From NCBI GenBank assembly GCA_947630665.1, contig CANRID010000005.1:1-64000 (forward strand): DNA of 64,000 nucleotides. The letters run 5' to 3'. Numbering within the stretch: position 1 is the first letter of the stretch; each line of letters begins with the position of its first letter. The position numbers were made by a program, and so were the translations under genes. This DNA is from an uncultured Bacteroidales bacterium (GTDB taxonomy: Bacteria > Bacteroidota > Bacteroidia > Bacteroidales > UBA932). Below the pieces are notes generated by a model. It saw nothing but the letters and a program-made list of their open reading frames with translations, did no database searches and was not told the origin of the DNA. Positions 1 through 64,000 of this stretch are shown in pieces.

Positions 1-120
1 CGCGGTGTGGATGAAAGGACCTGGATAGAGGACGTCCTCCGCCGCATCCCGGAATATGAATTAGGCAAGAAAGACTTTTCGGATCTCCTTCCCGGCAACT
101 GGACACCGCAGGCACGATAA
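1..120 (+). CDS. IS66-family transposase, C-terminal end only (truncated by window start)
   Basis: Open frame from base 1 to TAA at 118-120: RGVDERTWIEDVLRRIPEYELGKKDFSDLLPGNWTPQAR*. Resembles the IS66 TnpC C-terminal element (WL.DVL.RIPDY...LLP..W). Not in the ORF track. Confidence 0.7.
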   Translation, partial: RGVDERTWIEDVLRRIPEYELGKKDFSDLLPGNWTPQAR

Positions 121-494
121 CACGCACAAACTTCCACTTACATAAGAACTACGAATGACATCTCACTGATGCCAGTCGTAATCTCGCTTCGTCAATATGT
201 ACTTCTTCGGATGCTTACCGTTTACTTTTCAATTCTAATAAAATCCGTAGACTTTCTTTTTACTCAACTCAGACACACTTTTTGAAACAGTATCATGCTT
301 ACCCTTGATTTATAAATGCAAAACTAAACGACCCAAAAGCGAAGATTGAGGGTCTGCTGCCTTTTCTATCCTTCCTTTTATTAGCTTTGTTTGCAGGCTA
401 CTTAATAAGTACCATACACTCCTGAAATAATAGCACAGCTCAAAAACTTACAACTATCGACATCATTCAAACCTAAGAAACAATTCTAATTTTA

Positions 495-746
495 TCATCT
501 CTTCAATTTCAATAATTCAGTCTTAAGTTCTTTCATCGCATTAACCGCACAAAATACCCCGAAATTCTTATAATCATCCTTTAATTTAGAAATTTCACAT
601 ATTGAGTGAACAGCATTTTTTTTCTCTGAATTAGTCCCATAGTCTGTATTTAACTGTTGAAAAAAGTCATCAATTTTGGTGTAGACATGGAACCATATTT
701 GTGGTGCTATTGTATCATTCCGCACCAGATACATTTGTGTTTCCAC
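495..746 (-). CDS. small hypothetical protein, last gene of the RM-kinase operon
   Basis: 83-aa ORF, same strand, 56 bp downstream of the kinase gene. Confidence 0.5.
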   Translation of the reverse strand: METQMYLVRNDTIAPQIWFHVYTKIDDFFQQLNTDYGTNSEKKNAVHSICEISKLKDDYKNFGVFCAVNAMKELKTELLKLKR

Positions 747-802
747 AATTCTCCTATCCTCATAGTAATTTGGGCCATTCCCTCCATAAACAAGACCAGG
801 AA

Positions 803-1744
803 TTAAAGACTGTGAAATGCACCAAGAAAAACCTGATGTAAATTCTTAATTAATTCTATCCTTTCTTTTTGTTTTACAAAAAAAGAATCGTTCAAAACAG
901 CTTTAAGTTCCTCTTGTATATCATAGCCGGTATTATCCAAGCGATTATTCAAATTTTCCATTGCTTTATTCAGTTCGGTTATAGTCTGATAACGTAATGA
1001 GATATCATAAGCAAATCCCTTATCAAAAATATATGATAGACCTCTGTGTTCTTTCAAGAGTTTTCCAATATGTATATTATGTCTCTGATGTGGCATTTCA
1101 CCATTTTCATTAAGCAATATATTAGGTGCCTCTCCAGATAACATATAAAAAAGGATTCCAACTAAAAAAGTGACATCAGATGTTGAAACCGTGACATTAC
1201 TTCCCCTTGACAATTCTGGTAAGCGCAAGAATCTATTACCTAATTCAATATTTGCCTTAGTTTTAAAATCATCGTCTTCATTTTTGAGCCAACATATCCC
1301 AAAATCAATTATTACTGGATCTTCTGTCTCATCCCTTATTATTATATTATCTGGTTTAATATCTCTATGAAAAAGACCTATCTTATGAGCTCTATCCATA
1401 ACAGATATTAATTTCTCAAATAACACAATTGCTTTATTAAAATTCAATGGTTTTCCACCGACATATTCGGTTAAGGTCTTACCTTTTATATACTCCATAA
1501 TGATATAAATATCTTTGTCTACATCTGCGTCAATTAGTTTGGGAACGCCATGCCCGTCTAATAGTTTCAAGGCCTCAACCTCCCTTTTTAGTCGAAATTT
1601 CCTTTCTTTTGATAAATTATTAGAATTTGGCTTTTTTAGTATATACAAAACATCTGTGCTAGAAATCAGAAATGTTTGAGATTGACCTCCAGCTTTGTAG
1701 TCTCTTACTAAGGAATATTTATTCTTTATGCTATTTGGCAACAT
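803..1744 (-). CDS. serine/threonine protein kinase
   Basis: Kinase signatures: IYIIMEYIKGKTL hinge, HRDIKPDNIII catalytic loop, VIIDFGICW DFG motif. Confidence 0.9.
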   Translation of the reverse strand: MLPNSIKNKYSLVRDYKAGGQSQTFLISSTDVLYILKKPNSNNLSKERKFRLKREVEALKLLDGHGVPKLIDADVDKDIYIIMEYIKGKTLTEYVGGKPLNFNKAIVLFEKLISVMDRAHKIGLFHRDIKPDNIIIRDETEDPVIIDFGICWLKNEDDDFKTKANIELGNRFLRLPELSRGSNVTVSTSDVTFLVGILFYMLSGEAPNILLNENGEMPHQRHNIHIGKLLKEHRGLSYIFDKGFAYDISLRYQTITELNKAMENLNNRLDNTGYDIQEELKAVLNDSFFVKQKERIELIKNLHQVFLGAFHSL

Positions 1745-1796
1745 AATAATTGTAGGATAAATTATTGTATAAAATATAGTCAGATTAAATACTTAT

Positions 1797-4700
1797 CTAA
1801 GTTAAAATCTGAATTTGTCGTGAATGAAGAAGTGTTAATTCATCTTTTAATCCAGAAACTTCTTTGGTTGCCTTTTTCTGAATTTCAATATCCGGTACAA
1901 ATATTGATATCTCTCGAACTCTTTCCGTTGAAGCCCGATTGACTCGAGAAAAACCAATCCTCTCTCCTACCTTTGCCAATGGATAAGGAAGATATTCGGG
2001 CAGAATCACAGTTTCATCAAGTACATGAATCACCCCACAGTGATCGGTTGGATGATATTTGACATTACTTTTTACTAAAGACACCATCCAATCACCGTCT
2101 ATACCCCAAATTATTGAGGGTTTAGAAAAATCATCTAGAAGAGAGTAATTAATCCTACCAAAGGGTTCAAATACATTCGCACTATATACAATGTATTCTC
2201 CATCGGAAATGATATCATTACTTAGCACTCTTCGGCCTATTATCAGGGTAAATAAATTGGGATTATTTAATTTTACATTTATAGGAGCTCTACTTTGTGC
2301 TACTTCAAAGATTGAGTTTATACTATCATTTATTTGAGATATACGAAACTCATTACGAATATATTCCTCATCCAGTACTGATATTTCCTCATGAAAATCT
2401 TTAAGCACTTCATCAGGCACTTCAGGAATCGGCATCTGGGAATAGAAGTTCTCGGGCACTCTACGATGGCCACTATATCCCGTTTCGTTTGACGCAGCTA
2501 TGCGTCTGATATATTCCCTGTTGAGATATTCAAGAATAAATTTTGACTGATACTTATTTTTTCCTCTAATGACATGGAACTCTGTACTACCAAGGCCAAG
2601 TCCATTTGTCAAGCCTGATGCCAAACCGCATTTCCCATTTTCCATTGAAGGAGAAATCTTAGCAATCAGCACATCATTCTCTTTAAAATATGTGTACCCA
2701 CCATCCGATAACTCAGAGATAGTCCGATCTTCCATCGATTCAATCTTGCCAAATCCTAGCGAAGACATTTCAATGAAAGAAACAACGGTGTCTTTAGAAA
2801 CATCTCTAATCTCTTCTTTGGATGGATTGATGCTCTCACAATAATCTTTCAGTTTAACTATAGGATACTTACTTTTAACTTCCACTTTCAGAGATACATT
2901 TGTTTTAATTTCTTTCTTGAAAGCAACCGATTTGAAGTCAAGCATATCCACAAGATTCCCTAATGTAACATATTCAGCACAATCTTCCGGGATAGAGAAA
3001 TCCTCCCCAAGATAATTATGACGAATCACGCTATTGATTTTATTAGGATCTGCTAAATTCTCTGGATTAAATAATGGGGTAACAATACCGTTTATACCAC
3101 GAATTTGTTGCATGGTATCATCATCGGCCGCATTTTCAGAGTCGTCGTCCGAATTTTTGGAAGCAACATGGAGATACTTTATTCCCTCATTCCCTTTCGT
3201 ATTGCTCCATTCATAACCCAAAAACTTCTTCCCTTCAGTTGTCCCCGATGGCATATTGACTATAACAACAGGACATGGGGCATTAAAGGCAAGCAAAAAG
3301 TAATATATCTTGTCACGTTCAATTGCTTTCGCAAATGCATAAAACAACTCTGATTTTATATGATGACGTTCTTCTTCTGATTTGTTTTTATAGGCTCTTG
3401 TTGATTCCTGAGATTTGAGTCGAGTTCGGATCTTTTTTGCTTCTTCTGTTATGCCTTTCATGGCATTTCGAGTCGTACCATTGAACGCTGCATAATAAGC
3501 ATCAAACATTTCAGTCTCTTTCAGGGAGTCCACAATATTTCCTTGAAGAAACGTAATGTAATCTTCAATGTTATATCCCATATGCTGACAGTAATACTCT
3601 AACATTCCCGCATCTTGATATACAAGATCGGGACTCGCTATGCCGCCAAACCAGTCAGTAACTCTTGATTCAAAATGTTCACTTTCTGGCGTATTTCGTT
3701 CTTTTCGCCGCAAAAACATTGTGACAGTACTGGTATTAGTTTTACCGAATGTATTCTTATCAAATTTTGTCAAAGAAATTACATCGAAATATTTTAAAAT
3801 TATCTCGCGGACATGAGAATATATACCATCCTTGGTTAAAATCGAAACAGGCAATACAATACCGGCTACCCCTCCGGACTTTAGTAGTTGAGCAGCCCGC
3901 TCAATAAAGAATGTCTCAATAGCGTTGTTTTTGTCTATGTTCAAATCACCGTTGTAAAGTGTATATTTCCTTCTTTCCTTCTCTGAGAGGGTTTCAAGGA
4001 ATCCCGATACGGCATACGGAGGATTTGCAACCAGCACGCTATAAATTCCATCCTTAACCTCATTAATGTCCCCTAAAGCATCGGCATATATAATATGTGT
4101 GTCATCGTGACCGTACATAAAGGCGGAAACCTTAGATACCTTTGACAAACGATATTCCTTTTCTATACCATATATTCTTGAATAATAATCTTTTGATTGT
4201 ATTTCAGGGTGATATTTATTGATAAATTCATCTATCCGGAATGCATATTCTGTCAAGAAATGTCCAGCCCCGCAAGCATAGTCGATTGCGTAAGGAGGTT
4301 CAGGACTATTCTTTATTATATTTTCCAACGGTAAGGCAGATACAATGAATCTTACTATTGGCATAGGAGTAAAGAATTGTCCTTCACTCTGTTTCACACC
4401 TTTATTCAAAAATCCTTCAAACAAGTCTCCAAGCAACTGATTCTGATAAGATTCATTCGTTCTAAGTCGAATGTTCTGAATCATCTTCACAATCTTCCTA
4501 AGCACAACGGCATTCTGCCGAAATAATCGTTCGTTGTGAACGCTAATAAAGGCAAAATCGTTATCGGAAAAGAATTTTAGTGCACGAAAATACTCTTTGA
4601 TGGTTTTCTTGGTGGCATCAATATCATTAACAACCCATCGGAAAGCCTTGTCAATCTCACTATTCTCTATATATGTGACATCCTCGCCCAGAAACTTCTT

Positions 4701-5681
4701 CATTCCGTCACGGTAAAGTCTCTGTAGCCTGTCCTGTAGTGAAAAGTCATCGTCATATGCTGTACCCTTCCAATAAAAATGTAAATCATCAGGATTATTA
4801 GTTTCATCAACAACTTTTGCAAGAAATAGATTCACAAGTTTATCAAAAGCATTCTCGTGACTTCCGACATTATGTTGACGAAGAATGACGGCAAATTCAT
4901 TATATTTCTTCTTGATTTCTTCAGAATCAACGGATCTGAGATCATTCTTGACACTGTAAGCATTTTTACCAATTTCAAATGGTCTTGATTTTTCGTTTTC
5001 AAAAACGCCACTTGCAAGATAATCCAGTTCGTATGTTTCTTTCCAAACATCAAAGTACTCCCTATAATCCCCTCCATCGATTGTTACATCTGAATAACTT
5101 CGTGTGTCTGATTCTGATAAAATTTGCTCATCATTATCAGTCATTTTAACTAATCGATAATCGGGCTTGATTTTCCCCTCTACAAAATCAGATGTATAGA
5201 GACATATATACTGAGCCTGCCGATATGAGTTATAGTATCGGAAAAGCTGGTCACCATCATTGAGAGTTTTCTTCCATGCCTTGGCAAATTCATCTTTATC
5301 GTCCCCTGTTGTCTTACATTCTATAAGCACAAACGGCCGGCCATCATTATCTTTTACAAGAATGTCACAATAATAGTTGCCATCTTCCCTGCCTCCGGGT
5401 GTAGAAGGCTCAAGTACAATATGTTCAGGCCGATAACCTTGATTCAAAAGATTACAAACGCATTCTATAACTACAAAATTTTCATTATGAGAAAAATTTT
5501 TGGTAGTATCCCTATCTGCTTCAATACCTTCCGGGTAAATTATCTTTTCATGATCGAAATCGACTGATATCGAAGCTCCCGATTTAGGAAATTTCTTAAC
5601 CAATGAGTTTATGAAAATTCCGCCCTCGGCTGTAAAACCAAGAGCTATTAGTACTTCTTTAAGGTTCTCTTTTGTAATCAT
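1797..5681 (-). CDS. single-chain restriction-modification protein (HsdR_N-like nuclease + N6-adenine methylase + two target-recognition domains)
   Basis: N-terminal PD-(D/E)XK-like CDILVKDNDGRPFVLIECKT; methylase motif I AIDYACGAGHFL and motif IV VLVANPPYAV; two C-terminal HsdS-like TRD segments; 1294 aa. Confidence 0.85.
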   Translation of the reverse strand: MITKENLKEVLIALGFTAEGGIFINSLVKKFPKSGASISVDFDHEKIIYPEGIEADRDTTKNFSHNENFVVIECVCNLLNQGYRPEHIVLEPSTPGGREDGNYYCDILVKDNDGRPFVLIECKTTGDDKDEFAKAWKKTLNDGDQLFRYYNSYRQAQYICLYTSDFVEGKIKPDYRLVKMTDNDEQILSESDTRSYSDVTIDGGDYREYFDVWKETYELDYLASGVFENEKSRPFEIGKNAYSVKNDLRSVDSEEIKKKYNEFAVILRQHNVGSHENAFDKLVNLFLAKVVDETNNPDDLHFYWKGTAYDDDFSLQDRLQRLYRDGMKKFLGEDVTYIENSEIDKAFRWVVNDIDATKKTIKEYFRALKFFSDNDFAFISVHNERLFRQNAVVLRKIVKMIQNIRLRTNESYQNQLLGDLFEGFLNKGVKQSEGQFFTPMPIVRFIVSALPLENIIKNSPEPPYAIDYACGAGHFLTEYAFRIDEFINKYHPEIQSKDYYSRIYGIEKEYRLSKVSKVSAFMYGHDDTHIIYADALGDINEVKDGIYSVLVANPPYAVSGFLETLSEKERRKYTLYNGDLNIDKNNAIETFFIERAAQLLKSGGVAGIVLPVSILTKDGIYSHVREIILKYFDVISLTKFDKNTFGKTNTSTVTMFLRRKERNTPESEHFESRVTDWFGGIASPDLVYQDAGMLEYYCQHMGYNIEDYITFLQGNIVDSLKETEMFDAYYAAFNGTTRNAMKGITEEAKKIRTRLKSQESTRAYKNKSEEERHHIKSELFYAFAKAIERDKIYYFLLAFNAPCPVVIVNMPSGTTEGKKFLGYEWSNTKGNEGIKYLHVASKNSDDDSENAADDDTMQQIRGINGIVTPLFNPENLADPNKINSVIRHNYLGEDFSIPEDCAEYVTLGNLVDMLDFKSVAFKKEIKTNVSLKVEVKSKYPIVKLKDYCESINPSKEEIRDVSKDTVVSFIEMSSLGFGKIESMEDRTISELSDGGYTYFKENDVLIAKISPSMENGKCGLASGLTNGLGLGSTEFHVIRGKNKYQSKFILEYLNREYIRRIAASNETGYSGHRRVPENFYSQMPIPEVPDEVLKDFHEEISVLDEEYIRNEFRISQINDSINSIFEVAQSRAPINVKLNNPNLFTLIIGRRVLSNDIISDGEYIVYSANVFEPFGRINYSLLDDFSKPSIIWGIDGDWMVSLVKSNVKYHPTDHCGVIHVLDETVILPEYLPYPLAKVGERIGFSRVNRASTERVREISIFVPDIEIQKKATKEVSGLKDELTLLHSRQIQILT

Positions 5682-5773
5682 TGCAAAGATTTTTACTTTT
5701 GTTGGTATGCTTTGTATAAATATTGGGGACTTTATTTATAGTATTTGCACGTAATATGCACGTAAAAATCAAA

Positions 5774-5818
5774 ATCAGCGGGTTAAGTCAGTGATTATCA
5801 CAATCTTAACTCGCTGAT
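5774..5818. repeat. 14-bp stem hairpin between RM gene and tRNA-Leu
   Basis: ATCAGCGGGTTAAG ... CTTAACTCGCTGAT pair over 14 positions with one G-U; no strong U-tract on either side. Confidence 0.6.
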
Positions 5819-5822
5819 ATTG

Positions 5823-5905
5823 TGCCCAGGACAAGACTCGAACTTGCACGTCCTTGCGAACACTAGTCCCTGAAACTAGCGCGTCTACCATTCCGCCACC
5901 TGGGC
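5823..5905 (-). tRNA. tRNA-Leu (CAG)
   Basis: Reverse complement GCCCAGGTGGCGGAATGGTAGACGCGCTAGTTTCAGGGACTAG...GTTCGAGTCTTGTCCTGGGCA; cloverleaf with long variable arm, anticodon CAG. Confidence 0.93.
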
Positions 5906-5987
5906 AAACGCGAGTGCAAATATAGTGATTTTTTCAAATGTCAAAAACAGTTCCGCCGATTTTTTTATAAAAGTTATTTGGAAATAC

Positions 5988-6001
5988 ATACCGGTTGGTA
6001 T
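5988..6001. promoter_or_regulatory. putative TetR operator 1
   Basis: ATACCGGTTGGTAT, near-palindrome directly abutting the TATATTTG -7-like box and the tetR start. Confidence 0.6.
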
Positions 6002-6012
6002 ATATTTGCACC

Positions 6013-6630
6013 ATGACGCAGGAAAGAAGCCATATAAAATCGGAGCAGACCCGACAGTTGATTATTGAAAAGGTCGCCCCTCTTTTCAACAAAAAAGGAT
6101 TCGCCGGAACTTCCATGTCCGATCTTACCCGTGCCACCGGTCTGACCAAGGGAGCCATTTACGGTCATTTCCGGAATAAAGACGAAATCGCCGTAGAAGC
6201 GTTCAAATACAATCTTTCCCTGATCGTCCAGGCATTCCACAGCGATTTGATCTGCACGGAGTCCGCGAAAGACAGATTGCTGATATTCATAGAAGTATAT
6301 CGCAAGATCTATCCCCGCATCATGGCTAACGGAGGTTGTCCCGTACTTAATAACGCCGTGGATTCAGATGACACGCATAAACAGCTCAAGGCTCTTTCCA
6401 TCAATGCTTTGTCCAACTCCAAAAAGATTCTGACCAATATTCTGAAAGACGGGATCGGCAACGGAGAATTCCGGAGCGATTTCCGTCCCGACGCCATTGC
6501 GGGAATCATGCTTTCGTTGCTGGAAGGGAGCATGATGTTCTCCAAACTGACGGCAGATAAAAGCTATTTCAATGAGGCCCTTGCCCATATAGAATTAATA
6601 ATCAAAGAAATTATAAGAAAAGAAAATTAA
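6013..6630 (+). CDS. TetR/AcrR-family transcriptional regulator
   Basis: N-terminal HTH: TRQLIIEKVAPLFNKKGFAGTSMSDLTRATGLTKGAIYGHFRNKDEI; start placed at the in-frame ATG 6013 of ORF 5995-6630. Confidence 0.9.
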   Translation: MTQERSHIKSEQTRQLIIEKVAPLFNKKGFAGTSMSDLTRATGLTKGAIYGHFRNKDEIAVEAFKYNLSLIVQAFHSDLICTESAKDRLLIFIEVYRKIYPRIMANGGCPVLNNAVDSDDTHKQLKALSINALSNSKKILTNILKDGIGNGEFRSDFRPDAIAGIMLSLLEGSMMFSKLTADKSYFNEALAHIELIIKEIIRKEN

Positions 6631-6635
6631 AAATC

Positions 6636-6653
6636 ATATACCGTACGGTATAT
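6636..6653. promoter_or_regulatory. putative TetR operator 2
   Basis: ATATACCGTACGGTATAT, perfect 18-bp palindrome between tetR and fabF, matching operator 1. Confidence 0.7.
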
Positions 6654-6666
6654 TTATACATAGAAC

Positions 6667-7920
6667 ATGAAAAATAAAAGAGTAGTAATAACCGGAATAG
6701 GATGCATTACGCCTATCGGGAACAATGTAAAAGATTTCTGGACGAATTTACTTGAAGGCAAATCGGGAGCGGGTCCTATCACCCGGTTCGATGCAAGCGG
6801 ATTCAAGACGAATTTCGCCTGCGAGATAAAAGACTTCGATCCGGAATCGATACTGGACCGCAAAGAATTGCGTAAAAACGACATACATACGGTTTATGCC
6901 CTTAAAGCCGCCCAGGAAGCGGTAGAGGATGCCGTCTCGGACATGGGAAAACTCGACAAGGATCGCTGCGGAGTTATCTTCGCTTCCGGAATCGGGGGAC
7001 TTTCCAACCTGGAAGAGCAGTTGAAAGATTTTTACACGCACGACGAAGCACCCCGCTTCAATCCGTTTTACATTACCAAAATGATCGCCAATATGTCGGC
7101 AGGCATGATCGCCATCAAATACGGATTTATGGGAGTCAATTTCGCTCCGGTATCCGCTTGCGCCTCGTCCAACCATGCGCTGATAACGGCTTTCAATTTC
7201 ATCCGTACCGGCCAGGCGGACCTGATTGTCAGCGGAGGAACGGAAGCGCCCATTACCCAGAGTGCGATAGGCGGCTTCAATGCCATGCGGGCCCTCTCTA
7301 CCAATAACGGGAATCCGGCCGGCGCTTCCCGCCCCTATGATAAAAACCGGGACGGGTTCGTAATCGGCGAAGGCTCCGGAGCATTAGTTCTGGAAGAATA
7401 CGAACATGCGCGGAAAAGAGGCGCCAAAATCTATGCGGAACTTTGCGGAGGAGGCATGTCCTGCGATGCGTATCATATTTCCGCTACTCATCCCGACGGT
7501 AAAGGCGCCGCCCTGTGTATAAAAAACGCATTGCTGGATGCCGGACTTTCGGCAGCCGATATCGATTATATAAATACCCACGGCACATCCACTCCGGTAG
7601 GAGATCTACCGGAACTGATCGCCATCGCCCAAGTATTCGGCAACAATTATCCCCGGGTCAGGATCAGTTCCACCAAATCCATGACAGGACACCTTTTAGG
7701 AGCCGCGAGCGCCGTAGAAGCCATTACATGCGTTCTGTCCATCCGGAACAACATCATACCCGCCACTATCAACGTAACGGAAATAGATCCCGATGTGCCG
7801 AAAGGAACGAATATAGTGTTGAATAAGCCTTTAGAAACACCAGTACGTTATGCGCTGAGCAACAGTTTCGGATTCGGAGGGCATAACGCATCCGTTATCG
7901 TAGGCAAATTCGAAGAATAG
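6667..7920 (+). CDS. fabF: beta-ketoacyl-ACP synthase II
   Basis: KAS signatures: RVVITGIGCITPIGN, VSACASSNHAL (Cys), NTHGTSTPVGD (His), SFGFGGHNAS. Confidence 0.92.
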   Translation: MKNKRVVITGIGCITPIGNNVKDFWTNLLEGKSGAGPITRFDASGFKTNFACEIKDFDPESILDRKELRKNDIHTVYALKAAQEAVEDAVSDMGKLDKDRCGVIFASGIGGLSNLEEQLKDFYTHDEAPRFNPFYITKMIANMSAGMIAIKYGFMGVNFAPVSACASSNHALITAFNFIRTGQADLIVSGGTEAPITQSAIGGFNAMRALSTNNGNPAGASRPYDKNRDGFVIGEGSGALVLEEYEHARKRGAKIYAELCGGGMSCDAYHISATHPDGKGAALCIKNALLDAGLSAADIDYINTHGTSTPVGDLPELIAIAQVFGNNYPRVRISSTKSMTGHLLGAASAVEAITCVLSIRNNIIPATINVTEIDPDVPKGTNIVLNKPLETPVRYALSNSFGFGGHNASVIVGKFEE

Positions 7921-7984
7921 ACAAAAATAAACCCAACAAATCTGCGCGCCGTATGTTAACAAGTTAAAATTAAATTCAATCATT

Positions 7985-8971
7985 ATGGATAACGAAAAGA
8001 CATACAAGACGCACGATTACCTCCAGGATCCTCATTTGGGTAAAGGGACCAAAGAATATTTGAAAATACTGAATTCCGGCGGGATACCGGTGGAGTCGCT
8101 TTCTCCGGAAGAAGCCCGCAAGGTGTTGGTTAACGCACAGGCATCCGTAAAGACGGATCTGTCGGGAATAGAAGAAATAGAAAAAACGGTTACAGCCGGT
8201 AATTATACCATTACCCTGAATATCGTACGGCCGGCCGGGATAAAGGAAAAGCTACCCGTATTCATCTTCATTCACGGCGGCGGATGGGTGCTGGGAGATT
8301 ATCCTACCCATAGAAGATTAGTACGGGATCTGGTCATGGAATCGGGATACTGTTGCGTCTTCATAAATTATACCCCATCGCCGGAGGCTAAATATCCGCA
8401 AGCGTTAAACGAAATTTACGGGGCGGTCGAATGGGTGGCCGGACACGGGGACGAAATAAATGTAGATGGGAAACGGATGGCGATTGCCGGAAACAGCGTC
8501 GGGGGCAATATGGCTATCGCTACCTGTCTGAGAGCCAAAGAAAACGGCGGTCCGGACATCAAAGCGCAACTCCTGATGTGGCCCGTTACGGATACTTCGT
8601 CCGATTGGGATTCCTACCGATTATATGGAGAAGAACGTTTTCTGACAGCCTCCCTCATGAAATGGATGTTCGACCAATATACGACCGATGAGAACGCCCG
8701 GAGAGAGATTTATCTATCGCCATTGCAGGCATCTGAAGATCAATTGAGAGGGCTCCCTCCTACACTGATCGAAGTTGCCGAAAACGATATTCTCCGCGAT
8801 CAGGGGGAAGCACTGGGCCGTAATCTGGATGCAGCCGGCGTAGAAACAACCGTGATCCGCTTTAACGGAGTAATCCATGATTGGGGCATGCTCAACGGAT
8901 TCGCCAAACTCCCGGCCGTGCGGTCGCTGATTATGTTCTCTGCCGCCTGGCTGAAAGAACATCTCGGATAA
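7985..8971 (+). CDS. alpha/beta hydrolase (HSL-type esterase/lipase)
   Basis: HGGGWVLGD oxyanion motif, GNSVGGNMA nucleophile elbow, C-terminal Asp/His region. Confidence 0.88.
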   Translation: MDNEKTYKTHDYLQDPHLGKGTKEYLKILNSGGIPVESLSPEEARKVLVNAQASVKTDLSGIEEIEKTVTAGNYTITLNIVRPAGIKEKLPVFIFIHGGGWVLGDYPTHRRLVRDLVMESGYCCVFINYTPSPEAKYPQALNEIYGAVEWVAGHGDEINVDGKRMAIAGNSVGGNMAIATCLRAKENGGPDIKAQLLMWPVTDTSSDWDSYRLYGEERFLTASLMKWMFDQYTTDENARREIYLSPLQASEDQLRGLPPTLIEVAENDILRDQGEALGRNLDAAGVETTVIRFNGVIHDWGMLNGFAKLPAVRSLIMFSAAWLKEHLG

Positions 8972-9171
8972 TCGCATTCCGCTTTTATTGCCGCACTGAA
9001 CGGATATGTACAGGCATCGGCAACCATCAGGTGGAAAGCATCCTCGGAAAAGGCTCCGCGCTTGCCGAAAGATCCGCGATTCGTGGATGAAAAGAGCAAA
9101 AATACTGTCGGGATACCATTGGGAAAAAGAAAATTTGGCTTATCTTTACAGACAGTATCAAATATTCTTCC

Positions 9172-10497
9172 ATGAAAAATTATATTCCAACTCCTCTTTT
9201 ACCCGGAAACAGACCGGTATTTTCCAATTTCGCGGGACACACCTCTTTCCGGAATATGACCTTGCATATTTCAGCACGAAGGAAAAATATATATGAAAAA
9301 ATGCTTTTCCTGCTCATGGCGATTCTGTTTCCGATTTTCGCCGTTGCCCAGGACGATAGCAAGTATCTGGCGGGGGCTATACCTATGGAAGATGGAAAAG
9401 TCGTATTTGCCGATGAGATAGAGATGGTTCCCCCTCTTTTTTCGGCAAAACACATCTACGAAGATATGTTGCGATGGGCCTCGCAACGGTTCAGCAAAGA
9501 CGAAGCGAAGGAAAACTGGGGAGGAATATTAAAGGAGGATCCCGAAAAGCTGAGCATCGACTGTATCGGGCAGGAATATATTACTTTTTCAAAAAGCTCA
9601 TTCTCTTTAGACCGGGCCATGATACAATTTCTGCTGAATATCCGTTGTTTTCCCGGAGGATTTTCCATGCGGATCTCCACCATATCGTATATATACCCGG
9701 AAGGATCCTCCAACAGACGCAATGCCGAAGACTTGATTACCGACGAGCATGCACTCAATAAGGACAAAACAAAGCTGATAGGCATTGCTAAAAAATTCCG
9801 TATCAAGACAATAGATCTGATCGACGAACTTTATGACAGTGCCGGCAATGCCATGGGCGCGGGTCCCGTAGGCCCGACCGCCTCCACCCTCCGGACATCC
9901 CCTGCACAAAATCCGACAAACCGGGAAGCCGATAAAACTGCAAAGGCTGCTGAAGATACAATCGTCAAAACTTCTGAAGAAACCGTCTTAAGTAATACGG
10001 TTTCAAATACGGCAAACAATGCCGACATAAAACCGGCTGCAGAAAAACCGGTGGCAGGAATTTCAGAGAATCCAAATTCCGCACGATTCTCGGACAGTAC
10101 ATCCGGACCAGGACAAAATTTACCGGGCTATACCAGAATCGACGTTACCGATATCCCCGGCAATCCGTTCCGGATTCTTTCACGGGACCGGCTAACGATA
10201 GCCGTAGGATATAACGATCCGTTCAATCAAACCGTCATGCCTGCCGCATGGGGCGGCTTGGGAATGATCGCCGGCATACCGGTAACCTTTTGCTCCGTTT
10301 CCCAGGATAGTCCTTATCAAATAATAGAAAAAGCCGACACCTATACCCTCCGGTTCCACCGCGACGGACAGCCGCAGCCTTGGCTTATATTAGAATGCAA
10401 AAAGGAAACTTCCCTGAATGTAAATTATCCAGAAGGACCGGCGCCTGTTTATATGTATATCGGGAAAATCATAGCGGCATATATAGAAGCGAACTGA
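9172..10497 (+). CDS. secreted two-domain protein: DUF4468-like N-terminal domain + flavin-reductase-like C-terminal domain
   Basis: Signal peptide MLFLLMAILFPIFAVAQ (true start probably internal, e.g. 9301). C-terminal NPFRILSRDRLTIAVGYNDPFNQTVMPAAWGGLGMIAGIPVTFCSVSQDSPYQIIEKADTYTLRF resembles the FMN-binding split-barrel flavin reductase pattern. Confidence 0.6.
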   Translation: MKNYIPTPLLPGNRPVFSNFAGHTSFRNMTLHISARRKNIYEKMLFLLMAILFPIFAVAQDDSKYLAGAIPMEDGKVVFADEIEMVPPLFSAKHIYEDMLRWASQRFSKDEAKENWGGILKEDPEKLSIDCIGQEYITFSKSSFSLDRAMIQFLLNIRCFPGGFSMRISTISYIYPEGSSNRRNAEDLITDEHALNKDKTKLIGIAKKFRIKTIDLIDELYDSAGNAMGAGPVGPTASTLRTSPAQNPTNREADKTAKAAEDTIVKTSEETVLSNTVSNTANNADIKPAAEKPVAGISENPNSARFSDSTSGPGQNLPGYTRIDVTDIPGNPFRILSRDRLTIAVGYNDPFNQTVMPAAWGGLGMIAGIPVTFCSVSQDSPYQIIEKADTYTLRFHRDGQPQPWLILECKKETSLNVNYPEGPAPVYMYIGKIIAAYIEAN

Positions 10498-10593
10498 AAG
10501 CGGAATTTTGCAGTTAAATTACGGGGATAATATTCATCCGGGAACGTCCGGAAAAGGCAAAGGGCAAATGGTACATGGCCATTTACCCTTTTG

Positions 10594-10667
10594 TCGGGAT
10601 GAGAAGACTCGAACTTCCGACCTCCACGTCCCGAACGTGGCGCGCTAACCAACTGTGCTACATCCCG
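10594..10667 (-). tRNA. tRNA-Pro (CGG)
   Basis: Reverse complement CGGGATGTAGCACAGTTGGTTAGCGCGCCACGTTCGGGACGTGGAGGTCGGAAGTTCGAGTCTTCTCATCCCGA; anticodon CGG. Confidence 0.93.
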
Positions 10668-10865
10668 ATATTTTCCCGCGTCCGAAAGTGCGGGATTAAT
10701 TCGATTGCAAAGATATAACTTTTTCAGTTTCGTTAGACTTCCTATGCAAATTATTTTTATGACAAAAGAGCGCAGACGGTTTCCCGCTTGCGCTCCTGTA
10801 TCCGGAGACAAAATCACCGGGCCGGAAGTTCCGGCAACAACACCGCGGAATCATCCGCACGTGCT

Positions 10866-11900
10866 TTATACTTCGTATCTCCGCAATGTTGTCCGGCTCC
10901 CGAACATACCCGCCACAGTGCTTAAAACGGCGCCCATAAGCATGGCTATGAAAGTCCACAACGCGGAACGTGCCGCAGCATTGGTAACTTTTTCAGCCGC
11001 GATCAAGGCTTTTTGTTTAGCCTGTTGCCATTCTTGTTGAGCTTCCCGGAGTGTATCCTGCAAATCATCAAGAGCCTTCTTCCCTTTATTCATAGCCTGA
11101 CGAGACAGATTCATATACTGATCCACAGCGTCCTCGACTTCCGCCCGGGATAAATCGGAATTATTGGCAATAGCTTTGGCAAGATCTTCCCGATTGATAT
11201 TCCGCGCATATTGCTCCGTTCTTTTTTTCAACCGGTTGAGGAAATTATCGATAATATCGTCCGCATCTTGGGGATTGGCTACCAGTTTCTTAACCGATTT
11301 TTTCAGATCTGTTCCAACGGTATTCAGCTGATCCTGCAAATAATCCGGCTGAAATTCCCTTACGCCGCTTTTTATGAGAGCCTGACGGATATTCTGCCGT
11401 ACGCCGCCCATATCGGCCTGCCCGTTGAAATCGATGTCATCGAACAGCTCTTTCGCCTGACCCGTCAGTTCGGATACCCCGTCTTTCACAACAGAGCCGG
11501 CTCCCGACAGTACGCTTCCCGCCACCGAAGAAACGGATCCCAGTATATTGGCCGTCATCCTAACGGCGCCTGCTGCCAGCATGCCCGCCAGAATCACCGC
11601 CACGATCATCGAAACCGCCCACACTAAAAAGCCGTGGATCAGACCGTCCGTTCCGGCCAGTTTACCGGCTACAAAACCGCCGGAGCATAAACTGACAATC
11701 AATGAAATCACCGACCATATCCCGAAAGTCGTGCCTACGCCCGACATGGGGTCCGAAGACATCGGGTCCACCTTAAACAATCCGATACTTGTCGCCAAAA
11801 CAGATAAAAGCACGGAAACCGCCAGCACGGTAAACATCCCTGCAAAGATGCTCCCCCACGACACCCGGTACCTTATCTCTCTCAAATTAATTCTTTCCAT
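10866..11900 (-). CDS. membrane protein with Gly/Ala-rich TM segments and helical amphipathic C-terminal half
   Basis: MERINLREIRYRVSWGSIFAGMFTVLAVSVLLSVLATSIGLF...; start assigned to internal Met within ORF 10866-12032. Confidence 0.65.
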   Translation of the reverse strand: MERINLREIRYRVSWGSIFAGMFTVLAVSVLLSVLATSIGLFKVDPMSSDPMSGVGTTFGIWSVISLIVSLCSGGFVAGKLAGTDGLIHGFLVWAVSMIVAVILAGMLAAGAVRMTANILGSVSSVAGSVLSGAGSVVKDGVSELTGQAKELFDDIDFNGQADMGGVRQNIRQALIKSGVREFQPDYLQDQLNTVGTDLKKSVKKLVANPQDADDIIDNFLNRLKKRTEQYARNINREDLAKAIANNSDLSRAEVEDAVDQYMNLSRQAMNKGKKALDDLQDTLREAQQEWQQAKQKALIAAEKVTNAAARSALWTFIAMLMGAVLSTVAGMFGSRTTLRRYEV

Positions 11901-12149
11901 AACTATTCTATTTTCTTTAGTGATTAATTTACTAAAACAACATATTTTAAATAAGAATGTTCTCCGGAGCTGAAAAAAGTTGACACTTTTGAGGGCCCAG
12001 AACAAAGAGTCGATGGAGCAGAAAACAGTCAAGCAGAGGTCCTGGAATAAAGACTTGAGTTGGTACGATGCACTAATACAAAAGCAGTCTTTTTCTTTAT
12101 CCCGACAGTGGACGCCTCCGGTTCGAAAACCCGCCGCACAACGATTCGA

Positions 12150-13418
12150 CTATTTGTCAAGTAACCATTTTGTAGCAGGAATCACATTTATCTTGTAGCC
12201 ATCCTCCTCAATTGTTTGGTGCTCTTCAAAGGTTATAAGCGTAAGATTATTGCATTTGAGTTTCTTGGCAGCACTTTTCAATCCTCTTATCTCCCTATTG
12301 CGGGTCTTTGCAGTAGATATATCAAACGATACCTGTATTAACTCTTGTACGTTGCCGTCCCGGGCAATGACAAAATCGACTTGCGAAGATACCTCCTTGT
12401 AATAGAAGACATCACAGAAGAGAGGCTTATAGCGTCGCATCAGTTCAATACATACGATATTCTCCAGTTTCCAACCGAGATTTTCCAACGAGAAATTATC
12501 CTCACGCTCAGTAACAAATACGGTATCCACGACATAAACTTTTTCGTTTCTTACACGATCCTTGCTTTTATATGAGAATCTATTAACTCCTATCAATAAA
12601 AAAGCCTCTTTAAGATAGGAATAATAGTTCTCTGCCGTATGGTTTGATACTCCGAATAGTTCACCTACAGTCTTGGCTACAAATTCCTGACAATAATTAT
12701 CTGCAAGATAAGCCGCTATTCTTCGCAAAGCCTCCACATTGCGGACATTGAAGCGTTTTGCTATATCATTCCTAATGATAGCATCCAATAATCCGTTAAT
12801 GTAGCCTCTGCGATTATTTTCATTGAACAATTCAGGGAATCCGCCTTGTTGGAAATATTCGTGCAGAGTTCTCTTGCGAAGACCTTTTGCTTTCGTCGAC
12901 AATGAAACAATATCAATCTTCTTCATTACACAATACTCTGAAAATGAGAAAGGATAAAGTTCCACCTTATTGTTTCTTCCTGTCAGATGAGTACTCAATT
13001 CCCTACTGAGCAATTTAGAGTTAGAACCTGTAATAAATAAGTGCATCTTTTGGCGAAGCAATCTATTGACAAACAATGGCCAGCCATCTATATTTTGTAT
13101 CTCATCAAGAAATAGATATTTGAATTCACCATATATCATGTATAATGCTTCAAGCAAACGGTCTAAATCGCTTGCCTTCATATCCTCCATCCGGTCATCA
13201 TCAAAGTTCACATAGGCAAATTCTATTCCCTTGTGTTTAAGGAACATCTCACATAAGGTGGATTTGCCACATCGTCTGACACCTATTACCACCTGAGCCC
13301 GATTGCTCTTCAAATCGAGCTGTGCTTCTTCAGGACGGGGACACAACTCCGAGTAATCATTCGCCAGCAATTCCTCACGCTGGTCAGCTACTATTGATAG
13401 TAATGTCTGTGTATTCAT
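12150..13418 (-). CDS. AAA_14/DUF4143-family ATPase (copy A)
   Basis: Walker A VVIGVRRCGKSTLC, Walker B YLFLDEIQNI, TGSNSKLLS, C-terminal VDFVIARDGNVQELIQVSF (PD-(D/E)XK-like). Confidence 0.88.
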   Translation of the reverse strand: MNTQTLLSIVADQREELLANDYSELCPRPEEAQLDLKSNRAQVVIGVRRCGKSTLCEMFLKHKGIEFAYVNFDDDRMEDMKASDLDRLLEALYMIYGEFKYLFLDEIQNIDGWPLFVNRLLRQKMHLFITGSNSKLLSRELSTHLTGRNNKVELYPFSFSEYCVMKKIDIVSLSTKAKGLRKRTLHEYFQQGGFPELFNENNRRGYINGLLDAIIRNDIAKRFNVRNVEALRRIAAYLADNYCQEFVAKTVGELFGVSNHTAENYYSYLKEAFLLIGVNRFSYKSKDRVRNEKVYVVDTVFVTEREDNFSLENLGWKLENIVCIELMRRYKPLFCDVFYYKEVSSQVDFVIARDGNVQELIQVSFDISTAKTRNREIRGLKSAAKKLKCNNLTLITFEEHQTIEEDGYKINVIPATKWLLDK

Positions 13419-13437
13419 AATTCATTTTATTTTATTG

Positions 13438-13445
13438 CAAAGATA
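13438..13445 (-). promoter_or_regulatory. -7 box of AAA_14 copy A
   Basis: Minus-strand TATCTTTG(C), Bacteroidota TAnnTTTG consensus, ~20 bp upstream of the start codon. Confidence 0.6.
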
Positions 13446-13448
13446 ATT

Positions 13449-13556
13449 CTATTTCCATAAAATCATGAATTTACTAAAATCTATTTCCATAAATAATAAA
13501 ATATTTATATTTTTATTTCCATAAATAAAACAAAAATGATATTTCTATTTCCATAA
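13449..13556. repeat. 4x direct repeat array, exact 32-nt period, upstream of AAA_14 copy A
   Basis: YTATTTCCATAA(AT) starts at 13449, 13481, 13513, 13545; intervening sequence not conserved. Confidence 0.9.
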
Positions 13557-13702
13557 TTACTGTGCGCGCGAAGTAGACACGAAAAAAAATTTTTTAGTTA
13601 AATATTTTTCCCAAAGTAGACAATTTGCTGCCTTCTCCTAACATTATACGATTATATTGTTTCATTGTCTAATATTTTATGCCATTTCACATTAATAACA
13701 TG

Positions 13703-15049
13703 CTATAAAAACATCGTCATGTATACCGGGATATACTCAACTCCATTTTCTCTTTTGTAATCCTTCGTATAGATCAAATACTTATTCAGTATGCGGTCGG
13801 AAAATTTTAAACAGAATTCATCCAATGATTTATGCGCTCTGTATCCCGAAGATTTTACCTCAATAGGTGAGATCTTATGTTTGTCGGGAATTACAAAATC
13901 TATTTCATAATATTTCTTGCCTTCGGCATACGGTATTGTGTGATAAAATAGGTTCTTACCCGTTGTCCTCAATATCTGCGCTATAACATTTTCATAAACA
14001 TATCCCAAATTGGTACTCAGTTTATCATTCAACAACTTACTATAAATTACATTCTCGGTAATATCGCTATCTTTGAATGCAAGTGTGACAAAAAGGCCCG
14101 TGTCAGAAGTATACATCTTGAAGTACTCTTCATTTTTAGTCAAAGCTAATCCTACATTCGGATCATCTGAATGGTATGCCAAATTAACCGTCATAGAATC
14201 CTCCATCTCTTTTACAATATTCACGATTCTTTCCGCTCTTTCATTTTTAATTGCGGAACCTACCTGATAGCGCAATGTGTTTTTACTAAGTTGGGCGGGG
14301 ATGGCATCATACAAGGCTTTAGCTCTTCCAGAGTTATCAATTTTCCCGAAATCTTCTTCATATAGAGCTATAATATCTCGTTTTGCCAAATCAACAGCAG
14401 TAAAATTGTTCGTTTTTATATATGCTGAAACAGCTTGCGGCATTCCTCCAATAAGCATATATAAGCGAAAATCTCTCATAAGCTTGCGATGAACGGCATC
14501 ACCCAATGGCAATTTCTTTTCAAATGCGTTCCGTAATAGAGGGATAGTAGCTGTATCACCAAGCGCCCATCTGAATTCCTCATAATCCATCGGATACATA
14601 TCCAACTTCGTCTCTTCACTGGGAATTAATATATTGCGGCTTTTAGTCCTGACCGATATCAGCGAACCTGTCTCGATATAATCATAACGATGGTCTTTTA
14701 CCAAATGCTTGATGGCTTGTCTTGCAAGCGGCTGCAATTGAACTTCATCAAATATAATCACCGACTCTCTTTCATATAATTGAACCTGATAGATGAACTG
14801 CAACCTAAGAAACAGATAATTCAAGTCTGAAATATCATTGAACAAATCACTTACCTCTTTCGATACTTTTGAGAAATCAATCAATATATATGATTTATAC
14901 TCATGACGAGCAAATTTCTCTGCAATCGTAGATTTTCCGATCCGCCTAGCTCCTTGTATTAACAATGCAGTATCACCGTTCCGTTCCGATTTCCATTGGA
15001 GCATTGTATCATATATCTTTCGTTTGAAATAGATTATATTTCCTTCCAT
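13703..15049 (-). CDS. AAA_14/DUF4143-family ATPase (copy B)
   Basis: Walker A LLIQGARRIGKSTIA, Walker B VIIFDEVQLQ, C-terminal YYEIDFVIPDKHKISPIEVKSS. Confidence 0.88.
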   Translation of the reverse strand: MEGNIIYFKRKIYDTMLQWKSERNGDTALLIQGARRIGKSTIAEKFARHEYKSYILIDFSKVSKEVSDLFNDISDLNYLFLRLQFIYQVQLYERESVIIFDEVQLQPLARQAIKHLVKDHRYDYIETGSLISVRTKSRNILIPSEETKLDMYPMDYEEFRWALGDTATIPLLRNAFEKKLPLGDAVHRKLMRDFRLYMLIGGMPQAVSAYIKTNNFTAVDLAKRDIIALYEEDFGKIDNSGRAKALYDAIPAQLSKNTLRYQVGSAIKNERAERIVNIVKEMEDSMTVNLAYHSDDPNVGLALTKNEEYFKMYTSDTGLFVTLAFKDSDITENVIYSKLLNDKLSTNLGYVYENVIAQILRTTGKNLFYHTIPYAEGKKYYEIDFVIPDKHKISPIEVKSSGYRAHKSLDEFCLKFSDRILNKYLIYTKDYKRENGVEYIPVYMTMFL

Positions 15050-15065
15050 TGCTCATGATTTTATG

Positions 15066-15200
15066 TACGAATATATAATTTAAAATCATCTCCACCAAAT
15101 TTTATAAATCAATCTGTCATTTACCACCATTTTTTATAAGCTTTTTTAACAATAAGCACCAAATGTATAATTTCTCTTTGTAGCACCTTAACTCAATTTA
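15066..15200. repeat. direct repeat array, 32-nt core period, upstream of AAA_14 copy B
   Basis: CACCAAATTTTATAA (15093), CACCATTTTTTATAA (15125), CACCAAATGTATAAT (15157); degenerate units at 15066 and 15184. Confidence 0.75.
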
Positions 15201-15336
15201 ACAAAGCTGACATCATCAAAAACACAAAGTATTTTTCATATAGTTATGAAAGAGGGGTATTGCATCTTTCGGATGGCAGATACGGGTCTAGTCAACTATA
15301 CCGTTTTACGGGATAGTTTCGGTTTAACCGTATGTA

Positions 15337-15552
15337 TTAATAAGGCCAAACCAAGTTGTATTTTTTCTTATTTGCCTTGGTGTTCTTGATGTTTGTAGCA
15401 ATCTTTCCTTGCGACCCTCTTCCAAAATAAGGTTGGGCACTCAAGATCAACCATGGCATAACAGACTGCATCTGAGATTCGCTATACAATTCATCTTTCA
15501 CGATGACTTCCCAATACGCTTCCTTAGAGTTATTGTCAACTGCGGAAATCAT
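15337..15552 (-). pseudogene. unidentified gene fragment
   Basis: Frame continues upstream of the annotated Met to an in-frame TAA near 15655 (TANVNTGTKSSTTATVNANTKIGNNEIPLLV-M...), with no obvious start codon; looks like a C-terminal remnant. Confidence 0.3.
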
Positions 15553-15821
15553 AACTAAAAGAGGGATCTCATTATTCCCAATCTTTGTATTGGCGTTAAC
15601 AGTTGCTGTCGTAGAAGACTTGGTTCCTGTATTGACATTTGCCGTATATTAAAATTATATATTTCTTCATTAAAAAAGCACGGTCTTTTAACTGATAAAC
15701 GGGCGAAAACTTATGAATTTTGTAAGTTTCTGCCCGTTCGTTATTGTATAATATATTGCTGTTTAATCAAATATGGTTTTTAAGACAGCATTTTTACTTC
15801 CTTATTATTGCTAATTAAAGT

Positions 15822-17180
15822 TTAGTCCAAGAACTCCTCTACTACATTGGAAATATTTTGAAAAAACATAATATAGTAGATAGGGACATAAGTAATGCCA
15901 TTATCAACAAAGACCTCTCTCTTATTTGATAATACATATGCTTTCTTGATATTATAGTCATCGTTAGATATAAACTTATCCAAAGCACTATGAACCGTAT
16001 AATCTTTTCCAGATTTCACTTCAATTGGGATATTTGAAAGATTGTCGGCATCATCAATCAAAAAATCAACCTCACCGTTTTTCTTATTGTCATAATAGTA
16101 TAAGTCATATCCGTGAGCTCTCAACTCTTGGGCTACGACAGTTTCATAAACGGAGCCGAGATTTATGCTCTTGATATCCGACATAACAACCTTGATGTTG
16201 TTGCGATAAAATATACCTGAGAGGATACCGACATCATTGAGATAGAGCTTTAACAAGTTCTTGCCGCTATTCTCTACCAAAGGATATGTTGGGGTACTAA
16301 TTGCCTTTACCTCTAAAGCTATGCCGGCAGAGATTAGATAATCAAACTCATCTAAATAGTCATTAGTTCTTTTCCACTTTTTGTCTTCAATATCCTTAAT
16401 AACAACCCTCTTCTTTTTATTCTCAAGGTTTGACGGTATCATATCGAAGATACGACGTATCTTCAACTTTTTATTATGTTCTTCCTCATATTTAGATGCA
16501 TCAACTCCGTATAAATCGTGAGCCTCTTTTTGAATGGAACGGAATTCAACTACATTATGACTCTCCACGAAAGTCTCAACAGCCTTTGGCAGACCACCAA
16601 CCAACAAGTATTTTTTGAAGAGGTCCATCATTTTATCATGCATCGTATCAGACAATGCCTGCCAGTTATTGAAACGCTCCCTCATAGCGTCAATAGCCAC
16701 TTCTCCTACACCATTAGCATAAAGGAACTCTTCAAAATCCATCGGATACATATGTTGTACATCCAAACTTCCGATAGGAACCGATTGTGTGTTTTTCAAA
16801 GTCACTCCAAGCAGAGAGCCACTGGCTATATAGGTAAACTTCTTCTCTTTCATCAAGAACTTCACAAGAGTAAGAAGGTGGTCGTATGCTTGAATCTCAT
16901 CAATGAACACAAGGGTGTTATTCTTCTCCTTCATCCTGTCGCCTGCGACAACACTTAGGGCCATATAGAAATCCTTTGTGGTTTTAGCTTCCGCAAAAAC
17001 GCGGTCGCCCAATTTATCCTCTTCCATATTTATTTCAATATAGTTCGGGAACATCTTTTTTCCCACATGGCGGATAATATATGACTTACCTATTTGGCGT
17101 GCACCATCAATCAACAGCATTCTATCAGAATCTGAAGAGAGATATTCCTCGATCCGTTTTGTAATCTTTCTATATAACAT
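15822..17180 (-). CDS. AAA_14/DUF4143-family ATPase (copy C)
   Basis: Walker A LLIDGARQIGKSYII, Walker B LVFIDEIQAYD, ASGSLLGV, C-terminal GEVDFLIDDADNLSNIPIEVKSGK. Confidence 0.9.
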   Translation of the reverse strand: MLYRKITKRIEEYLSSDSDRMLLIDGARQIGKSYIIRHVGKKMFPNYIEINMEEDKLGDRVFAEAKTTKDFYMALSVVAGDRMKEKNNTLVFIDEIQAYDHLLTLVKFLMKEKKFTYIASGSLLGVTLKNTQSVPIGSLDVQHMYPMDFEEFLYANGVGEVAIDAMRERFNNWQALSDTMHDKMMDLFKKYLLVGGLPKAVETFVESHNVVEFRSIQKEAHDLYGVDASKYEEEHNKKLKIRRIFDMIPSNLENKKKRVVIKDIEDKKWKRTNDYLDEFDYLISAGIALEVKAISTPTYPLVENSGKNLLKLYLNDVGILSGIFYRNNIKVVMSDIKSINLGSVYETVVAQELRAHGYDLYYYDNKKNGEVDFLIDDADNLSNIPIEVKSGKDYTVHSALDKFISNDDYNIKKAYVLSNKREVFVDNGITYVPIYYIMFFQNISNVVEEFLD

Positions 17181-17201
17181 GTTACTGCCTTTTTGTTAGT
17201 G

Positions 17202-17209
17202 CAAAGATA
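17202..17209 (-). promoter_or_regulatory. -7 box of AAA_14 copy C
   Basis: Minus-strand TATCTTTG(C), ~22 bp upstream of the start codon. Confidence 0.6.
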
Positions 17210-17228
17210 GTACATTTTTTGATACGAG

Positions 17229-17345
17229 GTGCGTTTTCCTATGAAAATCCACCGTAAAAACTGCGTTTTCTAATAAAATACACTCTCAAGAAGGTGCGTT
17301 TTCCTATAAGATTAAGCCTCAAAAAAACAGCGTTTTCCGATTGGA
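17229..17345. repeat. 4x direct repeat array, 32-34-nt period, upstream of AAA_14 copy C
   Basis: GCGTTTTCC/T starts at 17231, 17263, 17296, 17330 (consensus GTGCGTTTTCCTATAAAAT). Confidence 0.88.
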
Positions 17346-17619
17346 AGTATCAATAATTGTCGGAATCATTTTCAATTATTGCGGTATTTTACTTTCAACT
17401 TTTGTGGTGTCCCGGACTCTGATTTTGTGGTAATTCATCCTTTGAGTTTACTGTAATTTAATATCAAAATCAGCCCAAAATCCACCCTTCAAAATGTCCC
17501 GGCCATGACATCTGACGACACGTTATGACGTGTATGGACCGACATGAAAATCAATTGATTAAGTACTATATATTCGCAGCCGAAATCATTTTTGTTTCAC
17601 ATTAAAAACATTTCGACGT

Positions 17620-17768
17620 ATGAAGGAAAAAGTATTATTCGCAGCAGCATTTATGCTTCTGGCAGCAGGTGCTTACGCACAGGGTAACGGTGTCGCAGGT
17701 ATCACCGAGGCTACAAACATGGTAACATCGCATTTCGATCCCGGTACCAAGTTGATTTACGCAGTGGA
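17620..17768 (+). pseudogene. truncated TraE-like (DUF4134) conjugative-transposon protein
   Basis: MKEKVLFAAAFMLLAAGAYAQGNGVAGITEATNMVTSHFDPGTKLIYAV, then homology ends. Confidence 0.8.
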
Positions 17769-18035
17769 TACCTCTTCATCTACACCGGCGGTCTGCTTGC
17801 CGTGCTCATAGCATTTATGGTGCTGTATATGGCAGGCGTGAACCAATGGATATGTATCGCACTGGGAGTCATCTCCGCTTCGGTACTTGTCCGGGCAACC
17901 TTCCTCCTGAATGCCAAGTATGGCGAGTGGGGTTTGATGAAGATGCAGGCTGTAAAGAACCACCCCCGCTACATCATCAACCGCAAGCGATTCTTGCGAT
18001 TGATTATTCCTAACCTCAAAAACAGAAAGTCATGA
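17769..18035 (+). pseudogene. TraF-like (DUF4133) conjugative-transposon protein, 5'-truncated and joined to traE'
   Basis: In-frame from 17769: YLFIYTGGLLAVLIAFMVLYMAGVNQWICIALGVISASVLV...HPRYIINRKRFLRL. Confidence 0.8.
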
Positions 18036-18380
18036 GAAATGGAATGGAAATATTATTATTTTCGAAGCCCATAATATTTTTTCAATTGAATTTCTAAAAT
18101 ATCTTTAGCAGCAATGTTCTATGCAGAAAGAGAAATAGCAAATCTCTTCTCTATCAATTCCGTAAATAAATTTTCAGGCTTATTAATTTAATAACACCTA
18201 TTTCTTTCAGATCATAAAGTTAAAAAAATCTCGATAATTAATGTATATATAGTTTGCAATTATATGAAGAATAATTCTTTGTGTCTACTTTCTCGATCCG
18301 GTACACCACCTCCTGCTCCACCAAAGGCGGTCGTGAACCGCACTTTTTTGGGCCTAGTCGACAAAATGCAGAATGAACAG

Positions 18381-18678
18381 TCAATATTGGTGTGAGATGT
18401 ATTTATCGATAAGCTTCATCCTATGTTCTTTGGTGAGTCCGCTGTGAACCCGCACCTTTGACTTGATGTCCGCGAATACTGCCTCAAGGCCGTTGTTTGT
18501 GTTGGGGATGATCCTGTCCCTGTAGTCGTAGAAGGTCCATAATCGGCTCATGTTCCTTTTTGGAGGGTAAGATACCGATGGTAGTTTTGGAACGCCACAA
18601 ACATTTCGGGTGTCCCAAAACACAACTTGATACGTTCGCTTGAACATAAATATTCAGGCACTGAAAATTATTACGCAC
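18381..18678 (-). pseudogene. transposase C-terminal remnant
   Basis: RDRIIPNTNNGLEAVFADIKSKVRVHSGLTKEHRMKLIDKYI, a DDE-transposase C-terminal style; no catalytic N-terminal part. Confidence 0.6.
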
Positions 18679-18716
18679 TCTACTTTTTAGCTCAATAATT
18701 AGTCCGTTTGAAAGAA

Positions 18717-18743
18717 GTTGGTCATAGGTCTGTTATGACCAAC
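18717..18743. repeat. 10-bp inverted repeat
   Basis: GTTGGTCATA-ggtctgt-TATGACCAAC. Confidence 0.85.
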
Positions 18744-18750
18744 AAATAAT

Positions 18751-18796
18751 GGTTGGCGTACTGGTTAGTTGGTCTGTTGTAACCAATAGGCCAACC
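18751..18796. repeat. nested inverted repeat
   Basis: GGTTGGC-gtac-TGGTTA ... TAACCA-atag-GCCAACC. Confidence 0.8.
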
Positions 18797-18806
18797 AATT
18801 TTAAAT

Positions 18807-18907
18807 TATACCCGACAGGGTGTGAAATATATATTAAAACAATTAAATTATACCCGATAAGGTGTAAAATAAAAAACTTTCATTATATTTGCACCCGATA
18901 GGGTATA
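18807..18907. promoter_or_regulatory. triple palindromic operator of the hipB operon, with TATATTTG -7 box
   Basis: TATACCCGACAGGGTGTGA, TATACCCGATAAGGTGTAA, GCACCCGATAGGGTATA; CCCGAYA cores at 18811, 18853, 18893. Confidence 0.85.
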
Positions 18908-18910
18908 GTT

Positions 18911-19135
18911 ATGTATATGGAGCAGACTACACTTTCAAAATATGTGAAGGCTATGCGTAAGCAATACAATCTTACGCAGGTGGAACTTTCCGAAAAATCG
19001 GGAGTAGGGTTGCGTCTTGTTCGTGAATTGGAGCAGGGCAAGCAGACTTTGCGCCTTGACAAGGTGAATCAGATATTGAATCTTTTTGGCAGTGAAGTAG
19101 GCGTTGTTCCTTTATCTAAAACCGATGAGCGATGA
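18911..19135 (+). CDS. HipB-like HTH antitoxin/regulator
   Basis: XRE-type HTH: LSKYVKAMRKQYNLTQVELSEKSGVGLRLVRELEQGKQTLRLDKVNQIL. Confidence 0.88.
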   Translation: MYMEQTTLSKYVKAMRKQYNLTQVELSEKSGVGLRLVRELEQGKQTLRLDKVNQILNLFGSEVGVVPLSKTDER

Positions 19136-19461
19136 AACAGGCTGTTGTATATTTACGTGGCATAAAGGCTGGCGTCTTGACAGAAGATGAGAACGGCTAC
19201 ACATTTGAGTATGATGCTGATTATTTGGAATCTGTCGATGCCGAGTCGGTGAGTCTTACTTTACCGTTGAGTAACAAACCCTATCGGGATAAGGTGCTGT
19301 TCCCATTTTTCGATGGCTTGATTCCCGAAGGTTGGCTTTTGGATATTGCCGAGAAGAATTGGAAGATTGATGCTCGAGATCGTATGTCGTTGTTGCTTGC
19401 GTGTTGCAAGGATTGCATTGGTTCAGTAGGTGTTGAACCCGTAATCAATGAGGAGGAATAG
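19132..19461 (+). CDS. HipS-like protein (stand-alone HipA N-terminal subdomain 1)
   Basis: VYLRGIKAGVLTEDENGYTFEYDADYL...LSLPLS-type pattern ..FPFFDGLIPEGWLLDI; ATGA overlap with hipB. Confidence 0.85.
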   Translation: MKQAVVYLRGIKAGVLTEDENGYTFEYDADYLESVDAESVSLTLPLSNKPYRDKVLFPFFDGLIPEGWLLDIAEKNWKIDARDRMSLLLACCKDCIGSVGVEPVINEEE

Positions 19462-19464
19462 CGT

Positions 19465-20406
19465 ATGGCAAAGTGTCTATATTGTTACAAGGAGTTGAAC
19501 GAGGGCGAAAAGGATTTTCACAAGGCTTGTTCAAAAAAGATGTTCGGCACGCCGAGTGTTCCCGAATTGCCATACTCCCGCGAGAACCTGACTGATCTTG
19601 CCAAGCAGGTAATCCGCAGCCAGACGACATTGACAGGCGTTCAGGCGAAGTTGTCGCTCGATATAAACAAGGGTGGCAGGGACGAGACCGATCGTTTCAC
19701 TATTGTTGGTTTGTGGGGACGGTATATCCTAAAACCTCAAACCGACCGCTTTGCGCATCTGCCCGAATTGGAGGATTTGACGATGCACCTTGCGGAGCTT
19801 GCAAAATTGCAGGTTGTTCCTCATAGCCTTATCCGCTTTGCCGATGGGGAGTTGTGCTATATAACCCGACGTATTGATCGTACGGATAAAGGCGACAAAC
19901 TCCCGATGGAGGATATGTGCCAACTGACGGAGCGACTGACCGAACATAAATACAAAGGCTCGTATGAACAGATTGCAAAGGCGATACAGCGATTCTCTTC
20001 CGTTCCAAAGTTGGATATGGTGAACTATTGGGAGCAGGTGGTTTTCTCGTGGATAACGGGCAATGCCGATATGCACTTGAAAAACTTCTCGCTTTACAGC
20101 AAGGAGCAGGGGAAATATGTGCTTACGCCTGCATACGATATGCTCTCAACGGCGTTGATTATGTCCGAAGATACCGAGGAATTGGCACTGACCCTCAACG
20201 GCAAAAAACGCAAAATCAAAAAGGCAGATTTCATAACCTCAATACAAGCATCGGGGTTGGAGGATAAGATTATAGAAAACATCTTTAACAAATTTGCGAA
20301 AGCAAAAGAGAAATGGTTTGAGTTTATCGACCTGTCTTTCTTGCCAGATGAAATGAAAGAGGCATTCAAGACAATCATAGTCGAGAAGTCAAGCCTCTTG
20401 GCATAA
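19465..20406 (+). CDS. HipT/HipA-like kinase toxin with N-terminal Cys/His motif
   Basis: CLYCYKELNEGEKDFHKAC zinc-ribbon-like start; TLTGVQAKLSL, GNADMHLKNFS catalytic loop, LTPAYDMLST. Confidence 0.88.
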   Translation: MAKCLYCYKELNEGEKDFHKACSKKMFGTPSVPELPYSRENLTDLAKQVIRSQTTLTGVQAKLSLDINKGGRDETDRFTIVGLWGRYILKPQTDRFAHLPELEDLTMHLAELAKLQVVPHSLIRFADGELCYITRRIDRTDKGDKLPMEDMCQLTERLTEHKYKGSYEQIAKAIQRFSSVPKLDMVNYWEQVVFSWITGNADMHLKNFSLYSKEQGKYVLTPAYDMLSTALIMSEDTEELALTLNGKKRKIKKADFITSIQASGLEDKIIENIFNKFAKAKEKWFEFIDLSFLPDEMKEAFKTIIVEKSSLLA

Positions 20407-20612
20407 CAACGCAACACATAAATTTATGCAGAGAATTTTTTGTCTGAAAACCTTCGGCTTGAACGTGGAGGTATTGTCCCTCCGAGTTAACTTCTTGATG
20501 GGACTTTGCGAGTGAAGCGCACCGCAGATCTCTATCCTAAATTTTGAGAAAAACAAAAAATCCCAACTTCGATTGGAAATCAGGATTTTACGTTGTTTTG
20601 TTTTCTTTTCTG

Positions 20613-20685
20613 TGGTGCCACCGGGAATCGAACCAGGGACACAAGGATTTTCAGTCCTTTGCTCTACCAACTGAGCTATGGCACC
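20613..20685 (-). tRNA. tRNA-Phe (GAA)
   Basis: Reverse complement GGTGCCATAGCTCAGTTGGTAGAGCAAAGGACTGAAAATCCTTGTGTCCCTGGTTCGATTCCCGGTGGCACCA; anticodon GAA. Confidence 0.95.
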
Positions 20686-20979
20686 TTTTTATTTTCCAGA
20701 CACGGACACGTATTAGATCGTCCCGTTTTGGGATTGCAAATATAGACATTATTTTTTTCACTCCAAATTTTTGGGAGGTTTTTAAGGGAAAATTTCTCCG
20801 GGAGTCACAGACAAACGATTTTATAAATTTCTTTCGTATCTTCGCTGCGTATTGTATGGAAACATACTGTCGGCAAAACCGATATCGCGCAGCGTGAACC
20901 ACCGGGTATCGCATCAATTATACGGGAACCAGGTCCGGCTGGCGGAGATATTCGCGTATAGCACCTGACTGTATATTGT

Positions 20980-23430
20980 ATGGAAACCCCTTTGGAAATA
21001 ATGTTCGTGTCGGTGATTCTTCCGCTGAAATTCCGTGGAGAAATAAGCTATACGGTACCTGCCGGGCTGTCGGGAAGAATAAAAACAGGCAGTCGGGTAA
21101 AAGTGGAATTCGGGAGAAAAATATATTTGGGAGTGGTAGAGAAGGTGGAATCGCATTCACAAATTACGGAATTGGCACACACTGCAGACGATACCTTCGC
21201 AAAACAATCTCCCCAATCGTTTAAAAACCAGACATCCGGCGAGCAAATCTTTTCCGGAAATACGGCCAAATCCGTACGGCTGAAAGAAATCCTGGCAGTA
21301 GAAGATCTTCCTGCGGTGGGAGAAAATGAAATCCGGCTATGGCACAAAATAGCTGAATATTATATGTGTACGGTGGGTGAGGTATTCAAAGCCGCCTATC
21401 CCGACAGGGTCATCCGCCAGGAATCGGTCAAAGCCCGCAAAACAGCAGAACAATTCTTCGAAGCCATCGGGAAACAAAGCCTTGACGAAAAATGGGAAAT
21501 TTTGCCGGAATCGGAATCGGAATCAAAATCGGAACCGGAGCCAACCTCTGGAACGGGAACGAGGCTGAAACCCGAATCCGAACCGATACCGGAGCCAGCC
21601 TCCGGGACGAGAACGGGGCTGAAACCCGAATCCGAACCGATACCGGAGCCAGCCTCCGGAATGGGAACGAGGCTAAAATCCGAATCGATACCGGAACCGG
21701 GACAGGAAGTCGGAGACGAACCAGCGGAACGGAACAAAACAGCGCGGGAGCCGGTCCTTTCCACGGCCCAGCAGGAAGCTTTTGAACAAATCGGAAAGTC
21801 GTTCCGGGAGTCGGGAAAACCGGTTCTATTGCAAGGCGTTACGGGCTCAGGAAAAACAGAAATCTATATCCGGCTGGGCCTGGAACAATTGCGCCGGGGT
21901 CAGAACGTGCTGTATATGGTGCCGGAAATAGCCGTCAGCAAACAGCTCCAACTGCGTCTGAAAAAAGTTTTCGGAGAGCGGCTGCTGACGTTCCACTCCA
22001 AACAGACTCTTGCCGAAAAATCCAGAATACACAAAATCCTGTCGGGACAACAGGAAAAAGCGGAAGGCTCCAACGATGCCGTCATCGTACTCGGAACCCG
22101 GTCGGCATTGTTCCTGCCATATAAAAAACTGGGACTGATAGTCGTAGATGAGGAACACGATTCCAGCTACAAACAGACCGAACCGGCACCGCGATACCAC
22201 GCAAGGGATACGGCCATCATGCTGGCGGCTCTCTTCGAGGCGCATATTATCCTGGGATCGGCCACCCCCTCTTTCGAGAGTGAATACAATTGTTCCATCG
22301 GGAGATTCGGCAAAGTCCGTCTGGAAGAAAAATATTACGGCGCCCGGGAACCGGAAGTGGAAATTATCGATACGCTATGGGCGTACAAAAGCCGGCAGAT
22401 GAAAGGGAGTTTTTCGCGGAAACTCATCAATGAAATCAAGGCGGAAATCGCGCGGGGCGGCCAGGTACTCGTATTCCGCAACCGTCGCTCCTATGCCCCC
22501 GCAGTGGAATGCACCGAATGCGGATGTATTCCCAAATGCCCTCATTGCAACGTATATCTGAGCTACCATAAATATGACAACACCCTGCGCTGCCATTATT
22601 GCGAATATACGGCCCGTTTCTCCGACATCTGTCCCTCATGTGGCCGGGATGCGCTCCGGTATAAAGGAACCGGCACGGAAAAATTGGAAGAAGAGCTGAA
22701 AGAGTTGTTTCCCGACAGCCGCATCGCCCGGTTCGATGCAGACGTAGCCAAAAGCAAACGTGCCGAGGAGCAGGTACTGAAAGACTTCGCCAAAGGGGAA
22801 ACGGACATTTTAGTAGGCACCCAGATGATCAGCAAAGGGTTCGATTTCGGCAATCTCAATCTGGTAGCCGTCATTCAGGCCGACACTATTTTAGGAATTC
22901 AGGATTTCCGGGGAGACGAAAGGGCGCTCCAACTGTTCAGTCAGCTGATGGGACGCACCGGCCGTCGCGGGAAACGGGGCAAACTGCTCATTCAGACCAA
23001 TCAAAAAGACCATCCGGTCCTGCTCCGTCTGCAGGAATCGGCCCGGCATCCGGCAACCCCGGAGAAGAACCGGCAGATACAGGCGCCTGCCGATGTTTCC
23101 GTCCCGATGGACAGGCTGCTGGCCGAGCGGAAAGAATTCAATTTTCCGCCATTCGTGCGGATGGTAAAAATCATCGTCAAACACCGCAACCCGGAAAAGC
23201 TCGATGAAATTTGCCGGCAAATCACCCAAAAGCTCGCGTCTCTCCCCTGTCGGGAATTTACCGGGCCTTTCGCCCCTCCTATCGACAAAGTCCGCGGAGA
23301 ATGGATCAAATGCTTTTATATAAAATACGCCCGCGACGCCCGGCTCGCCCAAAACAAAGCCCTGCTTATCCAGGCCCTCGAAACCCTCAAAGGCGCCGCT
23401 TCCGTGCTGTCGGATGTAGATCCGCTCTGA
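20980..23430 (+). CDS. priA: primosomal protein N' (replication restart helicase)
   Basis: VLLQGVTGSGKTEIYI, VVDEEHDSSYKQ, ILGSATPSFES, paired CxxC zinc motifs, QMISKGFDFGNL, MGRTGRRGKRG. Confidence 0.95.
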   Translation: METPLEIMFVSVILPLKFRGEISYTVPAGLSGRIKTGSRVKVEFGRKIYLGVVEKVESHSQITELAHTADDTFAKQSPQSFKNQTSGEQIFSGNTAKSVRLKEILAVEDLPAVGENEIRLWHKIAEYYMCTVGEVFKAAYPDRVIRQESVKARKTAEQFFEAIGKQSLDEKWEILPESESESKSEPEPTSGTGTRLKPESEPIPEPASGTRTGLKPESEPIPEPASGMGTRLKSESIPEPGQEVGDEPAERNKTAREPVLSTAQQEAFEQIGKSFRESGKPVLLQGVTGSGKTEIYIRLGLEQLRRGQNVLYMVPEIAVSKQLQLRLKKVFGERLLTFHSKQTLAEKSRIHKILSGQQEKAEGSNDAVIVLGTRSALFLPYKKLGLIVVDEEHDSSYKQTEPAPRYHARDTAIMLAALFEAHIILGSATPSFESEYNCSIGRFGKVRLEEKYYGAREPEVEIIDTLWAYKSRQMKGSFSRKLINEIKAEIARGGQVLVFRNRRSYAPAVECTECGCIPKCPHCNVYLSYHKYDNTLRCHYCEYTARFSDICPSCGRDALRYKGTGTEKLEEELKELFPDSRIARFDADVAKSKRAEEQVLKDFAKGETDILVGTQMISKGFDFGNLNLVAVIQADTILGIQDFRGDERALQLFSQLMGRTGRRGKRGKLLIQTNQKDHPVLLRLQESARHPATPEKNRQIQAPADVSVPMDRLLAERKEFNFPPFVRMVKIIVKHRNPEKLDEICRQITQKLASLPCREFTGPFAPPIDKVRGEWIKCFYIKYARDARLAQNKALLIQALETLKGAASVLSDVDPL
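21547..21700 (+). repeat. 54-bp tandem repeat (18 aa) inside priA
   Basis: CTGAAACCCGAATCCGAACCGATACCGGAGCCAGCCTCC... starts at 21565, 21619, and a shorter variant at 21673. Confidence 0.88.
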
Positions 23431-23498
23431 TAGAAGAAAAAACGACCTCCGGGAAGAAGAAACGACCTCCGGGCCGGGTGCCGGATCAGGGAATCGTA

Positions 23499-24443
23499 CT
23501 AAAAGGTGAAATTCACCCCCACCACTACGCGGATGCTGCGGGGAACCAGTTCGAACGTAACGGGAGAAGTACCTACGGCCTCCCCATCTATTTCGATGCG
23601 GGTATCGGGGATGGTCCGGATTTCGATTTTTTTTGCCTGAGTGAAAAGCACTTTGGGCATCGTATAAATATTTCCCGAGTAGAGCAATTTGAAATTCCGG
23701 ATGACCCGGAACTTAGACATTTTTTTAATGATCGTCAAATCCAGCAGTCCGTCATCGAAAGAAGCGTTGGGCGTCTGGATCATACCGCCTCCGTTGTATT
23801 TTCCGATCCCCACGGCCCCGGAAAAGACCATCCCCTCGTAGAACGGTTTCCCGTCGGTGAAGATACTGAAATACTGCGATCTGAACCCGATAAACGTATT
23901 GAAGGCGCTGCGCAGATACAAGGACCGGCCGTATTTACCCTCGTCTTTCAAATGATTGTATTTGAGATTCACCACCGCATCGTATCCTAATCCCGCCACA
24001 TTGGCCATATAACGCGTATGCCGGACCCGGGTCTCGTAAAACTGCACTTTCCCCACATCCTGCAATACCGTACGTTTCTCCACCATGGATCGTACCGCCT
24101 CGGAATAGGTCTTGGAAATGCCGAACATCCTGATCCAATCGTTTCCCGTTCCGGCAGGAATTACGGCCAAGGAAATCTCCGTAGTAGGTACGGCCTTCTG
24201 GATGAAAATCCCGTTCACCACCTCATGGATGGTTCCATCTCCCCCTACGGCCACGATATTCCGGTAGCCGTCGTTAATCGCCTTCACGGTCAGCTCGATG
24301 GCATGATACTTATGCTCGGTGAACAAACAGGTAAAGACGAGTCCGCTGTTATACATCTGATTGGATATAATAGGCCAGTCTTTCAAACCCCTGCCGCTTC
24401 CGGCCTTGGGATTTACAATCACCATCCAGGTGCAATTTTCCAT
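23499..24443 (-). CDS. diacylglycerol/lipid kinase family protein (YegS/DagK-like)
   Basis: VNPKAGSGRG, VGGDGTIHEVVNGI, PAGTGNDWIRMF. Confidence 0.9.
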   Translation of the reverse strand: MENCTWMVIVNPKAGSGRGLKDWPIISNQMYNSGLVFTCLFTEHKYHAIELTVKAINDGYRNIVAVGGDGTIHEVVNGIFIQKAVPTTEISLAVIPAGTGNDWIRMFGISKTYSEAVRSMVEKRTVLQDVGKVQFYETRVRHTRYMANVAGLGYDAVVNLKYNHLKDEGKYGRSLYLRSAFNTFIGFRSQYFSIFTDGKPFYEGMVFSGAVGIGKYNGGGMIQTPNASFDDGLLDLTIIKKMSKFRVIRNFKLLYSGNIYTMPKVLFTQAKKIEIRTIPDTRIEIDGEAVGTSPVTFELVPRSIRVVVGVNFTF

Positions 24444-24580
24444 TCTCGTTACGATAAATTGTTGAAAAATTTATACCGGGCAAATGTAATAAATTCTATT
24501 TGCTTTAAAAAGATTTAGTAACTTTGCATGTTATGCTTCTCTTAAAGAGCATTCAGTGTTTATTGAAAAATAGGTTATTT

Positions 24581-25423
24581 ATGGGAAAAGTCATAGCCAT
24601 CGCCAATCAAAAAGGAGGAGTAGGTAAAACCACTACGGCCATCAATCTTGCCGCTTCGCTGGCCGTTCTGGAAAAAAACACGCTGCTGATCGATGCCGAT
24701 CCGCAGGCCAACACTACCTCCGGGCTCAATTTCGATCCCGATTCCAACTCCAAAAGCACTTTATATGAAGTCCTTATCGGGCAGAAAAACATCAACGACA
24801 TCATTCTGGACACCGATATCAAGAACCTGCAAATCGTTCCGTCACATATCAACTTAGTAGGAGCCGAAATAGAAATGCTCAATATGGAAGAGCGGGAATC
24901 GGTACTCAAACAAGCCATCGGGGAACTCAAAAAACAATACGAATACATTATCATAGACTGTTCCCCTTCGCTGGGACTTATCACCATCAATGCTCTGACA
25001 GCCGCCGATTCGATCATCATTCCGGTACAATGCGAATTCTTTGCGTTGGAGGGACTTGGCAAGCTACTCAATACCATTAAGTTAGTTCAGACCCGTCTCA
25101 ATCCTACATTAGAAATCGAAGGATTCCTCCTTACCATGTACGATGCCCGGCTCCGGCTGGCCAACCAGGTGGTGGAAGAAGTAAGGCACCATTTCGGCAA
25201 CATGGTTTTCCAGACCGTTATCCAGAGGAACGTCAGACTTAGTGAAGCCCCCAGCCACGGGAAGCCGGTCATTTTGTACGATGCCCTGTCCAACGGTTCC
25301 AACAATTACCTGAACCTGGCAAAAGAAATATTAACCAAAAACGAAAACATCCCCGGCATGGAAAAAGAGAGGGAAAAACCGGGAAAGACGAAAGCCGCCG
25401 GCCGGAAGAAAAGCGAAAAATAA
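24581..25423 (+). CDS. parA: chromosome partitioning ATPase ParA/Soj
   Basis: [36 protein letters not shown]; start MGKVIAIA within ORF 24524. Confidence 0.95.
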
Positions 25424-25456
25424 CCTGATAACAAAGAATAAATCGGATAGCAATTT

Positions 25457-26362
25457 ATGGCTAAAAAATTACAAACGGGATTGGGAAAGGGATTAGGAGC
25501 GCTGATTTCCGACATCAACGCCATCCAGCAAAACAGCGGCAGGAAACTGCAGCACGAAACCGCTTCTCCGCTGGTAGCCACTGCGGAGATAGAAATAGAG
25601 AAAATCGAACCCAATCCGTACCAGCCCCGTACGGAATTCAACCGGGAAGCCATCGAAGAGCTGGCGCAATCCATCCGGCTGCTGGGACTCATCCAGCCCA
25701 TTACCGTACGGCCGATACCCGGAAACCGCTATCAGATCATCAGCGGAGAACGCCGGTTCCGTGCGTCCCAGATGGCGGGGCTGAAAAGCATTCCCGCCTA
25801 TATCCGCAAAACCGATGATCAGGGCATGCTGGAAATGGCTATCGTAGAAAATATCCAACGCGAAGACCTGGATTCCATCGAAGTAGCCCTGAGTTTCCAG
25901 CGCCTGATAGAAGAATGCCACCTCACCCAGGAAGCCATGGCGGAACGGGTAGGCAAAAAACGGGCGACAGTCACCAATTATCTGCGGCTGCTCCGGCTTC
26001 CGGCGGAAATCCAGTTCGCTATCCGGGCCAAAAAAATCAGCATGGGACATGCCAAATCCCTGCTGTCCGTCGAGGACCCCCGGATCCAGCTCAAGTTAGC
26101 CGACCAGATCATCGCCCAGGATCTGTCCGTCAGACAAACGGAAACAAAAATCCAAAGGCTGAAAAACGGCAAGAAAGAAAAGAAAGAAACGATAGAGCTT
26201 CCCGACAATTATTTTAAAGTAATCGAAATCATAGGAAAATACTTCAACAACAATGTAAATATCAAACGAACCGAAAAAGGCTCGGGCGAACTCGTCATCC
26301 GGTTCTCTTCCGATAAGGAAATGGAAGAATTTTTAGGAGCCCTCGAAAAAAGCGACCTGTAA
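25457..26362 (+). CDS. parB: chromosome partitioning protein ParB
   Basis: KIEPNPYQPRTEF, ISGERRFRASQMAGL, IVENIQREDLDSIE. Confidence 0.95.
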   Translation: MAKKLQTGLGKGLGALISDINAIQQNSGRKLQHETASPLVATAEIEIEKIEPNPYQPRTEFNREAIEELAQSIRLLGLIQPITVRPIPGNRYQIISGERRFRASQMAGLKSIPAYIRKTDDQGMLEMAIVENIQREDLDSIEVALSFQRLIEECHLTQEAMAERVGKKRATVTNYLRLLRLPAEIQFAIRAKKISMGHAKSLLSVEDPRIQLKLADQIIAQDLSVRQTETKIQRLKNGKKEKKETIELPDNYFKVIEIIGKYFNNNVNIKRTEKGSGELVIRFSSDKEMEEFLGALEKSDL

Positions 26363-26419
26363 CCTGCAAAAAATGCGATACGAAATTTTTAACCTTATAT
26401 CCCGATAGTAAACAGACCC

Positions 26420-27373
26420 GTGCGCGATATCTTCCTCATACTCGTCCTGCTTGCCTTACCCCTGTGTTCCGCCGCCCAATTCCGGAACAATAATGTCACG
26501 AACAATACTTTCCAGACCGTAACCATACCGGGGCAGCAGAGAAACGACCAGAATCAGAATCCCGACGAGACAGAAGAGGAAGAAGAGGTCATGCACACCA
26601 AGCCCGCTTTCACCATAGGACGGTATTTCCGCAGCTTAGCGCACAAAGACACCATGAACATCACGCCCATGTTCCTGGGTTCCATACTGCTCCCGGGTAC
26701 TTCGCAGATCTACAACCGGGAATACTGGAAATTACCCGTCATTTACGGAGGAATCGGCGCATTCATCGGAGCGGGAGTCGCCTGTAACATCAGCCATCAG
26801 CACAACGGCAAAAAAAGCACCGCCCGCCTACGAGACCTGATGTTTGCCGGAGCCGCCCTTACCTATTGGGGCAGTATTATGGACGGGGTGGTTAAATTCA
26901 AAAGCGTACAGAACCCCCTGCCGGCCAGAGCTTCCCTGTACTCCGCCCTGCTCCCCGGCTTAGGACAGGCATACAACGGAGACTATTGGAAAATTCCCAT
27001 ATTCTACGGCGGACTGGCCGTATGCGGTTATTGCTGGGGCATGAACCAGCAACAATACAAACGGTATAAAAATCTGTATATAGAAGCCGCCTCCCCCGAT
27101 TCCTCCTACGAAGGGCACCTCACCTTGGAAAACATCAAATGGTACCGCGACTCCTACCGGAGGTATCGGGACTATTCCATCATTGCCACCGCATTGGTAT
27201 ATGCGCTCAACATAGTGGATGCCAACGTATTCGCCCATTTCAACAATTTTGATATCAGCGACGATATAACCCTCAATGTAGAACCGGCGGTCATACAGCC
27301 CGTCACGACGGCTCCGGCAGCGGGCAACTACTACACGCAGGGGTTCGGACTCCAAATGAACCTGAAATTTTAA
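26420..27373 (+). CDS. DUF5683-like membrane protein downstream of parB
   Basis: LLPGTSQIYNREYWKLPVIYGGIG and LLPGLGQAYNGDYWKIPIFYGGLA repeats. Confidence 0.75.
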   Translation: MRDIFLILVLLALPLCSAAQFRNNNVTNNTFQTVTIPGQQRNDQNQNPDETEEEEEVMHTKPAFTIGRYFRSLAHKDTMNITPMFLGSILLPGTSQIYNREYWKLPVIYGGIGAFIGAGVACNISHQHNGKKSTARLRDLMFAGAALTYWGSIMDGVVKFKSVQNPLPARASLYSALLPGLGQAYNGDYWKIPIFYGGLAVCGYCWGMNQQQYKRYKNLYIEAASPDSSYEGHLTLENIKWYRDSYRRYRDYSIIATALVYALNIVDANVFAHFNNFDISDDITLNVEPAVIQPVTTAPAAGNYYTQGFGLQMNLKF

Positions 27374-27399
27374 AAACCTCAACAATAAAGATTACCGCA

Positions 27400-29007
27400 A
27401 TGCTCAAAAAAACATTTATATTTCTGGCTCTCCTGTTCATGTTGACTCCGCCATCGGCACAAGCGCAATTATTCAACAAAAAAGAAAATAAAAAAGCGCT
27501 CAAGGCAGAGATCGAAACCCTTAAATCCGTTATCGACTCCCTGCAATCGGTTATCAACGACGGTGCCATCGAATTATCCGACACCACCACTTACGGAGAC
27601 ACCATCAATCCCGGAATCTTCAACTTCTTAGACAGCGATGACTATAACGACATACAACCCGGATCGAATCCCGACAGCCTTTTAGACATCTGGTACAGGC
27701 AGAAAAAACTCTCCATTACGGAAGACGGGATGGCCCTGGATCTGGACAGCATTTACCTCCAATCCGATATCCCCGATTCCATTTATATAGCCAAAATAGC
27801 CAAAATGAATTCCTTCATTCCCATTCCGTACAACAGTATCGTAAGGAATTACATTATCTACTATACCCAGAAAATCCCGCATAAATCGCGGCAGATTCTG
27901 GGGCTATGCTCCTACTACATGCCTATCTTCGAGGAAATATTGGACTCCTACGGTTTGCCTTTAGAACTGAAAGTCATGGCGATAATCGAGTCCGCACTCA
28001 ATCCGCTGGCCGTATCCCGGGCCAAAGCCAAAGGAATGTGGCAATTCATGTATCGCACCGCACTGCAATACGACCTGCGCATCAACTCCTACGTAGATGA
28101 ACGGTTAGACCCGGTCGCCTCCGCCCATGCCGCAGCCAAATACCTGCGCGACTCCTACATCATTTTCGGAGACTGGGCCTTAGCCATCGCCTCTTACAAC
28201 TGCGGTACGGGCAATGTAAACAAGGCTATCCGCCGGGCCGGATCCAAAGACTTCTGGGCCATTTACCCCTACCTGCCGCGCGAGACCCGCGGGTATGTCC
28301 CGTCCTTTGTTGCCGCACTGTATCTGATCAACTATTACAAAGATTATCAAATCGTTCCTGAGAAAATACAAATGCCCGTCCATGTAGATACGTTCAAGAT
28401 CAACAAAAACCTGCATTTCGAACAAATTGCCGACAACATAGGCATCCCGATAGAATATATCCGCCAGATCAATCCGCAATACATGCACGATATCATCCCC
28501 GGCACCGAGCGGGAATACATCCTCCGCCTGCCCTACAACTATTCCGGTCTGTTCGCCGAGAAAGAAAAAGAAATCTACGCTTACAAAGACAGCATCTACT
28601 TCAATCCGATCGTTTACAACCGCATTAAAGAAAACCACGCTGTCAGCCAGAGCCAACGGATCACCCACATCGTCAAATCCGGAGAAACCTTGGGACATAT
28701 CGCACTCAAATACCATGTCCGCGTAGCCGACATCCAGCGTTGGAACAATATAGGCACTAAAATATGGCCCAAACAACGGCTGACCATCTACCGGAACGGA
28801 GGACCGGCCCCTTCATCCGGCAAAGCCGCTTCCACCCGCAACACCACTTCCAACGGCTATGAATGGTACACCATCCGAAAAGGAGACACCCTGCTCGGGA
28901 TCGCCCTTAAACATAAAGTCAGCCTCAACAACCTTCTCAAGCTGAACGGACTTACGAAAAATTCCAAGATTTACCCAGGCAAAAAACTGAAAATAAGAGC
29001 ATTATAA
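27400..29007 (+). CDS. lytic transglycosylase with LysM domains (MltD-like)
   Basis: SLT ESALNPLAVSRAKAKGMWQFM; two LysM units (HIVKSGETLGHIALKYHV, YTIRKGDTLLGIALKHKV). Confidence 0.92.
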   Translation: MLKKTFIFLALLFMLTPPSAQAQLFNKKENKKALKAEIETLKSVIDSLQSVINDGAIELSDTTTYGDTINPGIFNFLDSDDYNDIQPGSNPDSLLDIWYRQKKLSITEDGMALDLDSIYLQSDIPDSIYIAKIAKMNSFIPIPYNSIVRNYIIYYTQKIPHKSRQILGLCSYYMPIFEEILDSYGLPLELKVMAIIESALNPLAVSRAKAKGMWQFMYRTALQYDLRINSYVDERLDPVASAHAAAKYLRDSYIIFGDWALAIASYNCGTGNVNKAIRRAGSKDFWAIYPYLPRETRGYVPSFVAALYLINYYKDYQIVPEKIQMPVHVDTFKINKNLHFEQIADNIGIPIEYIRQINPQYMHDIIPGTEREYILRLPYNYSGLFAEKEKEIYAYKDSIYFNPIVYNRIKENHAVSQSQRITHIVKSGETLGHIALKYHVRVADIQRWNNIGTKIWPKQRLTIYRNGGPAPSSGKAASTRNTTSNGYEWYTIRKGDTLLGIALKHKVSLNNLLKLNGLTKNSKIYPGKKLKIRAL

Positions 29008-29021
29008 AACAAGAGACATAA

Positions 29022-30227
29022 TCACATCCTTACCCCGATGCCGAGCATCAAATTCTGCGGTTCCTTGAAGCTGCCCAGACGATAGCCGATATTCAGGTAA
29101 ACGCAACGGTTGACAAACGTTTTCAAAGTCAACAATTGATAAAAAGCTTTATTCCCCTTAGGATTGATTATGTCGTATCCGATTCCGGCGTTGACCGAGA
29201 ATATCGGCACCGTAAGTTCGGCATGGGCCGATAGGCCTGCGCTGATCCGCTTGCCGAATGGCGGTTTTCTGAACCTTATCATGTCGCCCGTCGTGCCGTC
29301 GGCCCAATATGGGGCCAAGCCTGCACTCTCGTCCCATTGCAGATCGAGCGAGGGTCCCACCGCAACCCATCGGTTCAAACTGCGCATAGGCGAGAACTGC
29401 AGTCCGGCGACACCGAATTTTCCCGGACATAACTGCGGGTCCGGAGGATCCCCGACAAAAACGACACGCTTGCGGATACTCCCGTAAACAGTAATGTCAT
29501 AGAACCACCGTCCCTTATCCGCTTCTTCAAGCATGCTCTTGTCCGGTACCGGATCCTCCTGTCGGGGATTGATTATGTAGGCGATTCCTACTGTAGCTCC
29601 GATAGCATTCACTCCTTCATTCGGCCACGATATATTGCCGTTGGAATAATGGTTCGCCGACAATCCCGCCGACATCTGCCATCGCTCCGACAGACTGTAC
29701 TGAAATTTGAGTCCGAGACCTATGTGGGCCGTAATACAGGTGCTGACCGCGGCGTTGTCATCGGCAGTTTCCCGACAAAAATGCTTCCATCCGCAGGCAA
29801 CGCCGAACTGCCATTCATATCCAAGCCACAGGCGGTCGTTCACGTACACGATCGGAGCGCCCTGATAAACATACACCGAAACCGGAGTACCGAGCAAGGA
29901 ATTGGAGAAAAAGGTATTGACACCCAATCCGATACCCTGATAAAGATCTCTGTAAAGCATCCCTTTACGCGTTGACGGCCCGAAACTGAAATCCGCCCGG
30001 ATATCACCGGAAAAAGTACTTCGGATACTCTTTCCTTCCGCATTTTCCCCTTTCAGGAAGCCGTTTGTTCCAGGCACCCACGCCGGGTTCATTTCAACGC
30101 CGACGCGCCACTGCAAAGAACGCGGGGATGCAGGCGGGATAGTATCGGACGCTACCGCTGCAAGGCAGCCTGTCAGCAGCATCATTATCGAGACAAGCAT
30201 TCTATTCATATTCAACCGTGTAATCAT
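29022..30227 (-). CDS. acyloxyacyl hydrolase / PagL-like outer membrane protein
   Basis: Signal peptide; LSANHYSNGNISWPNEGVN resembles the PagL HxSNG active-site region. Confidence 0.65.
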   Translation of the reverse strand: MITRLNMNRMLVSIMMLLTGCLAAVASDTIPPASPRSLQWRVGVEMNPAWVPGTNGFLKGENAEGKSIRSTFSGDIRADFSFGPSTRKGMLYRDLYQGIGLGVNTFFSNSLLGTPVSVYVYQGAPIVYVNDRLWLGYEWQFGVACGWKHFCRETADDNAAVSTCITAHIGLGLKFQYSLSERWQMSAGLSANHYSNGNISWPNEGVNAIGATVGIAYIINPRQEDPVPDKSMLEEADKGRWFYDITVYGSIRKRVVFVGDPPDPQLCPGKFGVAGLQFSPMRSLNRWVAVGPSLDLQWDESAGLAPYWADGTTGDMIRFRKPPFGKRISAGLSAHAELTVPIFSVNAGIGYDIINPKGNKAFYQLLTLKTFVNRCVYLNIGYRLGSFKEPQNLMLGIGVRM

Positions 30228-31128
30228 AGCTTACGGCATAAACGGAAGTCCAGGTAACCGTCGTTTCAAAATTCTGTTCGGCTACCGCATTGTAAAACTG
30301 CAAGACACCTTTCTGTATGGCCCGGGAATAATTCAACGTATAGCTTACCTTGACCGTAGTGTTCGCAGGAACATCTACCATTAACTTATGCCCGAAATAT
30401 TCCGGGATGAAACCGTCCATGCGGTCCCCCAACATTATATTCTCGTACTCCCGCCATTCCCATTTTCCGTCATCGAAATTGTAAACGGGTACAGGCATGT
30501 CCAGAATCAGTCCGTGTGCCCAGAAATCGGACGGCATTGTCTCCCGGCTGCAATTCGATTGCAGGAAAGGCATGATTCCAAATTGTTGGGCGAGCGGACC
30601 ATTGTTGGTGAAACTTGCCACATGTGTCGATTTCCCGAAATTCTCCTCGAGTTTCATTGGCCCGGAAAGCGTCCATGAGACCATTTCAAGTCTTTCTCCT
30701 TCGGTCAGAGTCAGATGTATCACTTTGGTCGCGCCATATTCGTAGTCAAAGGAAAGCATGACACTGACAGCATAAGAGGCATTGTAGTAACTGGTGATAT
30801 ACACCATATCCCCTTCGAAGCCTATGGTGTAATATCTTTTCGGGGTTTCATAAACAATGCTTTCAAGTTCCGAAGGCGGACAATCGGCATCGACAGTTTT
30901 GCCGTCCCTGCCGTAATAGGTAACAAATTCTTTTTCGTCCGAATCGAGATGAATGCGTACCAGACCCTTCCTTGAAAAAGCCGACGACCATTGGCCGCCG
31001 TCACCTTCGATTACCAGCGTGGTAACATCAGGCAGATCCTCAGCGTCGATAAATATATCCCCGTTGCAGGCCGATGTCAGCAGTGCAAGCATCATCAAGA
31101 CTATTATTATCGACGAAATCCTTTTCAT
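30202..31128 (-). CDS. lipoprotein, unknown function
   Basis: Lipobox LALLTSAC; start of the PagL-like gene overlaps its 3' end by 26 bp. Confidence 0.65.
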   Translation of the reverse strand: MKRISSIIIVLMMLALLTSACNGDIFIDAEDLPDVTTLVIEGDGGQWSSAFSRKGLVRIHLDSDEKEFVTYYGRDGKTVDADCPPSELESIVYETPKRYYTIGFEGDMVYITSYYNASYAVSVMLSFDYEYGATKVIHLTLTEGERLEMVSWTLSGPMKLEENFGKSTHVASFTNNGPLAQQFGIMPFLQSNCSRETMPSDFWAHGLILDMPVPVYNFDDGKWEWREYENIMLGDRMDGFIPEYFGHKLMVDVPANTTVKVSYTLNYSRAIQKGVLQFYNAVAEQNFETTVTWTSVYAVSYDYTVEYE

Positions 31129-31165
31129 CCGCGCCAGGTTACGTTACACAAATATAATACATTTT

Positions 31166-33355
31166 TCAAAATCGCAAGCGCAGACCTAAGGAAATCCGGG
31201 ACAAACCCGACCGGTTCTTTCCGTCGGTGTCCTTGCCGGAACGGGAATAAACCATCGAGTCTAATTTCGTATAGATCTCCGTCCGGTGGAAAATACGATA
31301 CCGGGCCAGCAGATATCCGCAAAACCCCTTCCCGTACAGAAGCCGGGAGCCGAATGTCTGCGGCAGATCGTTTTCATAAAGATAAAGCCGGCTGTCCCAT
31401 ACGGGAGCGCAGAACCACGCTCCCTGTGCGGCTATCCGGAATTTCTTTCCGGCCGATTCATATCCCGTCTCTATACATGCCATCCAGCCCGTACTTCCCT
31501 CCTTTTTCTCCGCACCGGAAGCCGCAGCACCGGAAGCGAATACGGCTTCCATACGGCATCCCCATAGAAAACGCTCTCCGATCTTCCGCCTGATCCGTCC
31601 CCGCAGGGAAGCCCGGTTGGATTGGGAATGATCCTGATAATGATCCGCCAGACGAATCTGCCAGCTTGTCCGCCGGTTCTCGTACGCCAGCTTCACCGAT
31701 CCCCGGACCGCATTGGACGGCGCACCGATATTGTAGCGCAGCCAAGGGTAATGTACGGCATCGGCATTCATGACAAGTTTCAAATTCCAGTTCAGCCGGA
31801 GTGCAGCATTTACGGAAATCCCGGACTGGTTAAAACATCCGCTTCCGGTATGATACGCCCCCGCATGCGGAGCGATATATGCCTTTGAATAGCTTCTGGC
31901 CAATATTCCCGCCTCGCACTTCTCCCCGACCGGGAATACCGCTCCCAATAATACAGCCGGGCGGCCTCCCAAATCCAGCGCGAACTCTCCGAACATCCGC
32001 ACCCTTCCCATAGCGCCATACACATCGGCCGATACATTTCCCCACATCCCATCGTACATCTGGTATTTATTATATTCCCTCACACTCCGGCCGTTCTTCT
32101 TGTCATATCCGTATAAAACGGCCGATACTCCCGCCCGGAACCGGCCGAACCGATAATGGGCCGTCAGCCCCGCTACCGTCTCATTCAAGGTCTTCCGTTT
32201 TTCCAACGCATTAGAAGTGTTATGCAATCCCCCTGTAATCAAAGAAGTATATACGTTCTCAGAAACCGTGGCATCCCGTCGGGAATACGAGCCTGCCACG
32301 CTCAGGCTGAATCGTCCCGCACTGAAAGAGGCGGCGACCCCTCTGAGAAAATTATTTTCATCGGCCGACGTATAAGGCACTGCCGCGCTTCCTTTCTTAT
32401 AAAATCCCCGGGGATCGTCCGGAACGCTCATACTGAAAGAATTCCAGAACGTAAGTCCCTGCCCGAGGCGGATGGAAAAATCCCCTATAACCAGATTATC
32501 GAGCATGACTTTCTTTTTGCGGTCTATCGGGATACCGTCAAATGCCAGATGAAAAGAGAAGAAATCCCCCATCGGGATACGGGAAGGCCCTATAAACGGT
32601 TCTCCCGCATCGTTCTCCAAAGTAACGCCAAAACGGATTTTATCCGAATAGGTACACTTGTACCGCAATTGCATATAATAAGGCGCCCCTATATATTCCG
32701 GCTTCGTCTTTTCTTCCTGCACCCACCGCATCTTGGCTAAAAGTTCCGACCGGCATTTTTCAAAAAAAGACCCACCTGACGCCTTTCCTGCACCGCCCGG
32801 CGCAAAAACCACAAAAGGCCTGAGCCGCCGGACAATGTCTTCCGTAAATCCGTTCAGCAATGAAAGTTCGGCTCCCGAAAGGATATCCCCATGGTCCCGA
32901 CGGTATTCCAACAAACTCTCTATCTGAAAATCAGTCAATATCATCATTCGCTCCAGATCGCTCCGTCCGGCCCGGTTTATATTCAAAGGATCCCGCACTA
33001 ACTGTTCGAAATATTCATACGCGGCCGCCGCTTCTTCCTCCCGGCCCTCTTCGCACATTTCCTCCAGCATCTCTTCCAACCAATCCGCCGGCCAACCGGC
33101 CGGGGCCTCTTCCGCCTGCCGGTTCCGCCACTGTCGTTTTCTCCGCTCCGTCTGCCGCCTTTCCGATTGCAACCCCTGCGGATCCCGCCATAGCTTCTGC
33201 GGCGCATTCCGCCGGATTCCCGGAATTTCCCGTCCTGCGCATTCCATGCCCGCGCATGTCCATATCGCGACCGTACACGCGACCGTACAAAAAAAGAGGC
33301 GCACCGCCTTTTCCAAAGCGGCCCGCCCTTCTGATCCACTATTCATTCCCCTCAT
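31166..33355 (-). CDS. helix-hairpin-helix domain protein with C-terminal beta-barrel-like region
   Basis: DPLNINRAGRSDLERMMILTDFQIESLLEYRRDHGDILSGAELSLLNGF followed by ~500 aa of amphipathic aromatic strands ending SLGLRLRF. Confidence 0.7.
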   Translation of the reverse strand: MRGMNSGSEGRAALEKAVRLFFCTVACTVAIWTCAGMECAGREIPGIRRNAPQKLWRDPQGLQSERRQTERRKRQWRNRQAEEAPAGWPADWLEEMLEEMCEEGREEEAAAAYEYFEQLVRDPLNINRAGRSDLERMMILTDFQIESLLEYRRDHGDILSGAELSLLNGFTEDIVRRLRPFVVFAPGGAGKASGGSFFEKCRSELLAKMRWVQEEKTKPEYIGAPYYMQLRYKCTYSDKIRFGVTLENDAGEPFIGPSRIPMGDFFSFHLAFDGIPIDRKKKVMLDNLVIGDFSIRLGQGLTFWNSFSMSVPDDPRGFYKKGSAAVPYTSADENNFLRGVAASFSAGRFSLSVAGSYSRRDATVSENVYTSLITGGLHNTSNALEKRKTLNETVAGLTAHYRFGRFRAGVSAVLYGYDKKNGRSVREYNKYQMYDGMWGNVSADVYGAMGRVRMFGEFALDLGGRPAVLLGAVFPVGEKCEAGILARSYSKAYIAPHAGAYHTGSGCFNQSGISVNAALRLNWNLKLVMNADAVHYPWLRYNIGAPSNAVRGSVKLAYENRRTSWQIRLADHYQDHSQSNRASLRGRIRRKIGERFLWGCRMEAVFASGAAASGAEKKEGSTGWMACIETGYESAGKKFRIAAQGAWFCAPVWDSRLYLYENDLPQTFGSRLLYGKGFCGYLLARYRIFHRTEIYTKLDSMVYSRSGKDTDGKNRSGLSRISLGLRLRF

Positions 33356-33398
33356 ATCTCCCCTCCGGATCTATCTTATCTGTTTTTCTTACATAGGA

Positions 33399-33908
33399 TT
33401 ACACCTTATAAGCATATTTGATCTCTTTCAGTTCCTCATTCGCCTTGGCGATTTTGGATGCCAGATCCTTTTTGAAAGTCACCAACCTGTCGAATAGCTG
33501 CGGGTCGGACTGCGCCAGAATCTGCACGGCTAAAATCGCCGCATTCTTGGCTCCGTCCAAAGCTACCGTAGCGACAGGAATGCCGGCCGGCATCTGCAAA
33601 ATGGACAGCACGGAATCCCACCCGTCCATGGAATTGGAAGATTTGATAGGGACTCCTATAACAGGAAGGGGTGTCAGGGCCGCAATGATACCCGGCAAAT
33701 GGGCGGCCCCCCCTGCTCCGGCAATAATCGTTTTAATTCCGCGCTTATGAGCATTTTTGGCGAAATCCATCACCATCTCCGGCACGCGGTGGGCGGACAG
33801 GGCATTGATTTCGAATGGAATTTCCATCTGATCAAGAAATTCCGCAGCTTTTTCCATGATCTTAAGATCGGAGGTGCTGCCCATAATAATACTTACTTTC
33901 GGTTCCAT
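33399..33908 (-). CDS. purE: 5-(carboxyamino)imidazole ribonucleotide mutase
   Basis: VSIIMGSTSDLKIMEKAAEFL, SAHRVPE, AGAGGAAHLPG. Confidence 0.95.
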   Translation of the reverse strand: MEPKVSIIMGSTSDLKIMEKAAEFLDQMEIPFEINALSAHRVPEMVMDFAKNAHKRGIKTIIAGAGGAAHLPGIIAALTPLPVIGVPIKSSNSMDGWDSVLSILQMPAGIPVATVALDGAKNAAILAVQILAQSDPQLFDRLVTFKKDLASKIAKANEELKEIKYAYKV

Positions 33909-34070
33909 ATTTTCTTTTCCGATTTTATACAATATTCGATTACAGTTTAATTCAGTTTGGCCCTTTAAAATTGGCAATAAACAAAATTAATACATATTTT
34001 TGCGGGAGCAAAAGATATCGGGCAAATCGGAGAAATTTACCGAATTCCGGAAATTTTACTCTTTTTTAAT

Positions 34071-34616
34071 ATGGAACGCATAAAAATCCACGACAAATTT
34101 TTTAAAATATTCATACCCCACGAAAAAATCATCGAAGCGGTTTCCAAAGTGGCGGACAGACTGAACCGCGATCTGAAAGGAGTTGATACCCCTGTTTTTC
34201 TGAGCGTATTGAGCGGATCCTTCATGTTTACGGCAGACCTGCTTCAAAAAATCGAATTCCAGTGCGATGTCACTTTCATAAAGTTAGCCTCCTACAACGG
34301 TACGGAATCCACCGGAGAAGTGAAACAGATCATGGGCCTGAGCAAAAGCATAAAGGGGAAAACAGTCGTAATCGTGGAAGATATCGTGGATACGGGAGGC
34401 ACCATCGTGGAGCTGGACAAACTGCTGCGCGCGCAGGGAGCGGCTGACATCAAAGTCTGCACCTTGCTGTTCAAGCCGGGTTCATACGATAAAAACGTGA
34501 AAATCGATTATGCGGCCATGGAAATTCCCAACGATTTTATAGTAGGGTACGGTTTGGACTACGATCAATTAGGACGGCAATATAAAGATATTTACGTGCT
34601 GGATCCGCAGCAATAA
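34071..34616 (+). CDS. hpt: hypoxanthine phosphoribosyltransferase
   Basis: LSGSFMFTADLL, VVIVEDIVDTGGTI PRPP-binding motif. Confidence 0.93.
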   Translation: MERIKIHDKFFKIFIPHEKIIEAVSKVADRLNRDLKGVDTPVFLSVLSGSFMFTADLLQKIEFQCDVTFIKLASYNGTESTGEVKQIMGLSKSIKGKTVVIVEDIVDTGGTIVELDKLLRAQGAADIKVCTLLFKPGSYDKNVKIDYAAMEIPNDFIVGYGLDYDQLGRQYKDIYVLDPQQ

Positions 34617-34671
34617 GCAGTAATAGGCAGCAATGAATTGACAGACATATAAAATTTCAGATATTCTTATT

Positions 34672-35238
34672 ATGAAATATTTTATTTTATTCGGCCCTCC
34701 GGGAGCCGGCAAAGGGACCCAGGCCAAATTGATGGCGGACAAATACAATCTGCATCATGTTTCCACCGGCGACCTGCTCAGAAAAGAGATCGCAAAAGGC
34801 ACTGAATTGGGCCTTCGGGCAAAATCGCTGATCGAAGGGGGCAACCTTGTGGATGATTCGATTGTTATTGCAATGATCGAAAACGAGATCGGAAGCCATC
34901 CGGAAGTGAACGGATTCCTGTTCGACGGTTTTCCGCGCACCTTGGAGCAGGCGGGAAGCCTGGAAGAAATGCTCGATAAAAGAGGGCAGTCCATAGATAA
35001 AGTGATCTCCTTCATTATCGATGACGATTTAGTATGCCGCCGTATCCAGAACCGTGCGAATATCGAGGGCAGAAAAGACGACGCCGATATGAACACCATC
35101 CGCAACAGGATAGACACTTATCACCGGAAAACCGAACCGTTGATCGAGTATTACAAACAAAAGAACAAGTACCACGAAATCAACGGAGAAGGCAAGATCG
35201 AAGAGATTTTCGATTGCGTATGCAAATTACTGGATTGA
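34672..35238 (+). CDS. adk: adenylate kinase
   Basis: ILFGPPGAGKGTQAKLM, FDGFPRTLEQA, GRKDDAD. Confidence 0.96.
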   Translation: MKYFILFGPPGAGKGTQAKLMADKYNLHHVSTGDLLRKEIAKGTELGLRAKSLIEGGNLVDDSIVIAMIENEIGSHPEVNGFLFDGFPRTLEQAGSLEEMLDKRGQSIDKVISFIIDDDLVCRRIQNRANIEGRKDDADMNTIRNRIDTYHRKTEPLIEYYKQKNKYHEINGEGKIEEIFDCVCKLLD

Positions 35239-35285
35239 ACCGGCCGGAACGGCAAACCGGCTTCAGAAGATTTTAGAAAACCACT

Positions 35286-36284
35286 ATGGCCAATTCCAAT
35301 TTTGTAGATTACGTTAAATTATTTCTCGCCTCGGGCAGCGGGGGAAACGGCTCCATGCATCTTCACAGGGCCAAATTCATTCCCAAAGGGGGTCCCGACG
35401 GAGGAAACGGCGGCCGCGGCGGGCATATCATCCTGCGCGGCAATCCGCAATATTGGACCCTTATCCATCTCCGATACCGCAAACACATCAAGGCCCAGCC
35501 GGGCGAAGCCGGCAGCGGAGCTCTTTGTACCGGCGCCGACGGAGAGGATATCTACTTAGATGTTCCCTTGGGGACGGTGGCCAAAGATGCGGAAACGGGC
35601 GAAATACTTTTTGAAATCACCCGTCCGGGAGAAGAACGCATCATTGTAAAAGGGGGCCGCGGAGGATTGGGAAACGCCCATTTCAAATCGGCTACCAACC
35701 AGACTCCGCGCTACGCCCAGGAGGGCGAGCCGGGAGTGGAAGGATGGTTTATCCTGGAACTTAAAATTCTGGCGGACGTAGGGCTGGTAGGGTTTCCCAA
35801 TGCCGGAAAATCCACTCTCCTCTCTACGGTTTCGGCCGCAAGGCCCAAAGTGGCGGATTATGCCTTCACCACCCTCGAACCCAGTATCGGAATCGTCGAT
35901 TACTACGATGACAAGTCCTTCGTAATGGCCGACATACCCGGCATCATCGAAGGGGCCCACGCCGGAAAAGGTTTGGGACACCGTTTTCTAAGGCACATAG
36001 AACGGAATTCCGTATTGCTTTTTATGATTGCTGCCGACAGCGGGGACATTAAAAAGGAATACGATATCTTGCTGAAAGAGCTGAAACTGTTCAATCCCGA
36101 ACTTTTAGACAAACAAAGGATTCTGGCCGTCTCCAAATCGGATATGTTAGACGATGAACTGATGCGCGAGATAAAAAGGCACCTTCCCCGCAAGGTTCCC
36201 CATATTTTCATCTCATCCGTCACCGGAGCAGGAATCAAGGAGTTGAAAGACCTGATTTGGAAAACGCTGAACGATTCCGTTTAA
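35286..36284 (+). CDS. obgE: GTPase ObgE
   Basis: Gly-rich Obg domain, [28 protein letters not shown]. Confidence 0.96.
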
Positions 36285-36298
36285 AACGCTATATCAAT

Positions 36299-37294
36299 AT
36301 GCTGTATATCATAGATGACCAAACAGATCCGTATTGGAATCTGGCGGCGGAAGAATATCTGCTGAAAGAGAAAAACGAACCTGTTTTCAGGTTATGGAGA
36401 AACGACAACTCCATTATCGTGGGCCATTATCAGAATACCCTGGCCGAAATAGACACAGAATACGTCAAACGGCATGGAATCAAAGTCGTCCGGCGTCTGA
36501 CAGGCGGGGGCGCCGTTTTTCACGACCTGGGGAATATCAATTTCACTTTCATAGAGAAGAAAATCCCCGGAGAGGATAGCGGGGCCATGTTCCGCCGCTT
36601 TACCGCTCCCATATTGGAAGCACTCGGTTCTTTAGGGATAAAGGCATATCTGGAGGGCCGGAACGACCTGCTTATCGAAGGGCGCAAATTTTCCGGAAAC
36701 GCCCTTTGCATCCATAAAGACCGGATCCTGCAACACGGGACCCTGCTCTTTTCCGCCTCTATGACGAATCTTTCGCAGGCGCTCAAAAGCCGGCCGGAAA
36801 AATTCATAGGAAAAGCCGTCCGTTCCAATCTGAGCCGCGTAACCAATATATCGGAGCATCTGAAGGTCCCGATGGATGTAACGGAATTCATAAATTACTT
36901 GGGAAACCATATCTGCGGCAAATACCGGGACATAACCCCTTACGAATATACGGAGTCCGACCGGGAGGCCATCGGGAAACTCAAAGACAACAAATATGTC
37001 TTAGATGAATGGAACTTCGGAAAATCGCCGGCATATAGTTTTGGGAAAGTCGCCAAATTGACCGGAGGAATCGTAGAAGTATATTTTTCGGTAGAAAAGG
37101 GCCGGATAAAAGACCTCAAAATTTTCGGAGACTATTTCTTTACCCGGCCCACAGAAGAATTCGTACGCATGATCGAGGGAACTCCGCATACCCGGCAAGC
37201 GCTCGACCAGACGCTCGGGCAGATCGGCTCCGTTTTCAACAATTATTTCAGCAATATCGCCAAAGAGGAGCTTCTGGGAATGTTTTTCGACTAA
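36299..37294 (+). CDS. lplA: lipoate-protein ligase
   Basis: IVGHYQNTLAEI, VVRRLTGGGAVFHDLGNINF, KFSGNALCIHKDRILQHGTLLF. Confidence 0.92.
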   Translation: MLYIIDDQTDPYWNLAAEEYLLKEKNEPVFRLWRNDNSIIVGHYQNTLAEIDTEYVKRHGIKVVRRLTGGGAVFHDLGNINFTFIEKKIPGEDSGAMFRRFTAPILEALGSLGIKAYLEGRNDLLIEGRKFSGNALCIHKDRILQHGTLLFSASMTNLSQALKSRPEKFIGKAVRSNLSRVTNISEHLKVPMDVTEFINYLGNHICGKYRDITPYEYTESDREAIGKLKDNKYVLDEWNFGKSPAYSFGKVAKLTGGIVEVYFSVEKGRIKDLKIFGDYFFTRPTEEFVRMIEGTPHTRQALDQTLGQIGSVFNNYFSNIAKEELLGMFFD

Positions 37295-37318
37295 CCGGAA
37301 CTTGTCCCATTAAAGGCT

Positions 37319-37612
37319 CTATCTTCCGGAGCGTTTCTCCTTGATCTTTACCAGCTGCTCTTTCAGCACGTCCACGCAGTCCACCACCGCGTCTTCGAAG
37401 GATAAAGCGTTCCTTTGGACGAATAAATCGTTTCCCGGCATGACGATCCGCATTTTGACCTCTTTGTTGGCCTGATCGGGCAAAAGAGACAGAGCCACTT
37501 CAGCCTTTATGATCGAATCATAGAACTTTTCAAGTTTCCCGACTTTTTTCTGAATGAATTCCAACAATTTGACATCTGCGTCGAATTTCACTGACTGAAC
37601 TCTAATATCCAT
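37319..37612 (-). CDS. hpf: ribosome hibernation-promoting factor, HPF/RaiA family
   Basis: VKFDADVKLLEFIQKKVGKLEKFYD...SFEDAVVDCVDVLKEQLVKIKEK. Confidence 0.9.
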   Translation of the reverse strand: MDIRVQSVKFDADVKLLEFIQKKVGKLEKFYDSIIKAEVALSLLPDQANKEVKMRIVMPGNDLFVQRNALSFEDAVVDCVDVLKEQLVKIKEKRSGR

Positions 37613-37613
37613 A

Positions 37614-38630
37614 TCAACCTCCTTTTTTTGCCCGTGGATGGGCGGTTATATAAATCTTCTTCAGCTGTTCAAACGAATTATGCGTATAAACCTGCGTCGC
37701 CGCAAGAGAGGCATGTCCCAGCACTTCCTTTATACTGTTCAGGTCGGCCCCGTTATTGAGCAAGTGAGTGGCAAACGAATGCCTTAACACATGGGGCGAC
37801 TTTTTTCCTCCGAATCCCTCCAATCCGGACAGCTCGTCTTTCACTATCTTATTAACAAACTGCAGGTACAATGTTTCACCTTTGTCTGTCAGAAAAAACG
37901 AGTCGCTGGTACAATTCTCAAAAAAACTTTTCCTTGCCTGTAAATATACCAAAATATTTTCGAACAACAAAGGGATCACGGGAATCTCCCTCGTTTTGTC
38001 TCCTTTTCCCGTAATGCGGAATATACGCCTGGCCCTGTCGAGATCCCCCACTTTCAGATTCACCACTTCCGCCCGCCTCATTCCCGTCGCATACAGGATC
38101 ATGATAATCATCCTGTTTCTCAGAGACGGATATTCAGGAGATACGGGCCGGGAGAAATATTCTTTCAAAGCTTCTTCCCGATAGAATTCCGGAAGCCTTT
38201 TCTTTTCCTTGGGCCGGTATATTTTCTTAACGGGATTCTCGTCCAACAGGCCCTGCCGCAGCAAATAATTGCAATAGCCGCTCAACCCGCTCAGCATCAG
38301 ATTCATCGTACGAGCATTCAACCCTCTGTCCAGTCCATCCGCCACAAAGCCGCGTATATTGAGCGCCGTCAGCAGGGAAATCTGCTCTCCGGGCGCCAAG
38401 TCCCGGAAACGGTCGGAAGGTTCCCCTTTGCCGGCTCCATCCGCCGGTTTCCCCGGCTCCTGCCCCAACATATATCCGTAAAACCGTTCCACGGTATCCT
38501 GATATAAGGAAACCGTCCGGGGCGAATATCTTCTCTGCACCCGCAGATAATCCAGAAAACCGTTCAGATAAACGAGCATCGGGGTAGTTTTATAAAAAAG
38601 TTTCTCCGTTTTCAAAGATACAAAATTCAT
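37614..38630 (-). CDS. xerC: tyrosine recombinase XerC
   Basis: ILYATGMRRAEVVNL, HVLRHSFATHLLNNGADLNSIKEVLGHASLAATQVYTH. Confidence 0.93.
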   Translation of the reverse strand: MNFVSLKTEKLFYKTTPMLVYLNGFLDYLRVQRRYSPRTVSLYQDTVERFYGYMLGQEPGKPADGAGKGEPSDRFRDLAPGEQISLLTALNIRGFVADGLDRGLNARTMNLMLSGLSGYCNYLLRQGLLDENPVKKIYRPKEKKRLPEFYREEALKEYFSRPVSPEYPSLRNRMIIMILYATGMRRAEVVNLKVGDLDRARRIFRITGKGDKTREIPVIPLLFENILVYLQARKSFFENCTSDSFFLTDKGETLYLQFVNKIVKDELSGLEGFGGKKSPHVLRHSFATHLLNNGADLNSIKEVLGHASLAATQVYTHNSFEQLKKIYITAHPRAKKGG

Positions 38631-38764
38631 GCATCCCGACGAATTTTCCCCGGGATATTTTTCCCTTTCACGATGATATTGCCCGCCGTTTTCAAAATAC
38701 CTGATTGTGGGTATTGATATAAACCAAAATACTCATTTATTTCGCAGATTATTGTGTAAAAAGA

Positions 38765-41260
38765 ATGTACTTATCCGATTTAAATACCGGCCAGTCGGCA
38801 ATCATTATAAAAGTCCTGGGTCACGGCGGATTCCGCCGGAGGATAATGGAAATGGGATTCGTCCGCGGGAAAAAGGTAACGGTGGTGCTGAACGCCCCCT
38901 TGAAAGATCCCATCAAATACCAAATCATGGATTACGAAGTCTCCCTGCGCAGGAGCGAAGCGGCCATGATAGAGGTACTGACGGAAGAAGAGACCCGGAT
39001 ACAGTCAGACGAATGCCGCGCCAGCGATGAGGCCTCAGGCCTCGACCCCCAGGATATTCTGACCGCCAAGATCAAAGAGATCAATATCGCATTGGTGGGA
39101 AACCCCAACAGCGGCAAGACCTCCCTTTTCAATGTCCTGTCGGGAGGACACGAACATGTTGGAAATTACGGAGGTGTGACCGTAGATGCCAAAAGCGGAC
39201 ATTTCCGATATGGAGAATATAAATTCAATATAACGGACCTCCCCGGCACCTACGCCCTGTCGGCCTATACGCCGGAAGAGCTTTATGTGAGGCGCCATCT
39301 GCTGGAAAAGTCCCCCGATATCATTATCAACACCGTGGTGGCTTCCAATCTGGAACGCAACCTGTATCTCACTACCGAACTGATCGATATAAATCCCCGG
39401 ATGGTGGTTGCGCTGAACATGTACGACGAACTGACCGAAAGCGGAGCCGTGCTGGACTACGGGCATCTGGGAAAAATGCTCGGAATCCCTATGGTCCCGA
39501 TAGTGGCCCGGAGCGGAAAAGGAACCGACAAATTATTAGATACGGTCATCGATGTTTATGAAAACAGGAACCCCGTCGCAAGGCATATCCATATCACTCA
39601 TTCCCAGGTCATTGAAAACGAACTTTCCGCCCTCTCCCGCATCATGAAAGAGGAAGGGGCCGATCTGCCCAGAAATTTTCCGCCCCGTTACTGGGCCATG
39701 AAACTGTTGGAAGGAGATACGGAAATCGAACATCTGACCGCCAAAATCCACCCGGACCGATACCCGGAATGGAAGGGAATCCGCGATGCGGCGGCGGCAC
39801 GGATCAAAAAACAGTTGGGAGAAGACCCGGAGACTGCCATGACCAATGAAAAATACGGATTTATCTCCGGAGCCCTCAAAGAGACCTTCACACCCAGCGA
39901 AAAGGAACAAAATAAAAATACGGCTATCATCGACTCCATCGTCACCCACAAGCTTTTCAGTTTTCCCATTTTCCTATTCCTGATATGGGTGATGTTCAAC
40001 GCCACCTTCTCCTTAGGCGCCTATCCGCAGGAATGGATCGAGTCGTTAGTGGGACTCATCGGCTCTCTGACGGAAAGGGCCATGAGCGACGGACCTCTGA
40101 AAGACCTGTTGGTCAACGGAATTATCGGAGGCGTAGGCAGCGTGATCGTATTTCTTCCCAATATTCTGATCCTCTACTTGTTCATCTCTTTGATGGAAGA
40201 CTCAGGCTACATGGCCCGGGCCGCATTCATCATGGACAAGATCATGCACAAAATAGGCCTGCACGGAAAATCCTTCATTCCCCTGATTATGGGTTTCGGA
40301 TGCAACGTACCGGCCATTATTTCCTCGAGAGCCATCGAAAGCCGTACCAGCCGCCTTATCACCATCCTGATAAATCCTTTCATGTCATGCAGCGCCCGGC
40401 TGCCGGTATATATATTGATGGCCGGCACGTTTTTCCCTCATAACTCCGGACTGGCGCTCATGCTCCTGTACCTGCTCGGGATCGTAGTGGCCATTTTTAC
40501 CGCCAAAATGATGCGCCGTTTCATGTTCAAAACGGACGACACCCCTTTTGTCATGGAACTTCCGCCCTACCGCGTTCCCACCCTGAACGCCACATTGCGC
40601 CACATGTGGGACAAAGGCGCACAATATCTGCGTAAAATCGGAACCGTGATCCTCCTTGCCTCCATCGTAATATGGTTCTTGAGCTACTATCCGCACTCCG
40701 CCCCGAATGAAACCGCATCCCCGGAGATCTCCGGCTTTGCCGCCGGTGCGGACGTTTCCGCAAATATTCCGCAAAAGCCGGACACTTATTTGGAGCAGAT
40801 CGGAAAATTTTGCGAGCCGGTCATGAAACCTTTGGGACTGAACTGGAAAGCAGGCGTGGCCCTGCTGTCGGGATCCGCAGCCAAAGAAATAATCGTCAGC
40901 ACTTTGGGAGTACTTTCCTTTAGGGAAGAGACCGAAATGAATGCACAAGCCGCCTCATACAAGAATGCCCTGCCCGACTATACGCCTGTCGCTCCGGACG
41001 AGTTTTCCTCCGGATCTTCCGAGGGAAGGCAGGATGACTCGGCATTATCGGAACGCCTGTTACGATCGGGAGACTTTACCGACTGCTCCGCCGCCGCATT
41101 CATGGTGTTCGTACTACTCTATTTTCCGTGCATAGCGGCACTTGCGGCTATCGCACACGAGGCGGGCAGCTGGAAATGGGCGGCCTTTTCCATGATATAC
41201 AGCACAACCGTAGCATGGATTGCCGCGTTTATTATATATAATATATGTAAAATATTTTAA
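38765..41260 (+). CDS. feoB: ferrous iron transporter, FeoA-FeoB fusion
   Basis: N-terminal FeoA-like domain, then VGNPNSGKTSLFNVLSG, FMSCSARLPVYILMAGTFF, SGSAAKEIIVSTLGVL. Confidence 0.95.
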   Translation: MYLSDLNTGQSAIIIKVLGHGGFRRRIMEMGFVRGKKVTVVLNAPLKDPIKYQIMDYEVSLRRSEAAMIEVLTEEETRIQSDECRASDEASGLDPQDILTAKIKEINIALVGNPNSGKTSLFNVLSGGHEHVGNYGGVTVDAKSGHFRYGEYKFNITDLPGTYALSAYTPEELYVRRHLLEKSPDIIINTVVASNLERNLYLTTELIDINPRMVVALNMYDELTESGAVLDYGHLGKMLGIPMVPIVARSGKGTDKLLDTVIDVYENRNPVARHIHITHSQVIENELSALSRIMKEEGADLPRNFPPRYWAMKLLEGDTEIEHLTAKIHPDRYPEWKGIRDAAAARIKKQLGEDPETAMTNEKYGFISGALKETFTPSEKEQNKNTAIIDSIVTHKLFSFPIFLFLIWVMFNATFSLGAYPQEWIESLVGLIGSLTERAMSDGPLKDLLVNGIIGGVGSVIVFLPNILILYLFISLMEDSGYMARAAFIMDKIMHKIGLHGKSFIPLIMGFGCNVPAIISSRAIESRTSRLITILINPFMSCSARLPVYILMAGTFFPHNSGLALMLLYLLGIVVAIFTAKMMRRFMFKTDDTPFVMELPPYRVPTLNATLRHMWDKGAQYLRKIGTVILLASIVIWFLSYYPHSAPNETASPEISGFAAGADVSANIPQKPDTYLEQIGKFCEPVMKPLGLNWKAGVALLSGSAAKEIIVSTLGVLSFREETEMNAQAASYKNALPDYTPVAPDEFSSGSSEGRQDDSALSERLLRSGDFTDCSAAAFMVFVLLYFPCIAALAAIAHEAGSWKWAAFSMIYSTTVAWIAAFIIYNICKIF

Positions 41261-41273
41261 CAGCCCCGGTTCC

Positions 41274-41450
41274 ATGACCCCCCGGATTCAAAGTATTATC
41301 GTATATCTGATAGGCGCCATAACACTGGCTATCATTCTGTTCCGTCTTTTCCGGTCCCGACGGAAAGGCGGTTCCTGTTCCGGATGCAAACTGAAGGGAC
41401 ATTGCCGTAAAATGCCCGGCGGGGAGTGCGAGGATTTTTTTGGCGGTTAA
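41274..41450 (+). CDS. FeoB-associated Cys-rich membrane protein
   Basis: One TM segment followed by CSGCKLKGHCRKMPGGEC; directly downstream of feoB. Confidence 0.8.
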   Translation: MTPRIQSIIVYLIGAITLAIILFRLFRSRRKGGSCSGCKLKGHCRKMPGGECEDFFGG

Positions 41451-41500
41451 CGGATTTTTGCATACTTTTGCAAGTCCAATAAAAAGGAGGTGTTTCCAAC

Positions 41501-41692
41501 ATGATCATTGTACCGATTAAAGAAGGCGAAAATATCGAGAAAGCGTTGAAGAAATTCAAACGTAAATTCGAAAAAACCGGCATCGTGCGCGAGCTCAGGA
41601 ACAGGAAGACTTTCGTTAAAAAATCCGTAAAAAGACGTGATGAAATCAAGAAAGCGATTTACGTACAACACCTGCAGATGAACGAAGAATAA
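41501..41692 (+). CDS. rpsU: 30S ribosomal protein bS21
   Basis: IIVPIKEGENIEKALKKFKRKFEKTGIVRELRNRKTFVKKSVKRR. Confidence 0.96.
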   Translation: MIIVPIKEGENIEKALKKFKRKFEKTGIVRELRNRKTFVKKSVKRRDEIKKAIYVQHLQMNEE

Positions 41693-41728
41693 TTTTGTAG
41701 AAACTCTATAGAATTGAAATAAAAGTCC

Positions 41729-41778
41729 AAGGGGATGACCAAAAGTCAGCAATGATTTAAAAGGTCGTCCCCTTTTTT
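41729..41778 (+). terminator. Rho-independent terminator after rpsU
   Basis: AAGGGGATGACC ... GGTCGTCCCCTTTTTTC. Confidence 0.85.
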
Positions 41779-41916
41779 CATTCCTTTCCGTGAAGCCGGC
41801 CGTGTTGCGTTTTCAAATGCCCGATTCCCGGAATCCCGGTTCCGGCCGCTTTGCAAATCCGGAGTTTTATCCTAAATTTGTAAAATCCGTTATTTTAAAG
41901 TTAAAACCGCAACGAT

Positions 41917-43917
41917 ATGGATAATTTTAAAGAAACCGTTTGCGAAGGAATTCCCAAGGTACTTCCCGAGCCGAAACCTTACGACCCCGATATCAATCAT
42001 GCGCCCAAGAGAAAGGACATTCTGACGAAAGAAGAAAAAAGACTCGCCCTGAAAAACGCGCTGAGATACTTTCCACGGGAACAACATGCAGTGCTGGCCC
42101 CCGAATTCGCCCGGGAACTGGAAGAGTACGGAAGGATCTATATGTACCGGCTGCGGCCGGATTATAAAATCAGTGCGAGATCCATTTACGATTATCCGCA
42201 CAAATCCCTCCAAGCTGCCGCCATTATGCTGATGATCAACAATAATTTAGACAATGCCGTGGCGCAGCATCCCCATGAACTTATCACGTACGGAGGCAAC
42301 GGGGCGGTTTTTCAAAATTGGGCCCAGTACCGGCTGACGATGAAGTACCTGTCAGAAATGACCGATGAACAGACGCTGGTCCTTTATTCCGGACACCCGT
42401 TAGGATTGTTCCCCTCCCATAAAAACGCGCCGCGGGTAGTGATAACCAACGGGATGGTAATCCCCAATTATTCGAGTCCCGACCATTGGGAGAAATTCAA
42501 TGCACTGGGAGTTTCGCAATACGGACAGATGACGGCCGGCTCCTTTATGTATATCGGTCCGCAGGGAATCGTACACGGCACTACCATTACCATATTGAAC
42601 GCCGCACGGATGCACGGCAGTCCGGATATCGGAGGCAAAGTCTTCGTAAGCTCCGGATTAGGCGGCATGTCGGGAGCCCAGCCCAAGGCTGCGGTAATCG
42701 CAGGCGTAGTAGGAGTCGTTGCGGAAATAAACGAAAAAGCAATCCGGACCCGGTACTCTCAGGGATGGGTGGATGAAGTATATGATGATCTGGATCTCCT
42801 GATCCGGCGCATCCGGAAAGCCAGCAGCGGAAAAGAAGCCGTATCGTTGGCTTACCACGGAAATATCGTGGACCTGTGGGAGCGGCTTGCGGAAGAGGAC
42901 ATGCACGTGGATTTAGGATCGGACCAGACCTCGCTGCACAATCCATGGGCCGGGGGATATTATCCGGCAGGATATTCTTTTGAAGAAAGCAACGAGATGA
43001 TGGTCCGGGACCCGGAAAAATTCAAAGCCTGCGTACAGGAGAGCCTGCGCCGGCAGGTGGCCGCCATCAACAAATTGACTGCCAAAGGAATGTATTTCTT
43101 CGACTACGGGAACGCCTTCCTGTTGGAAGCTTCCCGGGCGGGAGCTGATATTCTGTCGGGACCCGACGGAAAATTCAGATATCCTTCCTATGTCCAGGAT
43201 ATCATGGGACCGCTCTATTTCGATTACGGATTCGGGCCGTACCGCTGGGTCTGCACTTCTTCCGATCCCCGGGATCTGGAATGTACGGACCGGTTGGCCG
43301 CCCAAGTGCTGGAAGAGATTATGGAGACCGCTCCGGACGAAATAAAACCGCAGCTGGCCGACAATATCCATTGGATAAAAGAAGCGGGGAAAAATAAAAT
43401 GGTGGTAGGCTCCCAGGCCCGCATCCTCTATGCGGATGCGGAAGGCCGCACTAAAATCGCACTGGCCATGAACCGCGCCATACGGGAAGGAAAAGTAAGC
43501 GCGCCTATAGTATTGGGCAGGGATCATCACGATGTCTCCGGCACCGATTCCCCTTACAGAGAAACTTCCAATATCTATGACGGGTCTTGCTTTACGGCTG
43601 ATATGGCCGTCCAGAACGTCATAGGGGATTCCTTCCGGGGAGCCACGTGGGTTTCTTTGCATAACGGAGGCGGAGTAGGCTGGGGAGAAGTAATCAACGG
43701 AGGGTTCGGAATGGTAATAGACGGCTCCGAAGAGTCGGACCGGAAAATCAGAAACATGCTTTTCTGGGACGTAAACAACGGAATCGCACGGCGGAGCTGG
43801 GCCCGCAACAAAGGCGCCCTGTTCGCTATCCGCAGGGAAATGGAACGGACCCCGGAACTGCGGGTCACCTTGCCCAATCCGGCAGACGATGAATTGATCG
43901 AAAAGACCATACAATAA
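41917..43917 (+). CDS. hutU: urocanate hydratase
   Basis: LITYGGNGAVFQNWAQYRLTMKYL, LYSGHPLGLFPSH, VVITNGMVIPNYS, LHNGGGVGWGEVINGGFGMVIDG. Confidence 0.93.
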   Translation: MDNFKETVCEGIPKVLPEPKPYDPDINHAPKRKDILTKEEKRLALKNALRYFPREQHAVLAPEFARELEEYGRIYMYRLRPDYKISARSIYDYPHKSLQAAAIMLMINNNLDNAVAQHPHELITYGGNGAVFQNWAQYRLTMKYLSEMTDEQTLVLYSGHPLGLFPSHKNAPRVVITNGMVIPNYSSPDHWEKFNALGVSQYGQMTAGSFMYIGPQGIVHGTTITILNAARMHGSPDIGGKVFVSSGLGGMSGAQPKAAVIAGVVGVVAEINEKAIRTRYSQGWVDEVYDDLDLLIRRIRKASSGKEAVSLAYHGNIVDLWERLAEEDMHVDLGSDQTSLHNPWAGGYYPAGYSFEESNEMMVRDPEKFKACVQESLRRQVAAINKLTAKGMYFFDYGNAFLLEASRAGADILSGPDGKFRYPSYVQDIMGPLYFDYGFGPYRWVCTSSDPRDLECTDRLAAQVLEEIMETAPDEIKPQLADNIHWIKEAGKNKMVVGSQARILYADAEGRTKIALAMNRAIREGKVSAPIVLGRDHHDVSGTDSPYRETSNIYDGSCFTADMAVQNVIGDSFRGATWVSLHNGGGVGWGEVINGGFGMVIDGSEESDRKIRNMLFWDVNNGIARRSWARNKGALFAIRREMERTPELRVTLPNPADDELIEKTIQ

Positions 43918-44071
43918 ATACGAAATGCCTGAGCCTGCTTTTGGTATAAGTAATCGAGCGAATGAAGAGGTTTTTGATCATATCCACAACAAAGGACATG
44001 ATTTATCGGAAAGAATTCTTATTTTTGCAAGATAAAGATTTACAACATCCATTCATATTAAAAACAAAAAT

Positions 44072-45937
44072 ATGGCAGAAAAATTATTTGCTGAGTTTCC
44101 GCCTGTTTCCACCCAACAATGGGAAGAGGTGATTACTAAAGACTTAAAGGGCGCCGACTACGAAAAAAAACTCGTTTGGAGAACACAGGAAGGCTTCTCC
44201 GTACGCCCTTATTATCGTGCCGAAAATTTGAAAGATCTGAAACATCTGGGAACGGCTCCCGGTTGTTTTCCGTTTGTAAGGGGCACCAAAGATAATAACG
44301 ACTGGCTTATCCGTCAGGACTATTGTGCCTGCGAAGGCGACTACGCCCATGCGAATGCACAGGCGCTGGACGGTCTGAAAAAAGGAGTTACCGCCGTAGG
44401 CTTTTGCGTGGACGGTAAAAAACCGATCGGCAAAGCCGATATGGAAACCCTTCTCAAAGGCATAGACTTAAGCAAGACGGAAGTGAATTTTACGGATTGC
44501 TGCTGCGCCGCTCCGGAAATCATCGGATCTTTCCTGAGCGTAGTCAAAGCACAGGGAGTAAAACCGGAAGAGGTAAAGGCTTCCTTCGATTTCGACCCGC
44601 TGAGGGTTCTCAACCAGACCGGTGCGTTCTGCTCCGACAAATCCATGGACCAGCTGAAAGACTGCGTGGAAGCCGTAAAAGATTATCCGGGAATCCGGGT
44701 AATAGGTGTAGAGGCCTACTCTTTCAACGATGCAGGCGCGAGCATTTCCCAGGAATTGGGATTCGGTTTAGCCATGGGCAGCGAATATATCAACAAATTA
44801 ACGGAAATGGGTCTTACTGCGGATGAAGCTGCAAAAAGGATCAAATTCACTTTCTCCGTAGGCTCCGCCTATTTCATGGAAGTGGCCAAATTCCGCGCCG
44901 CACGCATGTTATGGGCCAATATCGTAAAAGCATACGGGGCTCAGAAAGAATGCTCCCTGAAGATGAAAGTCCATGCCGTTACCAGTGAGTGGAACCAGAC
45001 GGTTTACGACCCTTACGTAAACATGCTCCGGGGTACTACCGAAGCGATGAGCGCGGCAATCGCCGGCATCGATTCGTTGGAAGTGCTTCCGTTCGATTAT
45101 GCTTTCCGGGCTCCGGGAGAATTCAGCAACCGTATCGCAAGAAACGTGCAGATCATTCTGAAAGAAGAGAGTCATTTCGATAAGGTGGTGGATCCGTCCG
45201 CCGGCTCTTATTTCATCGAGAACCTCACCGAATCCATCGCAGAAGCTGCCTGGGCCTTATTTACCAAAGTAGAGGAAATGGGCGGATACGTGGCCGCATT
45301 TAAAGCCGGATTCATCCAGAACGCCATTAAGGAAACATCCTCCAAGAGAGATAAAAACATCGCTACCCGTCGCGAGACCATTTTAGGGTCCAACCAATAC
45401 CCTAACTTTACGGAAGTGGCGGACAAAGATATAACCAAAGAGATCGTTACACGCAAACCCGCTCCACAGGTAAGCGGTAATATGATCGGGCAGCCGTTAG
45501 AAAAATACAGGGGCGCACAGGCTTTCGAAGCCATGCGTTTCGCGACAGACAAGAGCGGCAAAAAACCGGTCGCCTTCATGGTAACCTACGGGAACTTGGC
45601 CATGTGCCGCGCCAGAGCGCAGTTCTCCTGCAATTTCTTTGCGGTAGCGGGTTTCAAGGTGGTGGACAACAACCGTTTCTCAACACCTGAAGAAGGGGTG
45701 AAAGCCGCCCTCGAAGCAAAAGCCGATATCATAGTGGCATGTTCTTCCGATGACGAGTATGCGGATACCGTACCGCAGATCGCGCAGCTGGCAGACGGCA
45801 AGGCCATCGTAGTGGTAGCCGGCGACCCGGCCTGCAAAGAGGACCTGATGTCCAAAGGCATTACCAATTTCATCAATGTAAAGAGCAACGTGCTCGAGAC
45901 CTTGAAAGAATACCAGGCGAAACTGGGTATCAAATAA
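44072..45937 (+). CDS. mutA: methylmalonyl-CoA mutase small subunit
   Basis: MCM fold: RTQEGFSVRPYY, AFRAPGEFSNRIARNVQIILKEESHFDKVVDPSAGSYFIE; paired with mutB. Confidence 0.95.
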   Translation: MAEKLFAEFPPVSTQQWEEVITKDLKGADYEKKLVWRTQEGFSVRPYYRAENLKDLKHLGTAPGCFPFVRGTKDNNDWLIRQDYCACEGDYAHANAQALDGLKKGVTAVGFCVDGKKPIGKADMETLLKGIDLSKTEVNFTDCCCAAPEIIGSFLSVVKAQGVKPEEVKASFDFDPLRVLNQTGAFCSDKSMDQLKDCVEAVKDYPGIRVIGVEAYSFNDAGASISQELGFGLAMGSEYINKLTEMGLTADEAAKRIKFTFSVGSAYFMEVAKFRAARMLWANIVKAYGAQKECSLKMKVHAVTSEWNQTVYDPYVNMLRGTTEAMSAAIAGIDSLEVLPFDYAFRAPGEFSNRIARNVQIILKEESHFDKVVDPSAGSYFIENLTESIAEAAWALFTKVEEMGGYVAAFKAGFIQNAIKETSSKRDKNIATRRETILGSNQYPNFTEVADKDITKEIVTRKPAPQVSGNMIGQPLEKYRGAQAFEAMRFATDKSGKKPVAFMVTYGNLAMCRARAQFSCNFFAVAGFKVVDNNRFSTPEEGVKAALEAKADIIVACSSDDEYADTVPQIAQLADGKAIVVVAGDPACKEDLMSKGITNFINVKSNVLETLKEYQAKLGIK

Positions 45938-46030
45938 CCGGTCTCCCGACAATTTTATTTTCAATAATCAAATTAAAATCGTCCGGAATACAAAAAAGGG
46001 CGATGACAAAATTTTAAAAGACAATTTAAT

Positions 46031-48157
46031 ATGCGTCCGAAATTTTCAGAACTAAAATATAAGGGAGATGCCGCCTGCGGCCGACAGGAAAACAGCGAGT
46101 GGCTGACACCCGAAAAGATAGTTGTAAAAACGAATTACAACGAATCCGACCTGGAAGGCATGGAGCACCTGAATTATGCCGCCGGCATCGCTCCGTTCCT
46201 CAGGGGTCCTTACAGCACCATGTATGTAATGAAACCATGGACTATCCGCCAGTATGCAGGCTTCTCCACGGCAGAAGAATCCAACGCCTTTTACAGAAGG
46301 AACTTAGCCGCCGGGCAGAAAGGTCTGTCGGTGGCATTCGACCTGGCGACTCACCGCGGATACGATGCGGATCACCCGCGCGTAGTGGGAGACGTCGGAA
46401 AAGCGGGAGTAAGCATTTGCAGCGTGGAGGATATGAAGATTCTGTTCGACCAGATTCCGCTCAATAAAATGTCAGTATCCATGACCATGAACGGCGCCGT
46501 TCTGCCGGTTATGGCTTTCTATATCGTTGCGGGCTTGGAGCAAGGCGCCAAACTGGAAGAAATGGCCGGAACCATCCAAAACGATATCCTGAAAGAATTC
46601 ATGGTGCGCAACACCTACATTTATCCGCCTGAATTTTCCATGAGGATTATCGGGGATATTTTCGCATATACGTCCAAGTACATGCCTAAATTCAATTCCA
46701 TTTCCATCTCCGGATACCACATGCAGGAAGCCGGCGCCACCAACGACATCGAAATGGCTTATACGCTGGCCGACGGACTGGAATACCTCCGGACCGGTAT
46801 CAAGGCAGGCATCTCGGTAGATGCATTCGCTCCGCGGCTCTCATTCTTCTGGGCTATCGGGATGAATCATTTTATGGAAATCGCAAAAATGCGTGCAGCC
46901 CGCATGATCTGGGCCAAATTGGTAAAACAGTTCAATCCGCAAAATCCTAAATCATTATCTCTGCGTACGCATTGCCAGACTTCCGGCTGGTCTCTGACCG
47001 AACAGGATCCGTTCAATAACGTAGCCAGAACCTGTATCGAAGCCATGGGAGCGGCGCTGGGACATACCCAGTCATTGCATACCAACGCATTGGACGAAGC
47101 CATCGCGCTGCCTACCGACTTTTCCGCACGTATTGCACGTAATACCCAGATTTATATTCAGGAAGAGACCAATGTCACCCGTTCCATCGACCCATGGGCA
47201 GGTTCCTATTATATCGAGTCGCTTACCAACGACCTGGCACACAAAGCATGGGAACATATCCAGGAAGTGGAGAAATTGGGAGGTATGGCCAAAGCCATCG
47301 AGACCGGTATTCCAAAACTGAGAATCGAAGAAGCGGCCGCACGCAAACAGGCCCGCATAGACTCCGGCGAGGATACGATCGTGGGTATAAATAAATATCG
47401 TTTGGAGAAAGAAGATCCTATAGAGATTCTGGATATCGACAACACCAAAGTACGGGAATCCCAGATCAAGAGGCTGAAGGAACTCCGCGCCAACCGGGAC
47501 GATGCCAAGGTTCAGCAATGCCTGGCCGCCATAACGGAAGCCGTAAGGAACAAGACCGGCAACCTGCTGGAACTGGCGGTAGAAGCTGCCAAAGCCCGTG
47601 CCTCTTTAGGAGAAATTTCAGATGCCTGCGAAGCCGTAGTAGGAAGATATAAAGCTGTTATCCGTATGAATACAGGTGTTTATTCCTCAGAAGTCAAAAA
47701 TGATTCTGAATTTGAAAAAGCCAAAGAAATGGTAGCGCAGTTCGCCAAGAAAGAAGGACGCCAGCCGCGCATCATGATCGCCAAATTAGGCCAGGACGGC
47801 CATGACCGGGGCGCCAAGGTTGTAGCGACCGGCTACGCCGATTGCGGTTTCGATGTAGATATGGGGCCGTTGTTCCAGACTCCGGAAGAAGCCGCCAAAC
47901 AAGCCGTAGAGAATGATGTGCACGTAGTAGGCGTATCCTCTCTTGCTGCCGGACACAAAACCTTGGTTCCGCAGATTGTGAACGAGCTGAAGAAACTGGG
48001 AAGGGAAGATATCATCGTCATTGCGGGCGGTGTGATTCCGGCTCAAGATTACGATATTCTTTACAAAGCGGGCGCAGCAGCCATATTCGGACCGGGTACT
48101 CCTATCGCCCAGGCCGCCATCAAAATCATGGAAATGCTGATGCAGAAATTCGACTGA
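46031..48157 (+). CDS. mutB: methylmalonyl-CoA mutase large subunit
   Basis: Catalytic domain plus C-terminal B12 domain [26 protein letters not shown]. Confidence 0.97.
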
Positions 48158-48173
48158 TCCGCTTACTTGCGAT

Positions 48174-48215
48174 AAAAAAGGCTGACTGACAATCAAATGT
48201 CATTCAGCCTTTTTT
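48174..48215 (+). terminator. Rho-independent terminator after mutB
   Basis: AAAAAGGCTGA ... TCAGCCTTTTTTG. Confidence 0.85.
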
Positions 48216-48301
48216 GTTCTTCAAGGGGTTGGTTTAAAAAGAAAGAGCCCGGACGATACCGGACTCTTTCTATAATGCCAACCCGGATAACCGGGTAAAA
48301 T

Positions 48302-50008
48302 TCATTTCTTTTCCAATATTAAACCGGCTCTCAGAACCTGTGTATTAGGCAACACGCCTCCGTTAGGGGCGGTTAAATAACCCAGTATGGTATTGATCAT
48401 CGGCATGCTCGGTGCAAGATCCGGCATGAACATACCCAGCAATGGCACAAACGTTTTTACAACCCCCACTACGCCTATAATCGTCTCGGTCTCCAGCGTC
48501 ACTGTCGTCGCATTTCCGGTTACATTACATGTCAGTGGAATACCGGTCAGCAACAGATTATTGGGATCCCATGCTTTGGTAGCGGTCCTATTGGAAGCGC
48601 TCATCATACCCCCCATCAACTTGACCAGATTCGGGAATACGAATAACTGATCCCCGCATACATAATACATGAGGATATCGTCTGCCAGGGTTTCCTCGCT
48701 TTCGTTTACTTTAATCACCGTCGCATCGATATAACCGTTGGATTTGAATTCCAGCTTCCTCAACTGAGGCGCATATTGTCCCAGAAGAGCATTGCCCATC
48801 CGGTTGACCATCGTCGCAGGTATTGTCTGAGGAATCATCATCTTGAGACTGTCCGGAACATAATTGTAAACGGAATCCGGAATTTGAATATCGGCACCTT
48901 GATATTGGAATATGACATCGCCCATCGGCCCGTTCATTTTCACTCCCCATACACCTACCAAATCGCTGGTGATTTCATAATCAAAAGAAATGGTCATTAC
49001 CCCGTCCGAAGTTACGGTACCCTTCGCAGAGGCTTTGAATTTATAAGTGTCGTTTGCCGTATTTCCCTCAAAAGAATAAGTTCCCGTAGCGGCGTCCTCT
49101 TCCATTTTGACAGGAATAACGATAGCATCACTACCATCCTCCAGTGCCAAGAACGGCCCTCGAATGGCAATTTCGGCGTCCGTGGCGGATGACGGGTTGA
49201 AAGCCCTGATAGTGCATACGTGATCCGTATCCTCCTTGCCGTTATAGGTCATTTTCAGAGTTTCTCCCGTATACCTATTATAAAACAATTTCTTCCATCC
49301 GGATGTAGTCAATTCGATATCCAATTTACCGGCGGTAAGGGTAGCATGTACGGTAACCAGAAATCCGGGTTCCCTCTCTGCAGATCCATCGAAAACATAC
49401 TTAGCAGTTCCGTCATAGGAATAAGTTACCGGCACTTCAACGTCCGTGCCCAACGGATAATAGAGATTCTCAAAAACAAGGGTAGCCTCGGAATTGGAAC
49501 TTGCAATCAGTTCTACAGGGTTCGGATCTATCTCATCGATGGTATTTATCTTCAGCGACAGACTGTCACCTGTATATATATTGGATATCTCATTCCATCC
49601 GGAAGTAGTCAGGTTCACCGTCAATCCGTACTTCCCGGTAGCATCTGTCCTTATGGTACCTGTCGCCTTAATCGCCATCCAAGGCTCCGGATTATCCTTG
49701 GTTTTAGGATTATCCAAAGAGGTCTCTCCCGTAAAAGTAAAAGAGTTTTCGCTTTCTTCTTTCAATACCACATCAATCTTAACGGCATCCGAATATCCGC
49801 TTATCACATTCCTCAAAGTCAAGATGCCGGAATTTTCACCGGTAGCTACAAAATCTGCGGATCCGCCCACCGTCGTGTTATTAACGGTAATGGCCGTGTT
49901 CTCAAATGTCGGCGGAATATTTTTCCATGCCGGGTCGTCCTTTTCGCAGGACACGAAAATTGAAAAAGAGCACAAAAGTACCCATAGCAGCAAACAATTT
50001 TTTTTCAT
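48302..50008 (-). CDS. lipoprotein with repeated beta domains (DUF4925-like)
   Basis: MKKNCLLLWVLLCSFSIFVSCEKDD lipobox; repeated ..LTTSGWKKLFYNRYTGETLKMTYNGKED.. units; start set at internal Met 50008. Confidence 0.55.
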   Translation of the reverse strand: MKKNCLLLWVLLCSFSIFVSCEKDDPAWKNIPPTFENTAITVNNTTVGGSADFVATGENSGILTLRNVISGYSDAVKIDVVLKEESENSFTFTGETSLDNPKTKDNPEPWMAIKATGTIRTDATGKYGLTVNLTTSGWNEISNIYTGDSLSLKINTIDEIDPNPVELIASSNSEATLVFENLYYPLGTDVEVPVTYSYDGTAKYVFDGSAEREPGFLVTVHATLTAGKLDIELTTSGWKKLFYNRYTGETLKMTYNGKEDTDHVCTIRAFNPSSATDAEIAIRGPFLALEDGSDAIVIPVKMEEDAATGTYSFEGNTANDTYKFKASAKGTVTSDGVMTISFDYEITSDLVGVWGVKMNGPMGDVIFQYQGADIQIPDSVYNYVPDSLKMMIPQTIPATMVNRMGNALLGQYAPQLRKLEFKSNGYIDATVIKVNESEETLADDILMYYVCGDQLFVFPNLVKLMGGMMSASNRTATKAWDPNNLLLTGIPLTCNVTGNATTVTLETETIIGVVGVVKTFVPLLGMFMPDLAPSMPMINTILGYLTAPNGGVLPNTQVLRAGLILEKK

Positions 50009-50317
50009 ACTATAGATCATGTTGGTTAATATTATCAATATCTTATTGTAAAACAAAGAATACACATCAATTTACGACCTATGAAGTAAGGTCTTTCCGA
50101 TTCTTTTTTACAGGGACAAAGATAGGGCTTTTCAGAAGACATCTACAAGCTCCATTTGACGATTTTTATGTTCCGAATTTAATATTTTATGTCTTTTGAG
50201 AGAAGAAAAAGGCTGTTTTTACAATCTATTTTTATAGAAATTTAAAATTCAGAAAAAATGATTAAATTTGCGAATCATTAATTCGATTATGATATTCTTG
50301 TACGAATAACAACGCTT

Positions 50318-51442
50318 ATGAAACCGAACCGAATCCTCCTCCTTGCAGCCCTCTCCCTGCTATTGCCGGGAGCCTGCATAAAAACCGAACTGAAAAATAC
50401 CGAGGCAGACATCATCAAATGTATTTTACCGGAAGATATACTGAAATCGGAGCCGAAAATCACCAATACGGATATAATGGTGCTGATATTTCCTGACAAG
50501 GCGGATATTACCCGCCTTTCTCCCAAGTTCGAACTGACGCCCGGGGCCAGCATCAATCCGCCGTCGGGAACGGAACGGAACTTCTCCAATCCGCAGACTT
50601 ATGAGGTTACATCCGAAGACGGACAATGGAAAAAAGTATATTCTCTGCGGATAACCACCGCCGAAATGCCGACCCGTTTCGATTTCGAGAATTGGGAAAA
50701 GGACACAACCGGTCGATATGAATTTCCTTACGAAATCGGGCAGGAGGAGAACGGCCAGCAGAAACGTTTGGATATCTGGGATTCCGGGAATGCGGGATTC
50801 GCGCTGACCGGAGGGGGATCTACTCCCGACAAATACCCGACCTGTTCCACTACCGACGCTTATTCGGGCAAATTCGCCTTAAAATTGGAAACCCGCGCCA
50901 CGGGGAGCTTCGGAGCCAATTTGAAGATGCCCATTGCTCCCGGCAACCTGTTCATCGGCAAGTTCGAAGCGGAAAATGCCACCAGAGAACCGCTTAAGGC
51001 GACCAAGTTCGGAGGAATGCCGTTCACCAAAAAACCCGTCGCATTCCGGGGATATTACCGCTATATTTCCGGAGGAAATGTCACCGATAACAAAGGGAAT
51101 TTGGTAATACCTCCGAAACGGGATCAGGGAAATATTTACGCCGTATTATACGAAACGGATGAAAACACTCCTTACCTCGACGGAACAAACGGCCAGACCT
51201 CCCCGAATATCATCGCCAGGGCGGTGCTGGATAATCTGGAAGAGGGAGGAAAGGGATACACTCCTTTCGATATCCGGTTCGAATACCTGAAACCTTTCGA
51301 TCCGGAAAAATCGAAAAATTCAAAATACAATATTTCCATGGTATTTACCTCCAGCATCAGGGGAGACATTTTTGAAGGAGCCGTAGGAAGCACTTTGTAT
51401 GTAGATCAGATAGAAATCGTAACCGAAGGGGCGGAGGAATAA
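50318..51442 (+). CDS. PCMD-domain-like lipoprotein
   Basis: Lipobox LSLLLPGAC; FDFENWEKDTTGRYEFPYEIG...WDSGNAGFALTGGG...YPTCSTTDAYSGKFALKLET; C-terminal GAVGSTLYVDQIEIV. Confidence 0.7.
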   Translation: MKPNRILLLAALSLLLPGACIKTELKNTEADIIKCILPEDILKSEPKITNTDIMVLIFPDKADITRLSPKFELTPGASINPPSGTERNFSNPQTYEVTSEDGQWKKVYSLRITTAEMPTRFDFENWEKDTTGRYEFPYEIGQEENGQQKRLDIWDSGNAGFALTGGGSTPDKYPTCSTTDAYSGKFALKLETRATGSFGANLKMPIAPGNLFIGKFEAENATREPLKATKFGGMPFTKKPVAFRGYYRYISGGNVTDNKGNLVIPPKRDQGNIYAVLYETDENTPYLDGTNGQTSPNIIARAVLDNLEEGGKGYTPFDIRFEYLKPFDPEKSKNSKYNISMVFTSSIRGDIFEGAVGSTLYVDQIEIVTEGAEE

Positions 51443-51472
51443 CATAATATCAACAAACCAATACGACTGACC

Positions 51473-52213
51473 ATGAATGTAAAGAGAATAGCCGGCCTGG
51501 CGCTGGCGCTGCTGATAGCGGTTGCGGGTTCGGCCCAGAAGAAATACGAATACCGGGTAAAGGCCGGATTTAACGTAGGAGGAACCTCTCCCCTGCCGAT
51601 CCCGGCCGAAATACGGAAAATCAAATCCTTCTCCCCTACCATGAACTTCTCCATAGAGGGGAATGTCATACGGCATCTCGACGAGAAATGGGGCGTCATG
51701 ACGGGACTGAGGTTCGAGACCAAGGGAATGTCCACCCATGCCAGGGTAAAAAACTATTCGTTGGTAATAGACGTCAGCCAGGGAGATGAAACAGGGACTA
51801 TCGAAGGCGTATTTACAGGAGATGTAAAAACGGAAGTCAAAAACGAATATATCACGCTTCCTTTGCTGGCTGCCCGGCGGGTAAGTGAACGCTGGTTCCT
51901 TAAAGCCGGACCTTATTTTTCATATTTGATAAAAGGAGGATTCAACGGATCGGCATACGATGGTTATATCCGCGACCAGAACCCTGTCGGGAATAAGGTA
52001 GGAGTGGAAACTTCTACTTACGATTTCTCAGATGATATCACGGGGTTCGACTGGGGCGGGGAATTCGGAGCGGAATGGAAAGCCTATTCCCATCTTTCCG
52101 TATATGGAGATCTCACCTGGTCTGCAAAATCCATTTTCAAAAAAGGATTTAGAAGCATAGGATTCAATATGTACAATATTTATCTGAACTTGGGCTTCGC
52201 ATACGTATTTTAG
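51473..52213 (+). CDS. outer membrane beta-barrel (PorT-like) protein
   Basis: Signal peptide, YRVKAGFNVGG..., ends NLGFAYVF. Confidence 0.7.
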   Translation: MNVKRIAGLALALLIAVAGSAQKKYEYRVKAGFNVGGTSPLPIPAEIRKIKSFSPTMNFSIEGNVIRHLDEKWGVMTGLRFETKGMSTHARVKNYSLVIDVSQGDETGTIEGVFTGDVKTEVKNEYITLPLLAARRVSERWFLKAGPYFSYLIKGGFNGSAYDGYIRDQNPVGNKVGVETSTYDFSDDITGFDWGGEFGAEWKAYSHLSVYGDLTWSAKSIFKKGFRSIGFNMYNIYLNLGFAYVF

Positions 52214-52252
52214 AAAAATCCGCCTTACGATTTGTAAGTGAAAAATTATTGC

Positions 52253-52260
52253 TATATTTG
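52253..52260 (+). promoter_or_regulatory. -7 box (TATATTTG) of leu leader; -33 TTTG at 52231-52234
   Basis: TTTG and TAnnTTTG spaced ~18 bp, 50 bp upstream of the leader peptide. Confidence 0.6.
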
Positions 52261-52310
52261 TACCGCATTTGGGTTACCCTTATGGCATTTAAGTTTGTTT
52301 ACAGAAGAGC

Positions 52311-52391
52311 ATGAAACGTTTCCGATTATCCCTATCCCTGCGACTGCTGCTCGTTTCCCCGAGGAGACAGTACTTCTGCATGGATAAATAA
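52311..52391 (+). CDS. leucine-rich leader peptide (MKRFRLSLSLRLLLVSPRRQYFCMDK*)
   Basis: 26-aa ORF with 6 Leu codons within codons 6-14, followed by a terminator and leuA; not in ORF track. Confidence 0.8.
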   Translation: MKRFRLSLSLRLLLVSPRRQYFCMDK

Positions 52392-52413
52392 ACCGGTACG
52401 TGCAAAAATATGG

Positions 52414-52446
52414 AAGGCTGTCTTACATTAAGGCAGCCTTTTTTAT
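52414..52446 (+). terminator. attenuator terminator upstream of leuA
   Basis: AAGGCTGTCTTA-CAT-TAAGGCAGCCTT (12 bp with one G-U) + TTTTTT. Confidence 0.9.
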
Positions 52447-52520
52447 TGACATCTTGTAAAAACAAATTACACTTACAAATTGTAACTAAATCTACAAATA
52501 AAGTAACAATTTAACAAATT

Positions 52521-54017
52521 ATGGAGCAAAAAGTCTATATTTTTGACACAACCCTCCGAGATGGAGAGCAAGTACCCGGCTGCCAACTTAATACTATCGA
52601 AAAAATAGAGCTTGCTAAATCACTGGAGCTGTTAAAAGTAGATATTATAGAATGCGGGTTCCCGGTTTCCAGCCCCGGAGATTTTCAATCGGTGGTAGAA
52701 ATCTCGAAAAATGTTACCGAGCCGGTGATCTGCGCCCTGACCCGCGCCGTGGAAAAAGACATAGATGCAGCGGCAGACGCCCTTCATTTCGCCCGAAGGA
52801 AAAGAATCCATACCGGGATAGGCACTTCCGATCCTCATATTAAATATAAATTCAATTCCAATCGGGAAGAAATTATCGAAAGAGCCGTCAATGCGGTCCG
52901 GTATGCCCGGAAATTCGTGGATGACGTGGAATTTTACGCGGAAGATGCCGGACGGACGGAAAACGAATATCTGGCACGCGTAGTGGAAGCCGTCATCAAG
53001 GCCGGAACCACCGTAGTGAACATCCCCGACACCACCGGCTACTGCACGCCATGGGAATACGGGGAAAAGATCAGATTCCTGATGGAGAATGTTCCCAATA
53101 TAGACAAGGCCATTCTTTCCACCCACTGTCATAACGACCTGGGAATGGCTACGGCCAATACGCTGTCGGGAATCATGAACGGCGCCCGTCAGGTGGAAGT
53201 AACTATAAACGGAATCGGGGAGCGGGCCGGCAATACCTCTTTGGAAGAAGTGGTCATGATTCTGCGCAGCCGGAAAGACCTTCCTTTTTATACGGATGTG
53301 GATACCAAACAAATCTATAAGAATTCCCGCTTAGTTTCCACCCTCATGCGGATGCCCGTCCAACCCAATAAAGCCATCGTAGGACGGAATGCATTCGCCC
53401 ATTCGTCCGGAATCCATCAGGACGGAGTGCTGAAAAATAAAGAGAGCTACGAAATCATAAATCCGATGGATGTAGGGGTCAATGACTCGGTAATCGCCCT
53501 TACCGCCCGCAGCGGACGTGCGGCATTAAACCATCATTATCAGCGGTTGGGCATAGAACTCACTCCGGAAGAGCTGGACCATGCCTACGAAAAATTCCTG
53601 CTGCTGGCAGACACTAAAAAAGATGTGAACGACAGCGACCTGCTGATTATCGTGGGAGTGAACCGGAACGAAGCCCAACGGAAAATCCGCCTGAAATTCC
53701 TCCAGGTAATTTGCGGAAAGAATTCGGTCCCGATGGCTACCGTAAAACTGAATATCGACGGGGAAATCTGCCAGGCTACCGCATCCGGCAACGGTCCCAT
53801 CGATGCCGCTTTCACCGCCGTAAAAAAGCTCATCAACCGGAAGATCATAGTGGAGGAGTTCCTGGTCCAGGCTATTACCCGCGGCTGTAACGATGTAGGA
53901 AAAGTACACGTGCAGGTAGAAAACCGGGGACACCTTTATTACGGCTTCTCTGCGAATACGGACATCGTAACCGCCTCGGTAGAGGCCTTTGTGGATGCGA
54001 TCTCCAAATTCATTTAA
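52521..54017 (+). CDS. leuA: 2-isopropylmalate synthase
   Basis: [49 protein letters not shown]. Confidence 0.94.
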
Positions 54018-54066
54018 ACGCCCCCGAAAACGAATCGATATTTACACAATATAAAACGGCATACGA

Positions 54067-55473
54067 ATGGCTAAAACATTATTCGATAAAATCTGGGAAA
54101 CCCATATCGTGCGGCAAATTCCCGACGGTCCTTCCCAATTATACATTGACCGCCACTTTATCCATGAAGTGACCTCACCCCAAGCCTTCCAGGGCCTTAA
54201 ACAAAAAGGAGTGGGAGTTTTCCGCCCCGGGCAGACCTTCGCCACCTGCGACCATAACATTCCCACGCGGGATCAGGAAAAGCCCATACAAGACGAATCC
54301 TGCCGGCAGCCGGTAGAAACCCTCGAAAGAAATTGTCGGGAATACGGCATCACCTATTTCCCGATGCTCGACCCTGCCCACGGCATCGTACATGTCATCG
54401 GACCCGAACAAGGAATCACCCAGCCGGGCATGACCATCGTCTGCGGCGACAGCCACACGGCCACCCACGGGGCTTTCGGCTCTATCGCCTTTGGTATAGG
54501 GACGAGCGAAGTGGAAATGGTACTGGCTACGCAAACCCTCCTGCAATACAAGCCCAAACAAATGCGTATCACCCTCGACGGAAAGTTGGACGAGTATGTT
54601 ACCCCTAAGGATGTAATCCTGTACATCATTTCCCGATTAGGGACATCGGGAGGAACCGGCTATTTCGTAGAATATGCAGGAGAGGTATTCCGGAACATGA
54701 GCATGGAAGGGAGAATGACCGTATGCAACATGAGTATAGAGATGGGTGCCCGCGGAGGGATGATAGCCCCGGACCGTATCACTTTCGAATACCTTAAAGG
54801 CAGAAAATACGCTCCCTCCGATGTTTCTGCCGTTGCCGGTGAGGAAGATCCGTTCTCTTTGGCCGTTAAAGAATGGAGCAGGCTCCGTTCGGATGAAGAT
54901 GCCCGCTTCGATAAGGAAGTCTCGTTCCGGGCGGAAGAGATCCGGCCGATGATTACTTACGGTACGGATCCCGGACGCGGAATCGCCATCGACGACGTCA
55001 TTCCGGCCTGCGATGAAAGCGGACGGAAAGGACTCCGCTACATGGATTTTTGCGAAGGCGAGAAAATGATCGGGAAAAAAGTGGATTATATATTTGTCGG
55101 GAGCTGCACCAACGGCCGCATCGAAGATTTCAGAGCATTCGCCAAGTTAGTCGAAGGGAAAAAGAAGGCTCCTTATACGACTGTCTGGTTGGTACCCGGC
55201 TCCGCAGAGGTAAGAAGGCAAATGAAAGAAGAGGGGCTGGACCGGATTCTGGAAGAGGCGGGGTTCGAATTAAGGCAACCGGGCTGTTCGGCCTGTCTGG
55301 CGATGAACGAAGATAAAATACCGGCCGGAGAATACGCCCTTTCCACTTCCAACCGGAATTTTGAAGGGAGACAAGGCCCGGGAGCCCGGACCATGCTGTG
55401 CGGACCGTTAGTTGCCGCTGCATCGGCACTGACGGGCGTAATCACCGACCCGAGAACCATGCGGACGAAATAA
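54067..55473 (+). CDS. leuC: 3-isopropylmalate dehydratase large subunit
   Basis: [58 protein letters not shown]. Confidence 0.96.
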
Positions 55474-55512
55474 AAAAACATATCATCCAATTAAAAGATA
55501 AAACGGTAAGAC

Positions 55513-56139
55513 ATGTCATTTGAAAAAATAAATATCATCCAATCTCCCGTGGTAGCCACGCCGGTAGAAAATATAGATACCGATCAGATCATTCCCGCCC
55601 GCTTCCTTAAAAGCACGAGCCGGGAAGGATTCGGCAAAGTGCTGTTTATGGACTGGCGATTCGGTCCCGACAACAAACTGATAACGGATTCCGTATTCGC
55701 TCTCGCCCCTCCTCATGCACGGATCTTGGTAGCCGGCAAGAATTTCGGATGCGGCTCCAGCCGGGAGCATGCGGCATGGGCTTTGGTGGATTACGGATTC
55801 AGAGCCGTAGTTTCCAGCTTTTTCGCAGACATATTCCGCAACAATGCCCTCAACAATGGTCTGTTGCCCGTACAGGTAAGCGAAGATTTTCTGGCCGCCC
55901 TGTTCCGGGAGCATAAAAAGAATCCGCTGACAGAGCTTAAAATCGACCTCCCGCACAAAACCGTGGAAATTATAAGGACCCTCCCGACAGGAAAAACGGA
56001 ATCCTGCCTCCGGGAATCATTTCCTATCGGGGAATACAAGCAGCAATGCCTGATGAACGGGCAGCAGGATATAGATTATCTGATAAGCAGCCGGCCTTTT
56101 ATAGAAGCATACGAACTCGGTCGGACGCAAAAAGCGTAA
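55513..56139 (+). CDS. leuD: 3-isopropylmalate dehydratase small subunit
   Basis: NIDTDQIIPARFLKS, AGKNFGCGSSREHAAWAL. Confidence 0.96.
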   Translation: MSFEKINIIQSPVVATPVENIDTDQIIPARFLKSTSREGFGKVLFMDWRFGPDNKLITDSVFALAPPHARILVAGKNFGCGSSREHAAWALVDYGFRAVVSSFFADIFRNNALNNGLLPVQVSEDFLAALFREHKKNPLTELKIDLPHKTVEIIRTLPTGKTESCLRESFPIGEYKQQCLMNGQQDIDYLISSRPFIEAYELGRTQKA

Positions 56140-56164
56140 CTACAATCGATAAACAATAAAACAG

Positions 56165-57253
56165 ATGAAAAAAAATATAGCAGTACTCCCCGGAGATGGT
56201 ATCGGCCCAGAGGTCATCGCGCAGGCCGTCAATACTTTAAAAGCGATTGCGCAGAAATTCGGACATACGTTCTGTTTCGAATATGCAGAAATAGGAGGAT
56301 GCGCCATAGATAAATACGGCGAGCCTTATCCGGCCGCCACCCATGAATTATGTATGAAAAGCGATGCGATCCTGTTCGGCGCCATCGGGGATCCTAAATA
56401 CGATATGGACCCGCAGGCGAAAGTACGTCCCGAACAAGGCTTGCTGAAAATGCGCAAAAGTCTGGGTTTGTTCGCCAATCTGCGGCCTATCCGGCCATTC
56501 CCCGCCTTGCTGGACCGTTCCCCTTTAAAAAAGGAAAGGATTGCAGGAGCAGACATGATGATCGTACGCGAGCTGACGGGAGGCTTGTATTTCGGAGAAC
56601 CCAGAGGCCGCAACGAAAGCGGTACGACAGCTTTCGATACCTGTATATACAGCAAGGAAGAAATCTCCCGGGTGGCTGTCCGGGCTTTCGAGCTGGCAGG
56701 TCTGAGGAAGAATCATGTAACGCTGGTGGACAAAGCCAACGTACTCGCCACTTCCAGGTTATGGAGAGAAACGGTCAAGGCGCTCCGGGATGAGAAATAC
56801 CCGCAGATAAAACTGGATTACATGTTTGTAGATAATGCCGCCATGCAATTGGTAACGGCCCCCGGGTATTTCGATGTCCTGCTGACGGAAAATCTTTTCG
56901 GGGATATTCTCAGCGATGAAGCCGGCGTAATTACCGGCTCCATCGGACTGCTTCCCTCCGCCTCGGCGGGAGAGAGTGTCTCATTGTATGAACCCATTCA
57001 CGGATCGTACCCGCAGGCGGCCGGAAAAAACACCGCCAATCCCGTAGCCGCCATTTTGTCGGGAGCCATGTTGCTGGAATACTCTTTCGGAATGCAAAAA
57101 GAAGCGGAAGCCGTTACGGACGCTTGTGCAAGGGCAATAGAAAACGGAATCGTAACGGAAGACCTGGCGGCAGGCGGCAAAGCATTTTCCACCTCGGAGG
57201 TCGGAGAGTATATCTGTAAAGCCGTTATGGGAAAACAGGTAACGCCTTTCTGA
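56165..57253 (+). CDS. leuB: 3-isopropylmalate dehydrogenase
   Basis: VLPGDGIGPEVIAQAV, LTGGLYFGEPRG, NLFGDILSDEAGVITGSIGLLPSAS. Confidence 0.96.
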   Translation: MKKNIAVLPGDGIGPEVIAQAVNTLKAIAQKFGHTFCFEYAEIGGCAIDKYGEPYPAATHELCMKSDAILFGAIGDPKYDMDPQAKVRPEQGLLKMRKSLGLFANLRPIRPFPALLDRSPLKKERIAGADMMIVRELTGGLYFGEPRGRNESGTTAFDTCIYSKEEISRVAVRAFELAGLRKNHVTLVDKANVLATSRLWRETVKALRDEKYPQIKLDYMFVDNAAMQLVTAPGYFDVLLTENLFGDILSDEAGVITGSIGLLPSASAGESVSLYEPIHGSYPQAAGKNTANPVAAILSGAMLLEYSFGMQKEAEAVTDACARAIENGIVTEDLAAGGKAFSTSEVGEYICKAVMGKQVTPF

Positions 57254-57325
57254 ATTCGTTGATTTTCTTGAAGAAAGGCATAATGATAGAACCATCTATA
57301 AAATCAAAGCCATAGAAGTTTTGTT

Positions 57326-60300
57326 CTATAATCTGTTTACGATGCAGGATTGTCTTTTTTTAAGAACCAGGCACGGCAGGATAAATACCAAAACGAATAG
57401 AGACATGAGAAGGCCTCCGATTGTCCCTAATGCCAAAGCGAACCAAAATGACTCCTTGGATATGGATAGAATCATCGGGAGGAAACCGACTATGGTAGAA
57501 ACAACTGTCAGTAGTATGGCTTTGATTTTATATTTGAATGACATTATATATAAATCAAAAGCGGTGTCGCCGGCGTTATTATCGTGTAAGCGTGTATTAT
57601 AGTCATATAGGATATAAATAGCTGCATTCACCGTAAGACCGCTCAATAATATAAACGACGCCAGTCCTCCCTGATCGAATTTCATGGCAGAAAAGAAGAA
57701 AGTCAAAAAGACCCCTATAAAACTGAACGGAATAGTCAGAATGACTGCAAATGGAATTTTCAACGAATTGAACAGGACGGATGTTATTACGAATATTACC
57801 CCGAATACAATAATCAGGGCCAAAACAGTTGTCGGGTAGTCCAACTCCTGGGATTCTTTCTCATCATCAACAAACTCTAATTTATAACCTTGTGGTACAA
57901 TCCTGTTCATCCTTTCTACCAACGGTTCTACAAACTTACGTCCATTATCATAACTGCCACGGTAAGGAAATTGCAGCCAAATGACATATTCTCTGTTTTC
58001 CCGGACAATAGACTGGGCTTGCTTTCTCTTTTCCAAGGAAACATAATCAGATAATTTTACAGTTTGATCTTGAACCCAAAGCGGCATATTCAGCAATTGC
58101 CATAAATCATACTGTCCGGATTGTTTTGAAGTCTGAACCACTTTTACTATTTTATCCGACACAGATATCGTTCCTGCATATTCTTGACGGCTAAGCAGTT
58201 GAGAGATAGCCTTTACAAATAAATCGATAGAAATTCCTGCGTGTGATATTTTTTGATAATCCGGAACCAGCTCGTATTCAAAGTAATCATTTTTCCTTCT
58301 TGAGATTTCGGAATTTATGGATATATTATTTATACGAGGATGAGTCGTCAGACTGTCGGATAATTTATAGGCAATCGATACCAATTCATCATAATTATAA
58401 CCCGATAATTTTATTTTGAATTCGCCCGGCGATACCATTACGCTATTGGTATAATTAAGAGCCTCTATTCCGGTAATAGACCAAGTGGCGGCTCCGAGCA
58501 GAGAGGATACTATGATTGCCTCGGATTGTATTTGTTCGGGTACGCCATTGGCAATAGCTTCTTTTGTGAAGAAAATCCGGGCTATCAGCCGTCCGGGGAA
58601 AACAGTAGTCTGATAATTCCGTATTCCGTCAAATCCGGCTATAAAGTCTTCTACATTATGCGCAATCCTGTCACTTTGCTCTATCGTACTGCCGTCGGGC
58701 AATATAGCTGCCATAGTCACAATCGGCTCCTTTACCTCACGGTTGAAATATTCTCCCGCATAAACGAACTTGTCGAATAACCACCAGCTACCGACAAAAA
58801 GGATGGCCATACAAGCAATAATCAAATACCTAAAGCGTATGCTCGTCTTAATGTATGCCTTATAAAGTCGCCACACATAAGAATTCACCGCTGAAATACC
58901 TTGGAGATATTTCCTGTTCTTCTTTTGCAATTGTATGTAATTCAACAGGGAAGGTATCAACCACAATGCAACCGCCACCGAGATGCCTAAATTAATCGCC
59001 ACGACCAATGCAAAATCGATCAGACTTAGTCTTGTGGTTTCATCTAATACAAATAATATACTTAATGCCCCGATAGTAGTAAGAGTCGCCGCTAAAATAG
59101 GTATGATTGCTTTTATCGTTCCTTTATGACGAATATGCTCGATCATGACAATGGAATTGTCAATTATCAAGTTAAAAGAAACGGTAATACCGGCCAGTGA
59201 GTATATATTTATTTCTATCCCCAGTAGGTAAAAAACACACACGGCCAAAAGAAGATTAGCCGATAATGCTATGGAAATAATTAAAACGTACCTGATGCTT
59301 AGAGTCGTTATCCATACAAATAACAATAAAATACCCAATGTTATACATGACCGGTAGATCAAAGTTTCCAATTCATGCCACAAATACTCTGAGGCATTAT
59401 AAGTCACCTCTATTTTAAAATCGTCAGGCAGCGATTCTCGAATCGACTTTAATTGTTCCTCAATTTTCCTTGACACCATAAGCTGATTGTAACCCGGGCT
59501 CAAGGCTATATTGCAATATACGGCGTTCTGTCCATTCATCCGGAAGATAACGGATTTTGACAAATCCTTGACGGTGATTTTGCAAATATCCTTCAGCCGC
59601 AGGATTCCATTATCATTATTCGCGACCACGATATTTTTCAAATCCTCATTCTTTAAACCGTCGGTAAGTATTTTGGCATTAAATGAGGTAGAATCATTTT
59701 CAATTCGCCCTAATTCGACCGACATGCCTTGGAGACGGATGGATTCAATGATATCATCTTTGGCCACTCCAAATCTTTCCAGGATTTCATTATCAAATAT
59801 CAACTCGATGGTTTGATTTGAATTTAACTGAACAGCAACATCTTCCACCCCTTCGACCGTTATTAGTTTAGGAGTTATGTTTTCCGTTGCATATTCGACA
59901 ATCTCATGATCCGGTATTGGAGCATAGAATGCCAACGAAACAAAAGGGATGTTATTATCTTCATCATTCAATCCTACCATCTGAATATGCGGATAGGATA
60001 TTCCGGTTGGCATATCCGGCCAGATTTGCCGTAATAACGTGGTAATATGAAATTTAGAAGTCGGAATGTCGGCCGTGTTGTCAAATGATAAAGTGATGGT
60101 TCCCGTATTTTCCTTAGAAACAGATGAAACATTTTCCACTCCTTTTACATGACTGAGAACGCCTTCCAATTTGGAGGTTATATCCCGCTCAACAGTCCTT
60201 GGCGAAGCATCAGGCAAGGAATATGACACGGATATTGCCGGTTTATTGCGTGACGGCGTCAGCCTTAAAGAAATATGGAACAGCAATAGCACTCCCAGCA

Positions 60301-60355
60301 ACGACAGAGCCGTCGTTGCCACTAATATCCCAAATGCTGTTCTTCTATGATTCAT
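57326..60355 (-). CDS. RND-family efflux permease (second of tandem pair)
   Basis: AcrB-type 12-TM permease organisation with two large periplasmic loops; ISLRLTPSRNKPAISVSYSLPDASPRTVERDITSKLEGVL. Confidence 0.85.
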   Translation of the reverse strand: MNHRRTAFGILVATTALSLLGVLLLFHISLRLTPSRNKPAISVSYSLPDASPRTVERDITSKLEGVLSHVKGVENVSSVSKENTGTITLSFDNTADIPTSKFHITTLLRQIWPDMPTGISYPHIQMVGLNDEDNNIPFVSLAFYAPIPDHEIVEYATENITPKLITVEGVEDVAVQLNSNQTIELIFDNEILERFGVAKDDIIESIRLQGMSVELGRIENDSTSFNAKILTDGLKNEDLKNIVVANNDNGILRLKDICKITVKDLSKSVIFRMNGQNAVYCNIALSPGYNQLMVSRKIEEQLKSIRESLPDDFKIEVTYNASEYLWHELETLIYRSCITLGILLLFVWITTLSIRYVLIISIALSANLLLAVCVFYLLGIEINIYSLAGITVSFNLIIDNSIVMIEHIRHKGTIKAIIPILAATLTTIGALSILFVLDETTRLSLIDFALVVAINLGISVAVALWLIPSLLNYIQLQKKNRKYLQGISAVNSYVWRLYKAYIKTSIRFRYLIIACMAILFVGSWWLFDKFVYAGEYFNREVKEPIVTMAAILPDGSTIEQSDRIAHNVEDFIAGFDGIRNYQTTVFPGRLIARIFFTKEAIANGVPEQIQSEAIIVSSLLGAATWSITGIEALNYTNSVMVSPGEFKIKLSGYNYDELVSIAYKLSDSLTTHPRINNISINSEISRRKNDYFEYELVPDYQKISHAGISIDLFVKAISQLLSRQEYAGTISVSDKIVKVVQTSKQSGQYDLWQLLNMPLWVQDQTVKLSDYVSLEKRKQAQSIVRENREYVIWLQFPYRGSYDNGRKFVEPLVERMNRIVPQGYKLEFVDDEKESQELDYPTTVLALIIVFGVIFVITSVLFNSLKIPFAVILTIPFSFIGVFLTFFFSAMKFDQGGLASFILLSGLTVNAAIYILYDYNTRLHDNNAGDTAFDLYIMSFKYKIKAILLTVVSTIVGFLPMILSISKESFWFALALGTIGGLLMSLFVLVFILPCLVLKKRQSCIVNRL

Positions 60356-60382
60356 TTTACCTGAGGAAAAGATTATTCATTG

Positions 60383-63300
60383 TCAGTGGCTTTTTTGGGT
60401 AATCAATATATATAACAGAGGCACTATGAACAAGCTGACAAGTGTCCCTATAATCATGGAACTAATGATCGCTATATTTAACGGGCGTTGAAGCTGGGAT
60501 CCCATATCGCTCATAAATAATGACGGTACAAGTGCGAAAATCGTGGTAAGAGAAGTCATGACAATCGCTCTAAGTCGTTTTACGCCTGCTATATGTACCG
60601 CATCTCTCAGTTTTGTCCCTTGTTCCTGTAAAGACTGGATCGAGTCTATTTTAAGAATAGAATCATTGATGACTACCCCGCAGGTGACAATAATGCCGAT
60701 ACATGACATCAAATTAAGAGACACACCACATATCATTAAACACAGTAAGGTGAATGCAACGTCTATGGGAATTTCCAAGAGAACTATGACCGGCAGGATG
60801 AAACTTCCGAACTGGATACATAAAATGAAATACATCATTAAAAGAGATATCCCCAAAACATAGACCAGCTCTTTGACCATCAATTGATCCGAGAAAAAAG
60901 TCCCTGTATATGAGACATTCCATTCCGGGTTTTCATGTATGATTTTGTCAACCGAACTTATTACTTCTTTTGCAGGAATCCCGGCATCGTATCGGATGGG
61001 TATGTACTGTCCGAAAACATTACTTTGTATTTGTTTAAGGGAGGTGTAGGGAGCTGTAGATACAAATGAATTAACAGGGTAAGTATATCCATCGGACGAT
61101 ATGGCCAATTCATGCAAAGATTTTTCTTTTGCCCCTTTATAGGAAGCGTGAATGGGCAAATACCAGTCGTGCGATTTAAAAGTCCCGATTGTGCGGGATG
61201 AGAGCAACTCTTGCAAAGATGTCGTTAAAGCGCTGATACTTAAATCATACTTTGCTACCGTTTCCGGGTCTATCATTATATTAACGCCATCTGTAACCGA
61301 TAAACGTTCTGTTTCAACGCTATCGGCATCATCTATATTATTATACAGATTTTGCAGTTGCTTAAAAGGGATGTTTTGTTGGCGCGGTATTATTCTTGCC
61401 TCAACAAACGCTTCAGACGTGCCGAATACCCGTTCAAATAAATTCGGGGGCGCCTCAAATCTGACATTCGCGTTATTTGCGATGGAGTCTATCGCTTTTG
61501 CAAGCAGATCTTTCGCTTTTGTCAATTCTGCCGGGTTATCTGCACGGAGATATAGAACTGTTTCTGATTGTGAAATATCGCCTTCGTCATTAACATCGAA
61601 CGTTTGCCGGCCCACATAAACGGAAGTCTCCTTAAATTTATTGTCAATAAAGGAATTAAGTATATCGGATTTATTTTTTGTATCCGTAAATGACCCGTTA
61701 TTATTCCACTCGATGAAAACAAAGGTATCATCAGATTTTATCGCAGGAATTTTTTCTGTATTTATTGACTCAAAAGCGATTACTCCTATAAAGACTATAA
61801 TGGCGACTCCCGATAGACACAATAGACGATGGCTCATTACCATGTCCCAACCCTTTTGATAAAATGTTAACAAGTAATCATTTACTTTCAAAGAAAGCCT
61901 GCTTGCCCATCCAGAAGTTTTTTCTTCACTCTTATAGTTTTTATATACAATGTGATAGACCACCGGCAATAATCCGATGCCGACAATATAACTGGCTGTC
62001 AAACCGGAAGTTATTGAAAAGGCCTGATCCGCAAAGATTACTCCGGAAATGCCGCTGAGGAAAATTAGCGGAAGAAATACCGCCACTGTGGTTAAGGTAG
62101 AACTTAACAACGGGGTAATCATTTCGGTGGCTCCTTTATGACATGCATCATCAAGGGATAATCCGGATTCCCGGTATTGAGAAATATTTTCAGTAATGAC
62201 AATCGAATTGTCAATCATCATTCCAACAGCCAGGATCAGTCCCGACAGCGAGATGATGTTGATACTGATTTTAAAGAGATAAAAAAACAAGAAGGTGACA
62301 ATAAGCGAGACGCAAACGACAATACATGAAATCAATGAATTCCGGAAGTTACCCATCGTGGCCGAGGTCAAAAGAATGATGAGAAGCAATCCGATGAGCA
62401 GGCTTTGCGTCAGATTATCAATAGAATACTGTAAAAGTGAGGACTGGTCCCTGGTTACGTGAAAATTATAATCGGGAAATTGATCTGCGAATAAAGCAAG
62501 GACTGATGCCACATCATCTTTTAATGTATTCACACTGGAATTCTCATTTTTTATGATTGACATTGTTACCGCCCGTTTCCCATTGTAAAAAGACTGGCCG
62601 GCATTCGGATCCGATATTACGGAGATGTCTGCAATATCACCTACCCGAAAGATACATCCATCTTTTCGGATAGGGATTTCAGATAGGTCCGAGGGATTGT
62701 CGATAGGCTCTGCCAGGCTGAGATTATAAATCCGCGAACTGTTCTGAATCTGACTGCTCAAAGCCAAACGATCGATACCGCTTAAGGCCTGTTGAATATC
62801 ATTGATCGTAATATTGTGTGCGTCAGCCTTGTCGGGATTAAGAGATATATTTACAAATCTGTCGGGAATTCCGGTAATGTCAACTAAATCCACAGATTGG
62901 AGTTGTTCCAGACGCCGGCGGATAATTTCAGAGGCGACCTCGCTCATTTCTAAAAAATGATTTTCATCCCGTTGTTCTTTTAAAGTCATTTGGACAAATA
63001 AAACGGGCAAATCCCCGGGATTGCATTTAATGGCTTGGGGCCGTTTTATATTAGGCGGCATTTCATTCAATGCGGCGTCGATTCGTTCATTAATTTCCAC
63101 AAAAGCAAGGTTCGCATCGGTTCCGTAGTCAAAACTGACAGTTACGACACATTCGCCATCTGTCGTCTTCGCATCTATATCCTTGACTCCGGAGGCTTGT
63201 ATGAGAGAACGCATGAGAGGCTGAGCCACTTTTGACTGGGCCTCGTTCATACCTAATGATGTGATATCAACCTTTACCTTAACAAACGGTATCTGCATAT

Positions 63301-63409
63301 CGGGTAATAACGAAACCGGTATTATACTTAAACCGACCAGACTAAGTATAATCGCCGCGACAAATGCCATTATGACCGAAACCGGATGTTTAATGAGGAA
63401 TCTTATCAT
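60383..63409 (-). CDS. RND-family efflux permease (first of tandem pair)
   Basis: IPVSLLPDMQIPFVKVKVDITSLGMNEAQSKVAQPLMRSL; LSGLILAVGMMIDNSIVITENI. Confidence 0.92.
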   Translation of the reverse strand: MIRFLIKHPVSVIMAFVAAIILSLVGLSIIPVSLLPDMQIPFVKVKVDITSLGMNEAQSKVAQPLMRSLIQASGVKDIDAKTTDGECVVTVSFDYGTDANLAFVEINERIDAALNEMPPNIKRPQAIKCNPGDLPVLFVQMTLKEQRDENHFLEMSEVASEIIRRRLEQLQSVDLVDITGIPDRFVNISLNPDKADAHNITINDIQQALSGIDRLALSSQIQNSSRIYNLSLAEPIDNPSDLSEIPIRKDGCIFRVGDIADISVISDPNAGQSFYNGKRAVTMSIIKNENSSVNTLKDDVASVLALFADQFPDYNFHVTRDQSSLLQYSIDNLTQSLLIGLLLIILLTSATMGNFRNSLISCIVVCVSLIVTFLFFYLFKISINIISLSGLILAVGMMIDNSIVITENISQYRESGLSLDDACHKGATEMITPLLSSTLTTVAVFLPLIFLSGISGVIFADQAFSITSGLTASYIVGIGLLPVVYHIVYKNYKSEEKTSGWASRLSLKVNDYLLTFYQKGWDMVMSHRLLCLSGVAIIVFIGVIAFESINTEKIPAIKSDDTFVFIEWNNNGSFTDTKNKSDILNSFIDNKFKETSVYVGRQTFDVNDEGDISQSETVLYLRADNPAELTKAKDLLAKAIDSIANNANVRFEAPPNLFERVFGTSEAFVEARIIPRQQNIPFKQLQNLYNNIDDADSVETERLSVTDGVNIMIDPETVAKYDLSISALTTSLQELLSSRTIGTFKSHDWYLPIHASYKGAKEKSLHELAISSDGYTYPVNSFVSTAPYTSLKQIQSNVFGQYIPIRYDAGIPAKEVISSVDKIIHENPEWNVSYTGTFFSDQLMVKELVYVLGISLLMMYFILCIQFGSFILPVIVLLEIPIDVAFTLLCLMICGVSLNLMSCIGIIVTCGVVINDSILKIDSIQSLQEQGTKLRDAVHIAGVKRLRAIVMTSLTTIFALVPSLFMSDMGSQLQRPLNIAIISSMIIGTLVSLFIVPLLYILITQKSH

Positions 63410-63420
63410 TTCCAGGTTCT

Positions 63421-64000
63421 TTATCGGGTAATTTTCTTTACAGGCCTTGAATCTGTAAGAATCTCACAATCAGAAATAATAACCTCATCTCCAGGGTGAA
63501 TGCCAGATTCTGCTATTACCTCCGATGTGTTTTCGTCTCCTAATGTAACATATTGCCATTTGGCTTCATTGCGTAAACTGTCGAAAACAAAGACGACCGG
63601 CCTTTCGTTCCGGAGCGTAACAGCCTTTTTGGGGATTGCTATGCTTCCCTCAATTTCTTTTTTTACAAACACTTTTACTTTCATTCCTTCATAGAGACCA
63701 CGCGGATTTTGGATTTTTGCAACGGCCTGAATCATTCCGCTCGCCTCTACTATAGGATTGATAGCGGTTATAGAACCTGTAAATGTCCCTTTGGGTGAAG
63801 AAATCGATACCCGATCTCCTGTGTTCACACTGCCGACTTCACTTTCCATAAAGTTGAAATTCACTTGGGGTTTGCTGTCGTCCAATATTTTACATAGGGG
63901 TATCGACGGATCGGCGACATTGTGAATTACCTGCGAAACATTCGCTACAACACCCGATATGGAAGCCACAATGTCGGTCTCCGATAGCAATCTCTTATTC
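63421..64000 (-). CDS. RND periplasmic adaptor (HlyD/MFP) subunit, truncated by window end
   Basis: GDRVSISSPKGTFTGSITAINPIVEASGMIQAVAKIQNPRGLYEGMKVKVFV; frame stays open past base 64000. Confidence 0.85.
   Translation of the reverse strand, partial: NKRLLSETDIVASISGVVANVSQVIHNVADPSIPLCKILDDSKPQVNFNFMESEVGSVNTGDRVSISSPKGTFTGSITAINPIVEASGMIQAVAKIQNPRGLYEGMKVKVFVKKEIEGSIAIPKKAVTLRNERPVVFVFDSLRNEAKWQYVTLGDENTSEVIAESGIHPGDEVIISDCEILTDSRPVKKITR

Follow-up and report, generated by a model that had tools for sequence, protein, structure and literature searches.

A leucine-rich leader before leuACDB in an uncultured Bacteroidales bacterium is very probably a ribosome-mediated attenuator with counterparts across the order

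The window analysed here is a 64,000-nucleotide stretch from the 2.24-Mb assembly (G000) of an uncultured gut bacterium of the order Bacteroidales, for which Candidatus Egerieousia is the closest relative with a name. Between the end of a beta-barrel gene at 52213 and the start of leuA at 52521, this DNA carries in order a Bacteroidota-type promoter, a leader ORF, a small hairpin and a U-tailed terminator, followed by an operon that NCBIfam models, all four above their cut-offs, assign the order leuA-leuC-leuD-leuB (Table 1). The promoter consists of a -33 TTTG, 18 nt and the -7 element. A simple promoter and terminator scan detected neither the Bacteroidota promoter nor the terminator; its models are unsuited to this phylum.

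Table 1 Features of the leuACDB leader region and related loci (positions are those of the window unless a locus is named)
Feature	Position	Strand	Basis or remark
15-bp palindrome CTTACGATTTGTAAG enclosing the -33 TTTG (52231-52234), candidate operator	52224-52238	+	exact match
-7 element TATATTTG, Bacteroidota-type promoter	52253-52260	+	transcription start probably near 52266
Leader peptide ORF, 26 aa, MKRFRLSLSLRLLLVSPRRQYFCMDK	52311-52391	+	sequence; Leu-rich leader at the equivalent place in relatives
Leucine control codons, 6 of 9, including rare CTA at 52332	52326-52352	+	sequence, codon counts
1:2 hairpin GTTTCC-CCGA-GGAGAC	52353-52368	+	-6.9 kcal/mol
Antiterminator 5' strand (segment 2)	52364-52382	+	pairs with 52399-52424, -19.1 kcal/mol; own arm ranks 1 of 32
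Antiterminator 3' strand (segment 3), overlapping the terminator 5' arm	52399-52424	+	fold, arm-swap test
Intrinsic terminator (3:4) AAGGCTGTCTTA-CAT-TAAGGCAGCCTT plus U-run	52414-52444	+	12 bp, loop CAT
Near-copy of the palindrome, GTTACAATTTGTAAG, between terminator and leuA	52472-52486	-	sequence match
leuA, 2-isopropylmalate synthase	52521-54017	+	NF002086, 727 bits, over cut-off
leuC	54067-55473	+	TIGR00170, 618 bits, over cut-off
leuD	55513-56139	+	TIGR00171, 160 bits, over cut-off
leuB	56165-57253	+	TIGR00169, 460 bits, over cut-off
CimA-like second synthase (X), between leuD and leuB	L141:4417-5907 and equivalents		Bacteroides-type leu operons
Sister leaders before ilvD, hisG, the prephenate dehydratase gene and trpB	L198, L217, L234, L236 (G000 contigs C1, C2, C38, C7)		

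The six leucine codons of the leader (TTA 52326, CTA 52332, CTG 52338, CTG 52344, CTG 52347 and CTC 52350) all lie where a preceding sequence-only reading, which had described a 26-residue peptide with six leucines in nine codons, placed them. When the intergenic region was dinucleotide-shuffled 20,000 times, an ATG ORF this rich in leucine (six per nine codons) arose in 50 cases. The GTTTCC/GGAGAC hairpin and the 12-bp terminator with a U-run named in the same reading were recovered as well, the terminator stem spanning 52414-52440 (-15.9 kcal/mol with its tail) and ending 80 nt before leuA. The antiterminator proposed there was correct in its core and too short in its extent: GAGACAG (52364-52370) is complementary to CTGTCTT (52418-52424), but the full, bipartite pairing joins segments 2 and 3 over the longer intervals in Table 1, and reaches its listed stability while the 3' arm of the terminator is not yet made. 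The whole leader RNA folded with z = -3.5, and of 200 shuffles only one was as stable.

We found that this arrangement recurs across Bacteroidales, the comparison of leu leaders that had been suggested as a check. Loci carrying leuA were drawn from named genomes, from the window's family and from the order, oriented and stripped of duplicates, which left 121 unique upstream regions. A leader was called when a short ORF with at least five Leu or Ile in ten codons started 81-127 nt before a terminator. By this definition 61 of the 121 regions carry a leader ORF rich in branched-chain amino acids together with a terminator (63 script calls minus two spurious loci, L026 and L081); the ORF alone (at least five Leu or Ile per ten codons) was present in 75 of the 121 real regions versus 18% of shuffles. 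The exact pattern of the order-wide core matched eight times, seven at leuA and once in a coding region (L117). At 42 of the 61 loci, versus 6 expected, the promoter motif TANNTTTG lay no more than 130 nt 5' of the leader start codon. Among the regions examined, some close relatives have no leader before leuA: in L010, L011, L012 and L088, leuA lies directly behind rpsU, which bears an extended Shine-Dalgarno-like AAAAGGAGGTGG. In longer stretches around the L088 and L012 loci (L178 and L179), leuC, leuD and leuB are absent within about 6 kb past leuA.

Segment 2 and the terminator arm change together in sequence from locus to locus. In an arm-swap test on 32 dissimilar loci, we paired the stretch behind the control codons either with the terminator 5' arm of its own locus or with those of the others. 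Own-arm pairing averaged -11.4 kcal/mol versus -9.1 kcal/mol for swapped arms (z = -5.8), none of 100,000 permutations was as good, and the window's segment found its best partner of all 32 in its own arm. Thus GAGACAG pairs with CTGTCTT in the window, AGAGAGC with GCTCTC in L009, TTGGGAG with CTCCCAA in L007, AGAAGT with ACTTCT in L002, GGGCGG with CCGCCC in L091 and AGGTGG with CCACCT in L101, while loci beyond the window's family use a near-constant GTGAG with CTCAC. Of the Leu codons in leaders, 28% are the rare CTA, versus 4% in leuA (odds ratio 9.2, p = 2e-38); for Ile, ATT accounts for 80% of the codons in leaders and 40% in the leuA genes behind them.

With a leader ORF whose run of cognate codons is kept across the order and whose translation is predicted, an intrinsic terminator between this ORF and the first gene, and an antiterminator that excludes the terminator and that a stalled ribosome would free, the leuACDB leader is very probably a ribosome-mediated transcription attenuator of the standard kind. 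The 1:2 / 2:3 / 3:4 logic of the sequence-only reading fits the mutually exclusive folds, the cognate codons, the order-wide conservation and the covarying antiterminator. In the mechanism we propose, a ribosome would follow RNA polymerase along the leader. When charged Leu-tRNA is plentiful, the ribosome would run through the leucine codons, segment 2 would be covered or refolded with segment 1, and segments 3 and 4 would form the terminator. When charged Leu-tRNA is scarce, the ribosome would stall at 52326-52352 and cover segment 1, and segment 2 would capture segment 3 before segment 4 exists, so that polymerase would proceed into leuA. Footprint geometry is compatible with both outcomes: with the Leu codons at 52344-52350 in its A site, a ribosome would reach to about 52356-52362 and segment 2 would stay free, and once the ribosome has passed, 1:2 and 3:4 can both form. 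The minimum free energy fold of the full-length leader favours the terminator even with a ribosome stalled, so antitermination must be kinetic, as in other attenuators. The leader stop codon of the window lies about 19 nt beyond segment 2 as originally drawn (52364-52370), and termination with a ribosome at the stop codon may therefore be less efficient; in several relatives the stop codon is at or just before segment 2.

The same genome carries comparable leaders before its ilv, his, trp and phe operons, each rich in its own amino acid (VVIILVVLVISII, HHHHH, WW and FFYFYFYF, respectively) and each followed by a terminator-like hairpin. The peptides are MDRKLSIQNNRRWGHLLNSICNHPVVIILVVLVISIIRQ before ilvD, MLTVSLHNHHHHHLPASGGGILLYGM before hisG, MGQSRFTYFFYFYFYFSGKVKAGVCM before the prephenate dehydratase gene (pheA) and MRRLSADRYWWRRLHFKSRK before trpB. 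Relatives across the order likewise have runs of His, triplets of Trp and runs of Phe and Tyr in their leaders. Sister leaders were found by a composition threshold, under which single weak matches prove little; the telling cases are VVVIIVV and stretches of five to seven His. One trp locus (L220) is preceded by a pair of trp leaders in tandem, both of which have WWW and a terminator-like hairpin of their own.

The leu attenuator of E. coli and Salmonella (leuL, Rfam RF00512) has a leader peptide with Leu codons and mutually exclusive antiterminator and terminator. The window leader resembles it in placing such a peptide before a leu operon, in its exclusive folds and in its inferred logic; it differs in showing no Rfam similarity (RF00512 matched nothing up to E = 5 in the window region or up to E = 1 in six relatives) and in the operon order leuACDB. 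A further difference lies in the phylum, where Shine-Dalgarno sequences go unrecognised by the ribosomes of Bacteroidia (PMC9976891), so the leader here would be initiated another way. Within the phylum, one described leader of this kind is Bacteroid-trp (RF01692), the Bacteroidete tryptophan peptide leader RNA first listed by Weinberg in 2010 (PMC2864571). It too is a peptide leader RNA, but its amino acid is tryptophan, not the leucine of the window leader. RF01692 did not match the leu leader in the window region or the six relatives; its sole match was the trp locus L221 of a relative, at 41.7 bits, under the cut-off of 49. A study of Flavobacterium psychrophilum proposes leader-peptide attenuation for amino-acid operons (PMC9723704), thus the same mechanism on the same kind of operon in another class of Bacteroidota; it lists pheA and hisG among structured 5' elements common to other Flavobacteriaceae, in a passage that does not mention leu. 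In B. thetaiotaomicron, short ORFs in long 5' regions have been called reminiscent of leader peptides (PMC7366714), and PMC4833913 cites a comparative survey that Lopatovskaya and co-workers published in 2010. We found no open-access paper on the leu leader or on an order-wide set, and no Rfam family covers this leu leader. The locus had been presented as a noteworthy example in Bacteroidales; it is not an isolated one, given RF01692, the leaders proposed in Flavobacterium (PMC9723704) and the leaders of at least four more operons in the same genome.

Other readings of the locus were weighed against attenuation. Main control might instead act at initiation, with a repressor bound to CTTACGATTTGTAAG over the -33 box and a terminator that is minor or decayed. 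In the genus, six leu promoters have this palindrome or a near-copy at the equivalent position, and it also occurs at ilvD and ahead of a gene for an XRE-cupin regulator; we nevertheless regard this reading as very unlikely, because the attenuator covaries and extends far outside the genus, whereas most of the other loci examined did not show the palindrome. The two controls may coexist. Even less likely is a leader RNA that binds a ligand, a tRNA (as a T-box) or a protein directly, with an incidental ORF. Antiterminator and terminator logic is common to riboswitches and T-boxes, but no Rfam T-box or amino-acid riboswitch family matched in the window region or six relatives, and neither a peptide composition that follows the pathway in five operon types nor the enrichment of CTA is expected of an incidental ORF.

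The beta-barrel gene ends upstream on the same strand, and the terminator could in principle be the ordinary terminator of that gene, with a Leu-rich ORF beside it by chance. However, a Bacteroidota-type promoter separates the two, and such a coincidence is excluded by conservation, by the fixed spacing and by the permutation test, and contradicted by the order-wide set; we give this explanation almost no credence.

Citramalate synthase CimA is an enzyme of isoleucine synthesis, and the presence of a gene resembling it appears to be linked to what the leu leaders encode. In Bacteroides, Phocaeicola, Parabacteroides, Seramator, Paludibacter and others, the operon reads leuA-leuC-leuD-X-leuB, where X has its best match in CimA, the citramalate synthase of Leptospira (632 bits, below the model's strict cut-off, versus 191 for LeuA). 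The citramalate-synthase model TIGR00977 told X from LeuA by count and position but not by score; NF042433 did discriminate. Linkage of X was read directly from gene order in nine operons and, in the rest, from the distance between the synthase genes on one contig. Leaders before CimA-linked operons contain both Ile and Leu in 28 of 28 cases (mean Ile share 0.44), whereas 16 leaders tested from operons of the window's family without X have a mean Ile share of 0.17, with Ile absent in seven (Mann-Whitney p = 1.3e-5 for 28 versus 16; the groups being largely two clades, p does not measure independent events). Leader specificity appears to track operon content (i.e., Ile and Leu with the CimA-like synthase, mostly Leu only without it), in part confounded with clade. 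Two Salinivirgaceae loci outside the family (L054 and L059), with no linked CimA, have a Leu-only block, LLSALSLSLLRLRR, a second, weaker instance of the Leu-only code; their terminators are weak, and both loci are outside the set of 61. Exceptions are L099, with four Ile in its leader and CimA unlinked, and L158, L159, L175 and L177, family members with X in which a leader was not detected. Attenuator leaders of proteobacterial ilv operons also code for more than one branched-chain amino acid, comparable to the Ile and Leu leaders of Bacteroides-type leu operons; in Bacteroidales, unlike there, the second amino acid appears tied to the citramalate-synthase-like gene in the operon.

On these comparisons, we consider it reasonably probable that ribosome-mediated attenuators form a general set throughout Bacteroidales, serving leu, ilv, his, trp and phe operons and read by ribosomes that do without Shine-Dalgarno pairing, and that the leu leader code switches between Ile plus Leu and only Leu as the citramalate-synthase gene is in or absent from the operon, so that peptide specificity records the pathways served. 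Attenuation of this kind needs a ribosome close behind RNA polymerase, and its conservation in many amino-acid operons would imply such coupling in Bacteroidales, a major gut lineage whose ribosomes ignore Shine-Dalgarno sequences; the leaders are ready reporters for testing it. A leader code tied to what the operon contains would also make leader peptides usable for inferring the pathway an operon serves. The value lies in the order-wide set and the shift in leader code more than in the single leu locus.

Further elements surround the leader. A second promoter-like pair at 52268-52297 (TTTG 52268-52271 and TAAGTTTG 52290-52297) lies directly 5' of the leader ATG and would yield an almost leaderless leader ORF. 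The palindrome and the product of the XRE-cupin gene are candidates for a branched-chain amino-acid operator and its regulator. That gene (L238:1711-2286) has its copy of CTTACGATTTGTAAG immediately before it and adjoins a gene for an AMP-binding enzyme. Outside the window, sites of this type in the same genome are at G000:C1:120713-120727 and G000:C11:25174-25188; they comprise the near-copies at ilvD and the copy before the XRE-cupin gene.
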